This document shows positions 1-64,000 of a DNA stretch of 64,000 nucleotides, in pieces. Position numbers and translations under genes: made by a program. Under the pieces are notes generated by a model. It was not told the origin of the DNA, did no database searches, and was given only the letters and a program-made list of their open reading frames with translations. Position 1 is the stretch's first letter. Each line of letters starts with the position of its first letter. Source of the DNA: Antedon mediterranea (Eukaryota > Echinodermata > Crinoidea > Comatulida > Antedonidae); NCBI RefSeq assembly GCF_964355755.1, contig NC_092674.1, forward strand, positions 10,049,001 through 10,113,000. The letters are read 5' to 3'.

Positions 1-1
1 A

Positions 2-637
2 CTCGAATTTCTTGGAGTCGACTACGCGTTTAACGAGCCGAAGCCCACGCCATCGTCGAAACGTTTTTTGACGTTCGGTCTGCGCACGCCGCTGAAGAGG
101 ACCTCCACGTGCCCGGTTGTGCCGCTTGATCCTGAGCTTATAGATAGGATCGAGCTTATAGCTAAGGAACCGAAGATTCCTAAGCCTGCACCGTTTATTC
201 TCGGAGCGGCCTTTCCAGTGCCTACTCAACAGTTTGAACACTATAATACGGCGCCCGTCATTCCGGACGCCGCTAAGGGACGGGTCCGCGAAGACCAAGG
301 CTTAGACGCAAGTAGGTCAAAATTTCCTAGTGGCGAGCGCGCTAGGTCTGAGGAGGTTCTGTCAACTGTTGACAGAGCGGCCCGCGAGACGATTTGAGCT
401 AAGTCGATGGCGGGATATCTTCTTTCTTTTCTGGCGGATCCAGAACACCCGCTTCATAATGATCCGCATATCGTTATATTGCTGCAGCAAATCATGGGCT
501 TGGTGGCCGATCAGCAAACAGCTATATCGCTTACGGCATCCGCGGCTCGCCGCGTGAACGTGCTTCAGTCTACGGACATCGCTCAGGCCAACTCCTTCGG
601 CGCCCGTGATCTATTTTTTCGGGTCATTCTGACATAG
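2..637 (+). pseudogene. DIRS gag-like ORF, broken by a stop
   Basis: A single reading frame is open from the window edge to TGA at 395-397 and resumes in the same frame to TAG at 635-637, so one nonsense codon splits it. The protein is Pro- and Arg-rich at first, then has a helical stretch with PLHNDPHIVILLQQIMGL. Position immediately before a DIRS reverse transcriptase is the reason for calling it gag. No zinc knuckle is visible. After about 600 the frame has probably shifted, because another frame continues with charged sequence and then a Pro-rich and Arg/Gly-rich tail around 735-941. The true start lies left of the window. Confidence 0.6.
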
Positions 638-1068
638 AGAAGACAATTGGGCGCGGGAGAGGGAAGCTCGTCGCGAGACTCGAGCTAAGTTTCCAGCTAA
701 ACGTCAGGCGAGTCGACAACGCCCTAGATCAAGGTTGACACGACCGCCTCCTCCTCTCCCCGCGGTACCGCCGCGTTCACGTGCACCCGCACCCGTTCCC
801 CCTCCCCCTACACCGGGGGCTCAGCCTGCCTTTCAGACTTCGACCTCCTACCCACAGAATAACAATCCCCACCGTGGTGGTGGAAGAAGAAGCGCCCGCC
901 GCGGTTGCGGTCGGCGCTCGGGTAATGCGAGGCGCCGGTGACGCCCTCGGGGCGCCCGTCCTCACGGCGGAGGACGTGGAGGTGGGGGGTCGCCTACTAC
1001 GGTATGCGCGGGTTTGGGAGACCCTTACTACAGACAAATGTGTTCTCTCTACCGTGACGCATAGGTAG

Positions 1069-1734
1069 GCCATAGAGTTCACGAGTCCGCCGCTGTGCGG
1101 CGGTCCTCGACCAACAAAGGTTCCACCCGAACCCGTAAAGAAACAGGCGCTCATGGAGGGCCTTTCTGCAGTTCTCCGCAAAGGAGCTGTGGTGCCGGTA
1201 AACGAACTCTATGCGTCCCCGGGATACGAGTCCATCGTGTTTCTCGCCGAGAAGAAGTCCGGCGATTGGCGACCCATATTAAATCTGCGGAGTCTGAACA
1301 AACGGTTCATCCGTCCCCGCAGGTGGAATGGAGACAATACCATCCATCCTGCTGGGGTTGCGGCGAGGCGACTGGGCGGCGTCAATAGACTTGAAAGACG
1401 CGTACTTTCATGTGCCTATTGCGGAGCAAGACCAACGTTGGTTGCGCTTCCGGATTCACGATCGTGTTTACCAATTCGTCGCGTTGCCGTTCGGGCTTTC
1501 CACATCCCCACGTGTGGTCACACGTCTAGTCAGGACGCTTGTGGCGTTCTTCCATCAGAACGGCATACGCATCTTCATGTACCTGGACGATTGGTTGATC
1601 GTGGCCCAGTCTCGGGACCTGCTACAAAACCATCTTGCGCAGGTCCTCCTCTTAACGGAACAGGCGGGGTTTATCATAAACCGAGAAAAGTCGCGCCTTC
1701 TGCCGGGAAGGGAATCAACACTCACCGTCTTTAA
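1069..1734 (+). pseudogene. DIRS reverse transcriptase, frameshifted
   Basis: The RT begins in one frame around 1069 (PPLCGGPRPTK, then LRKGAVVPV, FLAEKKSGDWRPILNLRSLN) and continues from about 1328 in another frame (METIPSILLGL, DLKDAYFHVPI, FRIHDRVYQFVALPFGLS, YLDDWLIVAQS), so a small indel lies near 1315-1330. The catalytic motif is YLDD with the usual upstream LPFGLS motif, both as in DIRS1 and PAT RTs. Sequence after INREKSRLLP passes directly into recombinase-like sequence, implying loss of the RNase H domain. The product cannot be functional. Confidence 0.85.
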
Positions 1735-2687
1735 TAGCCATCTGAAGCATTATTTTAACTGGTGCAAGCGCCAGCCGGTACACCCCAAGACTGTGACATT
1801 GAGACAGGTATGCGCTTTCCTGCATTACCTGTTTGAGTCAGTTTACAGGTCCGCACCATATCCGGTTATCGGTCTGCCATAAGTGCAATCACACCGACTT
1901 TTCCAGACGGTTCGAGCGTCTCAACATCCACCACAATATCAAGTTTGCATGCTGTGTGGAATGTTTAGAGAACGGCCCCTTGGTTCTTCCCCGCTGGGAC
2001 ATCAACGTCATCCTAGCCGCTCTCACACGTCCACCATTTGAGCCTTTACATAAGGCCTCTATGTACAACCTTTCGCTTAAGACGGCGTTCTTGCTGGCGG
2101 TGGCGTTATGCAAACGCCGAGGCGAATTACACGCTCTCTCCTTAGAACTAGGCCATATCAGGTTTGAGCGTGGTGGCGGTTTTTAGGAAGGACTTCCTAG
2201 CTAAGACGCAGGCGTTGAATTTCCCGCCGTTTTCGTCCCCACCATTGCCTCGATTTCAGGGGTTGAGGAAGACAGGTTCTGGTGTCCTGTTAGAGCGATT
2301 AAGATCTACATCAACAGAACCAGAGCTTTGCAAGATGGTGTTTCACACCTGTTTATCGCTTCAGTGTCCCCATTCCGTCCGGCAGCGAAGTCAACGATCG
2401 CAAATTGGATTGTTGCAGCAATTCGCGCTGGATACGAATCCTCGGACACTCCTCCTCCTGCGCATATGCACCAGGTGCGTGGCGTCGCCACATCTTGGGC
2501 GTTGATCACGGGAGTCCCTCTCCCTGACATTCTGAAAGCGGCTTGGTGGCGGACGCAATCAACGTTCACTTCGTTTTATCTATCGGATGTATCCGCTAAC
2601 CAGGCACCAGTGGCGACCTCAATTCTGTATGTACGTATTCGTCACTTACTTGTCGCCCGCCGCCGACTAGGTTTAGTCCGGTGCTAG
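1720..2687 (+). pseudogene. DIRS tyrosine recombinase, multiply frameshifted
   Basis: Pieces in three frames add up to a YR. An N-terminal helical part (SHLKHYFNWCKRQ...VCAFLHYLF) ends at 1882. A central part around 1950-2186 contains SLKTAFLLAVALCKRRGEL, where the Arg of RRGEL is the expected first catalytic Arg region. A C-terminal part at 2328-2687 carries H..R..ATSWAL..GVPLPDILKAAWW...TFTSFYL, which matches the second Arg, His/Trp and Tyr boxes of DIRS recombinases. The His and Arg boxes and terminal Tyr are all recognisable, but the frame is broken at about 1880, 2186 and 2330. Confidence 0.85.
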
Positions 2688-2734
2688 ACTGGCTATATTG
2701 TCGGTTTATTCAGGTAAGCAGGCACGAAATAGAC

Positions 2735-3031
2735 TACACAAACCAACAGTGGTGTTGGTAGTCTATGAGTGCTGCTTACCTGGATAAATGCCCTCCCGCC
2801 GTCCCCACTGACAAGTGTACTCATGAAATGATGACGCTACTACGTTGGATGGCTCCCTCTTGAGGACGTGGTTACGGATGCGTGCATTATCCGATAGGGG
2901 TGCTATGTTATATATACGGATTTCTCTTTTTCGTAAATTGTATCCTCTCTTCGGAGAGAGAGGCTATATTGACGGTTTATCCAGGTAAGCAGCACTCATA
3001 GACTACCAACACCACTGTTGGTTTGTGTAAT
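2735..3031. repeat. Inverted repeat at the DIRS 3' end
   Basis: The segment 2735-2787 returns in reverse complement at 2979-3031 with almost no mismatches; it includes the local palindrome ACCAACAGTGGTGTTGGT and the sequence TTTATCCAGGTAAGCAGC. About 190 bases separate the arms. Inverted and complementary terminal sequences are a hallmark of DIRS replication through a circular intermediate. Confidence 0.85.
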
Positions 3032-3035
3032 ATAC

Positions 3036-4500
3036 CTTGTTTATATAGTTACCCAACTAATAATCACTAATCAAAACAAAACAAATACCTTGTTCAGAAA
3101 GAGGCTTGCTTCCTTGATTTTCATTTTCTAATAAAGAAAAAAGCATTACAAAATATAGGGTAATAGAAACACAAAAAAAGTACTAAAACTAAAATATTAT
3201 TTCCTTTGTGGTTCCAATATAATTAAATCTTCATGCCAACACAACGAAAATATAATTATTGCTTGTGTATTTAAATAACTGGAATCGTTTACGTCCCATG
3301 CTAATCCTACAAAAATAGGTTAAAAGGTAATGATTATTTATACTCTCTTTTTTTTGTTATCCTCAAATGAGATGGCAAGAAGATTTATGTTAGTTTTGCA
3401 GTTGAATATTATTAAGTAAATAAAAAAGACCTCCTCTTATTCATAAAGTCAATTAACATAAAGTGAACGGAATTATTTTGATTCTATCTGTCCCATTTAA
3501 TAGATTGAGGTTATCAAATTTGGTGATTAATTTAATGTTAAATTGTGGGAATTACTATTATGATTATTGATATTTTCTTTATTATTTACTTTTTATTTTC
3601 TTGGAACTCGATGGTCTCTTATGCTCATCATCTAGAAATCAAATCAATAATTAATATTAATAAAACGATACAAATTAAAATTTATAATTTCTAAAAATGT
3701 GGGAAATACGTTTATATACACTTATTTCTCATGATAGTAACCTACTGAGAATCTGGATGTTCAGAGTTGGTTGATAAATGTAGTTGGAAAAAGAGTAAGT
3801 TGATCAATATGTTTACATATCCAGCTACTAACTATACGGTATGGTAATCACTAATCAAAACAAAACACATACAGTACCTTGTTCAGAATGAGGCTTGCTT
3901 CCTTGATTTTCTTTTTCTAATAAAGAAAAAAAGCATCACAAAATATAGGATAAAAAATACCAAAAAAGGAAATATTATTATTTTCCTTTGTTGTTCCAAT
4001 ATAATGGAATCATCAAGCCAACACATGACAAGACAACGAAAATATAATTATTAGTGTATTTAACTAACTGGAATCGGTTACATCGCGTCTACCTTTACCG
4101 TAAGTACCGACAAAAATGGGTTTAAAAGGTAAGTATTTGTTATATTCTCTGGTTTTGTTTATCCTCAAGTGAGATGACAAGAAGATAATTTATTACTTTT
4201 GCAGTTGAATAGTATTAAGTAAATAAAAGACCACCTCTTATTCATAAAGTCAATTAACATAAAGTGAACGGAATTATTTTGATTCTATCTGTCCCATTTA
4301 ATAGATTGAGGTTATCAAATTTGGTGATTAAATTAATTTGTGGGATTCGAATTACTTTATGATTATTAATATTTTCTTTATTATTTACTTTTTCTTTTCT
4401 TGGAACTCGATGGTCTCTTATGCTCATCATCTTCACTATCTAGAAATCAAATCAATAATTCTTATAAATAATACAGATTAAAATTCCTTAAAATGTTATT
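3036..4500. repeat. Diverged tandem duplication, ~784-bp offset
   Basis: Sequence from about 3061 to 3700 recurs from 3845 to about 4495. Matching landmarks include TAATCACTAATCAAAAC (3061 and 3845), GAGGCTTGCTTCCTTGATTT, and the ends TCTAGAAATCAAATCAATAA (about 3630 and 4440). Small indels and substitutions show the duplication is not recent. Nothing coding is seen; the short minus ORF inside the second copy is Asn/Ile-rich noise. Confidence 0.8.
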
Positions 4501-4642
4501 TATTTCTCATCCATTAAAATTTAATGGATAGGAAATATCGTCCGCTCATAATATTTTACAAAAAATACAATCAAAGTAATGTGACATTCATGGAATAAAC
4601 CACGAGACGGAATTGTTATAGCATGTGTTACTTTAGATATTG

Positions 4643-5191
4643 TTAATCATAGACAAAATACATACCGGTACTTGATAGGCCTAGTTCTTCCTGTGCATAT
4701 TTTCCAAGACATCTTGCAAATTTCTTTGTTTTGCCTGGATCCTTTGTTAAACGTTTGTTGATCTCCAAATGAAATACGGCATCAAACAAATTATACTTCT
4801 TCAATTTGTAGACATCATTAACTTTCTGTAATGCACCAGGTTCAGCTTGTCTCACAGCCCTAAATAGTTGTTTTCGATAAGATGACAACCTGCTTTGATC
4901 AGTATTTTTAATATTATTATCTTCTAAATACTTAATTGCAAGCAATTCAGCCTCCTTCGGACCTGTTAATCTGGTGATCTCTAGCAGTAGGCCGACATTC
5001 TTAGGTGAGATAATACCATTGCCACTAGTCTTATCAAGTTTATTGAATAAAGTATGTCCCGTGGATTCCTTAGTAAGATCTCCTTTTGGTAAAATATCAA
5101 ATAGGCAAAATGTCAACAACTTGTAGTCTTCATCCTCATAGTACTTACTAAGCTCAAATTTCAAGTCATCAAACTTATCAATGTCTGTCAT
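4643..5191 (-). CDS. Death effector domain protein, 5' coding exon
   Basis: The exon encodes about 175 residues starting MTDIDKF. Residues ~8-85 look like a death effector domain: six-helix pattern with KLLTFCLFDILPKGDL, then LFNKLDK and NVGLLLEITRLTG, matching the FADD, caspase-8 and PEA15 type fold. DEDs assemble apoptosis and signalling complexes in the cytoplasm by DED-DED contacts. Residues ~90-175 are charged and helical without a domain I recognise. On the minus strand a good donor (CCG|GTATGT) lies at about 4668, so the listed stop is intronic and the protein continues in exons I could not find. A TTTTTGCAG acceptor lies 22 bases before the ATG, which implies a 5' UTR intron. The parent could be a caspase, an adaptor or a DED-only regulator; the sequence here does not decide. 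Confidence 0.65.
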   Translation of the reverse strand: MTDIDKFDDLKFELSKYYEDEDYKLLTFCLFDILPKGDLTKESTGHTLFNKLDKTSGNGIISPKNVGLLLEITRLTGPKEAELLAIKYLEDNNIKNTDQSRLSSYRKQLFRAVRQAEPGALQKVNDVYKLKKYNLFDAVFHLEINKRLTKDPGKTKKFARCLGKYAQEELGLSSTGMYFVYD

Positions 5192-5278
5192 TTTTTTCTA
5201 ATTGTGTGTCAGTCTGCAAAAACAGATATTATTAAATTATAATAAATTTCTATGTATATATAACTTCTATAGTTTTAA

Positions 5279-5342
5279 ATTGAAACTTATATGGTGCAGG
5301 ATGAAGGCACACAATAAGTACCGGTACCATATAAGTTTCAAT
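5279..5342. repeat. 17-bp inverted repeat (hairpin)
   Basis: Arms ATTGAAACTTATATGGT (5279-5295) and its exact reverse complement (5326-5342) flank a 30-base loop. It lies just upstream of the death-effector-domain exon, in its presumed 5' intron. Probably the remnant of a small foldback element. Confidence 0.75.
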
Positions 5343-8300
5343 TTTTTTTAAAATTGTGTATATTATGTTCTTAAAAAATATTCAACATCTTTTAATGAAT
5401 AGTTGTTATTAACTCAATGAACAAATGATTACAGTGTGTTTTTTTTCTCTAAAAACATTCAAAACGGATCGGCGCTCTTATGATGTGCATTGTTTCGTTT
5501 AATCCAGATTTCGCTGGAACAAATTATTTTTTAATTTCGTAAATAACGTGTGCATTCCGAATATGAATATTATATTATAAAGCATGTTAATATATACTTG
5601 TTTATGTTTTTAATTCGATATTAAATGTGCAAAATGAATGTATTTATCTCTGTCAGATAAAGTATAATGACGGCGATTGATCACGTTGCAAAATAAGTAC
5701 AGTATCAACGCACGCAAAAAAAGTCTATTAAATTAAGTATGTCCCGTAAATAACGTGTGCATTCCGAATATAAATATTACATTATAAACATTTAATATAT
5801 ACTTGTTTTATGTTTAATTCGATGTTAAATGTGGAAAATTATAGTACTACATTTAGTACAGTATCAGCGCACGCAAAAAAATTATCGTTTACTTGAAAAC
5901 TGTATTTGACAGAAAAATATATTTTGTATTGTTATAAGTGAAAACATTATTTGTTTACATTTTTCTACAGAAGTGAATAACTAAAAATTGACATATTAAA
6001 AGTCTTTTTCATTATAGTAGGGCGGCCAATGTGTGCTTTTTCATCATGGGGGGCATTTTCTGTTAATAGCAGGCAACCATGTGGAATATATCCCTTATGG
6101 GATGACAAAAAAGATAGGGGTGGATGCCGCTCTCAAATTTCAGGTCAAAGGTCATTTTCAAGGTTATAAGTTCAAATATGGTAAAATAGAGGTTTAAGCT
6201 GTTTTCAACAACATATAAGCTAATTAAAAGAAATGTAACCATTATTGGATCATTATTGACATATTGCTGCAGATGGTGAAGTTCATCAATTTTTCAACTT
6301 ACAAGTTTAAAGGTCATTTTCAAGGTCATAAGGTCAAATAGAGCACAGACCTGTATTAATAATTGAAATAAATATAATTTTCATGATAGCCTTGGGCTGA
6401 AGGAATGGAGAGGATGAGTCCTAGAGTATCAAAATAACCGAAATTGGAGGCCTACTGGAATGTCTTAAATTTCATTTAAAAACGGTCACAGAGGATTTGT
6501 GGGTTGGGAGTAATGGGCGGCATGGGCACATGCCAATATTCAACATTTTTCTGGGATAGAAGGAGGTAACGCTCTGAGGTGGGTATTTCTTCAAGCACTG
6601 ATATTATAATGCCTACTGGCCATCTGGGTAACGGCAAACGATTGAATCACAACCACATATGCATGCTTTCTGTAACAACTTCATCTGGCTCTTTAGTTTA
6701 CATACACATGTAACAAGTTCCAAACTGGGTTAGGGGCTTCCAAATGACCCGATTCATTTAGGCCACATACTGATCTCTGCCTGATAGTTGGCTCGTATGT
6801 TTAGGTTCTATGATATCTGTATTCACCATAGGTGAGTTTTTTTAATTTTAAGTGTTTCCCGAAGTAGAAATACAGGTACTTAAATATTTATTGAGTGAAG
6901 TGAAATACTTAATATTTAAGGGAAATATATATCACTAGTGTTAATGGTATATGGTCACTGAGTCTAGATGGAGGTAGCACCAAAGAGTAGTCTGTTATTA
7001 TACAGTTATCTGCTCAAGAGTACCATATATTTGGCAATACTAAACGTTAGTGTACACTGTACGTGGAAAGTCTTAATCTTAATCATTTCCATTTACAAGG
7101 AGTGGATGCGTTACAAATGATTTCCAGTATGACCTCTTCCCATAACCAGCAAATAATGACGTGCTGCAACCTCTAATGGCATGGAAGCTGGTTAGATTAT
7201 TCTTAATAGGTTTTCAACCACTTTATTGTTCACTATACCAGACATCGTCCATACTTTTGAAGGCTACTGTTACAAAGTGCATATCATTATTAACATCAAC
7301 TTTCATGTATAATTGCAAGCTCTTTGTTATTGACATAAAGAATGTCTAAAAACTGTGTGATATTTGTTCTCCTCCAAACCGATGAGTGTGGCCCAAAACA
7401 CATACGGAAGTACAGATTAGTACATTGGGACTATCCTTTCAATCGTGTCACTGCTTTTATCCACCCCATTCTGTAATATTCTGCAAAAAAGTCTTCTTTA
7501 TGTTCAATATTAAGTTTATTTTGAATCAACTTTTTATAAGAATAATGTTGTAGCTCGAATAAAAACACACAAAAAAAAGTTGTGTTTAATACGAATGCAA
7601 ACGGTACTAAATCTGATTAATAGGAAAAATCCTAATCGAGACACCAACTACTCTTTCGTTCTAGCGATTTTTTCACCTGAAAATATTCTCATCTTTATAG
7701 TTTATTTCAGCATTGAAAATGTATCTCTGTGTGTTTATACATAAATAAGCTTAACTTACAGTGACTCATTATGAAGGTAAGAAGCCAAAAATATTTTATA
7801 AATTCACTAAAATGTGTTTGATATTTTCACATATTGAATTTACATGTACATAGTAAAATCATATTAATAGTAATCATAATATGCGAGGCTAGGCAAATAA
7901 AGTTGAAGAACTTTATTATCAGTAGCCAATAGTTATCAATCAATTATTGTTTTGTTCAGTACAATCATAAACCTATTATAGGTCCGAACTAGTACCGAAT
8001 GGTACGTGCTACCCAATTAACCAATCAAATGACTGACAAGGATACAAGGCGTGGCATTATAAACTATACATGTACTATACATACATGTATATGATGAAGT
8101 ATAACAATTTACATCAATCGTAGTGACTAACCTTAATCGTGAAAATGTTGCAGAATACTGTAACGCAAGTCCTAAATTCTAACTTTAGCTTGCGACCAGG
8201 GAAGAGTGAGACTTAACCCACTCTTCCCTGGTTTGGTGTTCCGTGGCGTAAGTAGTTTAATTCGTGTTTTGACATCAACGCTTTCTAGTTATAAATGATT

Positions 8301-10058
8301 CTAAACTCGTGACGACGCGGAATACAAATACGATTGTTCCCGATCGATATAGTCTAGACCAATCAAACGTTAGCATAAACAATATTAAAAATTATCAAAT
8401 GGTTGAATGATGAAATACAATAATGGTTTGCTGTTGTTGTAAAAATTGTGTAATTCAATGGCGTTTTAGCTATTGTAGGCCTACATAACAAAATGGTTAT
8501 TTTTCACCTGAGACTATTCAGATAACAGTTTCACGTCTCAATGCAGTCACTGTAGAACTCCTCACCTTTCCCGCAAACGAAGGGAATATATCCTTATTAA
8601 TATGGTTTCTAGTATATTTGTATGAGATGCCTAACGAAAACATTTGTTGTTTTGTTGCAATTAAGTACGGTAGGTCCGGGGAAACAAAATGATCACCATG
8701 GTCCGTATCTATTAATGAAGGGCATCAGTAGAGCGATTGCATTGCATTCATGTTTCATTTATTAAATAGTTTTGTTTGTATTTCAACAACATGCCTACTA
8801 CTACTTTCGTTGAATCCAAATAAAATGATGGATAATTATATCTCTCTGAAATATTCATCTTGTATACTGACAAAATAAAGTTTTGCTATTTAGTCAAAAT
8901 GTTAGGCCTGCGTTTATTAAATTCGAAACTGTAACTGGAATCCCTTGCTATTCTGTTATTGTTGTAGTAGGGGCCTTAGTTCGATTGCGTCATCAAAGTT
9001 TATTGTTATAAAACATACTAATAGGCCTATAAGATATGTTCTAGTCTGATGAAGCATAGAGTCTCTTTGTAGTGTGGCATTTGAATTTTAAAATAAATAT
9101 TTTGGTTGTGACGCTTGTTTACTTTACCAACTTGTAACAACAAATCATTTAAATCCAATGAAAAGGGAGGCGAGATCAATACTTGCCCGAAGCATAATAC
9201 ATTGAATATAATAAGTACGGTATGCACTGAATTAACACGGTGACTATTATTATCGATGTCCTTGGAAATTCTATAGATTTCCTCTAAACCCTTAAAAGCG
9301 ATTTTGGTTTACTCAATTTTAGAATTGGATAGGCCTATTAAAATTGCTGTAGTTTCATTATATATAGGCCTACCATATACCAAAAATACAACGTTGTAAC
9401 ATACATACAAAGTATGTATGTCCAGCTAGGATTAGGAAGAATGTGGAAATCCGGTTACCCCCACCATTTTTTTTTTTCAAATAAAATAATTTGTTTACAG
9501 CACACAGCATTTTTCTTTATTTGGCCCTAATGGCTGCCCATACAAAAATAATATACAATTCAAGATGGCAGCCTCCGTTAAAAGGTTGGTGGTTGCCGTC
9601 ATACAAACAGTAACAAGAACAATTTAATTCAAATTTAATTTAAAGCTGCTTGTGTATAATTCATTTCATTATCAAACGCATTATATATGTTAACTTAAAC
9701 CACAAGAATTGATTTTGAACTAAGTCTCACTGGTGGATTTAAAAAGCTAGGCCTGCCTATATACTGTAAATCTAAGCATGATTATCCGCCGACTGCATAC
9801 ACATGGTGCAGGGGCTCAATTGCGACAGAGTCGTTTCGTCCTTTACTTGAATAATATAATTTATGCACATTTTGGCTATTTATTTATTTTTGGTATATTG
9901 AGTTATTATTTAATTATTACTACTTTACAGAGAGTTTTTTTATATTTATAAATGATACATTTTAGAATATAAAATTAAATATTTATTATTATAAATTTCA
10001 TAATTTTGTTTGGAAATTGTTTGACCTGGGTCTACTTTTTAAAAATTTAACAGAATAA
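5343..10058. other. Intergenic stretch without recognisable genes
   Basis: No coding exon is supported. Contents seen: a diverged direct repeat of ~207-bp period (5538-5725 and 5745-5882, sharing CGTAAATAACGTGTGCATTC and CGCACGCAAAAAAA); a segment around 6005-6360 rich in AAGGTCATTTTCAAGGTCAT-like words, probably an old dispersed repeat; a hairpin at 8196-8232; otherwise AT-rich unique-looking DNA. Short ORFs here (for example 7161-7349) have no domain-like features. Confidence 0.5.
8196..8232. repeat. Short perfect hairpin
   Basis: ACCAGGGAAGAGTG (8196-8209) is followed after 9 bases by its exact reverse complement (8219-8232). No T-run follows, so there is no reason to call it a transcription signal. 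Confidence 0.75.
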
Positions 10059-10116
10059 TTTTGTCTCAGTGGCTAAAACTGCATTAAATGATGCTGAAGC
10101 TAAAACATTAGCTAAT
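10059..10116 (+). pseudogene. Decayed partial copy of glutaredoxin exon 1
   Basis: The ~57 bases from TTTTGTCTCAGTGGC closely match the glutaredoxin exon starting at 10260 (TTTTGTCTCATGGC), including the shared core TTAAATGATGCTG followed by AGCTAA. Relative to the intact exon it has a 1-base insertion after GTCTCA plus substitutions. The part upstream, which would hold the CPFC active site, is not recognisable. It sits about 200 bases before the intact exon, in the same orientation, so it looks like a local partial exon duplication. Confidence 0.65.
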
Positions 10117-10211
10117 TATTATAAGACATATTCCATCCATCATAGAAATTATGATTGAATTAATCTAATGTAAAGACTAAAGTCTCTTCTTTTTTTAGTT
10201 TATTAACCAGT

Positions 10212-11167
10212 ATGATAAAAGCCAATCGTATCATGGTGTTTTCCAAATCAACTTGTCCATTTTGTCTCATGGCAAAATCTGCCTTAAATGATGCTGGAGC
10301 TAACAACATGACTGTATTAGAGATTGAAAGCAGACCAGATGCAGGGGATATTCAGGTATTTTATTTTTCTGGATGTGTATGTGTTTTTAATATTCATTTC
10401 CCTAGGTTTTCAAGAATTATATTATAATAATTATAATAATATAGATTTATTCAAGTTGAACATTAAACATTTCAATCTAACCTACAAAAATCCAAATAGG
10501 CATTTCAGTGGCTGATCCAGGATTTTTAAATAAGGGTGCCCCAGGGCCTAACAAGTGTGACAAAGTACCTAATAAAGGGCTAGATTTATTACCATCCAAG
10601 TTAATTTATGCAAAGTTTTTAATTTAAAAATGTGAAATTTGCAATGTTGTTTGCTTTATTGAATGAATACAACTAGTATTTATTTACTAGATACAACAAA
10701 ATCTAAGCAAAATAACAGTAATAGGTTATTTTGTAAGAATAATGAAAAATTCAAAATAAAGTATTTAAAGTAAATCACTGTGACATTATTCACAGATTAG
10801 CAAGCAAACTTTATGTGACAACAAAATTGTGTCCATGGACATGATGATGTCATATTAATACCATATTTAAGCACATATCACACTGTTTTTGTCAAACTAT
10901 TTCGATAGTGTAGACAGAGCTTTAAGGGAATATCATCCTTTTCATACATAGGCCTATTTTGTATGTTTCTGTATTATTAAAATGACTACAATGCTGTTTC
11001 AGACATTTTTGGGAGAATTTACTGGATCTACCACTGTTCCTGCTGTGTTTATTGCTGGCAAATATATTGGAGGTGGTTCTGATACTCAAAGACTGTATGA
11101 ATCTGGAAAATTAAAAACAATAATTGAAGAATCTAACATTTCTGTAGATAAAAACAATAGTTGTTGA
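10212..11167 (+). CDS. Glutaredoxin (dithiol, Grx1/Grx2-like), two exons
   Basis: Exon 1 is 10212-10355 (donor CAG|GTATTT) and exon 2 is 11003-11167 (acceptor TGTTTCAG); both are phase 0 and give 102 residues. The thioredoxin-fold signature is complete. The active site STCPFC has Cys15 and Cys18, the cis-proline motif TVP is at 59-61, and the glutathione-binding GGGSD is at 71-75. Glutaredoxins reduce protein disulfides and protein-glutathione mixed disulfides using GSH in cytosol, nucleus or mitochondria. Length matches the family (~100-110). A TTTTTTTAG acceptor just upstream with an open frame before the ATG means exon 1 may be internal and the true start further left, possibly with a targeting peptide; I chose the first ATG. 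CPFC instead of CPYC is a mild variant. Confidence 0.88.
10506..10560 (+). mobile_element. hAT-like terminus remnant in the glutaredoxin intron
   Basis: CAGTGGCTGATCCAGGAT resembles the terminal inverted repeat CAGTGGCGGATCTAGGAT of the element at 40681. I could not find the matching opposite end, so only one end or a truncated copy is present. Confidence 0.4.
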
Positions 11168-11382
11168 CAAACAAAGTTTGCATGATGGAGTACAGTACAA
11201 TTGTTTATTTATTTTCCAAATTGGAGTCTAGGTTCTAGACAATGATGCAGCTTATCAGAAGATTCAACATTTTGGCACATATGCCGTGTCATAATTATAC
11301 TTGAGGTGACATGTATCTATAAATTATAAGCAATAATTATAATAATTGAATAATATATACTTTATATATACTTTTATTATTA

Positions 11383-11388
11383 AATAAA
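11383..11388 (+). promoter_or_regulatory. Probable poly(A) signal of the glutaredoxin gene
   Basis: AATAAA about 215 bases after the glutaredoxin stop codon, in AT-rich 3' sequence. Plausible spacing; other AT-rich hexamers nearby make it uncertain. Confidence 0.45.
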
Positions 11389-12695
11389 AAAAACTCTGAT
11401 GTATTGAAGTTTATCTTATTCTTGTAATACTTAGTAATAGTAATAAATTTTAGCGTAAATATCAACTAAACCAAAGTCAAAAGTAAAGTTCAGTGTTTCA
11501 CACTATTGTTGATTAAATTAAATTAGCTAAATTATTTGAATCTATCCATGGTGTGAGTAAAGATAATGCCCAGGAAAGGACAAGGAGAGACCCATTATAT
11601 ATAAATAAATCACGCTCAGTCACTAATTAAAGCATTTCACTAATTTTCTGATCTGATTTCAGGTTTATTTGTTGACAAAACATAATTATTGTTGTTAATA
11701 TCGAGTTTAAAATATCAAAATATAACACGGCCATGGCTTCAGGCGGCGAATACCAAACAATAGATGGCGCAAACAATTTAAAATACAAACCAATCAATGA
11801 GGGCGCTAAAATGTTTTTAAAAATCAGAGCCTTGTGAAAAAAAAAAATTGTAATTGGATAGAACTTAGAAGGCCATAATCACGAAATGCAGCATAAATAT
11901 TAATAGGGTCTGTGTAGTGCTGAGATGTAGGCCTAATTAATGCTTATGCCAAATGGTCTCTTGGTACTAAAATAATAATAATAATTCAAGCTATTTCCCA
12001 ATAATAATAATATAATTTGAATATATTTTATAATGCAAAACTTGACTTTTGTAGGCCAACATGAGAAATAATCTATTTTGTATATAGAATATCAAAGCCA
12101 ACTCAGCAGCCTCAGTTGAAATTTATTATATTCTGTCTGTTTTGCGTCGTCTGGTCTTGTTTATACTCTTATATATCATTCATATTGACAATAGAGACAA
12201 ATGTAAATAATAAACAGACAGTACAAACTGCAGCTTTCAACCAATTGAACTTTACTAGCACTTGACTTTTTTTTTTTTTTTGGTGCATGTCACGAATTAG
12301 GTCTTTTAGTATTTTCTATTTAAAATAATTTTTTGAATTTTTTTCAAATGATAACAAAATTATACACGATATTACCACTACTGGAATAATGTATTTATCA
12401 AAACGACAAATAATTCCGCTTATTTTATTAATACACAGTCTGCATGCAATTATGTCTACGGTTATATATTTGAGATTGACAGCGCCCTCAGTCTATCCTT
12501 AGCAACCGTGGGGATTTACCGACGCTGTCCTCATAGAAACCGGACATTGCATACCGCACGTCACAAGAACAATGCAATGCAAACAGGTGACAAGAAGAAG
12601 CGTGGCGCATGGCGACAAGAAACAATCGATAACCATAACCAGATTCGTTTTAATTGTTAATGTGACACCACAGTGGAAGAAGGTGATATGTAACA
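11389..12695. other. Intergenic and promoter region of the TEX26-like gene
   Basis: No exon is supported. The proximal part (12480-12695) is less AT-rich and should hold the promoter and 5' UTR. It contains ATCCTTAGCAAC at 12495-12506, which resembles an RFX X-box half-site pair without the usual spacer. The rest is AT-rich with ATA/ATT microsatellite-like runs near 11970-12010 and a T-run near 12270. Confidence 0.4.
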
Positions 12696-15600
12696 ATGGC
12701 AGCTAGTGGAATGGATACGCAGTATAGAGGCCCTATTTCGGCTTTTAACACACAGTCGGTGGATAGTCGAACTAAGTTTTTAACTGAGGTAAAGATATGT
12801 TTTATTTATTAGTTTAACTAAGAACAATAAATGTTTTAATTTATGCTTTCAAAGTAAAACACACGTACGAGAGTAAAGTACAATTAGTAGACCTACACGT
12901 ACAGTTGTTAATTAACCCAGTCCCTCGTCTATATATGCCCAAGTCTGTTCTCAAATTTACTAGGCATATGCAACAGGCCTTGATTTTCAATCGTCTTCGG
13001 TATCAATGATATACAATAGACAATGGATATGTTTGTCTAATATCTGGGTTAGCATTCATTGTAATCACACCGGGTCTATGATATAATTATAGCATATTCA
13101 AGAGTATATGCATGGTGTGTACGACCGGAAAGTATTATCACTTATATTAGACCCTACTATATTATTTTTAAAGTAAGAGTGGGCAAAACATTACAAGCTT
13201 TTTGACCCTGTTAACCTGTATAAAACACTATTGTAGTCCCTCTCTATATTAAGAGAGGCGTTATTTGTTTTTTACAATAACTATATTTATTTATTTATAA
13301 ATGTCTGTGCATCATTGAAATCTACTGTACCAACCAAAATTATCAACGCACCAAATGTTGTGTGGTTGGTTTTTGTACCGTGTCGTCTATGACATACGGT
13401 ATAATTCATTCATGTTACATTATATTATGTGTGGTTGGTTTTTGTACCGTGTCGTCTATGACTATACGGTATACTTCATTCATGTTACATATATTATATG
13501 TTGTTATATCGGCCTATTGTTGTTTTACTATTTGGAATCGGTAGGCAAGAAGGTAAATTGGTGAATACTATATTTCAATTATTGTCAATAACGTCGTTAA
13601 AACAAATAAAAATAATTTTAACGAATTACCGTATGTGTTTCGGTTTGGCTCCTTCCCCAATTAAGAAAACAAAGCGATCGACCTTGCATGCATTGTTTTC
13701 TCATGTTTATTGAATTCTCAAAATGTTCATTAATATTAGGGGGCCTACTATTTATTTTACAGATTGGAGATGGTTATGTTACCCAGGGTTTTGCAAGGAA
13801 TTTAGAAACATTTTACAACAAAGCTAACGAACAGGATCGAAAACGTTGTATACATCTCCTGGCTTCGTTAGCATTAGGAGAAAGCGTCAATGCAGTAACC
13901 AAAAAAGAGCCTCAGAAGATACGGAGGCCTAAAACTGCCGGGCCTTCATTCGGTGGTGAGTTAATAATTAATGGTGATACGTGATTTTGTAAAGCATAAG
14001 TGTATTCACGTTCTTCTATTAAAACAAACATTACAGTTAAATTGCTTTGCTTATTTTTTGGAGGGCATTGTGAAAGATATTTGTAAATGATATTTGTAAA
14101 TCTTAGTAGTTTTTAGTGTATTTATTTTTATTTTTTTATTTTATGTCTTTAGGCAATGTGGCCAAGGATTACCAATAGTGAATTAATCACTGTCCTATCA
14201 GATAGGTGGTAATCCCCCTGATACAGGGGCTATTGTGTGAACCAGTTCACCGGGGTAACCCCCTACTCTTTTTCGAATAATGAACTGGGTTCTTTAAAGT
14301 ACACACATGTTATAACTGTGTACACTGGACCTACGGTTTATAGTCCTTATCCGAGAAGACTTGTTCCACCACCAGAACTAGGAGCGAGTCGGCCTCGAAC
14401 CCTTGCCAATGTTGCTGTTGGCTCTTTAGGTACGGTAAACGGCGCCCCTGCCTTAACCGCTCAGCCATATGACTCACTAGGCCTACTAGTTAACTGGACA
14501 CAACATAATAATAATAATAATTCAACATTTATTAGTTTCTATCAATGGTAAAACAATACAATAAAAAAGAATGATAATTTATAATGAGAAAATACAAAAA
14601 ATACCATTAATAGAGGATCTTGCAAGAAGAGATTACTTGTCACGCAAGACCCATAAACAAAAAGAAAAAAATACATTTGTATATAATTATTAAGTAAAAT
14701 AAAAAAGTCATGACAAAAACAGTTTAAAGGTCTAGTTTGAGTACAATGATAATAAATGACTTTTAAGTTTTTTTACGAAAAGTTGGAAGAGTTAACAATA
14801 CTAGTATTTAATTGATTCCAAATTAAAGGGCCAGAAACATAAATAAAGTGAGAAGAACTAGTTAATCTTCTTACAAAAGGAATAGTTAACTGAAACTTAT
14901 GAACAGTACTTCTTAAATTATGACCATGGTTGAAATCAGCAGTGTTAAATAAATTCATCATGGGAGAAGGAAGATTGTTAGAAAAATAATGAAAGACAAA
15001 AGAGGCACTTTGCAATTTATGTATATCTCCTAACTTCAGTAACTTAAGTTCATAAAATAAAGGTTCAGATGGAGTAAATTAAAGGTACCAAACAAACCAG
15101 GTATATTTGCTGTATCATGATATAATACCGGACTAAGGAAGACTTAAGAACAAACTAAATAATTTGAGCTATCCTGAAATGCACATAATAAATAGATAAC
15201 ACTGTTATTAATTTTAACAGATTTAGCCTCATTAGTCACCGTTGTATTTCATTTTTTTGTGACGTCTTGAAAGTCACTTTCATTGAACAAGAGAAAGAAC
15301 GTCACAGATTGAGACTAGCCTGCTATGAATGTCCATTACATAATATGCATTTCTTCTTCTTTCAAAAATAAATTAGAGGGTTTGGGGATTGGGTTAGTCG
15401 AATAAACTAGGCTGACAACAAATCTGTGATGTGCCCAAATATGGTAGTGATATGACATCATCGTGTCCATATCACATCACAATTTGTTGGATACGCAATA
15501 TAGAGGCCCTATTTCGGCTTTTAACACACAGTCGGTCGATAGTCGAAATAAGTTTTTAACTGAGATAGAGATATGTTCTATAGTATTTATTAGTCTAAAT

Positions 15601-18600
15601 AAGCTGCAGCACAATAAATGTTTTAATTAATGGTTTCAAAGTAAAACACAGTACGTAAAATTGCACAACGTATTATTAAAGCTGATCTAACGCCTTGTTC
15701 ATTTATCTATGAAAAGAGTATTTAAAAAAAAGTAAACAATATTATGAAAGACCCCACTCATCCGTTACTTAAATAGATCAGGTATTAGGCTACGACCTCC
15801 AAGAGCAAATCTTTGTAGAACTAGAAAATCATTCGTTGTAAATAGCATTCATATTTTTAATTCTAATGTAAGACGATAATGCAATTTTTAAATAGTTTTA
15901 CATTTTTAACAGTTTTTTTATTTTTAACTTTTTATCTTGTATTTTAATCTGTTATAATACTGCACGTTCTAAATTGTTGCAACATTTTTTATGTTCGTTT
16001 TTTATTGTTGTTTTTATCTACCAAGCAAAGTGAATTTCCATTTTTATGGACAAATAAAATTTCTTGATTTCTTGAATCTTGAATGTTGAATCTTGATAGT
16101 AAACTAGTACAATAGTACACAAAGGGCCTACAGTTAACCCAGTCCCTCGTCATATCTGATATCCCTAATTGTCTGTTCTCAAATTTACTAGGCCTATGCA
16201 GGCCTATAAGTTTCTTGATTTTCATTCGTCTTCGATGGTATCAATGATACACAATAAGCAATGGATATATCCAAATAGTAGTGATATGACATCATCGTGT
16301 CCATCACACATCACATTTTGTAGTCACATAAAATTTGATAGTGTAGAAAGAGCGTAAACAAAGAAAAAATTATGTTATTTCTAATATCAGTGCCTCATCA
16401 TGACATTTTAAATAAACTACTGATGATAATTATGTTGTAACTGTAATTGATTGGGACCTAATGGAAAATAAGCTGTTTCAGCTTTATGTGTCACCCTGGT
16501 TATGTTTTTTGGAGTAACGCGCAAGCATTTTCCATCCTACTTTTGTCATTCAATATTACCTTTGGTCATGTTACGTCACAATTTTCAGAATGGCCATGTG
16601 TGTGAATAAATCAATCAATCAATGATCAAATCATTGGTACCGTACCGGCGGTACGAATATTTTTCCCCTTTTCCGAGACTTTATTCAATAATATTTTCTA
16701 TTAAAACATATTTAAAATTTAATGCTTACACAACATCCAATAAATACTTAAAAACAGTTTGTTAACAAAACAAATCACTTAGTCGATCCAGACCACTACG
16801 AATATACATTATGTTGAAGACTAAAATGCGCATGCGTATTTGTATTTTCATCTACAGTACTTTTTGTGACGCGAAGAAGTGCGCAAATCATCTCTGAAAT
16901 ATTCGATTTGTACGAATAATATTCGCCTAGTGAAAAGACTGATGATTAATTGCGTGAAGATGAACATAGGAAAATATATGCGCATAAACCAACGCTTTTG
17001 AGCATGAGTACTGAATAGTAATGAATAAACGCTTTGATTCACGTCACGCGATAAATTCGCCAATGGATAACACGCTTTACTCAAAATAAAGCCCCGTTGT
17101 TGTTGTTGTTGTTATACAGATTGTAATTTCCATGGAAACTTCTTCTTTGGTGACTACGGGAGTCTGATATAATAACTTACGGTATCCGAGTATTATCAGC
17201 TGATGCGAGAAAGGAAATAGTAAAAAGAAATACATATCCCCCTGCTTTGTCGATATGCCATTTTGATGCATTGCACTTTTCCTGTTTTTAGATCTAAAAA
17301 TACATAGAGATCGATAACTTATTTAAATATACTTAATTATGAATCGCATATCAAATTATGCTGTGGTTATTCAAATAGAAGATGGTTTACACATTACAGT
17401 ATATATGATCAATGAAGAGTATTTGTTTGTTGGACTGGTAACATATTCGATTGACATTACGAAAAACATTTTAATACGATGAAAGGTTTGTCCCTGATGT
17501 TCTTTTTTAAAAACCTGTACACAGTACGCGCGTATGACAGTGCGCGTGGTTGTGCGTCTTTTTAGATCCTGGCAACGATTGTCGTAGAAACAGACATTTA
17601 TAAACAAACCTGTTGATTTCTCGATTTGTTTACTTTTCAGGAAGAAGGCCCAACAGTAACGATAGCAATAGTAATACTAGAAGTAGTTACCAAGAACGGC
17701 CAAAGTCTGCTGTACCAAAGAAAACACTTACAACATATCGTACTAAATATCCCGCTAAGCAACTTGCAAGTACTAAGCCAATTGTGTAAGTCATGTAGAA
17801 AGATAGAGAGACGTTTTAAAGGGAAAAATTACTATTTTACTAGCTTCTCATCACTAGACTGTAAAGATGGTTGTTTTATTTATCTATTATAATTTCTTAT
17901 TGTTTAATTACTCACGATTAAGTATTGTGTGATGTCTACCGTTGTGTAGGCATATAGTTTATATGTTTTGATTGGAGACGCCTTTTATTGGAGGGCTAGT
18001 GATTTGTCTTTGAGGGTTCTTATTCTTTGTGTTTCAATGGGCCGATTCGGGGCAGCAGGCCTAGTCTAGGGCGTATTTCATCTCTAAATTTGGGTAACCA
18101 TGTTGATCGAGCATTGACTTGATATCTTTTTGCTTTCAGACCTCCTTCGACTGACGACATGTTTCGTCCAACGTTAGATTCTAGGGCCAAGGTAGGGGAT
18201 TCAACCTACTCGAGCGAATTTTATAATAAAGGATATAACCGCACGGATCTCATCCCATCGGGATCAGCGTCCGGAAATAGGAGGAATAACCCACATCCAT
18301 TTAAGGTAGTTTTTGTTTTCGTACTATTCAAGTAATCTTTATTTTGTTTTAATATAAAAACAAAATTGGTTGCTGGTTAGACAGAAAACGGATAGGCTTA
18401 CAGTATAAAAAATATACAAAAGAAATCGAAACAAATAGAGTTTTATTACATTTTTCTACATTACAAAAAACGTAAAATTTCTTTTTTTATGTAGGCCTAG
18501 ATGACTTTAAATTTGTATTATTTTTTACATTGTTTAATAATGCAATTCAAATTGTCATTACTTAATGATTTGTAACAATTTGCTATGTACGGTATATATG

Positions 18601-21600
18601 ACATAAAGTTGTATAAGTGATACACAATGAACAATACATTAAATGATTGTATGTTATATAATTGTATTACACAGTAAAATTGATAAGGTAAATAATATTA
18701 TTTGGCGGTATCCAAGGGATCGGACTTATAGGTCCTATAGACTGAATGATTATTATTAAGGAAAATATCACTAATTACAATATTAGCTACTAATTTAAAT
18801 TGATTCATTCAATCGAAAGTTGAACAAGAATTGTGCGATTACCGTAAATGTACCAGTAAGCCTACTTTCTGTTCAATGAAACGGCTGTTTAACCGATTTT
18901 ATGCTTTAAACTGAAAATTTGGCGACATAGGCTCGCCATAGTACAATACATACCTTTGAAACGCATCAGACCATTAAATTTATTAGACCGTGAAGGAAAC
19001 AGTGTACACAGGATATATTAAATAAATACGTGTAGTTTAGTCGTCAGCTGTGATGGCCGAGTGGTTAAGGCGTTGGACTTGAAATCCAATGGGATCTTCC
19101 CGCGCAGGTTCGAACCCTGCTCGCAGCGAATCTTTTTTTTTTTTTTTATTATTTATTGCAAAAGGATTAATGTATTAATTTTTATTATGATGAAGCTTCA
19201 TTTAGGCGTATTTATTGTTTTTTTTTTTTTTTCGAATCACTTAATCTATATAACGCTTCATGCAGTAACTGTTTCTATTTCAGTCGTGTCAAAATTCGTG
19301 ATGTTCCCCTTGTATAACTATAAGTAGCCTACTGTGGGCCATATTTTATATGCCAATGTTTACACCCCTTTGAAAGGACTAAATACATCCTGCACAACAT
19401 GCAGTATTTATATAGTAATACAATATATAGTAATACATGGATGAATGTTTCTCTATTGCTGGATTGTTTAGGCCTACACCATTTTTTTTCAAAATGCTTG
19501 TCGCTCAAGTACAAACAAGTTTGATTTTCCATTATGTTTAATTTTATCTATATTATTTCTTTTAATTTTTATCGTATAGTCTTTCATTGTTTGGAAGTTT
19601 CCGAAAGGCGCGAAGACAGAGCCGAAATCGTATTCTAGAGAATTAACTGACCGTATGATGGATGAGGTTTTGGCGGATAAGTGCAGTTCTACTTATCAGA
19701 ATGACTATCTAGGAATACCACAAGGTAAATGACATATTAATTATTTATGATATACCCAGTGGGGTTCCCCTAAAGCCTGGTTTCCACCAGGACGTAACGC
19801 AAGGGCGTAGACGCAACGCACAGCGAGTTGACCAATCACACGCGACTATTCGAATAATCCATCGCTTGAGATTGGTCAAATCACTTTACGTTACGTCCTT
19901 GCTTTGCGTCCTAGTGGGAACCAAGCTTTGGTGTCACCTGAATATGGATTGATAGTATTTACACCGCCACTATTAATTATTATCATGTGTTCATTAATAT
20001 CATTACGGTATCTTTATTCATTCAAGAAATATAAAATACAATTGAAGTTAATGGCTGCTGAGTTGGAGTATTTTGTATAAATCAGTACAAAATGGGAAAA
20101 TGCAAAAAATATTAAGAAAAATTATTGAAAATGTTATTATTTTCAAAATATTAATTTTTTACTGGATGATTGTTTTCGTTAAGGACAGTTGACAAGCTTC
20201 CCTTGAGGACAGTAGACGTATGTTCGCTCCATTCATTATCGAACAGATCAATTTAACGTTCGTCCCGAAAAAAAATGAAGAACTTATTAGCATTATGACG
20301 TCATCATTCTATAGAGTATCTTTGTAAACAATTGCGTTAATAATACTTGTACTTTTTGTATTGTTCCCAATAATAACAAAATATGTTGTTGAGTTGGTCA
20401 TTTTAATAAAATTTGAATTGAACAAAAATATTTCTGATAAAATCGCATTCTTAAGGAGGAAAATATGAAGCCCTTTTACTGTTTTATGTTTCTGTTTTTT
20501 TTTAACAAGCGAAATCGCTAGTTATTTTACAGAAAAAGTTTAAAAATTTTATTAAAGTAGCCTACAAAATCTGTTTAACCAATACATCAAAACCATCAAT
20601 CAAACAATCAAATCATCAACTGCCGCTTTAACTTTATGTATAAATCTGTATTTAAAAAAGGTTTCCAAATGAAGTCTGCGTTTGACGAAGAGTTACCTGA
20701 AGATAAACCGCAGTTTACTTTAGATTCTACAATGCGATTCTCTTACCAATACCCAAAGAAAAAGGACGAATTACAAACGAACATTAGTAATAAATATGGT
20801 TGCTACAGGCACCTCCACCGTCCTGCCACCGGAATTGGTAAGTTCATTTTATTTGTCTAATCGGAAATTAATTTTGTTTCACATTGCTCATATGAAAGTT
20901 ATACAGAAGTTAATCTGCAAGCAATATAACAGTTACATACAAATAAATAATAATAAATATCCTGGATTTATATAGCTCGTAACGTTGTGAAAGCGCTGAA
21001 CATTATTACCTCTCAGTCATTTTATTTTTGATCAAACACGTGTATGGAAACATACTTTTATAATGCAGCTAGTGATCAGCGCAAAGTTGTGTCTTGATCG
21101 GACCGGGTTCCCATTTATACACCTGTTGAGAGAGAGGCAAACGTAGGTAAAGTATACTACCTTGCAAGATATCAATGCGGCGAGAGTTGGATTCGAACCT
21201 CGATGTCACGATCATTAGTCGAACGTCCAACACACTGCGCCAAACGCCCTTAAGCGTGGTTCCCACTAGCGACGCAACGCAAGGACGTAACGCAACGCAA
21301 GTGAATTGACCAATCACAAGCGATGGCTTATTCGCTTTTGATTGCTAACTGTCTATAACTTCGCTTGTCATTGGTTAAAACGCTTGCGTTCCGTTTACGT
21401 CCTTGCGTTACGTTCTAGTGGGAACCAAGCTTTAGGCGTCCTACACTGCGCCACATGCTCTTAAACTCGATAAACCATGATAATTTCCGTTATAGGCCTA
21501 CTGCATTATACAAAAAATATTAGCGCATGCATTTTTCATGTCATCCAATTTCATACCGAAACATTTCGAGACACAACAAATGTTGATAATTGTGACACAC

Positions 21601-23315
21601 CGACTTTTGTACGTCGACTTGTCACCGTGTATAAAATTGTTGCTCTCAATGATGCCTTAGATTAGATTAGTTTAACATACGAATACAAGAAGTTTAGATT
21701 TTGAAAAGTGTTTTAAATTAATGTGTATTTTATCGTTCCATAACATTAACTTAATAACAAGTTAAACTGAGAAACAATAGAAATCACTCAGAAACTGAGT
21801 GAAGTACTAAATATTGCCACAGAGGGCGCATGTTAATATTTCGGCCCATGTTAAAAGACTAACAAAGTTGTCTTTTTTTTATTTGTGAAGTTATTAATGA
21901 ACCTATTTTCTTGAATTTCAATAGGCATATTGTGTCAGTATATACCTATTTACACCGAAAATGTCAGAGTTATATACAGTATTCAAAATTGTAGGCTCTA
22001 TCATGCTAACATACAAATGTATTATACTTGACAAAATTCTGTTTTTGTTCCTTTCAAATACGCACTGCCGACGACTGAAAATATACACGGAACATAAATT
22101 GTTAAAATTCATTTTACTACTTACAGTTCCTACCGCAGCCAATGAGCAGAATATGCGCACTTTCACGTCATATGACCAATTCTTCAACAGACCATACAAA
22201 CCTGGTCAGGCTGAGATCAGCGAAGCAGTCAAAACAGGAAAGATTGCCGAATATATGAGAATTGCGAACGACAAAGGTAGGCTTAATATACAAATTAATT
22301 GTTGGGTTAAAATCTATAAAAGGGCGTGCTATAGGACTAATTATATGTTCAGTTTATAATGATGCATTGTACGGTTAACATTGAACCAGGGAGGTATAAA
22401 ATAATTATTAAAATAATTATTTTATACCTCTCTGATTGAACGCTTATGACCACATTGTTAAGTCGATTTTCGTTGTTTGTTCGGATTATACATCTACGTT
22501 CACACTGGGTAACCGGAGAGGGAAAACCGACGTTACGTTTTTCGACCACTTCGTCCTGGGACCGCTATTTCAACACTGCCACCTACTACTGTTAAGCTAG
22601 TCAAACATTGTTTTTAATTTACCACAATTGAATCTTTATACATTTTCATAAATTTAAAAAAAAACGGTCTTTCACACCTTTTCCGGCAGGTTCCGGTCCG
22701 GGTGCCGGCAAATCGAACGTTTGTTTCGTTTTCACGACACTCCACTCGGCTATTCGCCAATCGATATGCGCGTAACCGCGTGAAAACGAAATATTGACGT
22801 TCGATTTTATTTGTTGCCGGCACCGGACCGGATTGGCCTATTTATTACCTATAGTGTAAATTGATACCGTTTTAACATCGATCGAGTATAAAAGACAATG
22901 CAAGGGTATAACGTTACCATTTTTTAGGCCCTGTTACTTTTTCTTATAATATTGGATTTGATAGTAAAGAAAAGATTAGTGAAAACGTAGCTACAGTTTT
23001 GAAATCAGGTAACAAAAAAGTCAATAACAACGCGCTATTTTTTGTTTGGACAAACTATTCCGTTTTCGCAAAGCGCCGGATACGTAACGAAGCCCAGATC
23101 CAGAGCTCAGTGTGAACGCGAGTAAATTAATTAATCCTATTATTTTTAATATAATCTTTTTAAATCTAGAACGTGACGTTTTAACTAAAATGCTCGGTGA
23201 TCACATAAGAAGACCTCCAACTCCAAAGTATCATCCACGTCCTCCATCTTCGCAGACATCCAGCCAACAGGCACATAATTTGACCTTTATTTCCGGTTGG
23301 ACTGGTCCAATGTAA
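12696..23315 (+). CDS. TEX26-like protein, complete eight-exon gene
   Basis: Exons: 12696-12788, 13763-13955, 17641-17785, 18140-18305, 19580-19724, 20661-20837, 22127-22276, 23170-23315. All introns are GT-AG, and the phases (0,1,2,0,1,1,1) agree throughout, giving 1215 coding bases and 404 residues. The C-terminal half resembles testis-expressed protein 26: KYGCY at 292-296 followed by P.(T/S).G..P, then a TSYDQFF segment at 320-326, and EY......(K)ERDVLTKML near the end. A middle segment with YSSEFYNKG...DL also fits. No signal peptide or membrane segment is seen; the protein is hydrophilic with Pro-rich, basic patches. TEX26 is testis-expressed; short aromatic repeats of this kind suggest a microtubule or axoneme partner (inference). 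Exon 6 has a weak acceptor after an A-run; it was chosen because only it keeps phase. Human TEX26 is shorter (~289 residues), so the N-terminus is extended here. Confidence 0.78.
13361..13499. repeat. Two tandem copies of a 69-bp unit in intron 1
   Basis: TGTGGTTGGTTTTTGTACCG begins at 13361 and again at 13430; the two units differ by only a few bases. The overlapping ORFs here are repeat artefacts. Confidence 0.8.
14112..14486 (-). mobile_element. tRNA-derived SINE, copy 1
   Basis: Read on the minus strand it starts with a tRNA-like head: box A TGGCTGAGCGGTTAAGG and box B GGGTTCGAGGCC. A body shared with the SINE at 40983-41296 follows (TTCTCGGATAAGGACTATAA, GGTCCAGTGTACAC, CTTTAAAGAACC). 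It ends in an A-rich tail near 14112-14150. It lies in intron 2 of the TEX26-like gene and directly follows a LINE 3' end in the same orientation. Confidence 0.85.
14505..15120 (-). mobile_element. 5'-truncated LINE 3' end (CR1/L2/Jockey-like)
   Basis: On the minus strand it encodes the C-terminal end of a non-LTR reverse transcriptase ORF: PLFYELKLLKLGDIHKLQ, then FVRRLTSSSHFIYVSGPLIW followed by NQL, then, after a one-base frame change, KKLKSH and a stop. The pattern R...(Y/F)..G...WN.L is typical of the tail of CR1- and L2-type ORF2. A 3' UTR follows and ends in an (ATT)n tract at 14505-14522, as expected for target-primed insertion. Inactive. Confidence 0.8.
15416..15489. repeat. Small foldback next to the exon-1 duplicate
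   Basis: CAACAAATCTGTGATGTG (15416-15433) pairs with CACATCACAATTTGTTG (15473-15489) with one base offset. The loop word TAGTGATATGACATCATCG also occurs at 16281, just beyond the duplicated block. Confidence 0.6.
15488..15660 (+). pseudogene. Decayed duplicate of exon 1 of the TEX26-like gene
   Basis: From GGATACGCA onward it matches 12711-12860, covering codons 7-31 of exon 1 and the start of intron 1. The exon part is nearly identical (shared CCCTATTTCGGCTTTTAACA). The splice donor has changed from GAG|GTAAAG to GAGATAGAG, so the GT is lost, and the first six codons with the ATG are absent. The duplicated block continues at 16135-16267, interrupted by a LINE fragment. Confidence 0.85.
15753..16098 (+). 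mobile_element. LINE 3' end, copy 1 (TCTTGAA-tailed family)
   Basis: Almost identical to 41339-41697. It encodes a short ORF2-like end (RSGIRLRPPRA...C.TRKSFVVNSIHIF) and a 3' UTR containing GCACGTT.TAAATTGTTGCAAC, ending in a TTCTTGAATCTTGAA tract. The tail repeat and 5' truncation are typical of CR1/L2-type LINEs. It splits the duplicated exon-1 block, so it inserted after that duplication. Confidence 0.75.
16440..16628 (+). mobile_element. LINE 3'-end fragment with (AATC)n tail
   Basis: Contains GGAAAATAAGCTGTTTCAGC, GTCACCCTGGTTATG, then GAATAAATCAATCAATCAAT. A short tetranucleotide tail after a sequence of this sort is common at the 3' end of CR1-type LINEs. The ORF is gone. Confidence 0.5.
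19047..19128 (+). tRNA. tRNA-Ser (anticodon UGA)
   Basis: An 82-base cloverleaf with all arms: acceptor GCTGTGA/TCGCAGC, box A TGGCCGAGTGGTTAAGGC, anticodon stem TTGGA/TCCAA around loop CTTGAAA (anticodon TGA), a long variable arm typical of serine tRNAs (GGGATCTTCCC), box B GGTTCGAACCC and a discriminator G. A run of 15 T beginning 5 bases after the end is a strong RNA polymerase III terminator. It sits in sense orientation within intron 4 of the TEX26-like gene. Confidence 0.95.
19133..19147 (+). terminator. RNA polymerase III terminator of tRNA-Ser
   Basis: Fifteen consecutive T residues immediately downstream of the tRNA body. Confidence 0.85.
19773..19929. mobile_element. Foldback MITE, 'GTTCCCACTAG' family, copy 1
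   Basis: Ends AAGCCTGGTTTCCACCAGGA and TCCTAGTGGGAACCAAGCTT are inverted repeats that extend inward through GACGTAACGCAAGG/TTACGTCCTTGC. It shares TTGACCAATCAC with the copy at 21252. It lies just after exon 5 of the TEX26-like gene. Confidence 0.8.
20941..21249 (-). mobile_element. tRNA-derived SINE with L2-like tail
   Basis: On the minus strand it begins with a tRNA-like head, GGGCGTTTGGCGCAGTG (box A) and GAGGTTCGAATCCAACTC (box B). A unique body follows, then the tail AGCGCTTTCACAACG...GAGCTATATAAATCC with (ATT/ATTT)n. The AGCGCTTT...TATATAAAT tail resembles the 3' end of L2-type LINEs, which would mobilise it. It belongs to a different family from the SINEs at 14112 and 40983. Confidence 0.8.
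21252..21433. mobile_element. Foldback MITE, 'GTTCCCACTAG' family, copy 2
   Basis: Starts AAGCGTGGTTCCCACTAGCG and ends CTAGTGGGAACCAAGCTTTA; the inner arms GACGCAACGCAAGGACGTAA and TTTACGTCCTTGCGTTACG pair. It abuts the preceding SINE head without a gap. Confidence 0.85.
22391..22430. repeat. Near-perfect 40-bp AT-rich palindrome
   Basis: GAGGTATAAAATAATTAT at 22391-22408 is followed after a 4-base centre by its reverse complement ending at 22430. It lies in intron 7 of the TEX26-like gene, between exon 7 and the foldback element at 22497. Confidence 0.8.
22497..23118. mobile_element. Foldback DNA element in intron 7
   Basis: Outer arms CGTTCACACTG (22497) and CAGTGTGAACG (23108-23118). 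Inner arms around 22690-22740 and 22778-22832 also pair: CCGGTCCGGGTGCCGGCA against TTGCCGGCACCGGACCGG, and GTTTCGTTTTCACG against CGTGAAAACGAAA. No ORF resembling a transposase is present, so it is a non-autonomous element. It ends about 50 bases before exon 8. Confidence 0.7.
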
Positions 23316-23886
23316 AAACAAAATATTGTGAAATGTGCAATGTAACGTGTTATAAATACTCTTAATAGATTAATATATCAATTATGCATCGGTGTTGTTC
23401 TGTTTTCGTATACACAGTATAGGTAGAATTAAACCCCATCTTGGGCGCCTGTTTCTGCTGCCAAATAAATATAGGATATAATATAATACGGTATTATACG
23501 GTATTTTCCAGTACGGTAAAATTTATTTATTTATTTATTCAATTTCTGCCATATACATAAACAAAAAAGACAAAACAATTATAAAAGGAGGCACGGAAAG
23601 ACCAAACAGGTGCTAAACACCTATGCTAGTTGGTCAACCCAGAACAGAGAAAAATAAATAAATTACGTTCTACAATAAAAGCATCGACAAGAAAGCGACC
23701 AACTACACCATAAATGGTGCTTGGAAAAATATACCGTATAAAATATACCGTTCTCCACCAAATCTGTGGATACACATTTATACCGTATTCTTTTTACCCT
23801 TTTCTGCTGACAATAAATGCGCAGAACACATTAGTAGTCAAATTTGTTCAAATATGGCCCAATTTCGACTGTATAAAATATGTATT
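23316..23886. other. Downstream flank of the TEX26-like gene
   Basis: Holds a candidate poly(A) signal AATAAA at 23464-23469, a short GCCTGTTTCTGCTG word also found at the end of the Harbinger-like MITE at 57586, and a probable reversed LINE/SINE tail at 23518-23710 (TTTATT repeats, then TTCTGCCATATACA). No coding exon. Confidence 0.4.
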
Positions 23887-24165
23887 GAGGTGGCATGCGC
23901 AGACCACATTATGTGATTCTGTGCATGTCATATGTCAACAAATTAAAAGGTAGAAATTTGGCATTTCTTCGAAAAATGGTCAAATATCAACTGTAGAAAA
24001 TATATCTTGAGGTAACATGCGAAGACCACATTATGTGATTCTGTGCATGTCATATGTCAACAAATTAAAAGATAGAAATTTGGCATTTCTTCGAAAAATT
24101 GTCAAATATCAACTGTAGAAAATATATCTTGAGGTAACATGCGAAGACCACACTATGTGGTTCTG
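23887..24165. repeat. 122-bp tandem repeat, about 2.3 copies
   Basis: The unit starts with GAGGT(GG/AA)CATGCG at 23887, 24009 and 24131, an exact 122-base period. It contains TGTGCATGTCATATGTCAAC and TTTCTTCGAAAAAT, words resembling parts of the type B satellite further right, so it looks like an older relative. Confidence 0.85.
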
Positions 24166-24479
24166 GTGGACATAGCCATCAATTATTTGCCTCTGTCACT
24201 TATCAAAGTTTCATTGTTGGTGTAGTTAATATTAATAAACTGATTTAATTGTTGTTGAATCATTTTCAACCATGTCAGTTTCGGTCTTCCTCGAAGTATT
24301 TTGGATTGTCTTTCTGCTTCTCGGTTTTGCCGGTGTTTTTTCAGAAAGCCCTATCAGGTGACCAAAACAATGAAGTCACCGTGTTTGTACTGTACACTAC
24401 TTCGGATTGATCTTTCATTTATATAGTGTAGTCCTTTTTTAAATTCAATCATTTCACGATTTGCATCAACTTTTGGAGA

Positions 24480-25745
24480 CATAGTAAAACAGTACAGGGC
24501 TTTTTTCGAAAAATGCCCAAAATGTCGAGAAAAATATATATTATTTTGCGATGCTATTACTATAACTTTTAGAACCATAGTAAACAGTTTGTCGAAAAAT
24601 AAAAGGGTCGAAATTTTGCCATTTTTGGAAAAAATCCCTGTACTAATGCCCAAACAAATTCAATTATTTTGCGATAATATTGCTATATGTGCGCATATAT
24701 TGCATTGCATTAACTTTTAGAGCCATAGTAGACAGTTTTGTCGAAAAATAAATAGGTTGAAATTTTGCATTTTTTGGAAAAAAAATCCCTGCGCTATAGC
24801 ACAAGGATTTTTGTCGAAAAATTGCCAAAATATTGACTTTTTAAAAATCAGTTATATTGCGATAATATTGCTATATATGCGCATATATTGCATTGCATCA
24901 ACTTTTAGAGCCCATAGTAAACAGTTTTGTCGAAAAATAAATAGGTCGAAATTTTGCCGTTTTTGGAAAAAATCCCTGTACTATAGCACAAGGATTTTTG
25001 TCGAAAAATTGCCAAAATATTGACTTTTTAAAATTCAATTATTTTGCGATAATATTGCGATATGTGCGCATATATTGCTTTGCATCAACTTTTAGAGCCC
25101 ATAGTAAACAGTTTTGTCGAAAAATAAAAGGGTAACAATTTTGGTTTTTTTTGGAAAAAATCTCTCTACTATAGCATAGGGAAATTTTCGAAACAATGGC
25201 CGATTTTCGACCCTTTTATTTTTTGTACTATAGCACAGGGATTTTTTTCGAAAAATGGCCAAAATATTGACTTTTTAAAATTCAATTATTTTGCGATAAT
25301 ATTGCTAAATGTGCGCATATATTGCATTGCATCAACTTTTAGAGCCATAGTAAACAGTTTTGTCGAAAAATTAAAGGGTCGAAATTTTGCTATTTTTGGA
25401 AAAAATCCCTGTACTATAGCACAATTCAATTATTTTGCGATAATATTGCTAAATGTGCGCATATATTGCATTGCATCAACTTTTAGAGCCATAGTAAACA
25501 GTTTGGCGAAAAATAAAAGGGTCAAAATTTTGCCCTTTTTTAAAAAAAAATCCCTGTACTATAGCACAGGGATTTTTTCAAAAAATGGCCAAAGTATTGA
25601 CTTTCTAATAATCAGTTATATTGCGATAATATTTCTATATGTGCGCATATATTGCATTGCATCAACTTTTAGAGCCATAGTAAAAAGTTTTGTCAAAAAA
25701 TACTATAGTACAGGGAAATTTTCGAAACAATGGCCGATTTTCGAC
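24480..25745 (+). repeat. Type A satellite, ~188-bp unit (left block)
   Basis: About seven degenerate units with period ~188 (for example AGCCATAGTA at 24721, with later copies near 24909 and 25098). Each holds AACAGTTTTGTCGAAAAATA, TCCCTGTACTATAGCAC, TTTTGCGATAATATTGCTA and GTGCGCATATATTGCATTGC. Some units are shortened. The overlapping ORFs are artefacts of repeat-wide lack of stops. Confidence 0.9.
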
Positions 25746-28700
25746 CGTTTTATTTTTTGACATAAATGGTTACTATTGCATAATAAATATGCGCAGATAC
25801 GAATAATGGGTTCTGCGCATGTCAATTGTACTATGGTAACCGATTTTGACATAAATGGTTACTATAGTATAATGCGCAGAGGCGAATAATGGGTTCTGCG
25901 CATGTCAATTGTGCTATAGTAACCAGTTTTATCGAAAAATAAAAAGGTCGAAAATTGGTCATTTTTTGGAAAAAATCCCTGTACTATAGTACAGGGAAAT
26001 TTTCGAAAAAATGGCCGATTTTCGACCCTTTTATTTTTTGACATAAATGGTTACTTTTGCATAATAAACATGCGCAGAGACGAATAATGGGTTCTGCGCA
26101 TGTCAATTGTGCTATGGTAACCAGTTTTATCGAAAAATAAAAAGGTCGAAATTTGGCAATTTTTTGGAAAAAATCCCTGTACTATTATAGTACAGGGAAA
26201 TTTTCGAAAAAATGGCCGATTTTCAACCCTTTTATTTTTTGACATAAATGGTTACTATTGCATAATAAACATGCGCAGAGGCGATTAATGGGTTCTGCGC
26301 ATGTCAATTGTGCTATGGTAACCAGTTTTGACATAAGTGGTTACTATAGTATAATAAACATGCGCAGAGGCGAATAATGGGTTCTACGCATGTCAATTGT
26401 GCTATAGTAACCAGTTTTATCGAAAAATAAAAAGGTCGAAAATTGGTCATTTTTTTGGAAAAAATCATTGTACTGTACTATAGTACAGGGAAATTTTCGA
26501 AAAAATGGCCGATTTTCGACCCTTTTATTTTTTGACATAAATGGTTACTTTTGCATAATAAACATGCGCAGAGACGAATAATGGGTTTCTGCGCATGTCA
26601 ATTGTGCTATGGTAACCAGTTTTGACATAAATGGTTACTATTGCATAATAAACATGCGCAGAGGCAATTAATGAATTCTGCGCATGTCAATTGTCCTATG
26701 GTAACCAGTTTTGACATAAATGGTTACTATAATATAATAAACATGCGCAGAGGCAAATAATGGGTTCTGCGCATGTCAATTGTGCTATAGTAACCAGTTT
26801 TATCGAAAAATAAAAAGGTCGAAATTTGGCAATTTTTTGGAAAAAATCCCTGTACTATAGTACAGGGAAATTTCGAAAAAATGGCCGATTTTCAACCCTT
26901 TTATTTTTTGACATAAATGGTTACTATTGCATAATAAACATGCGCAGAGGCGATTAATGGGTTCTGCGCATGTCAATTGTGCTATGGTAACCAGTTTTGA
27001 CATAAGTGGTTACTATAGTATAATAAACATGCGCAGAGGCGAATAATGGGTTCTACGCATGTCAATTGTGCTATAGTAACCAGTTTTATCGAAAAATAAA
27101 AAGGTCGAAAATTGGTCATTTTTTGGAAAAAATCCCTGTACTTAATTGACAGGGAAATTTCGAAAAAATGGCCGATTTTCAACCCTTTTATTTTTTGACA
27201 TAAATGGTTACTATTGCATAATAAACATGCGCAGAGGCGATGATTGGGTTCTGCGCATGTCAATTGTGCTATGGTAACCAGTTTTGACATAAGTGGTTAC
27301 TATAGTATAATAAACATGCGCAGAGGCGAATAATGGGTTCTACGCATGTCAATTGTGCTATAGTAACCAGTTTTATCGAAAAATAAAAAGGTCGAAAATT
27401 GGTCATTTTTTGGAAAAAATCCCTGTACTGTACTATAGTACAGGGAAATTTTCGAAAAAATGGCCGATTTTCGACCCTTTTATTTTTTGACATAAATGGT
27501 TACTTTTGCATAATAAACATGCGCAGAGACGAATAATGGGTTTCTGCGCATGTCAATTGTGCTATGGTAACCAGTTTTGACATAAATGGTTACTATTGCA
27601 TAATAAACATGCGCAGAGGCAATTAATGAATTCTGCGCATGTCAATTGTCCTATGGTAACCAGTTTTGACATAAATGGTTACTATAATATAATAAACATG
27701 CGCAGAGGCAAATAATGGGTTCTGCGCATGTCAATTGTGCTATAGTAACCAGTTTTATCGAAAAATAAAAAGGTCGAAATTTGGCAATTTTTTGGAAAAA
27801 ATCCCTGTACTATAGTACAGGGAAATTTCGAAAAAATGGCCGATTTTCAACCCTTTTATTTTTTGACATAAATGGTTACTATTGCATAATAAACATGCGC
27901 AGAGGCGATTAATGGGTTCTGCGCATGTCAATTGTGCTATGGTAACCAGTTTTGACATAAGTGGTTACTATAGTATAATAAACATGCGCAGAGGCGAATA
28001 ATGGGTTCTACGCATGTCAATTGTGCTATAGTAACCAGTTTTATCGAAAAATAAAAAGGTCGAAAATTGGTCATTTTTTGGAAAAAATCCCTGTACTTAA
28101 TTGACAGGGAAATTTCGAAAAAATGGCCGATTTTCAACCCTTTTATTTTTTGACATAAATGGTTACTATTGCATAATAAACATGCGCAGAGGCGATGATT
28201 GGGTTCTGCGCATGTCAATTGTGCTATGGTAACCAGTTTTGACATAAGTGGTTACTATAGTATAATAAACATCCGCAGAGGCAAATATTGGGTTCTGCGC
28301 ATCTCAATTGTGCTATAGTAACCAGTTTTATCGAAAAATAAAAAGGTCGAAAATTGGTCATTTTTTGGAAAAAATCCCTGTACTTAATTGACAGGAAAAT
28401 TTTCGAAAAAAATGGCCGATTTTCGACCCTTTTATTTTTTGACATAAATGGTTACTATGGTATAATAAACATGCGCAGAGGCAAATATTGGGTTCTGCGC
28501 ATCTCAATTGCGCTATAGTAACCAGTTTTATCGAAAAATAAAAAGGTCGAAAATTGGTCATTTTTTTGTAAAAACTCCCTGTACTATAGTACAGGGAAAT
28601 TTTCGAAAAATGGCCGATTTTCGACCGTTTTATTTTTTGACATAAATGGTTACTATTGCATAATAAATATGCGCAGATACGAATAATGGGTTCTGCGCAT

Positions 28701-30404
28701 GTCAATTGTGCTATGGTAACCAGTTTTGACGTAAATGGTTACTATAGTATAATAAATATGCGCAGAGGCGAATAATGGGTTTTGCGCATGTCAATTGTGC
28801 TATAGTAACCAGTTTTATCGAAAAATAAAAAGGTCGAAAATTGGTCATTTTTTTGGAAAAAATCATTGTACTGTACTATAGTACAGGGAAATTTTCGAAA
28901 AAATGGCCGATATTCGACCTTTTTATTTTTTGACATAAATGGTTACTATAGTATAATAAACATGCGCAGACGTGATTAATGGGTTGTGCGCATTGTCAAT
29001 TGGGCTATAGTAACCAGTTTTATTGAAAAATAAAAAGGTCGAAAATTGGCCATTTAAAAAAAAAAAATCCCTGTACTATAGTACAGGAAAATTTTCGAAA
29101 AAAATGGCCGATTTTCGACCCTTTTATTTTTTGACATAAGTGGTTACTATAGTATAATAAACATGCGCAGAGGCGATTAATGGGTTCTGCGCATGTCAAT
29201 TGTGCTATGGTAACCAGTTTTGACATAAATGGATACTATAGTATAATAAACATGCGCAGAGGCGAATAATGGGTTCTGCGCATGTCAATTGTGCTATAGT
29301 AACCAGTTTTATCGAAAAATAAAAAGGTCGAAAATTTGCCATTTTTTTTAACAAATCCCTGTACTAGTACAGGGAAATTTTCGAAAAAATGGCCGATTTT
29401 CGACCCTTTTATTTTTTTGACATAAATGGTTGCTATTGCATAATAAACATCCGCAGAGGCGATTAATGGGTTCTGCGCATGTCAATTGTGCTATAGTAAC
29501 CAGTTTTATCGAAAAATAAAAAGGTCGAAAATTTGTCATTTTTTGGAAAAAATCCCTGTACTATAGTACAGGGAAATTTTCGAAAAATGGCCGATTTTCG
29601 ACCCTTTTATTTTTTGACATAAGTGGTTACTATAGTATAATAAACATGCGCAGAGGCGAATAATAGGCTCTGCGCATGTCAATTGTGCTATGGTAACCAG
29701 TTTTGACATAAATGCTTCGTATAGTATAATAAACATGCGCAGAAGCGAATAATGGGTTCTGCGCATGTCAATTGTGCTATAGTAACAAGTTTTATCGACA
29801 AATAAAAAGGTCGAAAATTGGCCATTTTTTTTGAAAAAATCCCTGTACAGGGAAATTTTCGAAAAAATGGCCGATTTTCTACCCTTTTATTTTTTGACAA
29901 AAATAGTTGCTATTGCATAATAAACATCCGCAGAGGCGATTAATGGGTTCTGCGCATGTCAATTGTGCTATGGTAACCAGTTTTGACATAAATGGTTACT
30001 ATAGTATAATAAACATGCGCAGAGGCGAATGATGGGTTCTGCGCATGTTAATTGTGCTATAGTAACCAGTTTTATCGAAAAATAAAAAGGTCGAAAATTG
30101 GCCATTTTTTGGAAAAAATCTCTGTACTAATAGTACAGGAAAATTTTCGAAAAAACGGCCGATTTTCGACCCTTTTATTTTTTTACAAAGATGGTTACTA
30201 TTGCATAATAAACATGCGCAGAGACGAATAATGGGTTCTGCGCATGTCAATTGTGCTATGGTAACCAGTTTTGACATAAATGGTTACTATAGTATAATAA
30301 ACTTAGAATAATGGGTTCTGTGCATGTCAATTGTGCTATAGTAACCAGTTTTATCGAAAAAAAGGTCGAAAATTGGCAATTTTTTTGAAAAAAATCTCTG
30401 TACT
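25746..30404. repeat. Type B palindromic satellite array
   Basis: Two palindromic modules alternate. Module P (~120 bp, about 16 copies, for example 25927-26043) has arms running from TCGAAAAATAAAAAGGTCGA inward to a centre CTGTACTATAGTACAG and out through TCGACCCTTTTATTTTTTGA. Module Q (~76 bp) has ends TGGTTACTATAG and CTATAGTAACCA and inner arms CATGCGCAGA and TCTGCGCATG. Q is followed either by a full P or by a 13-base joint GTTTTGACATAAA and another Q. Several P centres vary (TACTTAATTGACAG, or shortened). P shares its left half with type A, so B probably arose from A. Confidence 0.93.
26469..28272. repeat. 955-bp higher-order duplication within type B
   Basis: Sequence 26469-27317 recurs at 27424-28272 with an exact offset of 955 bases. 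I found no difference, including at idiosyncratic positions such as ATTAATGAATTCTG and TACTTAATTGACAGG. Divergence begins at 28273 (CATGCGC to CATCCGC) and before 26469. Neighbouring units differ from each other far more. Confidence 0.88.
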
Positions 30405-30840
30405 AAGTACAGGGAAAATCAATTATATATTGCATATATTGCATTGCTTTTAGAGCCATAGTAAACAGTTTTGTCGAAAAATAAATAGGTCGAAATTTTG
30501 CCCTTTTTGGAAAAAATCCCTGTACTATAGCACAAGGATTTTTGTCGAAAAATTGCCAAAATATTGACTTTTTAAAATTCAATTATTTTGCGATAATATT
30601 GCTATATGTGCGCATATATTGCATTGCATCAACTTTTAGAGCCATAGTAAACAGTTTTTTCGAAAAATAAATAGGTCGAAATTTTGCCTTTTTTTGGAAG
30701 AAATCCCTGTACTATAGCACTGTACTATAGCAAAGGGATTTTTTCGAAAAATTGCCAAAAATATTGACTTTTTAAAATTCAATTATTTTGCGATGATATT
30801 GCTATATGTGCGCATATTATTGCATTGCATCAACCTACCT
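30405..30840 (+). repeat. Type A satellite (right block)
   Basis: About two and a half type A units in the same orientation as the left block (TTTAGAGCCATAGTAAACAG, TTTTGCGATAATATTGCTA). So the type B block is bracketed by type A on both sides. Confidence 0.88.
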
Positions 30841-32000
30841 TAATCGTGTCATAGTTACTTCCACCGTTCAACTTCACTGTCATATTTATGGACTGAATGC
30901 CATTCTTCGAAAAAACGGCCATTAGCCTAACCCTAACATTAACTATCACTACACTTATAGTCTAACTAAATAGTAGGCTACTGGGTGAATAATCAAATAC
31001 TGGGCAAATTTTAAAATTCTACTTTATGAATGACAAAAAAGCAAATTCGTTGTCAATCTCGGACTATTGACGTAGCATCATCTCACTTCTCAGCCACTGC
31101 TGGTCTAAATCCCAGCTCCATATCTTTGCCTCTCTCACTCAAATACAATCTGTCGTATTCCTACTTTAATGACGCCATATTAATGATTTCAACGTTTAAC
31201 CACACTTTTAAATTACTGGTGAACAAGCCGATAGTTGGCAAATTTTAAAATTTAACTTTGCATGAATAACAAAAAAGCAAATTCGTTCTCAACCTCAGGC
31301 GTTATTCCGACTATTTAAGTGGTATCATTTCATTTCTAAGTTCTCAGCCATTGGTGGTCTAAATATCAGTTCCATATATTTGCCTCTTAAATCCAATCTG
31401 TCGTATCCCTACTTTAATCACGCCATATTATTTACTTCCCACACATCGTTGAACTTTACTTTCATTTACACAAATCACATGTCCTCAATGCCAGCCTTTC
31501 GAATAAGCTGCCATAACCCTACTTACACTTACCATAACCAGGTAGTTGTATATTTTACAATTCCCATAATCATAATCTAGATTAACTCTATATTACTGGA
31601 TGAAGAATCCAATACACATTTTCGAATTCTGCATAGCATATACTTACAGAAAAGCAAATTCGTTCTGAACCTCTGGCGGGATTCCGTCGATTTGACATGG
31701 TAAGATCTCACTTTTCAACGATCGGTGGTCTCATCTCAGATCACTATTCATCTCATTTCCCTAAATCGAACAACAGTATTATTCCCACAAACTTCACTAA
31801 TCTCAAATCCTTATACTGTATTTCTCTACCTTAATTACCACTAAGCCTACTAACTAACTTACACTCCACTTCTTCAACCAACGATGGTCTCATTTCAGTT
31901 CACTTCCATTATTAGTACCTCATCCAACTACACGAAGATCAGAAATGGCCACGTTGATACATAACTGAGCCCACAGAACATTTTCAAATAGAAAACGATG
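30841..32000. repeat. Degenerate long tandem repeat
   Basis: At least three diverged units begin near 30978, 31214 and 31593. They share TTACTGG(A/G)TGAA-like starts, AAAAAGCAAATTCGTT, GTGGTCTAAAT and CAATCTGTCGTATTCC-like words. Spacing is irregular (236 and 379 bases). The ORFs at 31030 and 31380 fall inside units and have no protein-like features. Confidence 0.65.
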
Positions 32001-34187
32001 TACCCGGTAAAAAAGGTTGTCTTCTTCACTATCTTCTTTAGCATGATTTCAAAAGTTCAAATGGCCACCAGAGGTCTAAATGACGAGGATGGTACTACAG
32101 TATATCTATTTCGTCACTAATGGCATTATGTTCAACCCAAGACGATTGCAAGACCAGGCCTACTGTTGATCACACACAGGGATAACATGAACAGGTTTTG
32201 CACCAACCTCCATCATATTTAATTAGTGAGAAAGCTCGGGTTCAACTACCTGATGCACCATCTTGTCTGATGCCAAACTTGACAAAGCAATCGATTATAT
32301 ACTGGCTAAGGCAAATAACGCTGCGACAGGTTGTTTCAGAGTGTCAAAACGATAAAGACAAGCTTGTAGGCCTAAAGAGCCGTCCTGTCCACCCTCATCT
32401 ACTCTACTGTAGGCCTATGGATCAGAGGTTGCCCCATTGCCATGTAGGGCCCAACTCTGCTCTGTAAACGTAGCAAAGGCGCAGCAAATAGGCGGAGAAA
32501 GACACACTTTAAAAAGTACTAATTGCTGCAGCTATCTAGTAGTAGTATTTTTTATTTTTAATTCGTGTTAGCGCCCTCAACGTAAACAAAGTTTTTTTAA
32601 ACAGCAAACTACTGTATTTATACAGTTACGGTATTCATAACCATCAAAATAATCAGTTACTGTATGTCAAACAGAAATAATTGTGTGCAATATTAATACT
32701 GTATTCTGAAATTATTTGCCTAAATAATAAATAATTAGAAACAGTGACAACTGCTTGTTTGCCACTAAGTGTTTGGAGAAGTTTGTGGGTATGGCTACTA
32801 CAGCCTGATCACATGACTACAAGACTATTATTTGATTCGCTGAGTTTTCATGAAAACTATTTTTCCATAATGTGTTGATGTTTCAGAAAACTTGTCAATA
32901 TACTGGCAAACTTTAACTCGGACTTGCTGCTTGAGATTTGCTAGAGTAGGCTTGCTAAATGAAAAGAGTTAATTTATGTTGTTTCAGCATCATCGGTTCT
33001 GAGTGTTTCTCGTTGGACGCACTGTTTATAGAGTAAAGCTTTACAGTCTGAAGAGTGACATACAGCATTAGCCAAACTTATGACATTGCATGCTTAAAGA
33101 TGACATCTAGTTTTAACATGTATTTATAGTTTTCAACATGATAGCCATTTTTTATAGTAATAACAAAATCACTGAGACGAAAGCAAAAGGGCATACTGGT
33201 GATCAGATTACACGGTGATTAAAGAGGGTTAACCGTTATGTCGTGTGGGCATGTCTGCCACCCCCCCCCCCCCCTCCTCCCTCTGATACAGACAAAAGGA
33301 ATCAGCAGACAGCAGTGCGCGTTAATGACATGATATTTATCGTTATGACTTATGATATTAAACATATTTTATTAAACATTTAAAATATCATGTTGTCACC
33401 CTTTTGCACATGTTCTGTTTTTCGAAAATAACGTTTCAAAATGGTAAATTCCGGGGTTCCTGAAAATTACGCAATAATGTGATTCGTTTTAAAATTAACA
33501 GATTATGTTGGTATTACATTTATCCAAAAAGTATGACTAAACACATACATAGAAGAAATAAACATACTATGCAGGTTTGTTTATCTAACCATCTTCTCTT
33601 ATCAGCAGCATGTCGGCCTACCCGTTTGTTGTAACAACATTCTTATGAGGACGTTTTCTATTTTAAGAAATACAGATAATGAACATTGCTCGAATTAGCG
33701 TTTAAATAAATATGTTTGTTAATGATGTCCTTAGTGAGACCTACGCACGTCACGTAAGCGTGCGCCGTTTCACCTGCGTCCTGATCGATTGACGTTGAGA
33801 GGTTAAGATCGTCGCGTGTTTACTTCTTTACTTCTTGTTATTTTTAAGCCGTTGTCGTTTGAGACAGCTGTATTAACGATTTGATTTACTTCAGTCGAGT
33901 TTCCCATCTTGGATGCAAAACATTTTCTTTTCAACTTGGATGATATTATAAGAACGTTTTACCCTTTCAGACGAGATCAATATTGAGCGGAAGATTGATC
34001 AATAATTCCTCCGCAGCTATAAATGTTTCAAATTTTGAGAGGTGTCTTGGATTTATATTTAAATGCAGTTTTTTCTTTACGTAAATTGTAAATATTTCGA
34101 GCGTATACCAATTTTATCAACTGTTTGTCGTCGGAAAAATAATTCGTCAGGTTGGATTCGCGAGGTAGTTTTCGTCGTCTACTCGGA
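32001..34187. other. Non-coding stretch; possible upstream promoter region
   Basis: No exon is supported. A run of 16 C lies at about 33260-33275. From about 33700 the DNA becomes less AT-rich with several CpGs (CGTCACG, GCGTGCGCCG), consistent with a promoter and 5' UTR for the exon at 34188. The ORF at 32198-32467 shows no domain. Confidence 0.35.
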
Positions 34188-34248
34188 ATGGGGACTGCAA
34201 AGGAGACCTCCAGAGGTGGAGGAGATGTAACTGAACCAAGAATCTCAG
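34188..34248 (+). other. Possible leader exon of the 36-kb gene
   Basis: An ATG at 34188 opens a frame reaching a good donor, CTCAG|GTAATT, at 34248, following a CpG-containing stretch that looks like 5' UTR. If spliced to the strong acceptor TTATTTTTCAG at 36161, this frame stays open to a TGA at 36305-36307, two codons before the main ATG and in the same frame. It would therefore be an upstream ORF of 68 codons, not part of the main protein. Unproven without transcripts. Confidence 0.3.
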
Positions 34249-36161
34249 GTAATTTAACCAGATGAGAGTGCATGCTATTTTACTCTCTCAACATTCGATA
34301 AGGCCTATATTATAAATGCCTGCTACCTCAACTGTTGAATATGAAATATTTAAGAACATATTTCCATAAGAAAGCTTCGTTCCGACTTCGACACAACGCA
34401 AAGACGTGCGCGCACTGAACTGTCACTTGGTCAACTCGCACACTCGTTGCGTCTACGTCATTGCGTTAAAGTGGGAACAAAGTAAAACCTTTGCTTTAAG
34501 CAAACATTATTTTGTACAGTATATAAAACCCTTCGTCATTTTTTAATAGGCCTATAACATACCATTGTAAATAGGCCCTATTCTTTTCATCTTTCATCAG
34601 AATAATTATTCTTATTCTGCCAAGCATACAACCAACAATAACAAAACTATACATAAGTAAGTTGGCAGGGGACGCAAAAGAGAATTAAATCACTTTACAC
34701 TATGGCTAAGAGTATGTGCTCCACTCTGCATAAAAAAAGTAGAACAACTTATAATAATAAATGGCGAGTCTTACCACGCAATGTGTTGAACAAAGAATAT
34801 TGATAATTTCCGCTTGTCATCCTTTTTTTTAAATATACAAGTGAGATATCTTATATAAATATCAAATAGACTAAATTAGTCTCATGCATGAGTTCGTGTC
34901 TGCAAAACAATAATTGAGATATCTTGTTTAAATATAAAATAGAAAATAGACTCTAATATTGCCATATCGCTGAAAAGATATTAGTTTTGTGGGGATCGTT
35001 GGCTGAACAAAAATTCTGAACTTAAACTGACAAAATGTGTACGCTACCGAAACGATGACAATTGACACTTTTGATGACTGTCTGTACTGACATTGGTGGT
35101 AGAGAAGAGGAAGGGCGTGTAAGAAAATGATTATGATGACCGCTAGTTTTAGATTTGGAACTATTGGGCCAAATGTTTAGACCCTAATGACTATAGGCAA
35201 GGACTAATGTATGTTGCTAAAATGATGATGATTATTATTATTTTATGATAACTGGATTTAGTTATAAAATGACATGGTAACGATAAGATGATTATGACGA
35301 TATGGCGGCTATTTAAAAAACAATTACTGTATTTATATTTTGATAGTGACGGAGGAAAATAAACCGTTTATTGCGATAAATTCTTTAAAAAAAAACATTT
35401 TAGCTTGGATAAACATGTTGCATGATATGCAACCTTAAAAATTGTATGTAGCGCCCTCTTTTAAGTTTCTACAAAATTCTCTGAGGTAATGAGATAAGAT
35501 TGAGCCAATATCAAATCGCTGTTTGACGCACGTCGTGCTTTATATTAAATTGTTTGTGATTACTGTATTACATTGGGAATTATTCTACTTGCTGCTACTG
35601 CGTTGGTTATTGACAGTGCTTAGTGGGTTTCTTCCCCCGGATCTTCAAACTTTCTTATTAAAGGACTGAGATTTGACCAATCAGAGTGTAGCTTGATGGT
35701 TAATGAATGAACACAGTACAATACAATGCCTTCAGCGCATGAAAATACACTTTGCATTTGAAATCGACAACACTAAAAGGAAAAACGATATATCGTATCG
35801 TACTTTTACATTGGAATAATTTGAAAGTAAATAATTATCTGGTCGTTTCTGTTCTGTTTCTGTAAATGAACGCTTTGGAGACCAACTGTGAGCCTGAGTG
35901 CGTCCAAGCAGAACCTAATCAGATGGACCTTTGGTATGAAATCGGATACGTGAGGACTAGTGTAGACCTGTTTTTGTACCCTGCATTTGCTTATCAAGAG
36001 AGCTGAGGAATAGAGTCAATAAAGTCAATAGGATCTGAAGGATGCACCGTTTTGCAGTTTAGCAATCTGTTTTCACATACTATTAAATGAATGACTTGTT
36101 AAACTGGTAGAGGTTGTTTACATCAAGTCCAAGACCAGAGATCAAGGAGTTTATTTTTCAG
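34249..36161. other. Presumed 5' intron
   Basis: AT-rich, no coding exon seen. Contains a short 'GTTCCCACTAG' family MITE at 34371-34482. Confidence 0.35.
34371..34482. mobile_element. Foldback MITE, 'GTTCCCACTAG' family, copy 3 (short)
   Basis: AAGCTTCGTTCCGACTTCG with ACACAACGCAAAGACGT at the left pairs loosely with ACGTCATTGCGTTAAAGTGG at the right, which ends GAACAAAG. Size and layout match copies at 19773 and 21252, but it is more diverged and shorter. Confidence 0.65.
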
Positions 36162-36310
36162 CTGATCTTGGTGTAACCTGGTTTACTGACAAACAAAGAT
36201 CAATCAAGCAAGCGGTATTTCAAATGAACTTGTTTTGGATTTTATGGAATATATTTAAAGAAGGATACAAACCTAAATTTGAATGTCGTAGCCATCTTTT
36301 GTTCTGAAAG

Positions 36311-37039
36311 ATGGATGTTGATACTGATAGAGAGGTTATGAACGTTTTGTCAAATTCAAGTAGTAGTGAAATGTATGGTGATGATGGTCCTGTATCAGAA
36401 AGCCATCAGAAATATCTTCTAAAAAAAGGAAGATCTTTACCAGGACACTATGATGGAAATAATACTGATGCAGGAAATAACAACACCTTATCAAACTCAA
36501 GACCTAAATCATTGAAATTAAAGGTATTGCCATTGGACAATGAAACACTGATACAAGGCCACCGGCCATTAAAAGCAGCTCAAAGTTGGGATCCAAATCT
36601 ACGACCACTTTCTGCAAAAGAGAGCTTATTTGATACCAAATTAGGAAAAGATGGCAAAAATAAACCACCACCTTTGCGTAGGGCAGCAAGGTCTTATGAC
36701 CAGTTTAGTAAATCTTCATACCAGGTTGGGAATAACTTTCCTGTCCCATCACCAGCTACTCGCCGCCGACTTACTTATTTTCAGCGATTAAAAAACAACA
36801 TGTTTTCCACAAGTCATAACAGATCCCCAACATCACCACTGCTTCAAAAGTCTATAAGTGTTGAGGAGGGAAGGTCATCCCCCTCCTATGAAGTTGAAAG
36901 AAGTTCTTCATTTACTGACACAATTTCTAATCCCCCCTCTCCTTCAGTTAACAAAGGAAACAAGTTTAACCGGAGAAAAATATGGAAGACAAAATCAAAA
37001 TTACAGCCTACACCAGCAACAGCAGTTTGGGCACCAGAG
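36311..37039 (+). CDS. First coding exon of a large Ser/Pro-rich signalling protein
   Basis: The exon runs from the acceptor TTTTTCAG at 36161 to a consensus donor GAG|GTAAGT at 37039. The coding part is 243 codons and ends in phase 0; an in-frame TGA at 36305 fixes the ATG at 36311 as the start in this exon. The protein is hydrophilic and disordered-looking, rich in Ser, Pro, Arg and Lys, with repeated RS/SP motifs (KAAQSWDPNLRP, RRAARSYDQ, RSPTSPLLQKS) suited to phosphorylation and 14-3-3 or SH3 contacts. The end RRKIWKTKSKL.P...AVWAPE loosely resembles the region before the GAP-side domains of ARHGAP6-type RhoGAPs, where a large first exon is followed by a very long intron. That family call is a guess. 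The rest of the protein lies right of the window or in unseen exons. Confidence 0.6.
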
Positions 37040-40000
37040 GTAAGTGAAATATATTTTGATTCAATGATTCTTTTGAAATGTCATAATACATTGATACAAT
37101 CATATAGTTACTCCAAATATAAAAAAATGGACGATGAAAACAAATATTTTTAAGTTTAAACATATTTCCACTTTTTCTCACAACACACACACATTAGTGC
37201 ATTGATGTAACTATAACAGTGCACAGATCTAAATTAGAAAAAGAATATTTGTATGCACATGTTTCTTTTTCCATAAACAATCATTATTAACATAAAATTG
37301 TGGTATCTCAATGTGCAACAAAATTACCAGTTAGATAGGAGGTCTTTTGTGAAAGAGAATTTTCATATTACTTGTTAGCTTGTTACTCAGCATGGCTTAA
37401 TTATAGATAATTTTGTACCATAGTGAGATGTTGTATATTTCTTGAGAATTTCCAGTTTAATAGGCTTTTAATAAATAAATTCAATACTGTATTATTATGT
37501 TTCCTGAAATGGATGTATCTTTACCAAAATAAGGTACAAAAAGCATTATTTAATTCATAAATTCATGAACTTGATTAGTTTATGCTAACAAAAGTTAATT
37601 GTTATTCAGTTTGCAAAAATAATAAATCATTCTTACAAAGTCTTTTTCACTAAAAATGATTTATTAAATTGTAGCTAGTTAATAAAAAAATGTTTCATAG
37701 TTGACTTTACTGAGTTCCCTTGGCAATATTAAATTGTAGGGGAGGTATAGGGACTTGCAAGAGACAAGGGAACAGTTAGAACTGTGTAAAAATATGATTA
37801 TTTATGTATTCTAAATTGATTAAAAATATAATTGTTTTGATTTGCAATACTTTTTTTATCATAAAAAAAAATACAATTTGAAGTGAGAAAAGAATATTAA
37901 TAATAACACCTTGTATAATCATAAAATAACAAATTATAGCAACAACAAAAATTGATAAATTAAGATGCTAACATCTTACTTTATCCGTCATTATGACAGA
38001 TTTTGTTTCCAAATTTCCATAGCAACGGTTTCCGTAGACTTCCTTTACAATTAATGGATTTGAATCTTCTTAGTAGAGAATCAATTAACCTCTGCGGCAG
38101 TTAAAAACCAGCTTTTGTTTTGTTATTATTTCAAGTATAATGGCTGACTAAGATAATAACGTGATAGGCGCCAAATTCGATGAAATGATGAATAGAGCAA
38201 AATCAAAATATTGTACAAGCTGAAGATGATTTTGTATCTATTAATGTACTGAAAATATGTTTTGTATGTTTTGAACTCTCATATCTGTAATACAAAATAA
38301 ATACAAAATTCATTTCTGATTCGATTTTTGATGTTTTTAACTCCTGTTGTTGTCAAATAAGAGACATGTAGTAATTTGATAATACAAACTTATATTGTTT
38401 TATCTGATTTTTAAAAATAAATTAGTTAATACAACATTTTAATTGTTCAACATTGTTACATGTTTAAATACTGTTGCCTCCCACAAAATTACGCTAGATA
38501 CAAAATTACTTGATGCTAAAAAAAAACCTCCCCATAGATTTGATAAGTCAGGGCAACAATTTTGTTAGGCCTTTATAAACAGATGGTAGCAGAAAATGTT
38601 ATAGTGCTATCTGTCTGGTCTTTTTTGGGAGATCTAATCCTCAGACACTAGTTTTTATTGCGAGCAGATCTTTTTTGAGCATTTTGAGGAGGTCATAAGT
38701 GACCAGTCGAATATGCCTAATGTAAATGATAATTGTAACAACGTATGACAATTAATTAGCTCTTTCAAGTAATTAGCTCTTTCAAATGAAGTAATTAGCT
38801 AAAAACTACAAGGTTTGTTTCGTTTTGAATTAAAGCTCATTAAAGGGAATTTGAAAATATTGAAGGACGACAGTAATAATCAAGCTTTTAATTCCTAGGT
38901 TTTTAAAGTCAGAGCTTACATCCAGTTCTAAGTTTATGCTTAATTAGAAGTTTGGAAATTCATCAAAAAGAAAATAATGAAATATTATGCATGAAGTCTG
39001 CTTATCTGTACCAGTAGCCTTAGGATCAAACTAAGCTGAACAATAATTATTATGGTGATGAATGATGATTATACATTTTATAAATAAAATTCTAATTAAT
39101 TGGAAAAATTAATTTATAACAAACAGATTACTACTACTATTACTATCTAATTTGACATCCTCTAGATATCAACCAATTTATTCAGTTTGCTAAAAAAGTA
39201 TTTTAACAAATTTACCATGTATTATTTTATTCTTGAAAACATGACTAATTATTTATACATTTATAATATTCATAGTTCTGAACTAAATGCGCTAGGTTCT
39301 AATGTAAACAGAACTTTGAAATATGAATATATTTATACCTGCACACTATATGTATACACTTATACACTAAATATTCATTTAGTTCAGATATGAAAACTAT
39401 GCACTGTTGTAAATATGGATTATAACAAATGAATGTGTGTTCTATTTTTAATATAAAATACTAGAGTAAACTGTCTAATTATGGATAAATTGCTAGTTTA
39501 CACTCCAATAAACATATTCATGTTTAGCTGCATCTAGTTTCATAGTGCAATACAATGTATAGGAACTATTTTAGTAAAGGAAGAATACTATCTGTATATA
39601 TATGCTAAATTATGCTTAATTCCGAGAAAGACACAATGCAAAAACAGTTGTGCAGTTACATTTTAACTGAAATAAAGTAGCCTATATATAAAAAAAATAA
39701 ATATGATTCAGTTATAACAGGTAAGAGTATTCAATGAAGAAGAATCCAATTCCTTGAAATTCTGTTTAAATTATATTTTAGAACACAAAAAGCTTCCAAA
39801 TTATTTACTAATTTAAGAACAATTTGAGACAGTTTTCATTGAACTTCTTGGGAAAGGCAATAACCATCTACTCTTTATGGCCCTGGCATGACCCTGAAGA
39901 AGGCTTTTCAAACAAATCAACTTGGTAGCAAGCATTGAAAATGATGTTGTTTGAAATTAGGATTTTCTACTGCTTTTTCTTAAATTGATTCCAATCTTAC

Positions 40001-40680
40001 CCAAACATTCCAAACCTTTTATCAGTTGTTTCCAAACATTGATTTTCAGGTGTTTCACAACTAGTAGCAAATATTGAAGATTGTTGTAAAGGTTTAAACA
40101 AGATGTATTGTCCCAAAAACATGAAAAATATGGATAAATAAAATTAAGCTTTTGTCATTCTTCTTTTGCCCAAAAACATAAGATTAACATAATAAAGGAA
40201 AAATGATAGTTTTAAATAATAAATTCACTTTTGCAATTTTCCTTCCTTAAAACAAAAAATAATGATTTTAATTATAAAAGGTTATATTAAATGTTTGACA
40301 TTTTCCAAAAACGAGTTTGTTTGTAATGAGAGGTTGTACAGGCCTGTTATGGGTTTTACTTGTCAACTTTGGTAGTGAACCTGTATTCGGAATTGAATGT
40401 TGTTTAAGCTTTTTTAATTTGGATGAAGGAATATTTAAAGGCATTTATACTGATATTAGTTATCTATCTGAAACATTCTGAAACAGGAAGTTGTTGATGT
40501 TAACAACACATATGGAACCTTTTGCTTAAATCTAAAAACATGGTTATCTGTATTACTAGTTTATCAAACCATTGTTAATGGACTCCATTGGGAAATAATT
40601 TAATATAAAAAGATAAGATAACTGTATATGCTATACGAATTACAAATTATTCCTATTGCTTATCAATATACTAATGCTAA
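37040..40680. other. Long intron, part 1
   Basis: Very AT-rich sequence with no exon, repeat array or transposon end that I can support. Confidence 0.45.
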
Positions 40681-40982
40681 CAGTGGCGGATCTAGGATCT
40701 GACGAGGGGGGGTGGCCACGAAAGTGGCAAACGAGGTGCGTATCACCGAGCGGAGGAGGGTTTCGGAGCGGGTGTGCCCCTCCTGAGGCTCCAAAAATTT
40801 TTGAAAAAATAGATGCTTAGACACTGTTTAATAGGCTAGAGAAACTGGTTCCATCACACTTAATAACAAATACTACATAATGTAAATTTAAATAAATCCT
40901 TCCTAAATACTGTACGGATCTTTTTCGACGAACTAATAATAATAAACTTTGATCGAAAAACCTTCAAACAAAATGAACACGA

Positions 40983-41296
40983 GTGAGTGAGTGGCCGAGC
41001 GGTTAAGACAGTGGAACCGTAATCACGTAGCCATAACATCGGCAGGGGTTCGAGGCTCACTCACTCCATGGTTCTGGTGGTAGAATGAGTCTTCTCGGAT
41101 AAGGACTATAAACCGTAGGTCCAGTGTACACAACTTGCTCGTGTGCACTTTAAAGAACCTAGTACATCTTTCGAGACGAGTAGGGTGTTACCCCGGTGTA
41201 TTAGTACATCACAGCCACTGATCACCAACTGGGCCCTCTGGGAGATCAGTCTTTGACTGAAGAGGTCACCCAGTATAAAGATAAAAACAAACAAAC
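40983..41296 (+). mobile_element. tRNA-derived SINE, copy 2
   Basis: Head with box A GTGGCCGAGCGGTTAAGAC and box B GGGGTTCGAGGC. The body contains TTCTCGGATAAGGACTATAA and GGTCCAGTGTACAC as in copy 1, and the tail is AAAAACAAACAAAC. It is nested in the hAT-like element. Minus-strand ORFs over it are artefacts. Confidence 0.88.
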
Positions 41297-41338
41297 ATGC
41301 ACTGTGGCGACCCGCTTGGTAAAATTTGTGTCGTTAAA

Positions 41339-41697
41339 TACCCCACTTATCCGTTACATTACTGTTATAACTTAAATAGATCAGGTATTAGGCTACGACC
41401 TCCAAGAGCAAATCTTGTTTGTAGAACTAGAAAATCCTTCGTTGTAAATAGCATTCATATTTTTAATTCTAATGTAAGACGATAATGCAATTTTTAAATA
41501 GTTTTACATTTTTAACAGTTTTTTTTTATTTTTAACTTTTTATCTTGTATTTTAATCTGTTTATAATACTGCACGTTTTAAATTGTTGCAACATTTTTTA
41601 TGTTTGTTTTTTATTGTTGTTTAATCTACCAAGCAAAGTGAATTTCCATTTTTATGGACAAATATAATTTCTTGAATCTTGAATCTTGAATCTTGCG
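41339..41697 (+). mobile_element. LINE 3' end, copy 2 (TCTTGAA-tailed family)
   Basis: Nearly identical to 15753-16098 over its length, but with an extra ~14 bases (ATTACTGTTATAAC) near the start that copy 1 lacks. It ends in three TTGAATC repeats. It lies just downstream of the SINE and is nested in the hAT-like element. Confidence 0.8.
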
Positions 41698-42277
41698 GTA
41701 CTCGATAGTGCATGTGTTGTGTACCGTGTTTTGGTGGTCTGTTAACCTCAGAGATATACACCCTACAGCCGGGTGAATAACTCAATGTAATTTGGTATAC
41801 AATGATTGCGGTAATCGCCGTGTCTATAACACAAATGAAAAAACGCCAAATACGCCACATACTTTTTTTCGGTCGTCCCGTGTACATACAAGACATTTCA
41901 TGTTTATTTTATGCCTATAAAATAATAAAAGAACACCATGTTTCTCGTTTATTTTTATCGTTTATTTTTATTGTTTATACTGCATACTATAATATTATAC
42001 AAAAAAGCTTCTTGCGCGAGAAAAAAGTTCCCGATTTTACACTCTCCACTCAGGGAGGGTGTAAATATACCACGCTAACGCTTGTACACGTACACGGACC
42101 AGAGGGCGGCGGAAATTAACTGCAATGGAAAATGGTGTATTTTTGGAGAGTGATGACGTCAGTATTCACACGACGAGCGAGCTAGACAACGTGACGCTGG
42201 TAGTTTTAGGAGTGCATGTGTTTTGAAAATAACTCAGTTGTGGGTATTTTCCGAAGATTTTAAATCGCGTTTTCTTT

Positions 42278-42309
<32 letters not shown>

Positions 42310-42468
42310 TGCTAACCCTAGCTCTAGTAGGCTAACTCTTCTTAAAAGATTAATCCACGTCTAGAGACGGTCAATTAATAGGTTGCATCTTTTTTTTTTA
42401 GAATTAAGGAGGGGTGGCTAGCCACCCTATTCACCCCCCCCCCCCCCACCCCCCTAGATCCGCCACTG

Positions 42469-44345
42469 GCTAATGGTCAGACCACTTCCATTTAAGAAAA
42501 ACAAATCTTTGAGAACTTTGGCTTGGAACCTTTGTTATTACCCATTTTTAAATATTTCGACTTTTGTTGACACACACATATGAATTCTATATTGTCTACA
42601 AAATTTATTTTTAAAATTCTGAAATGAATATGTAAAGCGAGAAGATCGTTTATGTGGTCCCTGCAGTCTTAATGAAACTCGCATCATTTTCCACAATTCA
42701 TAAGAACAGGTGTTTTTAGACACGATTCATTCAACTACTATATTCATTGACATTCTCAACCACACTTTTTATCAATTGAATTATCTGAATTTGCATTAAC
42801 TTTGATTTTTGTCCATGTAAACTTATAACTTATAAAATATAAAACTTTTCATCTTGCTTTATCCAGGCTTGATATGATCAATCATATCATAAATTTCTGC
42901 ACACATATTTCCATTTTACATTGTATTTGCACTGATCACCTAAACCCGTCCTGGTGATGAGTTCAAATCTAGTTCAGAATAGATTAGATAGTGGTACTTA
43001 CGCCATGATTGGTTTTTAGTTTGTTTAAATTAATCAAGATTGAACTTAGTACCCCGTAACTTGAAGGACTTGGAAGTATTGTCATGAATTATCATACTTT
43101 GTTTGCTTGGATTTTACAACAATGTATCAGTAGCTCCCTACAACTTCCTCTCTATTTATGATCAGTATGATCAGTGTGCAACCACTTGATGCCTTCAGTA
43201 CCAATTGCAATGAAAACCTTTGACCTTTTAAACATAAATTATTAAATTAATTAATTTAATTTAGTAGGCCTTATGCATGCATTCACTCCTGAAATATGAT
43301 TTAGGTTTATCACCAAAAATGTAAATCAATATTATGATATAATCACATACAGTAATTGATACCTCCAAATTATTTATCATTGTTTTACTACCAAATACAG
43401 AGCTTGAACTTGAACCTAGATAAACTATAGTTAATGGATGCTGGTTATAATTTTTAGGACAAAATTACTTTTAGCCAATAGCTTTCTTGTGGTATGATAT
43501 ATGCCAATCTTTGTAAACAAAACAGTCTGTGCTTTTCTTGCTAGTTGGGTTGCATATGTAGCTAGTTTGATTAGAAAGTTTTGCATTGTTTTCCTGGCTG
43601 ATAAAGTAAATTTCTAGGCCTGGTAAAAATTGTTTCTATGAACAGTGAAATTGTTTCATCTGTGTACCTATTTTGACTTTCAATGAACACTTGATATTTG
43701 ATTTTATACTCTCCCCTGACTCTTGACTACAAGGTACAGCCGAATTACTGATGTCATTGATTTCCAACAATGTTTATTAATAGGAAAGCAGTAAATAATC
43801 ACTGAAGCAGAAAAAGTAATTAATGCGAGTGCACCTTAAGAGTATTTCAAACAACACATCGTTCTCTCTTCCTGCCTCCAGAATTTTCAGAGTAGGTATT
43901 CAGATGAAATTCTATACTTGTTTTCCGATAATTATGACTCATAACGACCATCGCCCTCTCACTAAGATAAGATCGCTTGAATTAAACAGTTTTAATTAGA
44001 GAGCTTAGTTTGTTCTGTTTAACGAACATAAACAAATACATACAAGCATATATGCAATACAGGGTACAGGTAAGTAGCATAAATAGTAAAGGTAGTAATT
44101 ATTGTCCTTGAGCTGGAAACTTGAGGACAAATTCCGGTTATATCCTCTATGGACCCACAGCAGCTCTCAATGCAGCACCTACCAGTTCAGCACAACAGGA
44201 GACAAACCCCTACTCATTTTGAATAATGCAACGTTCTTTAACATGCAATCCATGTGACCAACAAATTTATATCCCATCAATGAAAGTAAAGCATCTTGCT
44301 TAAAGGATGCAATCAGCATGCTATAGCAGGGCTCGAATACTTTTT
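42469..44345. other. Long intron, part 2
   Basis: AT-rich DNA with no exon or bounded repeat that I can support. Confidence 0.45.
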
Positions 44346-44813
44346 TTAAAGACACTTTTCCTACAAATTTAAAAATAATACATATACATTACTTTATACA
44401 TTAAATCAGGTTATTCCTTGTCTTAAATGTACATTCTATGGTTGCGGTGTATGCCTAGCCTAGCTAGCTATGCTTAGTTTTGTAGGCCAAGCTGGTAAAC
44501 AGTGGTAACGTACTAACATTGACATGTCTAGTTGCTGCATTAATTGTCTTTCTTTTTCTAGCAGAATCCAGTATTTTCACTGAAACGTTATGGTTCTTCC
44601 ATTCCTTTTGCTTTCACGATGGATCGAAAGTGCATAACAGAAGCAAAACAAACATATCAATCTATGCACAATGCATGCTGGGATTTATATTATTTATTTT
44701 TATCGTTTAAAGACGAAATAAATATCGCAATAAGCCCATATAATATTTGTATGAATTGAAGTTTGTAACCTTCAATTACATTGAATTAAAAAACATATGG
44801 AATGGGGCTTTAA
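44346..44813. mobile_element. TTAA-flanked MITE, copy 1
   Basis: Flanked by TTAA (44346-44349 and 44810-44813), with left end AGACACTTTTCCTAC. The interior matches the reverse complement of the element at 53990-54622, for example GCTTAGTTTTGTAGGCC, TAGTTGCTGCATTAATTGTC and GATCGAAA. TTAA target sites are typical of piggyBac-type transposition. The right inverted repeat is decayed. The ORF at 44519 lies inside and is not a gene. Confidence 0.75.
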
Positions 44814-46173
44814 AGGAATATCTATAATAATAAATCATATTTAAAGCATAAAGGGATCTGCTTGTAAGAACCACTTGATTGTCAGAGGTGTTCTCTTTTA
44901 ACACAAGACAACACATGCATCATCCGGAAAAGGATTACATTCCGTCTTCCGCAAAAACAAACAAAAGAATACTTTTCTATTAGTGTTTTCCTAAATGTAC
45001 ATCAGGCCCTTTTGTTCATACTTTATTGAGATATCATCTTCTCAAAATGATACAAAGAAAGCTATAAATGTACTTCTCTTTGATCATAATTATGATCTTG
45101 ATATGAACCTTTCACAGGGTGTCTAGAAAATGCAGAAATATGAATTGATTTTTTAGTTTTCCAAATTCATTCTGCTTTTTGAAAAATAAAAACCACTATC
45201 TGAAATTTCTAGTTTTCTTGACAGCATATCTACATGGGAGCGGATAATGAAAGTTTGTAATTATCCCATCTACAGTATGCTAGATGGCATGGAGAAACCA
45301 GCTTAAAATTTAGCCTATTTTCTCTGCTTTTGTGCTATTCCTGAACAATTCAATTTTGAATAGCACTGTGAAATAAGTTATTTAGGAACTTGCTAACTGT
45401 CAACTTGTATTATATGACAATGGCTTTAGCAAGATTTAGAGAAAAACTATTAGCTTCTGTAAAAATAATAGAAGCTTATTTTAAGATTACTCCTACATGG
45501 TCTGTCACACATTAGGCCTACTGGATGATTATCAGCAATAATAATAATTAAAAACTATTTTGGAACTATTTTGTCTGCTTTTATAAAAATGACTTATTTT
45601 AAGACTATATACACCTACATTTTCTGTCAGATAGTAACAGATGATGGTTTATTATCAGTAATAATGATTAAAACCGTCATTTTCGATATAAATGTTTTCC
45701 ATTTATTTACCAAATGGATTTTGTAGAACAAAGATATTTTCATGGTAACTCCGCATTTGCAATAATTGCTTACAACAATATTTTACGAGTAACTATAGTA
45801 ACTTGTATAGATATATCGACATTGATATCAGTCATTGATGTTTTTTGCATACAAAAGCTTTTAATGTATCCCAAGAGACAAAATCAGTATTATATGGAAT
45901 ACAATATCTTATCAAACTAATACGCTATTTAGATGATGATCGGGTGTGATGTAATCATTCTTGATTGGGAACGATTGCAATTCAGGTTACACTTTCAGTG
46001 ACGCTGGTTCATATCATTGTATTACAACAGCGTTTGTAGGTCACAAAATGAAATTGCATAAAACATGAAGGTTTTGCGAAAGCAGGTATCTTTGCTATTT
46101 ATTACTATATAAGCTAAATACATATCACCCATTTTGAGCCCTGGAAACATTATGTTTAGTTCGTTGGCAAGTA

Positions 46174-46260
46174 TTGTATTTGACCTCTGGTGGTTGTATT
46201 TGACCTCTAGTGGTTGTATTTGACCTCTAGTGGTTGTATTTGACCTCTGGTGGTTGTATT
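46174..46260. repeat. 20-bp minisatellite, 4.3 copies
   Basis: TTGTATTTGACCTCTGGTGG repeated four times, alternating CTGGTGG and CTAGTGG, plus a 7-base partial unit. Confidence 0.92.
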
Positions 46261-48339
46261 ACTTGGTGAAGATAAGAAATACTATGCACTACTACTGTAG
46301 CCACGTCTGTATGACATTTTATACCAGATAAATGGATAATGTATTTCAAATGAGCTTTGCATTACACTTATGTTTATACACACTCTTTTCTTTATCGTAG
46401 TTACATTAGCTTGTTCTGAGTTCAATCGGAAACAATACATACATTAAACATCTGATATACTGATGTATATCATATACCAATGTATATCAGGTCATCTTCA
46501 GCGTGGATAGAATGTGAACACATTTAACTAAATTAGAGGAAATTGCAAAAAACTCACATTACAACTACCAGAACTGTTTTTATCATTTACAGAATTCTAG
46601 GTGATCCAGAATGTCATGACAAAATATACTTAAAGTTATGGGATGAGATGATTTTGTACTAAAATGATGTAAACTCCCCTTTAAATTTAATTCCATTGAA
46701 ACTTTGACTTCAATCATGAAGATCTTTTTCCATTAGATAACTAATATCTATCCAGCTACTTTTATATTAAAACATTAGTGATAATTAATGCCTGCATTTA
46801 AATAGTATTTCTTTCATTTACGTTTTACTGTAGGCAACATTGGCAATAAATTGCTTGGATGCAAACTAATTGATTAGACATTGAAGATAATTAATCATAG
46901 TTTTCAGGTAAAGGCAAGTCCCTCTGAACATGAGAATAAGCTGTGGAGCTCATTGTACTAAAGGGTCACCATTTCATTAGTTTCCACATTGCCATTCCTC
47001 CCTAGTATTTTCACCCATGTAGTCATTTACAGCTAATTAGACTAGGGTTTTTCTTTATTAACATTTTGAATTATCTTTGAAGTTACTGCAGTAAACTACT
47101 GCAACTTTATTTTAAAATGTATGTATCATCTATCTTTTTTATGCTCTAATGTTGCGTTTCTCTTGCTGTGGTACTATGTCAAGATAATGCATTCATCAGT
47201 GCAAATCATTAGGGAAATTCTTTTACGACTGATAAATAATTCTAAGCTACAAGCATTGGAATGAACTACATTTCTTGTTCAGAGGTATACAGTATTATTT
47301 TACATAGACAGAGTTTGGAAACTTGGTTTCTCAACTAATGTTTGAACTTTTTCACTGAAGAAATAATTTTACAAATGTTTTAAGCCATTTTAGTAATCCA
47401 TTTGACCAAAAATTGAATTTAATTGAATTTATTTATTTAATAATAAACTGTAATTTAAAGAAAAAAAACGGAAGGCCATCATTAAACAATAGGTTTCTAG
47501 AAGTTAAAACAATTTATTTTGTCTTTTTATAACTGAAATCTATGGCAAATCAACTTTATTTTTCATGTTTTGTTTTGTTTTAATCTTAAATCTTGCATAC
47601 AAATTTCAAATAAAAATCTTTTTAAACCAATTTCATTTCTGTTTTTTATTTCTTTTTTAATTCCTCTATATTGTTTACCATGGCCAAATAATAGGCATTC
47701 ATATTCTACATTGGTAACCTAACAAATTAAATACCTCAATACTCCTTATTTGAATAACATTCCATATAACAATAAACAGAGAATCAACTGATACAACAAT
47801 TATGCCGTTTTCAAGGCATGCAGTTATTAAGTATTAGGTAAGCTGGCCTTAGTTGAATATCTACCTGTATTGTTCTTGATGCTTATCAAGTTTCAATTGT
47901 CAACCAACTTTTTGTTTTTTTCCTCCTTCAATCTACTGGCAGTGGTAGCTTTGATTCAGTCAAATGGACTGATAGCTTTAGAAGGACAAACGTGTCCATT
48001 GTGACTATATGAAGGTTTGTTGCATGCATTTTCAGACATTACAGACAGTTTACCATTAATTTTAATACCTTTTTTACGGATTATCATCATTTTCTTGTCA
48101 ACAATGCCTCGGAAATACCCCCTTGCACCAGGATGTTTTATCAGTGTTACCTACAAAGAGGTTTGTATATCATTGATATAATATTATTGATACAACAGTT
48201 AGATAATCAAGTTCCCTGATGGATTAGAAGTTAACAACAGAATCATGTCTCTTTTCAGTAATTGTGTATTGTGAATTTCATAGTGGACCTCAATATTATG
48301 TGACTTTGGGATGATTCTAATTTTGTATTGATCAAATTT

Positions 48340-48545
48340 TAGCCTGTGCATGGATCTAGTTTAGGCTATGCTTAGGCTCTGAATGGACCGAACTTTAGGC
48401 TCTGAATGGACCTAATTTAGGCCCTGCATGGACCTGATTTTGACCCGACAGGGATCTAATTTTACGATGTGCATGGATCTAACTTTAGACCCTGCATGGA
48501 TCTATTTTACTGCATCTTTAGGCCCTGCATGGATCTATTTTAGGT
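48340..48545. repeat. Degenerate ~30-bp tandem repeat
   Basis: About seven units built around (T)TTAGGC(C/T)CTGCATGG followed by A(T/C)CTA.TTT, for example near 48375, 48420, 48490 and 48520. Confidence 0.75.
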
Positions 48546-51500
48546 CATGCCTTAAACTGATCATTTCATCGTAACATTACATTCACTAGCGATAGATATA
48601 TTCTAGTTTTTTGTTTACCTATTAGTCAATTCAAATACCAAATTGTGCTGTTAGTGGAATATTATACCAACATGTTTATAAGTTACTTAAACATATTGTA
48701 TATTTGAAATTGTATAATAATTACATCATTATAGATATTTTGTTATTATAATATTTTATGACATATGATATTAAGCCTTTCAGTACAGCAACACAAAACT
48801 CAATTCAGGCATACATTATAAGATTAAACCTTGCAAATTACATAAACAGAGAATTTCGTCTTTTGGGTACACCAATAATGTTATGAATACTGTGTTATGA
48901 ATTTAGTTCAATTTATAATCTGAAATTTGATGCCTTAATTCGATTTGCAATGATATTGAATTAAATTCATATTTCAAAATGAAATATTTATTGAAAAAGG
49001 TGTCAATATTATAATGTTTTTTTTATGTTGTTTGTGGAAGCGTTGTACTTCACAATTTTTGCTTCTTCTGTCAAAGCAACGATCTGACATTTTTGGAAAA
49101 ATAATGGTCACAGTGCATTTTGGCCGCCAGTCATTTTGGCCGCCGGTAATATGAAACACTTAAATTCATGAAAAAGGACAAAATATGTCATGTTCATTTC
49201 GGCTGACAGGTATGGTGTGCCAACAGCCATAAATTATGTAGACATTTTTTTTCCAGAGTGAAACTAGCCTAAGCCTATCTAGGCAGCAGAAGACTTCGTT
49301 TAGTAATGAGCTAAGCCTAGTGTGTAGTGGGGAGTAAAAATACAATGTAACCTTTGATCTGCTGCATGCGTCAATCACTGACACCGAGGATTCCCCTTTT
49401 CTTTTATAACATGACGTATGTAAATAGCACTGCAGTTTTTTATTACTAATAATAAAATAATTTTTCTGTTTACTTTTAGTTTACAATTTTATCGAATACT
49501 GTAGAGCATGCTTATGCTGCTGCATGTGTGTCATGCGCTGATGAGGAGGAGTCTGGGTATTCCTCTTTTTTTATAACATGGCATTGTAAAGTATGACAGT
49601 TTTATTACTAATAATAAAATAAACAATAACAATAATTTTCTATTTGTGTACTAAAGATCAAAACTGTATGAGTTGATATTTCAGGGACATATACCCTGTA
49701 CAGACTCAATGAACAAACAATCCAATTTTAAAAGCATTTTGTAATTAAGTTGTATGATTTGTCACCTGATAATTTAGCAACGAGTTTGTTGTGATTTACG
49801 AGTTTGGATATAATGAAGCCTACATAGAATCCTAATGAAGCCTACATACTCACAAACTGATCATTATTGTCCATGAACTATTATCCATAAACCCATTAAA
49901 GCCCCATATCTTCTACATTTATCTTTCTAATGTTCGTTGCTGATATTAGCAAATCATGTTTATTGTAAGGTCTGTTAATCGATACATTTTAATAGTTTGT
50001 TTAACTGTTATTCATTTGAAGGAGATTCAGATTCTTCTTTTTGAACAGTGATTTTTTGTTTGAAAGTTTAGAATTTATGATATGCATGATTTGATTTAAT
50101 GTAATACCATGGATAATAATAATAATAATTTGCATTAAAATGTATCTTCATTAAAAAAAAAACTACTGTATTAAGATTTAAATATGTGCGTTTATCACAT
50201 GTTGATCAAAATCAGTGCCATGCCACAAGAAATAAAGTGGTGTGGTGATTGCAGGAAAAGAGAGCAATTGTCCTCTGTAAAAAAGGGATTAAGTTGCCTT
50301 ACCAACCCTACTATGGCCCAGTATACTGAATAATAATGATGAATGATAACCAACTCTTTCCAATCCCACTTTACAATTTTCACTACACCTCTGATAGGAT
50401 CAATTTATACCAAAATGTATTCTTTATTTGACAAAGTGGCATGAACATACTTTAGCAGTACAGAAAAGAAATTTTTTTTTTGTGTTGAAATTTCATTTCA
50501 TAATAAAAGTACAATATTTAAATATGGCCTAGTTTCTGTCATCACATGACACACTAAATTCCGTACATATTTATCTATGCGTACTTCTACACTATTTCAC
50601 CAGTTTTAACCTAACTATAGAGGGGGCTATCTCTATTGCCAATAAATAATAATAAATTGCTAGTCTGCACATGACATACAGACTTTCAAAAATGCAGAAA
50701 CCTATAAATATGATATAAACTATAAAAATATGTCTCTAAATGATTTATTAATCATAATTTGTAATACTGTAAATCATTTTTCATTAGACATATGACAAAC
50801 CTATTTTTTAGAAATGATTTGTGTTGAAAAAGTATTCTTTCTACGTTACATTTTCCTGAACCAACAAATACAATTTCTTTGACTTGAATTATTTATTAGG
50901 GCTTTACAATTACTGTACCTATTTGACATTATATACCAAACAAGAACATTTCACAATCTTGAATCATGAAATTTTGACTGAACAGGATTTTTTTTTAAAC
51001 TGAGATATTCAATTTTTAATTGTGAAACTAACAATTTTTTAATTTTTGTTTACAATAAATAAATACATAATGTATAAAAACCTTTTTGTTAATCTATGTA
51101 TTAAATTTTGATAGATCCAAATTATCAGGCAACATCATATCATTATTTAACACAACTACAAGTTGTTTTATTTTCAGCAAGGATGTGCTTAGAAGAGAAA
51201 AAAATTTTAATAAATTATAATATTTTTATTGGTATGTTTTCTTTGAGAATTCCTTTGAATTTGAAATGTAGGTCTACCTATAAGGCCTACTACAGAGAAT
51301 TATGTGACATCACCATGGCAACAAAGGTGTAACAATTTCCATTGTACATTTTAATGTACAACACACTCACGTTATCTTGATATGTTTCCATTGATTAATA
51401 AATATATTTTTATTGGCATTCCTTTATGATATCATATTATTTGTTGAATGTGTTTGTGGTGGGGCATTTCAAAACACAATTGGTTTAATTAGACCCTGGA

Positions 51501-51957
51501 GGTTATAAATCAAAGAAAGTAATTTGTTAAAAATGTTTTTACCCTAATAATTTTAGACCAGGTGTGACAAATATTCCAAAATGTTTGTCAGGTCAACAAG
51601 GTATGACTATTATATTTTATCAATGAAATCTTTATATTTAAACAATGCATTATAATTGCTAGTAAAGATCTACGACCTTTGTTTAAAATGTTATCATAAA
51701 AATATGTTGGAATGCAAATACTAATATTTGTATTTTGATTACCAAAAATTGTTGAGTGATATCCCAATTAATGTTCCTGTTTCGGCAATTAGAGATTGTT
51801 GGTCCCAGGTGTCAATTTGGCTAAATAATAGTTAGAACAACATTTTCGCACACATTTGAAATTATAACTATATTCATACATATGGCAAGTCCTGTATTCA
51901 TTTCTGAACATAGGATAATGAACTGTTAGGAGCTAATTTTACTATAAGCCTCTGCTT

Positions 51958-52078
51958 TCTGTGGTAGTATTTTCAAGCAGGTACTCATTTACGGCTGCTG
52001 AGTAGACTGGGAGTTGTCGGGAATTGAACCGAGGTCTCTCTGTATGACAGTCAAGTGTCTTATCCACTCGATTACAGA
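51958..52078 (-). mobile_element. tRNA-derived SINE head (fragment)
   Basis: On the minus strand: TAATCGAGTGGATAAGACAC (box A), CTCGGTTCAATTCCCGAC (box B), then CAGCCGTAAATGAGTACCTG. It is a tRNA-like head with a body start; the tail is not recognised. A different family from the other SINEs here. Confidence 0.65.
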
Positions 52079-53989
52079 ATTTAAAATGTCTGCCAACTGC
52101 ACAACGTAAAAATAATAACTAGAGATATCTCCATTAACAACCAATTTTATACCTTTTGATAAAGAGTTTTGTAATTAAAATTTGTTTATTTTTATTTTAT
52201 TTATGTATAGTTGAGTTGTGTTTATTTTAATTCTGAATCAGACTAATATTTTTTATTATTATTATTATTATTGTTATTGATAAAAACTAAACCAGAATGA
52301 ATAAAGTGAGCTTATTTTAATTGCTATGTAATTAATGTAGTGTTCAACATTTTCCACATTGTTGGTGATGAATACAAATAACGTTCATGCAAATGATAGC
52401 ATATCAGTTTAAAGCTCTGTAATCTTCACAATCCAGTTGCAAGTTGACAACAATATCAAATGTAATGTACATTAGCCATAAACGCCGCTTGGGATTATCG
52501 CATTATTAGTTTATTGCCGGTGAGTCCCCTGTTCTGTGTATCGGTATTTTAGATGGATAAGTCGATTTATGTAGTAATTTAGCTTATTTATGAGTTGTTG
52601 TTGACAGTATTGAAGATTTAATCATCTCTTTAACAACAGGCACTTTGCAGAGTCTCTCATTTGAAAAGTATAATCAATTGTTTATTTATTCTTTCTTGAC
52701 TGGATGGCATTTTAATGTTATCCTTTTGAAGATGAATTGTCGTTGTGGCTATGGTAAAGTGATGTAGTTGGCCATTGTTACCTAACCTAATTCTAGATTT
52801 TCATATGTTTCAATTTATAGAATAAAAATAAAATAATGCGGGTGTTATATTTACTGTCGATATTTATTACACCGAATGCGAAAGACTTAATAGGTTCTAT
52901 GTTTAGCTGCTATTTGTGGTAAGCTTCAGCACAAAATTCCATATAAAAGCATTTGCCTCTTCTGAAGTAGAGGCGTGCTAGACTGTCAAGTTTGGACTTT
53001 ATTGCTTTAGCTAACTGTCACTCATTTCAGTGATGTAAACTTTACATATTAGGGGTGGTAACATGATTCTTCACACATATCCTGTTACTGACAAAGGAAA
53101 TAAAAAATAACTGTCATATGACCATGTGTAAACAAACCCTCAAAATTGCAGAAGTAAATTAGGTTGCACTACAGTTGACAGAGGTCAGTGTAAAGTTCAA
53201 TCATGTGATGACCATTAGCAGCTGTCAGAGCAAAGATTAATTCAAGTGGTCATAAAGTGAATGACCATTTTATAGTCATAAGGTTAGGTAAATGTTGCAA
53301 TCTAGTTTTTTACAAAGAACACTTCCTTGCTGTACCTTCATTCATGGAGGTATACCTCCATGCTTCATTCATGTCGCACTGATAAAGTCATTTCTATGTG
53401 AATGATGTCTATCGTCAGTATTTTGACCTAACACATGTCTTTAAATTAACTAATGGTAACAGTAATACAGGAAACTCTAATTTAAGGGGAATATACTGTA
53501 CAATTTGTGGTATCTGAGAAAATTGACTATTAGAATACCTCCTTTTTGGGGACACGTCCATTTAAGAGGGACACTTTCCTGAATGAACAATAGGCAAAAT
53601 ACTAATATAATGTTTTTACACAAAGGCCAACCCTTACGACAACCTATTAAAGAGTTCACATGTCCCCTTAATAGGGGTTTTACTGTTGATATGTCAAGTT
53701 ATAACAAATAGGTAATCTAATGTTTGGTGTCAGTGTAGCATATCAGAAATAAAATCCAAACTATAGAGGGCAGGATCAATAATTAAATTAATTATATGTG
53801 GAATTTCCTGTTAATGTCATTGAAATAAAAAATTGAAACAATACTATATACCAACTCTCACCCTTAATGCGCAAGTCTCACGCATGAGGGCCGATTTGTT
53901 ATGCCTCACGCATACGTAGCTATTTCCCACACATCCATAAAAAATATTCAGAAAAACACTATTTTGAAATTAATATATACAATTTTAAT
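52079..53989. other. Long intron, part 4
   Basis: AT-rich, no exon supported; a short ATT microsatellite lies near 52250-52280. Confidence 0.4.
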
Positions 53990-54622
53990 TTAAAGACACC
54001 TTCCCTACGTTTTTTAGATCTAATTTAAGATCACAAACTATATTTAATGTAAAAATAATACTATATGGTCCTATTGCGATAACTTTTTTTGTCTTTAATG
54101 GTTAAAAATGTGAAAAATAAGTCGATTCTAATAATTATAGCGGCCCGCTATAAATCCCAAAATGCATCGCGCGGATTGATATTTTTGTTTTTCTTCTGTA
54201 ATTCACCCACTTTTCGATCGATCGTGGGGCCAAAACAAATGAAAGACCCCTAACTTTTCAGCGAAAAATACTGGGTTTTCCCCAATTTGTATCACCGGAG
54301 TCTGGCAAAAATAGAAAGACAATTAATGCAGCAACTATACAACGTCAGGCTAGGTATTATAGCTAGCGTACGATGTTCGTACGTTACCGATGTTTACCAG
54401 CTAGGCCTACAAAACTAAGCCTAGCTAGGCTAGACCTAAAGACCGTCCACGAAAGGTCAGTCGCCGCGAGCTACTTAGGTAGTGCATTGTTTCTCACTTT
54501 TTATCATAATTTACCATAAAACCTACATTTAAGTCAAGGAATTACCTGGTTTAATGTTTTTAAAGTAATATATATGTATTATTTTTACAAAACGTCACAA
54601 ATTGTAGGGAAGGTGTCTTTAA
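53990..54622. mobile_element. TTAA-flanked MITE, copy 2
   Basis: TTAA at 53990-53993 and 54619-54622 surrounds perfect 15-bp ends AGACACCTTCCCTAC and GTAGGGAAGGTGTCT. The interior matches the element at 44346 in reverse orientation. There is no transposase. This copy keeps better ends and is ~165 bases longer. Confidence 0.88.
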
Positions 54623-54830
54623 TTAATTTCTGATGCATTGGCCACTGAAAAAGTTGGCAGGTATACAATGCATTAGAGTTTTTAACTTTAAAAAAAATAC
54701 ATCTTATTCAACAGGCTATGAGAAGTTTACAACAAAAAAATAGGTCTACTGGGTAAATCCTCACAAAATTGCTGGCCAAGTAATGTTACGTTCAGTAAAC
54801 CATTGAATTACTTGTAGAAAAGGATGCAGG

Positions 54831-55624
54831 CCACTTCGGCCCTAAACTGTTTTGGCCAAAGTCAAGTCGGCCCCAAGTCAATTCAGAATTAATCAGAATA
54901 TTCTCGGATATTAGATAGATATTATTAGATCAATACAGTAAAATAAAAATGTTTATACAAGACATATACCGTATATTTCGGTGTATAAGTCACTTTTGAC
55001 ACGCAAATTTGACCTCTAAATTAAGGGTGCGTCTTATACATCGAACATAAGTGCCTCACCACACAGATTGTACATAATCGTCACCTTGTTGGCGCGGCTA
55101 GGCTAGGCCTAGGCCTGAATAGGCTAGGCCTATAGGCTAGCCACAGTGTACTAACATAACGGCAACCTGATTCTGCCTAGTTTTCAAGGCATTTTAGCGT
55201 AATGTTATACTAAATATGATAAAAAGATTTGTTCATTATAGAGCTGGTTTTGGCGCTTTACGATTGGAATGTATTTATTTATAGTTATACGCACGACCGC
55301 CGACCGCCGTACCCCTAGCCTAGCACAAGCCCTTCGGCGGCCACATGGTGTACGGTATTCGACTAGTATATTCTGCAGTTGATTATAGCATGGACCTAGC
55401 GTATACACTTCTCGGATACATAGATACTAATCGAATACGATTGTCCGTGAAAACGTGCGCCCTCTCGAAATGATCGAGCTAGGCTAGCCCACACACGTGC
55501 GTGTTACACACACGGTCATGCACTCGATGTTGCGGGTGCGAAACTCATGAATAACAAGTTAGAAAGAACTTGTTGAGGCTGGGCGCGACCGAGCTTTGGC
55601 CGAGACGGTTTAGGGCCGAGTTGG
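54831..55624. mobile_element. Foldback element with 'GGCC' arms
   Basis: CTTCGGCCCTAAACTG followed by TTTTGGCCAAAGTC (to about 54863) pairs imperfectly with GAGCTTTGGCCGAG, ACGGTTTAGGGCCGAG (55591-55620). The interior includes an older motif TACCGTATATTTCGGTGTAT near 54967, itself typical of a dispersed repeat end. No coding potential. Confidence 0.55.
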
Positions 55625-55737
55625 ATCAAATTCGTAGAAAACTTGTGTGAATCGATTCAGATTTCATGGTATGTTTGCAATAACACAAATCACACTGAGG
55701 CAGAATCTCTAGGCCTTATATATAACAGGAACACATA

Positions 55738-56518
55738 CCGTAGTTCCTCGGGTATAATCCCACCTCGGGTATAATCCCACCCCCGACTTTACGATTACCT
55801 TCACACGCAAGCATATCCCCGGGCAAAGTCGTAGTGTATAATTTTACATTAGGCCAGAGGTGGGCCTAGGCCTACTGTAGCTAGCTAGGCCGACGTCAAT
55901 TTCTCACCAAAAAAATAGAGTGATTTCTCTGAATTTGGCTGACTTAAAACTCATCATAAACATTGTTAAGTTGAATACAACCTTAAGGCTAGCATGCCCC
56001 GATCGTCACGTTCTGTACATCCTTTCGCCGTCGTGTACATTCTTTCTTGTTGTTTACACTACTGTGCATGCTTGATTACCGTAAAAAAAACACCGCCCTC
56101 TATACCGACCAGCTTGTGCACAGTAGAGTTTGTGTCACATGCAACAACATGCGATTTACACAGAGAGCTCGAGCGTGTGAGTGAACATGGAGAACTCGTA
56201 TGATCGAGTTCATGTCGATTTAGGAAGCTAGGCCTAGATCACATTTTAGGGTATTTTTTAAGTAGAAATCTCGGGGAAAATCTATACGGTAGGCATAGCA
56301 CAGGTAAGACCAATTAGGCCGCCTAGGCCTAGATGGCCTGGCCGTCTAATTGCTAGGCCTACATCGGAATATAGCTTTTAGATAGCCTAAATCGTAGCTA
56401 GAAGAAATATCGTCATTTTCAGTTCATGCAGCGGGAAATCCCCGGGTATAGTCCCACCTCCCAAATTCGGGCAAATTTCACGTACAAGGGGGGTGGGATT
56501 ATACCCGGGGAACTACGG
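55738..56518. mobile_element. TA-flanked MITE (Tc1/mariner-like)
   Basis: TA dinucleotides at 55736-55737 and 56519-56520 flank inverted ends CCGTAGTTCCTCGGGTATAA and TTATACCCGGGGAACTACGG. At the left end the 20-base block containing TCGGGTATAATCCCACC is present twice. The TA target site suggests a Tc1/mariner-type transposase acting in trans. ORFs inside are not convincing. Confidence 0.85.
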
Positions 56519-56520
56519 TA

Positions 56521-57585
56521 CTTGTTTTAGAAAACCTATTGTGTAGTAGTAAAGTTTTAAATACTTGTTTTTAATTTAATGCATTCATATTTAACCTAAT
56601 TAAATATTCAAAGGACAAATTGATAATAAAAGTTTAATACTTGTCCGAAACCAGGATGTGTTAATGAAAAGATATTGAAATTCTTGAATTGGTTTGTCAA
56701 TGGATTAACGATTTAGATACTACTTTCACTAGATAATAAAGTTCTTAATAAGGACATGGCCATCATTAATAAATTTCAAGTATGGCCATTGGACCGTGAC
56801 GGTTTTTTTTTACACAATGTGTAGTTCGTTATTTTTAGTTCATATTAATTCCATTATTGTTGACTACACCTTTTCAAGGAAACATTATGTGGATTGGTAT
56901 ATTAATAAATTTGTAGCTTTTGACATCAGGTAACAGAAAAACATCCTTCTCTAGTCTTACCCTCAATCTGTTTTTCTTACCCTCAATCTGCTTCTCTTAC
57001 CCTCAATCTGCTTCTCTTACCCTCAATCTGCTTCTCTTACCCTCAATCTGCTTCTCTTACCCTCAATCTGCTTCTCTTACCCTCAATCTGCTTCTCTTAC
57101 CCTCAATCTGCTTCTCTTACCCTCAATCTGCTTCTCTTACCGTCAATCTGCTTAGACTAAGTAAAAAAATACAAATTAATTTATTAATATTATCCATTTA
57201 TCTATTAATAACATCGGATGACCTATGAACCCGTCATCCTTTAGCATTCCCTAAATTCCGTTCACATGAACGTGATCTCCTTCAGTAAATGTTGTTTCCT
57301 AATTTATACAGTTGAACCAATATTAACCACAAACAAGTGCTGGAGATTCCTAATCCGCCACAAAATGATTACAGTATATGAATGACCACATCCTTAAGAA
57401 ATAAATTTGTTTAGTGCGTGTCCAACAGTTGCATAAATGAAAGAATTGTTACATGGCGTCAGACTGAACATAATAGTACAGTAATACAATAACAATGTAG
57501 ACTATTGCTACATCAGTAAATAAACATTCTTCAATTCAATTTTAACCACAATCCTATATGGATAATTTAGCAAAAAGTACCTTTA
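56521..57585. other. Intron stretch with minisatellite
   Basis: AT-rich sequence around the minisatellite at 56956-57155; nothing else supported. Confidence 0.4.
56956..57155. repeat. 20-bp minisatellite, 10 copies
   Basis: The unit CCTCAATCTGCTTCTCTTAC recurs every 20 bases from 56961 through 57141. The first copies and the last carry single changes; the central ones are identical. The 102-residue ORF over it is the repeat read through. Confidence 0.95.
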
Positions 57586-58154
57586 GGGCCTGTTTCTGCT
57601 GAGCAGAAATAATCGATTATTAACCGTTTATTTTTTTAATCGATTATTTTTGGGCAGCAGAAACGGCGCAAAATAAAATAACCGATTAAAAATAACCGAT
57701 TAAAAACACTCAATCCATTGCGTGTTTTAATCGATTATTTCTTGTTTTAACCGATTATTGCGGAGCAGTTTTGAGCTGCAACACAAATAGCGATTATTGA
57801 CCTCACTTTGACCTCTAGAGTATTCACGTCACAAAGCATGCTGTTTATTTGTGCGATATCGACAACGATCAGCAAAACCACGATTGCGATGTAGACCGAA
57901 TAAAAATCAAATGTTAAACATTTGATTTTTATTATTTTGTGGGGGAGAATTATACCAAGAGACTCCAGGATTCTGTGTTACAAGTACACCTGTTACATAC
58001 CACCAGTCCAGGCTAACGATGTTTTACATGTCATTTTTTAGGCCTGTTGTCTGTTGACTTGTTTCGGTAGAAATATATAGCCCATAGGCCTAGCAGGCCG
58101 AAGGTAGACTTCGAACTTTTTTCGCCGACGTGTCCTTATTAATATAACATCATT

Positions 58155-60156
58155 CAGTGTTCTCCCCAGGATTCACATCAAGCGTCACGGTTGACCCCCC
58201 CCCCCCTCGGGGGGGGGGGGGGCATTGGGGCACTAAGTACTTGAGCCACAGCCCCACCATGGTTGGGGCTGTGGCGAAGCGATTTTTGGTAATTTACACC
58301 CTAGATGGCCGGAAATGGTACTCTCGCCCACATAACATTTATGTTGAATGACGCCTCTTGTTTGGCCGGAAATAACACTTATAGCGCGCTAGCAAACAAC
58401 AAAACGATCGTAGCCAACTTTTTCAGCCGGTAAACATACGCGAAGAAACATTTTTTTGCATTAATTACGAACGTCAGGGGGAAGCCCCAATGAAAAAAAT
58501 AGGCCTAATCTATTAGCCTACTCATCAGTAGGACAACTCTAGTTGGCCGGAAACGAAACTTTATAGCGCACTAGCAAACAGTAAAACCATCGTAGCACAC
58601 TTTTTCCGCCAGTAAACATACGCGATAAAAAAATGTTTTTGCGTTCAATACGAACGTCAAGGGGAATTCCCCGATGAAATAAAACTAGGCCTACTCATGA
58701 GTAGGACAACTCTGTAGTTGGCCGGAAAGACACTTCATAGCGCGCTAGCAAACCGCACGATCGTAGCCTGCTTTTTCCGCCGGCCGGTAAACATACGCGA
58801 TAAGAAACATTTTTTGCGTTCATTACGAACGTCAAGGGGATTTCCCCGATGAAATAAAAAAATGCTACTCATCAGTAGGACAACTCTGTAGTTGGCCGGA
58901 AAGGACACTTCATAGCGCGCTAGCAAACAGCCCGATTGAGCCTACTTTTCCGCAGGTAAACATACTGTACGCGATATATGAAAAAAAAAATATGCCTACT
59001 CATCAGTAGTCAACTGTAGTTAGCCGGAAACGACACCTCATAGCGCGTTAGCAAACATTAAAACGATCGTAGCCTACTTTTTTTTTTCGCCGGCGGGTAA
59101 ACATATGCGATAAAAAACATTTTTTGCGTTCAAATACAAACATCGGGGGCAAGTCCCGATGAAATAAAACTAGGCCTACTCATTAGCATGGAGTAAAGAA
59201 CTTTACTCCATGTCATTAGTAAGACACCTCTAGTTGCCCGGAAATAAGACTTCATAGCGCACTAGGAAATAGGAAAACGATTCGAAAGAGAGACATGGCA
59301 GTAACAAAACACGTGCTTACATCTCTCGGCGGCGGCCGCCGGTGAAAGCACCATGTGACATACAGTATCGCAGTACTGATATCACAATACCATGTGATAT
59401 CCCTTGTCACTCGACTTTCTCACGAAGTAGGGCCTAAAACATTCTAGCACCGATGTACAAATACACTTAACTTAAGGTACATTAAATGTACCTTAAGTTA
59501 AGTGAAATAAGACTTTAGCGCACTAGCAAATAGGAAAACGATCGTAGCCTTCTTGAATGTATTATACGATCAAAGCAGCTAGCATTGAATTGCGCCTAGA
59601 AATCATTTGATGACGTGCGTATGTTACCGACGAAAGAGTAAATCCCACCGATAGAGTCGATTAATTCAGTGTGATATTGAAAATAATAATATCATCGATA
59701 TTTATTTTTAATACACATAACATTTTTAGAAGAAAAACAATACAATCAATCATTTACTTTATTTACAATATACAAGTTACTACATTTTAGACAACAGCCA
59801 AATAACTAGAGATCGAAAGAGAGACATGGCAGTAACAAAACACGTGTTTACATCTCTCGGCGGCGGCCGGTGAAAGCGAGTCTCAGTTGTTTAACACTTT
59901 GTTACGCAGTCTTTTGTTTTTCGTCTAGTGGTCATGTCACGTGTCTCGTGTATGCATTAGGCTCTTTATGCATGCCGCGCCTCAGCTCTAGAGAAAGTAC
60001 CGTACCTGCCTGTTAATCTATTTTTAGATTGTTGTGGTTGATATTTTTAAGCGTCACGGATAAGGTTTTAAGCGTCACGGCCGACCGTAAAGCGTCACGG
60101 TAGAGAACCCAAGCGTCACGGTACCGTGACGCTTCAAAGGCCTGGGGAGAACACTG
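58155..60156. mobile_element. hAT-like DNA element with internal satellite
   Basis: Inverted ends CAGTGTTCTCCCCAGG (58155) and CCTGGGGAGAACACTG (ends 60156) with target duplication CATCATT (58148-58154, 60157-60163). Subterminal words AAGCGTCACGG occur once at the left (58180) and four times plus one inverted at the right (60049-60134). The interior holds about seven degenerate units of ~130-260 bp, marked by TAGCGC(G/A)CTAGCAAA at 58382, 58563, 58738, 58913, 59041, 59254 and 59514. No transposase is seen. Confidence 0.88.
59463..59503. repeat. Perfect 41-bp palindrome inside the hAT-like element
   Basis: CACTTAACTTAAGGTACATT and its reverse complement AATGTACCTTAAGTTAAGTG flank a single central base. 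A second small palindrome, CATGGAGTAAAG with CTTTACTCCATG, lies at about 59188-59215. Confidence 0.85.
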
Positions 60157-60472
60157 CATCATTATTCTGTTGTATGTGGTACGGTAGTAGGCCTAGATGT
60201 TTATTTTAGAAATAATATAGCTTTACGTAAGAGTAATTTTTAATCCTACATGTGAGAGTTTTAGGCAGCGATAGGATGTAAACAAACCAACTCTCATCGG
60301 CCTTTCATAACTTGAACTGCGCTGTGGGGGAATGATGACGTGATTTTAAAAACCGATTACCTGAATAACCGATTAAAGTCGTAGCAATTTTCAATTGCAA
60401 CGCGATTATTTTTGTGGTTTGCGGTGACTGAAAAAAATCGATTATTTTGATTTTTTCAGCAGAAACAGACCC

Positions 60473-62137
60473 TTAGAGAATTATTGTAGCTACGACACTG
60501 TTGGAAAAACCATCCAGGACCATGTAAAATTAACTGTTATTTCATTTACTCTTTAGCAAGCTTTTTTTTAACTAATCATGTACACTTTATTGTAGATACA
60601 GCATCACATTTTAGAACAAAATATTTAAAACCATATGCAGTAAGCAAATGTGGTTACTGCAGTTACAAATGTGGTTACTGCAGTAGAATAATTTTTACAT
60701 GGTCCAGGCTTATTTATAAGTTGGAAGATGGAAAGAAGATTTATTACTTTTAAAGAAATTATGAATAACAATTTGTGACCTAAAAAAATTTTCTCCATTA
60801 TAACTATATAACTTTCAGAATGATGAATATTTTTAATATATTTAGATAGATTAATGTTTGTATACATTTTTGCTGTTGATGGAAGAATGTTATTATTATT
60901 ATTATTATTTATTCAGGCAAAAGATACATTTTACAAAATGTAATACAAATCAGCAAATTAAACAAAAACAACGCAAAAGAAAATATAAAATCATAGTCAC
61001 TAGCTGCCAGTAAAGCACAAAAGCAGCCTAAGCCACTGTCACCCATTAGGTGTGTACCTCCAACCAGTGATAAATTATTACAAATAATATATATAATATA
61101 GATGATGATAAAGTTAATATTTAAAAGAATAACTCAATTATATTAAGCCTATAGTTTATATATGTAAATGCTAAATTCAATTATAAATAAACAACTATAA
61201 AATAAAATTATTTTTAATTTACGTTAAAATATGTTAATAATAAATTAAGTACAAAGTACTTCATGTTAAATTATTCTTCTTCCTTATAATTTTTAATTGC
61301 AAAATTAAGACATAAAACATTAAATAAATGGAATATTAGCATAAATGCCCCAGCAAGTATAGTAAACAAACGAAAATAAAGATTTCTTTAAACTTAATTG
61401 ACACTTACCAACTTTAACCCATAAACAAATTTATGATTCTTGCAGGTACAGTACTTCATGATAAATCATGACTGGTTTAATTACAATAAAGAAAATATTA
61501 TTTGTTGATTTTATTTCTATTACATCAGTGACTATAGTGACTAATATACTCATAATCACAATGGGTGCTTATAAACAATAGTGTATACAATACTCAAATT
61601 TATGAAAATGAAATAGTTTTAATAATAAGCCAACAGGAACTGTAATTACAATAAAGACATTCACAAACTTTCCATACAGAATACAAATCAAGGAATTGAA
61701 TGAGTTTCCTGGATTCGTGGTCGGTGTTCCGTAAGGTAGGTGAGTATTAGAGAATCAGTTTAATACCATCTGGTACAGAACATGTAGTGAAGGTTCAATA
61801 ATTGTGAATAAAAGCAAAGGAATTGGTGTTTGGTGAGGCGTTACATCAATAGTCTATGATATTCAATTGTGGATGTAGCTGATATTTGTGTGTTTAGCCA
61901 AGTACAGTATATTGTTCAATACACATGTAGAAAGAAAAACTTGCACTTATAAAACAGTATAGGAATGTGTGAAGTGACCATTCGGATATATATTTATATA
62001 TACCTTTTAACTTTTGGATATACACAACTTTTGTTAAATCAAAATGATATTGATATTAAGCAGTAGTTGATTTGTAAAGGAATATACACTTCATTTTTGT
62101 TTTGGAATTTACCTAAAACTACTTGGAATTCAGCGGC
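60473..62137. other. Intron stretch with probable LINE tail
   Basis: A minus-strand LINE-like 3' end is possible at about 60890-61070: an ATT run, then TTATTCAGGCAAAAGATACA and conserved-looking text with CACCCATTAGGTGTGTACC. A 19-bp word GTTACAAATGTGGTTACTGC is partly duplicated near 60647-60684. No exon is seen before 62138. Confidence 0.4.
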
Positions 62138-62182
62138 ATGAGTGCCTTTATGTTCCCATGGATCCAGTACCCCATGGAGGAG
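62138..62182 (+). other. Possible alternative first exon
   Basis: An ATG at 62138 starts 15 codons (MSAFMFPWIQYPMEE) ending at a good donor GAG|GTAAGA in phase 0, the same phase as the 36311-37039 exon. It could be an alternative first exon of the same gene. A weak TTCAG acceptor just before it would alternatively make it an internal exon in another frame. Transcript data would be needed to decide. Confidence 0.3.
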
Positions 62183-62255
62183 GTAAGACAGATAGTTCTT
62201 TTGCTTTTATTAAACTTCAAATCAAATTTATTTCATTTTATAATGGATTTGTGTT

Positions 62256-62565
62256 AAAATCCAGCCTACTAGATCTCTTAGATCAGGTGGCCAATGTCTG
62301 ATAGTTCCTAAGACTAAAACATCTACATATGGTGAAAGAACTTTTGCTGTGGCAGCTCCAACTCTGTGGAATTCCCTACCAATTTCAATCAGTAGTAGCA
62401 GTGTAGTACTCTTTAAAGACCCAGTTAGTGTCTTTCCTTTTTGAACAAGTTTTTCATTAATTTAATTTAACTTATTGCCGTCTTACTTCTCGTCTATTTC
62501 AATTTATGTACAACACATTGAGAGCTTGCTTATATGCGCTATATAAGAATGAACTATTATTATTA
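62256..62565 (+). mobile_element. 5'-truncated L2/CR1-like LINE 3' end
   Basis: A 62-codon open frame (62256-62444) encodes the end of an RT ORF: LRSGGQCLIVPKTKTSTYGE, then RTFAVAAPTLWNSLP, then FKDPVSVF and a stop. R.FAVAAP.LWNSLP is the typical C-terminal motif of L2-like LINEs. The 3' UTR ends GCGCTATATAAGAATGAACT then (ATT)n, as in L2-type tails. Inactive. Confidence 0.85.
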
Positions 62566-64000
62566 TTTTAAAAAGTACTGTATTTAGGCATACCTCAAAG
62601 TCTACATCTAGCAGAAGAGCTTGGGTGATGTTTGGGTACATTGATATTTCCGAAGTATTGACAGTGAAAAGTATTAGTATAGTGTGGTTACAATATTGTA
62701 TTGTGTAAACAGTACTGTACATGAAATATGATCGTACTGTGCAAATATAAGGTTCGATACTCTTTCAAAATAATAGATGTTTTACATAGTAGAGAACACA
62801 TGATGTTTTATTCTGTAGTGTTGATATTGCTTTACCATGTTGAATAATTTGACACAAATATGCCAACTCCTACATTTGAGGCTAGAGATCCCGAAATTTT
62901 GTTATTTGAATATTTTTTTGACCCAATAATTGTAGATAAATAAAAAGTGCTAGTTACAGACTTTGCCATGACATTTCAAACAAAAAGAAAAAATATTGGG
63001 AACATTAAGGGCCCTGGCCCGGGAAAATTGTTAAAATATGTTATATAGTAAACATTTACATGTTACCATGGGTAGAATTTTTCCTTTAATTTTGTTATTA
63101 AGACTTTGCATTGATTTATTGTCTACAGACAATAAATTAAAAAAAATAAAGTAAATAGTATCTATTGTCTTTCGTATTCAGAAAAATAGTTATTAAGTCC
63201 ACCCAAAATTCATTCTGTTTTTACACACACAAATCAAAGATTTGACTAAAAAATTCATTTGTAAACTACATACAATTTTGTATCTAAAGTTAATTTTATC
63301 AACTTTACAGGTAGAGAACTTTCTGTGTAATGTTTTCTAGGTATTTGTATGTTTACTGGTATGGTAGCTAAGCCATAGATTGTTTCCTTGTTGTTTATGA
63401 AAAAGGCAAACTACCTTCATTTGTTGAACTTTAAAATCCTGCTTGTTGTGATTTTAATGAAATAATACTACCTATATAATAACTTGATAATCTGTTTACA
63501 ATACAAAGCTATTAGGGTGAAAGCAACAAATATTCTCTAGTTTTTGCAGAGGAAATCTATACTGTCCTACTACAATAGGAATAAAGTCAAAAGATTACTA
63601 TCATAAAAGATTGTATAAGGAAAAAACCACAGTGTTGGCTGAGGAATCAGATTTTATAAAGGCTAAGATTTTATAATAGGGTGAAAACAACTTTTATAGA
63701 TAAGCTAGGAATTGTGTGAAGTTCATACGACAGATCAAGGTTAGGTTGAAGATTGTCAATATGTAAAAGGTATAGCGCAACAATTTTGATTTGATTTTGT
63801 TTTTAATTTGTTTGGAGGTATATTAATGTTTGTAATGTTTTTTTTAAAAAGGGGCTTCATCTCTTTCATCACATATTTTAATGGCATACCGGTATGCAAA
63901 TATGTCGCACCAACTTAAGCCTGTTTTCCAGTCGACGTTGAGTTGTGGCGAGTTGCGTTGATTTTACCAAATTCAATGATTTGACAGGGAAAGGGCATAA
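62566..64000. other. Right-edge stretch
   Basis: AT-rich, no exon supported. At 63918-63965 AAGCCTGTTTTCCAGTCGAC with GTTGAGTTGTGGCGAGTTGC may be the left end of another 'GTTCCCACTAG'-type MITE cut by the window edge. Confidence 0.35.

Follow-up and report, generated by a model that had tools for sequence, protein, structure and literature searches.

Transposons carrying satellite arrays are already known, as are transposons with one favoured insertion site. Among the latter, Pokey is reportedly a target-specific DNA transposon whose favoured site lies in multicopy RNA genes. With regard to satellite cargo, excerpts of the report on the foldback transposon Tetris of Drosophila virilis describe internal tandem repeats that expand into TIR-220 satellite arrays; many of the contigs treated there hold no element ends, and in those excerpts no transposase-encoding element was found (PMC4079207). 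The Cg_HINE Helentrons of Crassostrea gigas are described, in the excerpted account, as dispersed, non-autonomous elements with central satellite-like arrays, some of them related to a classical satellite (PMC7492417). In bivalves, the pearl-type MITEs DTC84 and CvA hold short satellite-like arrays, and the extracted part of the same work on phBglII400 and bivalve satellites places the junctions of one satellite inside a palindrome, with 13 of 16 in the longer palindrome (PMC5139131). Insertion at a fixed point of repeated DNA is illustrated by the mariner Mboumar of Messor bouvieri, for which the excerpt describes five copies of the MITE-like IRE-130, within satellite DNA, that were hit at an identical dinucleotide (PMC2581405), and by the insertion sequences IS1397, ISKpn1 and IS621, which occur in bacterial palindromic units (cited in PMC2817692, excerpt). 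In the literature searched, part of it in excerpt, no element was found that combines satellite cargo with a favoured site through a shared palindrome, although such an absence is unproven.

The DNA studied here, referred to as the window, is a stretch of 64,000 nucleotides of Antedon mediterranea (C5:10049001-10113000) from a genome whose 18 contigs make up 354 Mb, 353.5 Mb of it in the 11 largest. The gene fragments it contains look animal, and COX1 was looked for without being found. Profile tiling revealed a satellite array on the forward strand at positions 25701-30419, in which modules P and Q follow each other head to tail: 16 full P modules part 17 groups of one, two or three Q, with 32 Q in total and a partial P at both ends. 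The first-pass annotation had located this array slightly too narrowly, at 25746-30404, and its estimate of about 16 P modules agrees with the 16 full copies, to which the two partial ones have to be added. The two modules that it recognised are real, but they do not alternate one to one, as P-Q, P-Q-Q and P-Q-Q-Q all occur. P is indeed palindromic, imperfectly so, with a length of about 107-110 bp instead of ~120 bp (for example at 29514-29619, forward strand, with the centre CCCTGTAC-TATA-GTACAGGG), and the ~76 bp originally assigned to Q correspond only to the palindromic core of an 89-bp unit (for example at 29218-29306, forward strand). Judged by eye, the linker between adjacent Q is also palindromic. 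A separate scan located 17 P centres, the last of them in the truncated right-hand P, with 2 to 15 bases between their CCCTG and CAGGG arms.

Both flanks of the array consist of diverged units of a sister satellite of 187 bp, P/J, made up of P and a non-palindromic insert, J, in alternation. These units occupy positions 24589-25700 on the left and, in the same direction, 30471-30837 on the right, both on the forward strand, so that the family extends past the limits first annotated. The left edge of the array (25691-25762, forward strand) is a P without most of its left arm that begins at the palindrome centre TACTATAGTACAGGG, and this half P opens the array at 25701; at the right edge (30392-30419, forward strand) a P is broken just past its centre and is followed by J-like sequence. 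Further to the left, a 122-bp tandem repeat (23842-24165, forward strand) gave weak P-like and Q-like matches of 20-23 bits and is possibly an older relative. Within the array, the forward-strand blocks of 849 bp at 26469-27317 and 27424-28272, identical without a mismatch at an offset of 955 bp, represent a recent internal duplication. In addition, one single Q at 29428-29501 resembles, by eye, a hybrid of both Q types; the fuzzy expression used for Q also took in stretches of P, and single Q readings alone were used from it. The changing number of Q (1-3), the hybrid-looking Q and the 849-bp duplication point to unequal exchange or slippage, processes by which the arrays may have lengthened. 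Neither of the two frames of at least 120 aa that touch the array matched Pfam.

The 4.7-kb block of the window is not a local structure, but one of many arrays on chromosome arms that belong to a single dispersed family of satellite DNA, non-coding and present as tandem head-to-tail arrays at several loci. A 31-mer of Q, with up to 3 mismatches allowed, gave 8,020 matches genome-wide (4067 forward and 3953 reverse), compared with 0 genome-wide for its reversed control; since each of the two arms of a Q may give a match, the genome holds roughly 4,000-8,000 Q. Exact copies of a 75-bp Q sequence (85 in total) were present on every large contig except C9, which makes 10 of 11. Tiling was extended to 48 sources, namely the window and 47 loci picked by strong matches to P, Q or J, and Q was present in 39 of them. 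In these 39 sources P modules are parted by runs of mostly 1-3 and up to 6 Q, sometimes with partial P modules adjoining. Q has the direction of the P majority of its locus 498 times and the opposite one 36 times. The arrays differ widely between loci in length and in Q number. It had been suspected that P and Q might also exist as single MITEs. No intact solo P or Q was detected in the 48 tiled sources, where the choice of loci by strong P, Q or J matches means that solo copies could be missed; the suspicion holds to the extent that some P/Q arrays lie inside a TIR transposon, as described below. A further reading, with P serving as TIR for the unit of the satellite, was rejected on finding that the edges were not constant among the five right edges read.

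Matches to a marker of the sister satellite P/J cluster in internal stretches of the chromosomes. An exact 54-mer of J occurred 49 times on six chromosomes, at 21.2 and 23.5 Mb of C2, 17.3-17.6 Mb of C5, 13.4 Mb of C7, 20.2-22.2 Mb of C8, 9.4-9.5 Mb of C9, and 10.7-10.8 and 12.1 Mb of C11. P/J arrays are adjoined by an 87-bp repeat, S, with 88 copies at no more than 1 mismatch, of which 72 are placed at C2 21.3-22.1, C4 10.4, C7 12.0-13.3, C8 20.3-22.3, C10 10.0, and C11 10.4 and 12.2 Mb, and 16 lie on the unplaced contigs C12, C13 and C15. A variant of P, among the matches listed (100 of 617), adds C3 at 16.5-17.3 Mb and, with two matches only, C1 at 27.3 Mb. On C6 no such zone was seen with the J 54-mer, with S, or with the P variant among the same 100 of 617 matches listed. 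That two different markers, J and S, fall in common internal stretches supports the zones drawn from these matches, and the zones look as if they may be centromeric. P/J also reaches beyond them, as diverged units beside P/Q arrays on the arms and as the L042 array at C8:24.27 Mb, which was counted as central in the covariation and J-Q comparisons described below, though it lies ~2 Mb outside the zone.

Comparison of Q with J points to the origin of the former. With a J consensus that took in 12 flanking P bases per side, the left end of Q scored higher against the inverted right end of J than 500 of 500 letter shuffles did for J from the arms and 499 of 500 for central J, and the right end of Q matched J in direct orientation, where 4 and 5 of 500 shuffles did as well. 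This likeness suggests an inverted duplication of the J/P junction as the source of Q, a step by which the whole P/Q unit would have become palindromic. P/Q appears to be a derivative of the P/J satellite, its sister, with which it shares P.

Single-strand DNA folds, each compared with 200 dinucleotide shuffles, bore out the first-pass view of a satellite-like tandem array of inverted-repeat modules, already supported by the tiling. P folded at -33.6 kcal/mol (z -9.1, 0/200 shuffles as good; other strand z -7.9, 0/200) and Q at -22.9 kcal/mol (z -8.5, 0/200; other strand z -5.5, 1/200), and a second Q gave z -6.2 with 0/200. The neighbouring insert J folded at chance level (z +1.3, 190/200 shuffles as good). 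Compensated two-sided changes were not in excess within P of P/Q arrays (17 vs a shuffle mean of 21.1) or within Q (5 vs 3.2). Central P, with L042 included, gave 26 compensated cells vs a shuffle mean of 19.1 and a shuffle maximum of 29; P pooled from P/Q and P/J gave 179 vs a mean of 85.4 and a maximum of 100, an excess left uncounted because two related groups are mixed in that set. A selected hairpin RNA was accordingly rejected for P of P/Q and for Q, and the palindromes look inherited and slowly decaying rather than kept by pairing selection. It is very improbable, in our judgement, that the array acts as a functional source of hairpin RNA or piRNA or as a selected centromere-like element: the strong folding of both strands and the centromere-like zones marked by P/J speak for such a role, yet it is opposed by the lack of excess compensatory change and by the wide variation in array length and Q number.

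Comparison of array flanks revealed how part of the family has moved. A segment, A, lies beside the array at loci on both C2 and C7, with 98% identity there; used as a 110-bp query, it identified 36 genomic places, some of them partial. The right-flank segment, B, gave 52 candidates, of which 40 were scored and listed. Reading of the edges defined an element, hereafter the carrier, bounded by TIRs of ~30 bp; a genome-wide search allowing no more than 2 mismatches located 47 of these ends. Seven copies were read whole. Five of them enclose P/Q: L067 (941 bp, with a minimal P/Q piece), L071 (3,365 bp), L072 (4,597 bp) and L069 (right TIR shortened), all with TATA as TSD, and L058, with the imperfect pair TATA and TATT. 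The other two lack P/Q: L068 (1,328 bp) has the TSD AAAA, and L070 (1,717 bp) has none. A perfect 4-bp TSD was thus present in 5/7 copies read whole, and in 6/9 carriers with both ends read when the pairs on C4 (TATA on each side) and C1 (no TSD in common) are added. The carrier is a TIR transposon, with TIRs of ~30 bp and a TSD fixed at 4 bp, and some P/Q arrays lie inside it and have been moved by it. L067 and L068 align at their ends (90% and 83%) and differ in their middles, P/Q replacing another interior. That P/Q-free interior, taken from L068, has 13 matches genome-wide, and the P/Q-free form of the carrier is probably ancestral. Two adjacent P/Q-free carriers on C11 sit between P/J units, and their left TIRs were unmatched.

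No transposase was found among 9 carrier or insert frames, none of which matched Pfam at 0.01. L070 contains only short frames, and so does the C1 pair as far as it was read. The ends of this pair, 8.5 kb apart, were considered as an autonomous copy, which was rejected on account of nested carrier pieces and flanks without a common TSD; the pair was read except for its middle 3.3 kb, and its frames look RT-like by eye, without a Pfam match.

Inspection of the insertion sites showed that 22 of the 30 distinct carrier ends read lie at a P centre (18 insertions, four copies giving two ends), or 18/30 under a stricter score. The figure of 22 was judged by eye, starting from an automatic count of 24, from which the right end of L058, L066 (degenerate P-like) and L075 were removed and to which the right end of L069 was added; the 30 ends come from fetched loci and are no random draw. 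By profile scores, in a count made by the author, the neighbouring module at these P-centre ends is J in 20/22 and Q in 0/22. No insertion into a P beside Q was present among the 30 ends, though P/Q arrays offer many such sites. Furthermore, joining the flanks and removing one duplication restored sequences that match uninterrupted stretches (90% for L067, 84% for L069, 81% for L072), and the joined flanks of L068 match an uninterrupted stretch of the S repeat at 93%. L070 gave no match in this comparison, and L071 gave 2, both weak.

These neighbourhoods could also have been produced without any targeting of P, if a composite block of P/J, carrier and P/J had been copied by segmental duplication. 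The presence of J beside P in most P-centre flanks speaks for such copying, and a pair of neighbouring copies on C3, separated by ~19 kb and alike in length and in divergence, may have arisen as a segmental duplicate. Nevertheless, the carrier occurs in both orientations relative to P/J. The left ends of 13 pairs have a median identity of 0.97, as against 0.75 for their 100-bp flanks, and the contrast is weaker for 13 pairs of right ends (0.87 vs 0.77). In addition, the copy in the S repeat has its own TSD and its closely matching empty site. Both orientations and diverged flanks beside near-identical left ends make the insertions look independent, and independent insertion into a shared target best explains the identities of ends and flanks. 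Segmental duplication is already disfavoured, and we consider it improbable. Among the ends read, insertion of the carrier is mostly into the TATA centre of P within P/J arrays.

The carrier can now be placed beside the systems described above. It shares with Tetris the condition of a DNA transposon with internal repeats expanding to satellite arrays; as far as the excerpts describe, the Tetris repeats lie inside its TIRs, whereas the TIRs of the carrier are about 30 bp and its array is internal, and the carrier additionally inserts by preference at the centre of a palindrome in a related satellite (PMC4079207). Because of its short TIRs and internal array, we rejected its classification as a foldback element of the Tetris or Galileo type. 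Like Cg_HINE, it is a mobile element with central satellite-like arrays; in the excerpted account HINEs lack a TSD and lie in T-rich sites, in contrast with the TIRs, 4-bp TSDs and favoured target of the carrier (PMC7492417). The presence of TIRs together with a 4-bp TSD likewise excluded a Helitron or Helentron. Mboumar generates TA duplications and had no site preference in vitro, unlike the carrier with its 4-bp TSD, and the excerpt does not mention satellite cargo (PMC2581405). For the bivalve MITEs, the extracted text describes no element that prefers to insert at the centre of a palindrome belonging to a sister satellite (PMC5139131). Dada resembles the carrier in favouring one site in a multicopy sequence, but, in the excerpted description, its targets are RNA genes, its TSDs are of 6-7 bp, and TIRs are missing from its U6 and U1 families (PMC3706591). 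The carrier makes a 4-bp TSD, its targets are P of P/J and, in one case, the S repeat, and it was not assigned to Dada. Finally, IS1397, ISKpn1 and IS621 work in a similar way, inserting into a dispersed palindromic repeat according to the excerpt, with no membership implied (PMC2817692).

To what extent the carrier accounts for the whole family has to be weighed against plain satellite spread, through extrachromosomal circles or ectopic exchange via P, with the carrier as a late passenger that took up P/Q in a minority of loci. P is common to P/Q and P/J, and the two satellites run in the same direction in 16/22 tiled sources holding both. Moreover, 41 of 58 partial-P breakpoints fall at profile positions 40-69 of 107, although an end-of-hit bias is likely in this figure. 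When 22 clusters on C1 were built from exact Q 31-mers among the matches listed (100, all on C1), a listed carrier part was present within 5 kb in 7/22 and none was listed there in 15/22, the lists being incomplete, and the window also lacks one nearby. On the other hand, many carriers contain P/Q, and their left ends are nearly identical while the flanks differ, which speaks against plain spread. We give plain spread somewhat less than an even chance. The explanation that we favour, and hold to be probable, is that P/Q derived from P/J and was dispersed over the genome at least in part by the carrier with a P/Q interior.

The array of the window is a particular case. No match to any carrier part (segments A, B and X, or the TIR) was found in the window, so that its transport by the carrier can only be proposed. 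The array begins at a P centre and stops just past another, within co-directional P/J relics. Its carrier ends may have been lost through exchange between P modules or, alternatively, the array may have joined P/J via P-P recombination. That the carrier moved this particular array is a guess, for which we see about an even chance.

Altogether, the data bear on an old question, that of how satellites leave centromere-like regions and turn up along chromosome arms. In this genome the vehicle, the cargo and the landing site can be read together, with duplicated target sites and diverged flanks, and although the array of the window has no transposon ends, the carrier copies offer a readable case of a jumping element spreading a satellite. 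They also form a natural experiment on the question whether, in eukaryotic DNA, transposases can recognise the centres of palindromes, or cruciforms possibly formed there. We tentatively suggest, with slightly more doubt than belief, a partnership between transposon and satellite. Its mobile partner would be a cut-and-paste element with an inherent preference for the dyad centre in the palindrome of a centromere-type satellite; this element would have taken up a satellite made from that palindrome and, by jumping, would seed new palindromic satellites along the arms. If this partnership were true, one satellite module would be landing site and cargo at once.

Among the 30 distinct ends that were read for the carrier, a terminal-inverted-repeat transposon, none was an insertion at the centre of a P module adjoined by Q. 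The arrays of the P/Q satellite nevertheless offer many copies of the same palindrome. In central arrays of the sister P/J satellite, a sequence of about 200 bp was found between the non-palindromic J insert and P, with copies on contigs C7, C10, C4 and C9 that were 91-98% identical (L028:1578-1779, L032:1783-1978, L033:943-1138, and L034:1020-1216 and 1726-1921). This sequence is another dispersed insert, of fixed position. In locus L055, a gap of about the same size as this insert was observed. A 297-bp sequence with a tRNA-like start was present at L022:964-1260 and L027:4282-4578, the C10 and C6 copies being 99% identical, and by eye it looks like a tRNA-derived SINE.

Within the GC-rich first 3 kb of the window, a reverse transcriptase fragment (Pfam RVT_1) was detected at 1298-1879 on the forward strand (E 2.4e-20), and the frames beside it look, by eye only, like a DIRS-type or related retroelement. 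An open frame at 4646-5197 on the reverse strand matched the death effector domain (E 1.7e-6), with a score of 28.6 bits, under the curated cut-off of 35.9. Other tandem repeats of the window include a near-perfect 20-bp repeat at 56955-57153 (9.9 copies, 98% matches) and a 175-bp repeat at 58516-58953.

Regarding the 87-bp S repeat, which adjoins P/J arrays, 16 of its 88 matches lie on the unplaced contigs C12, C13 and C15, as would be expected if these represented unassembled centromere-like sequence.
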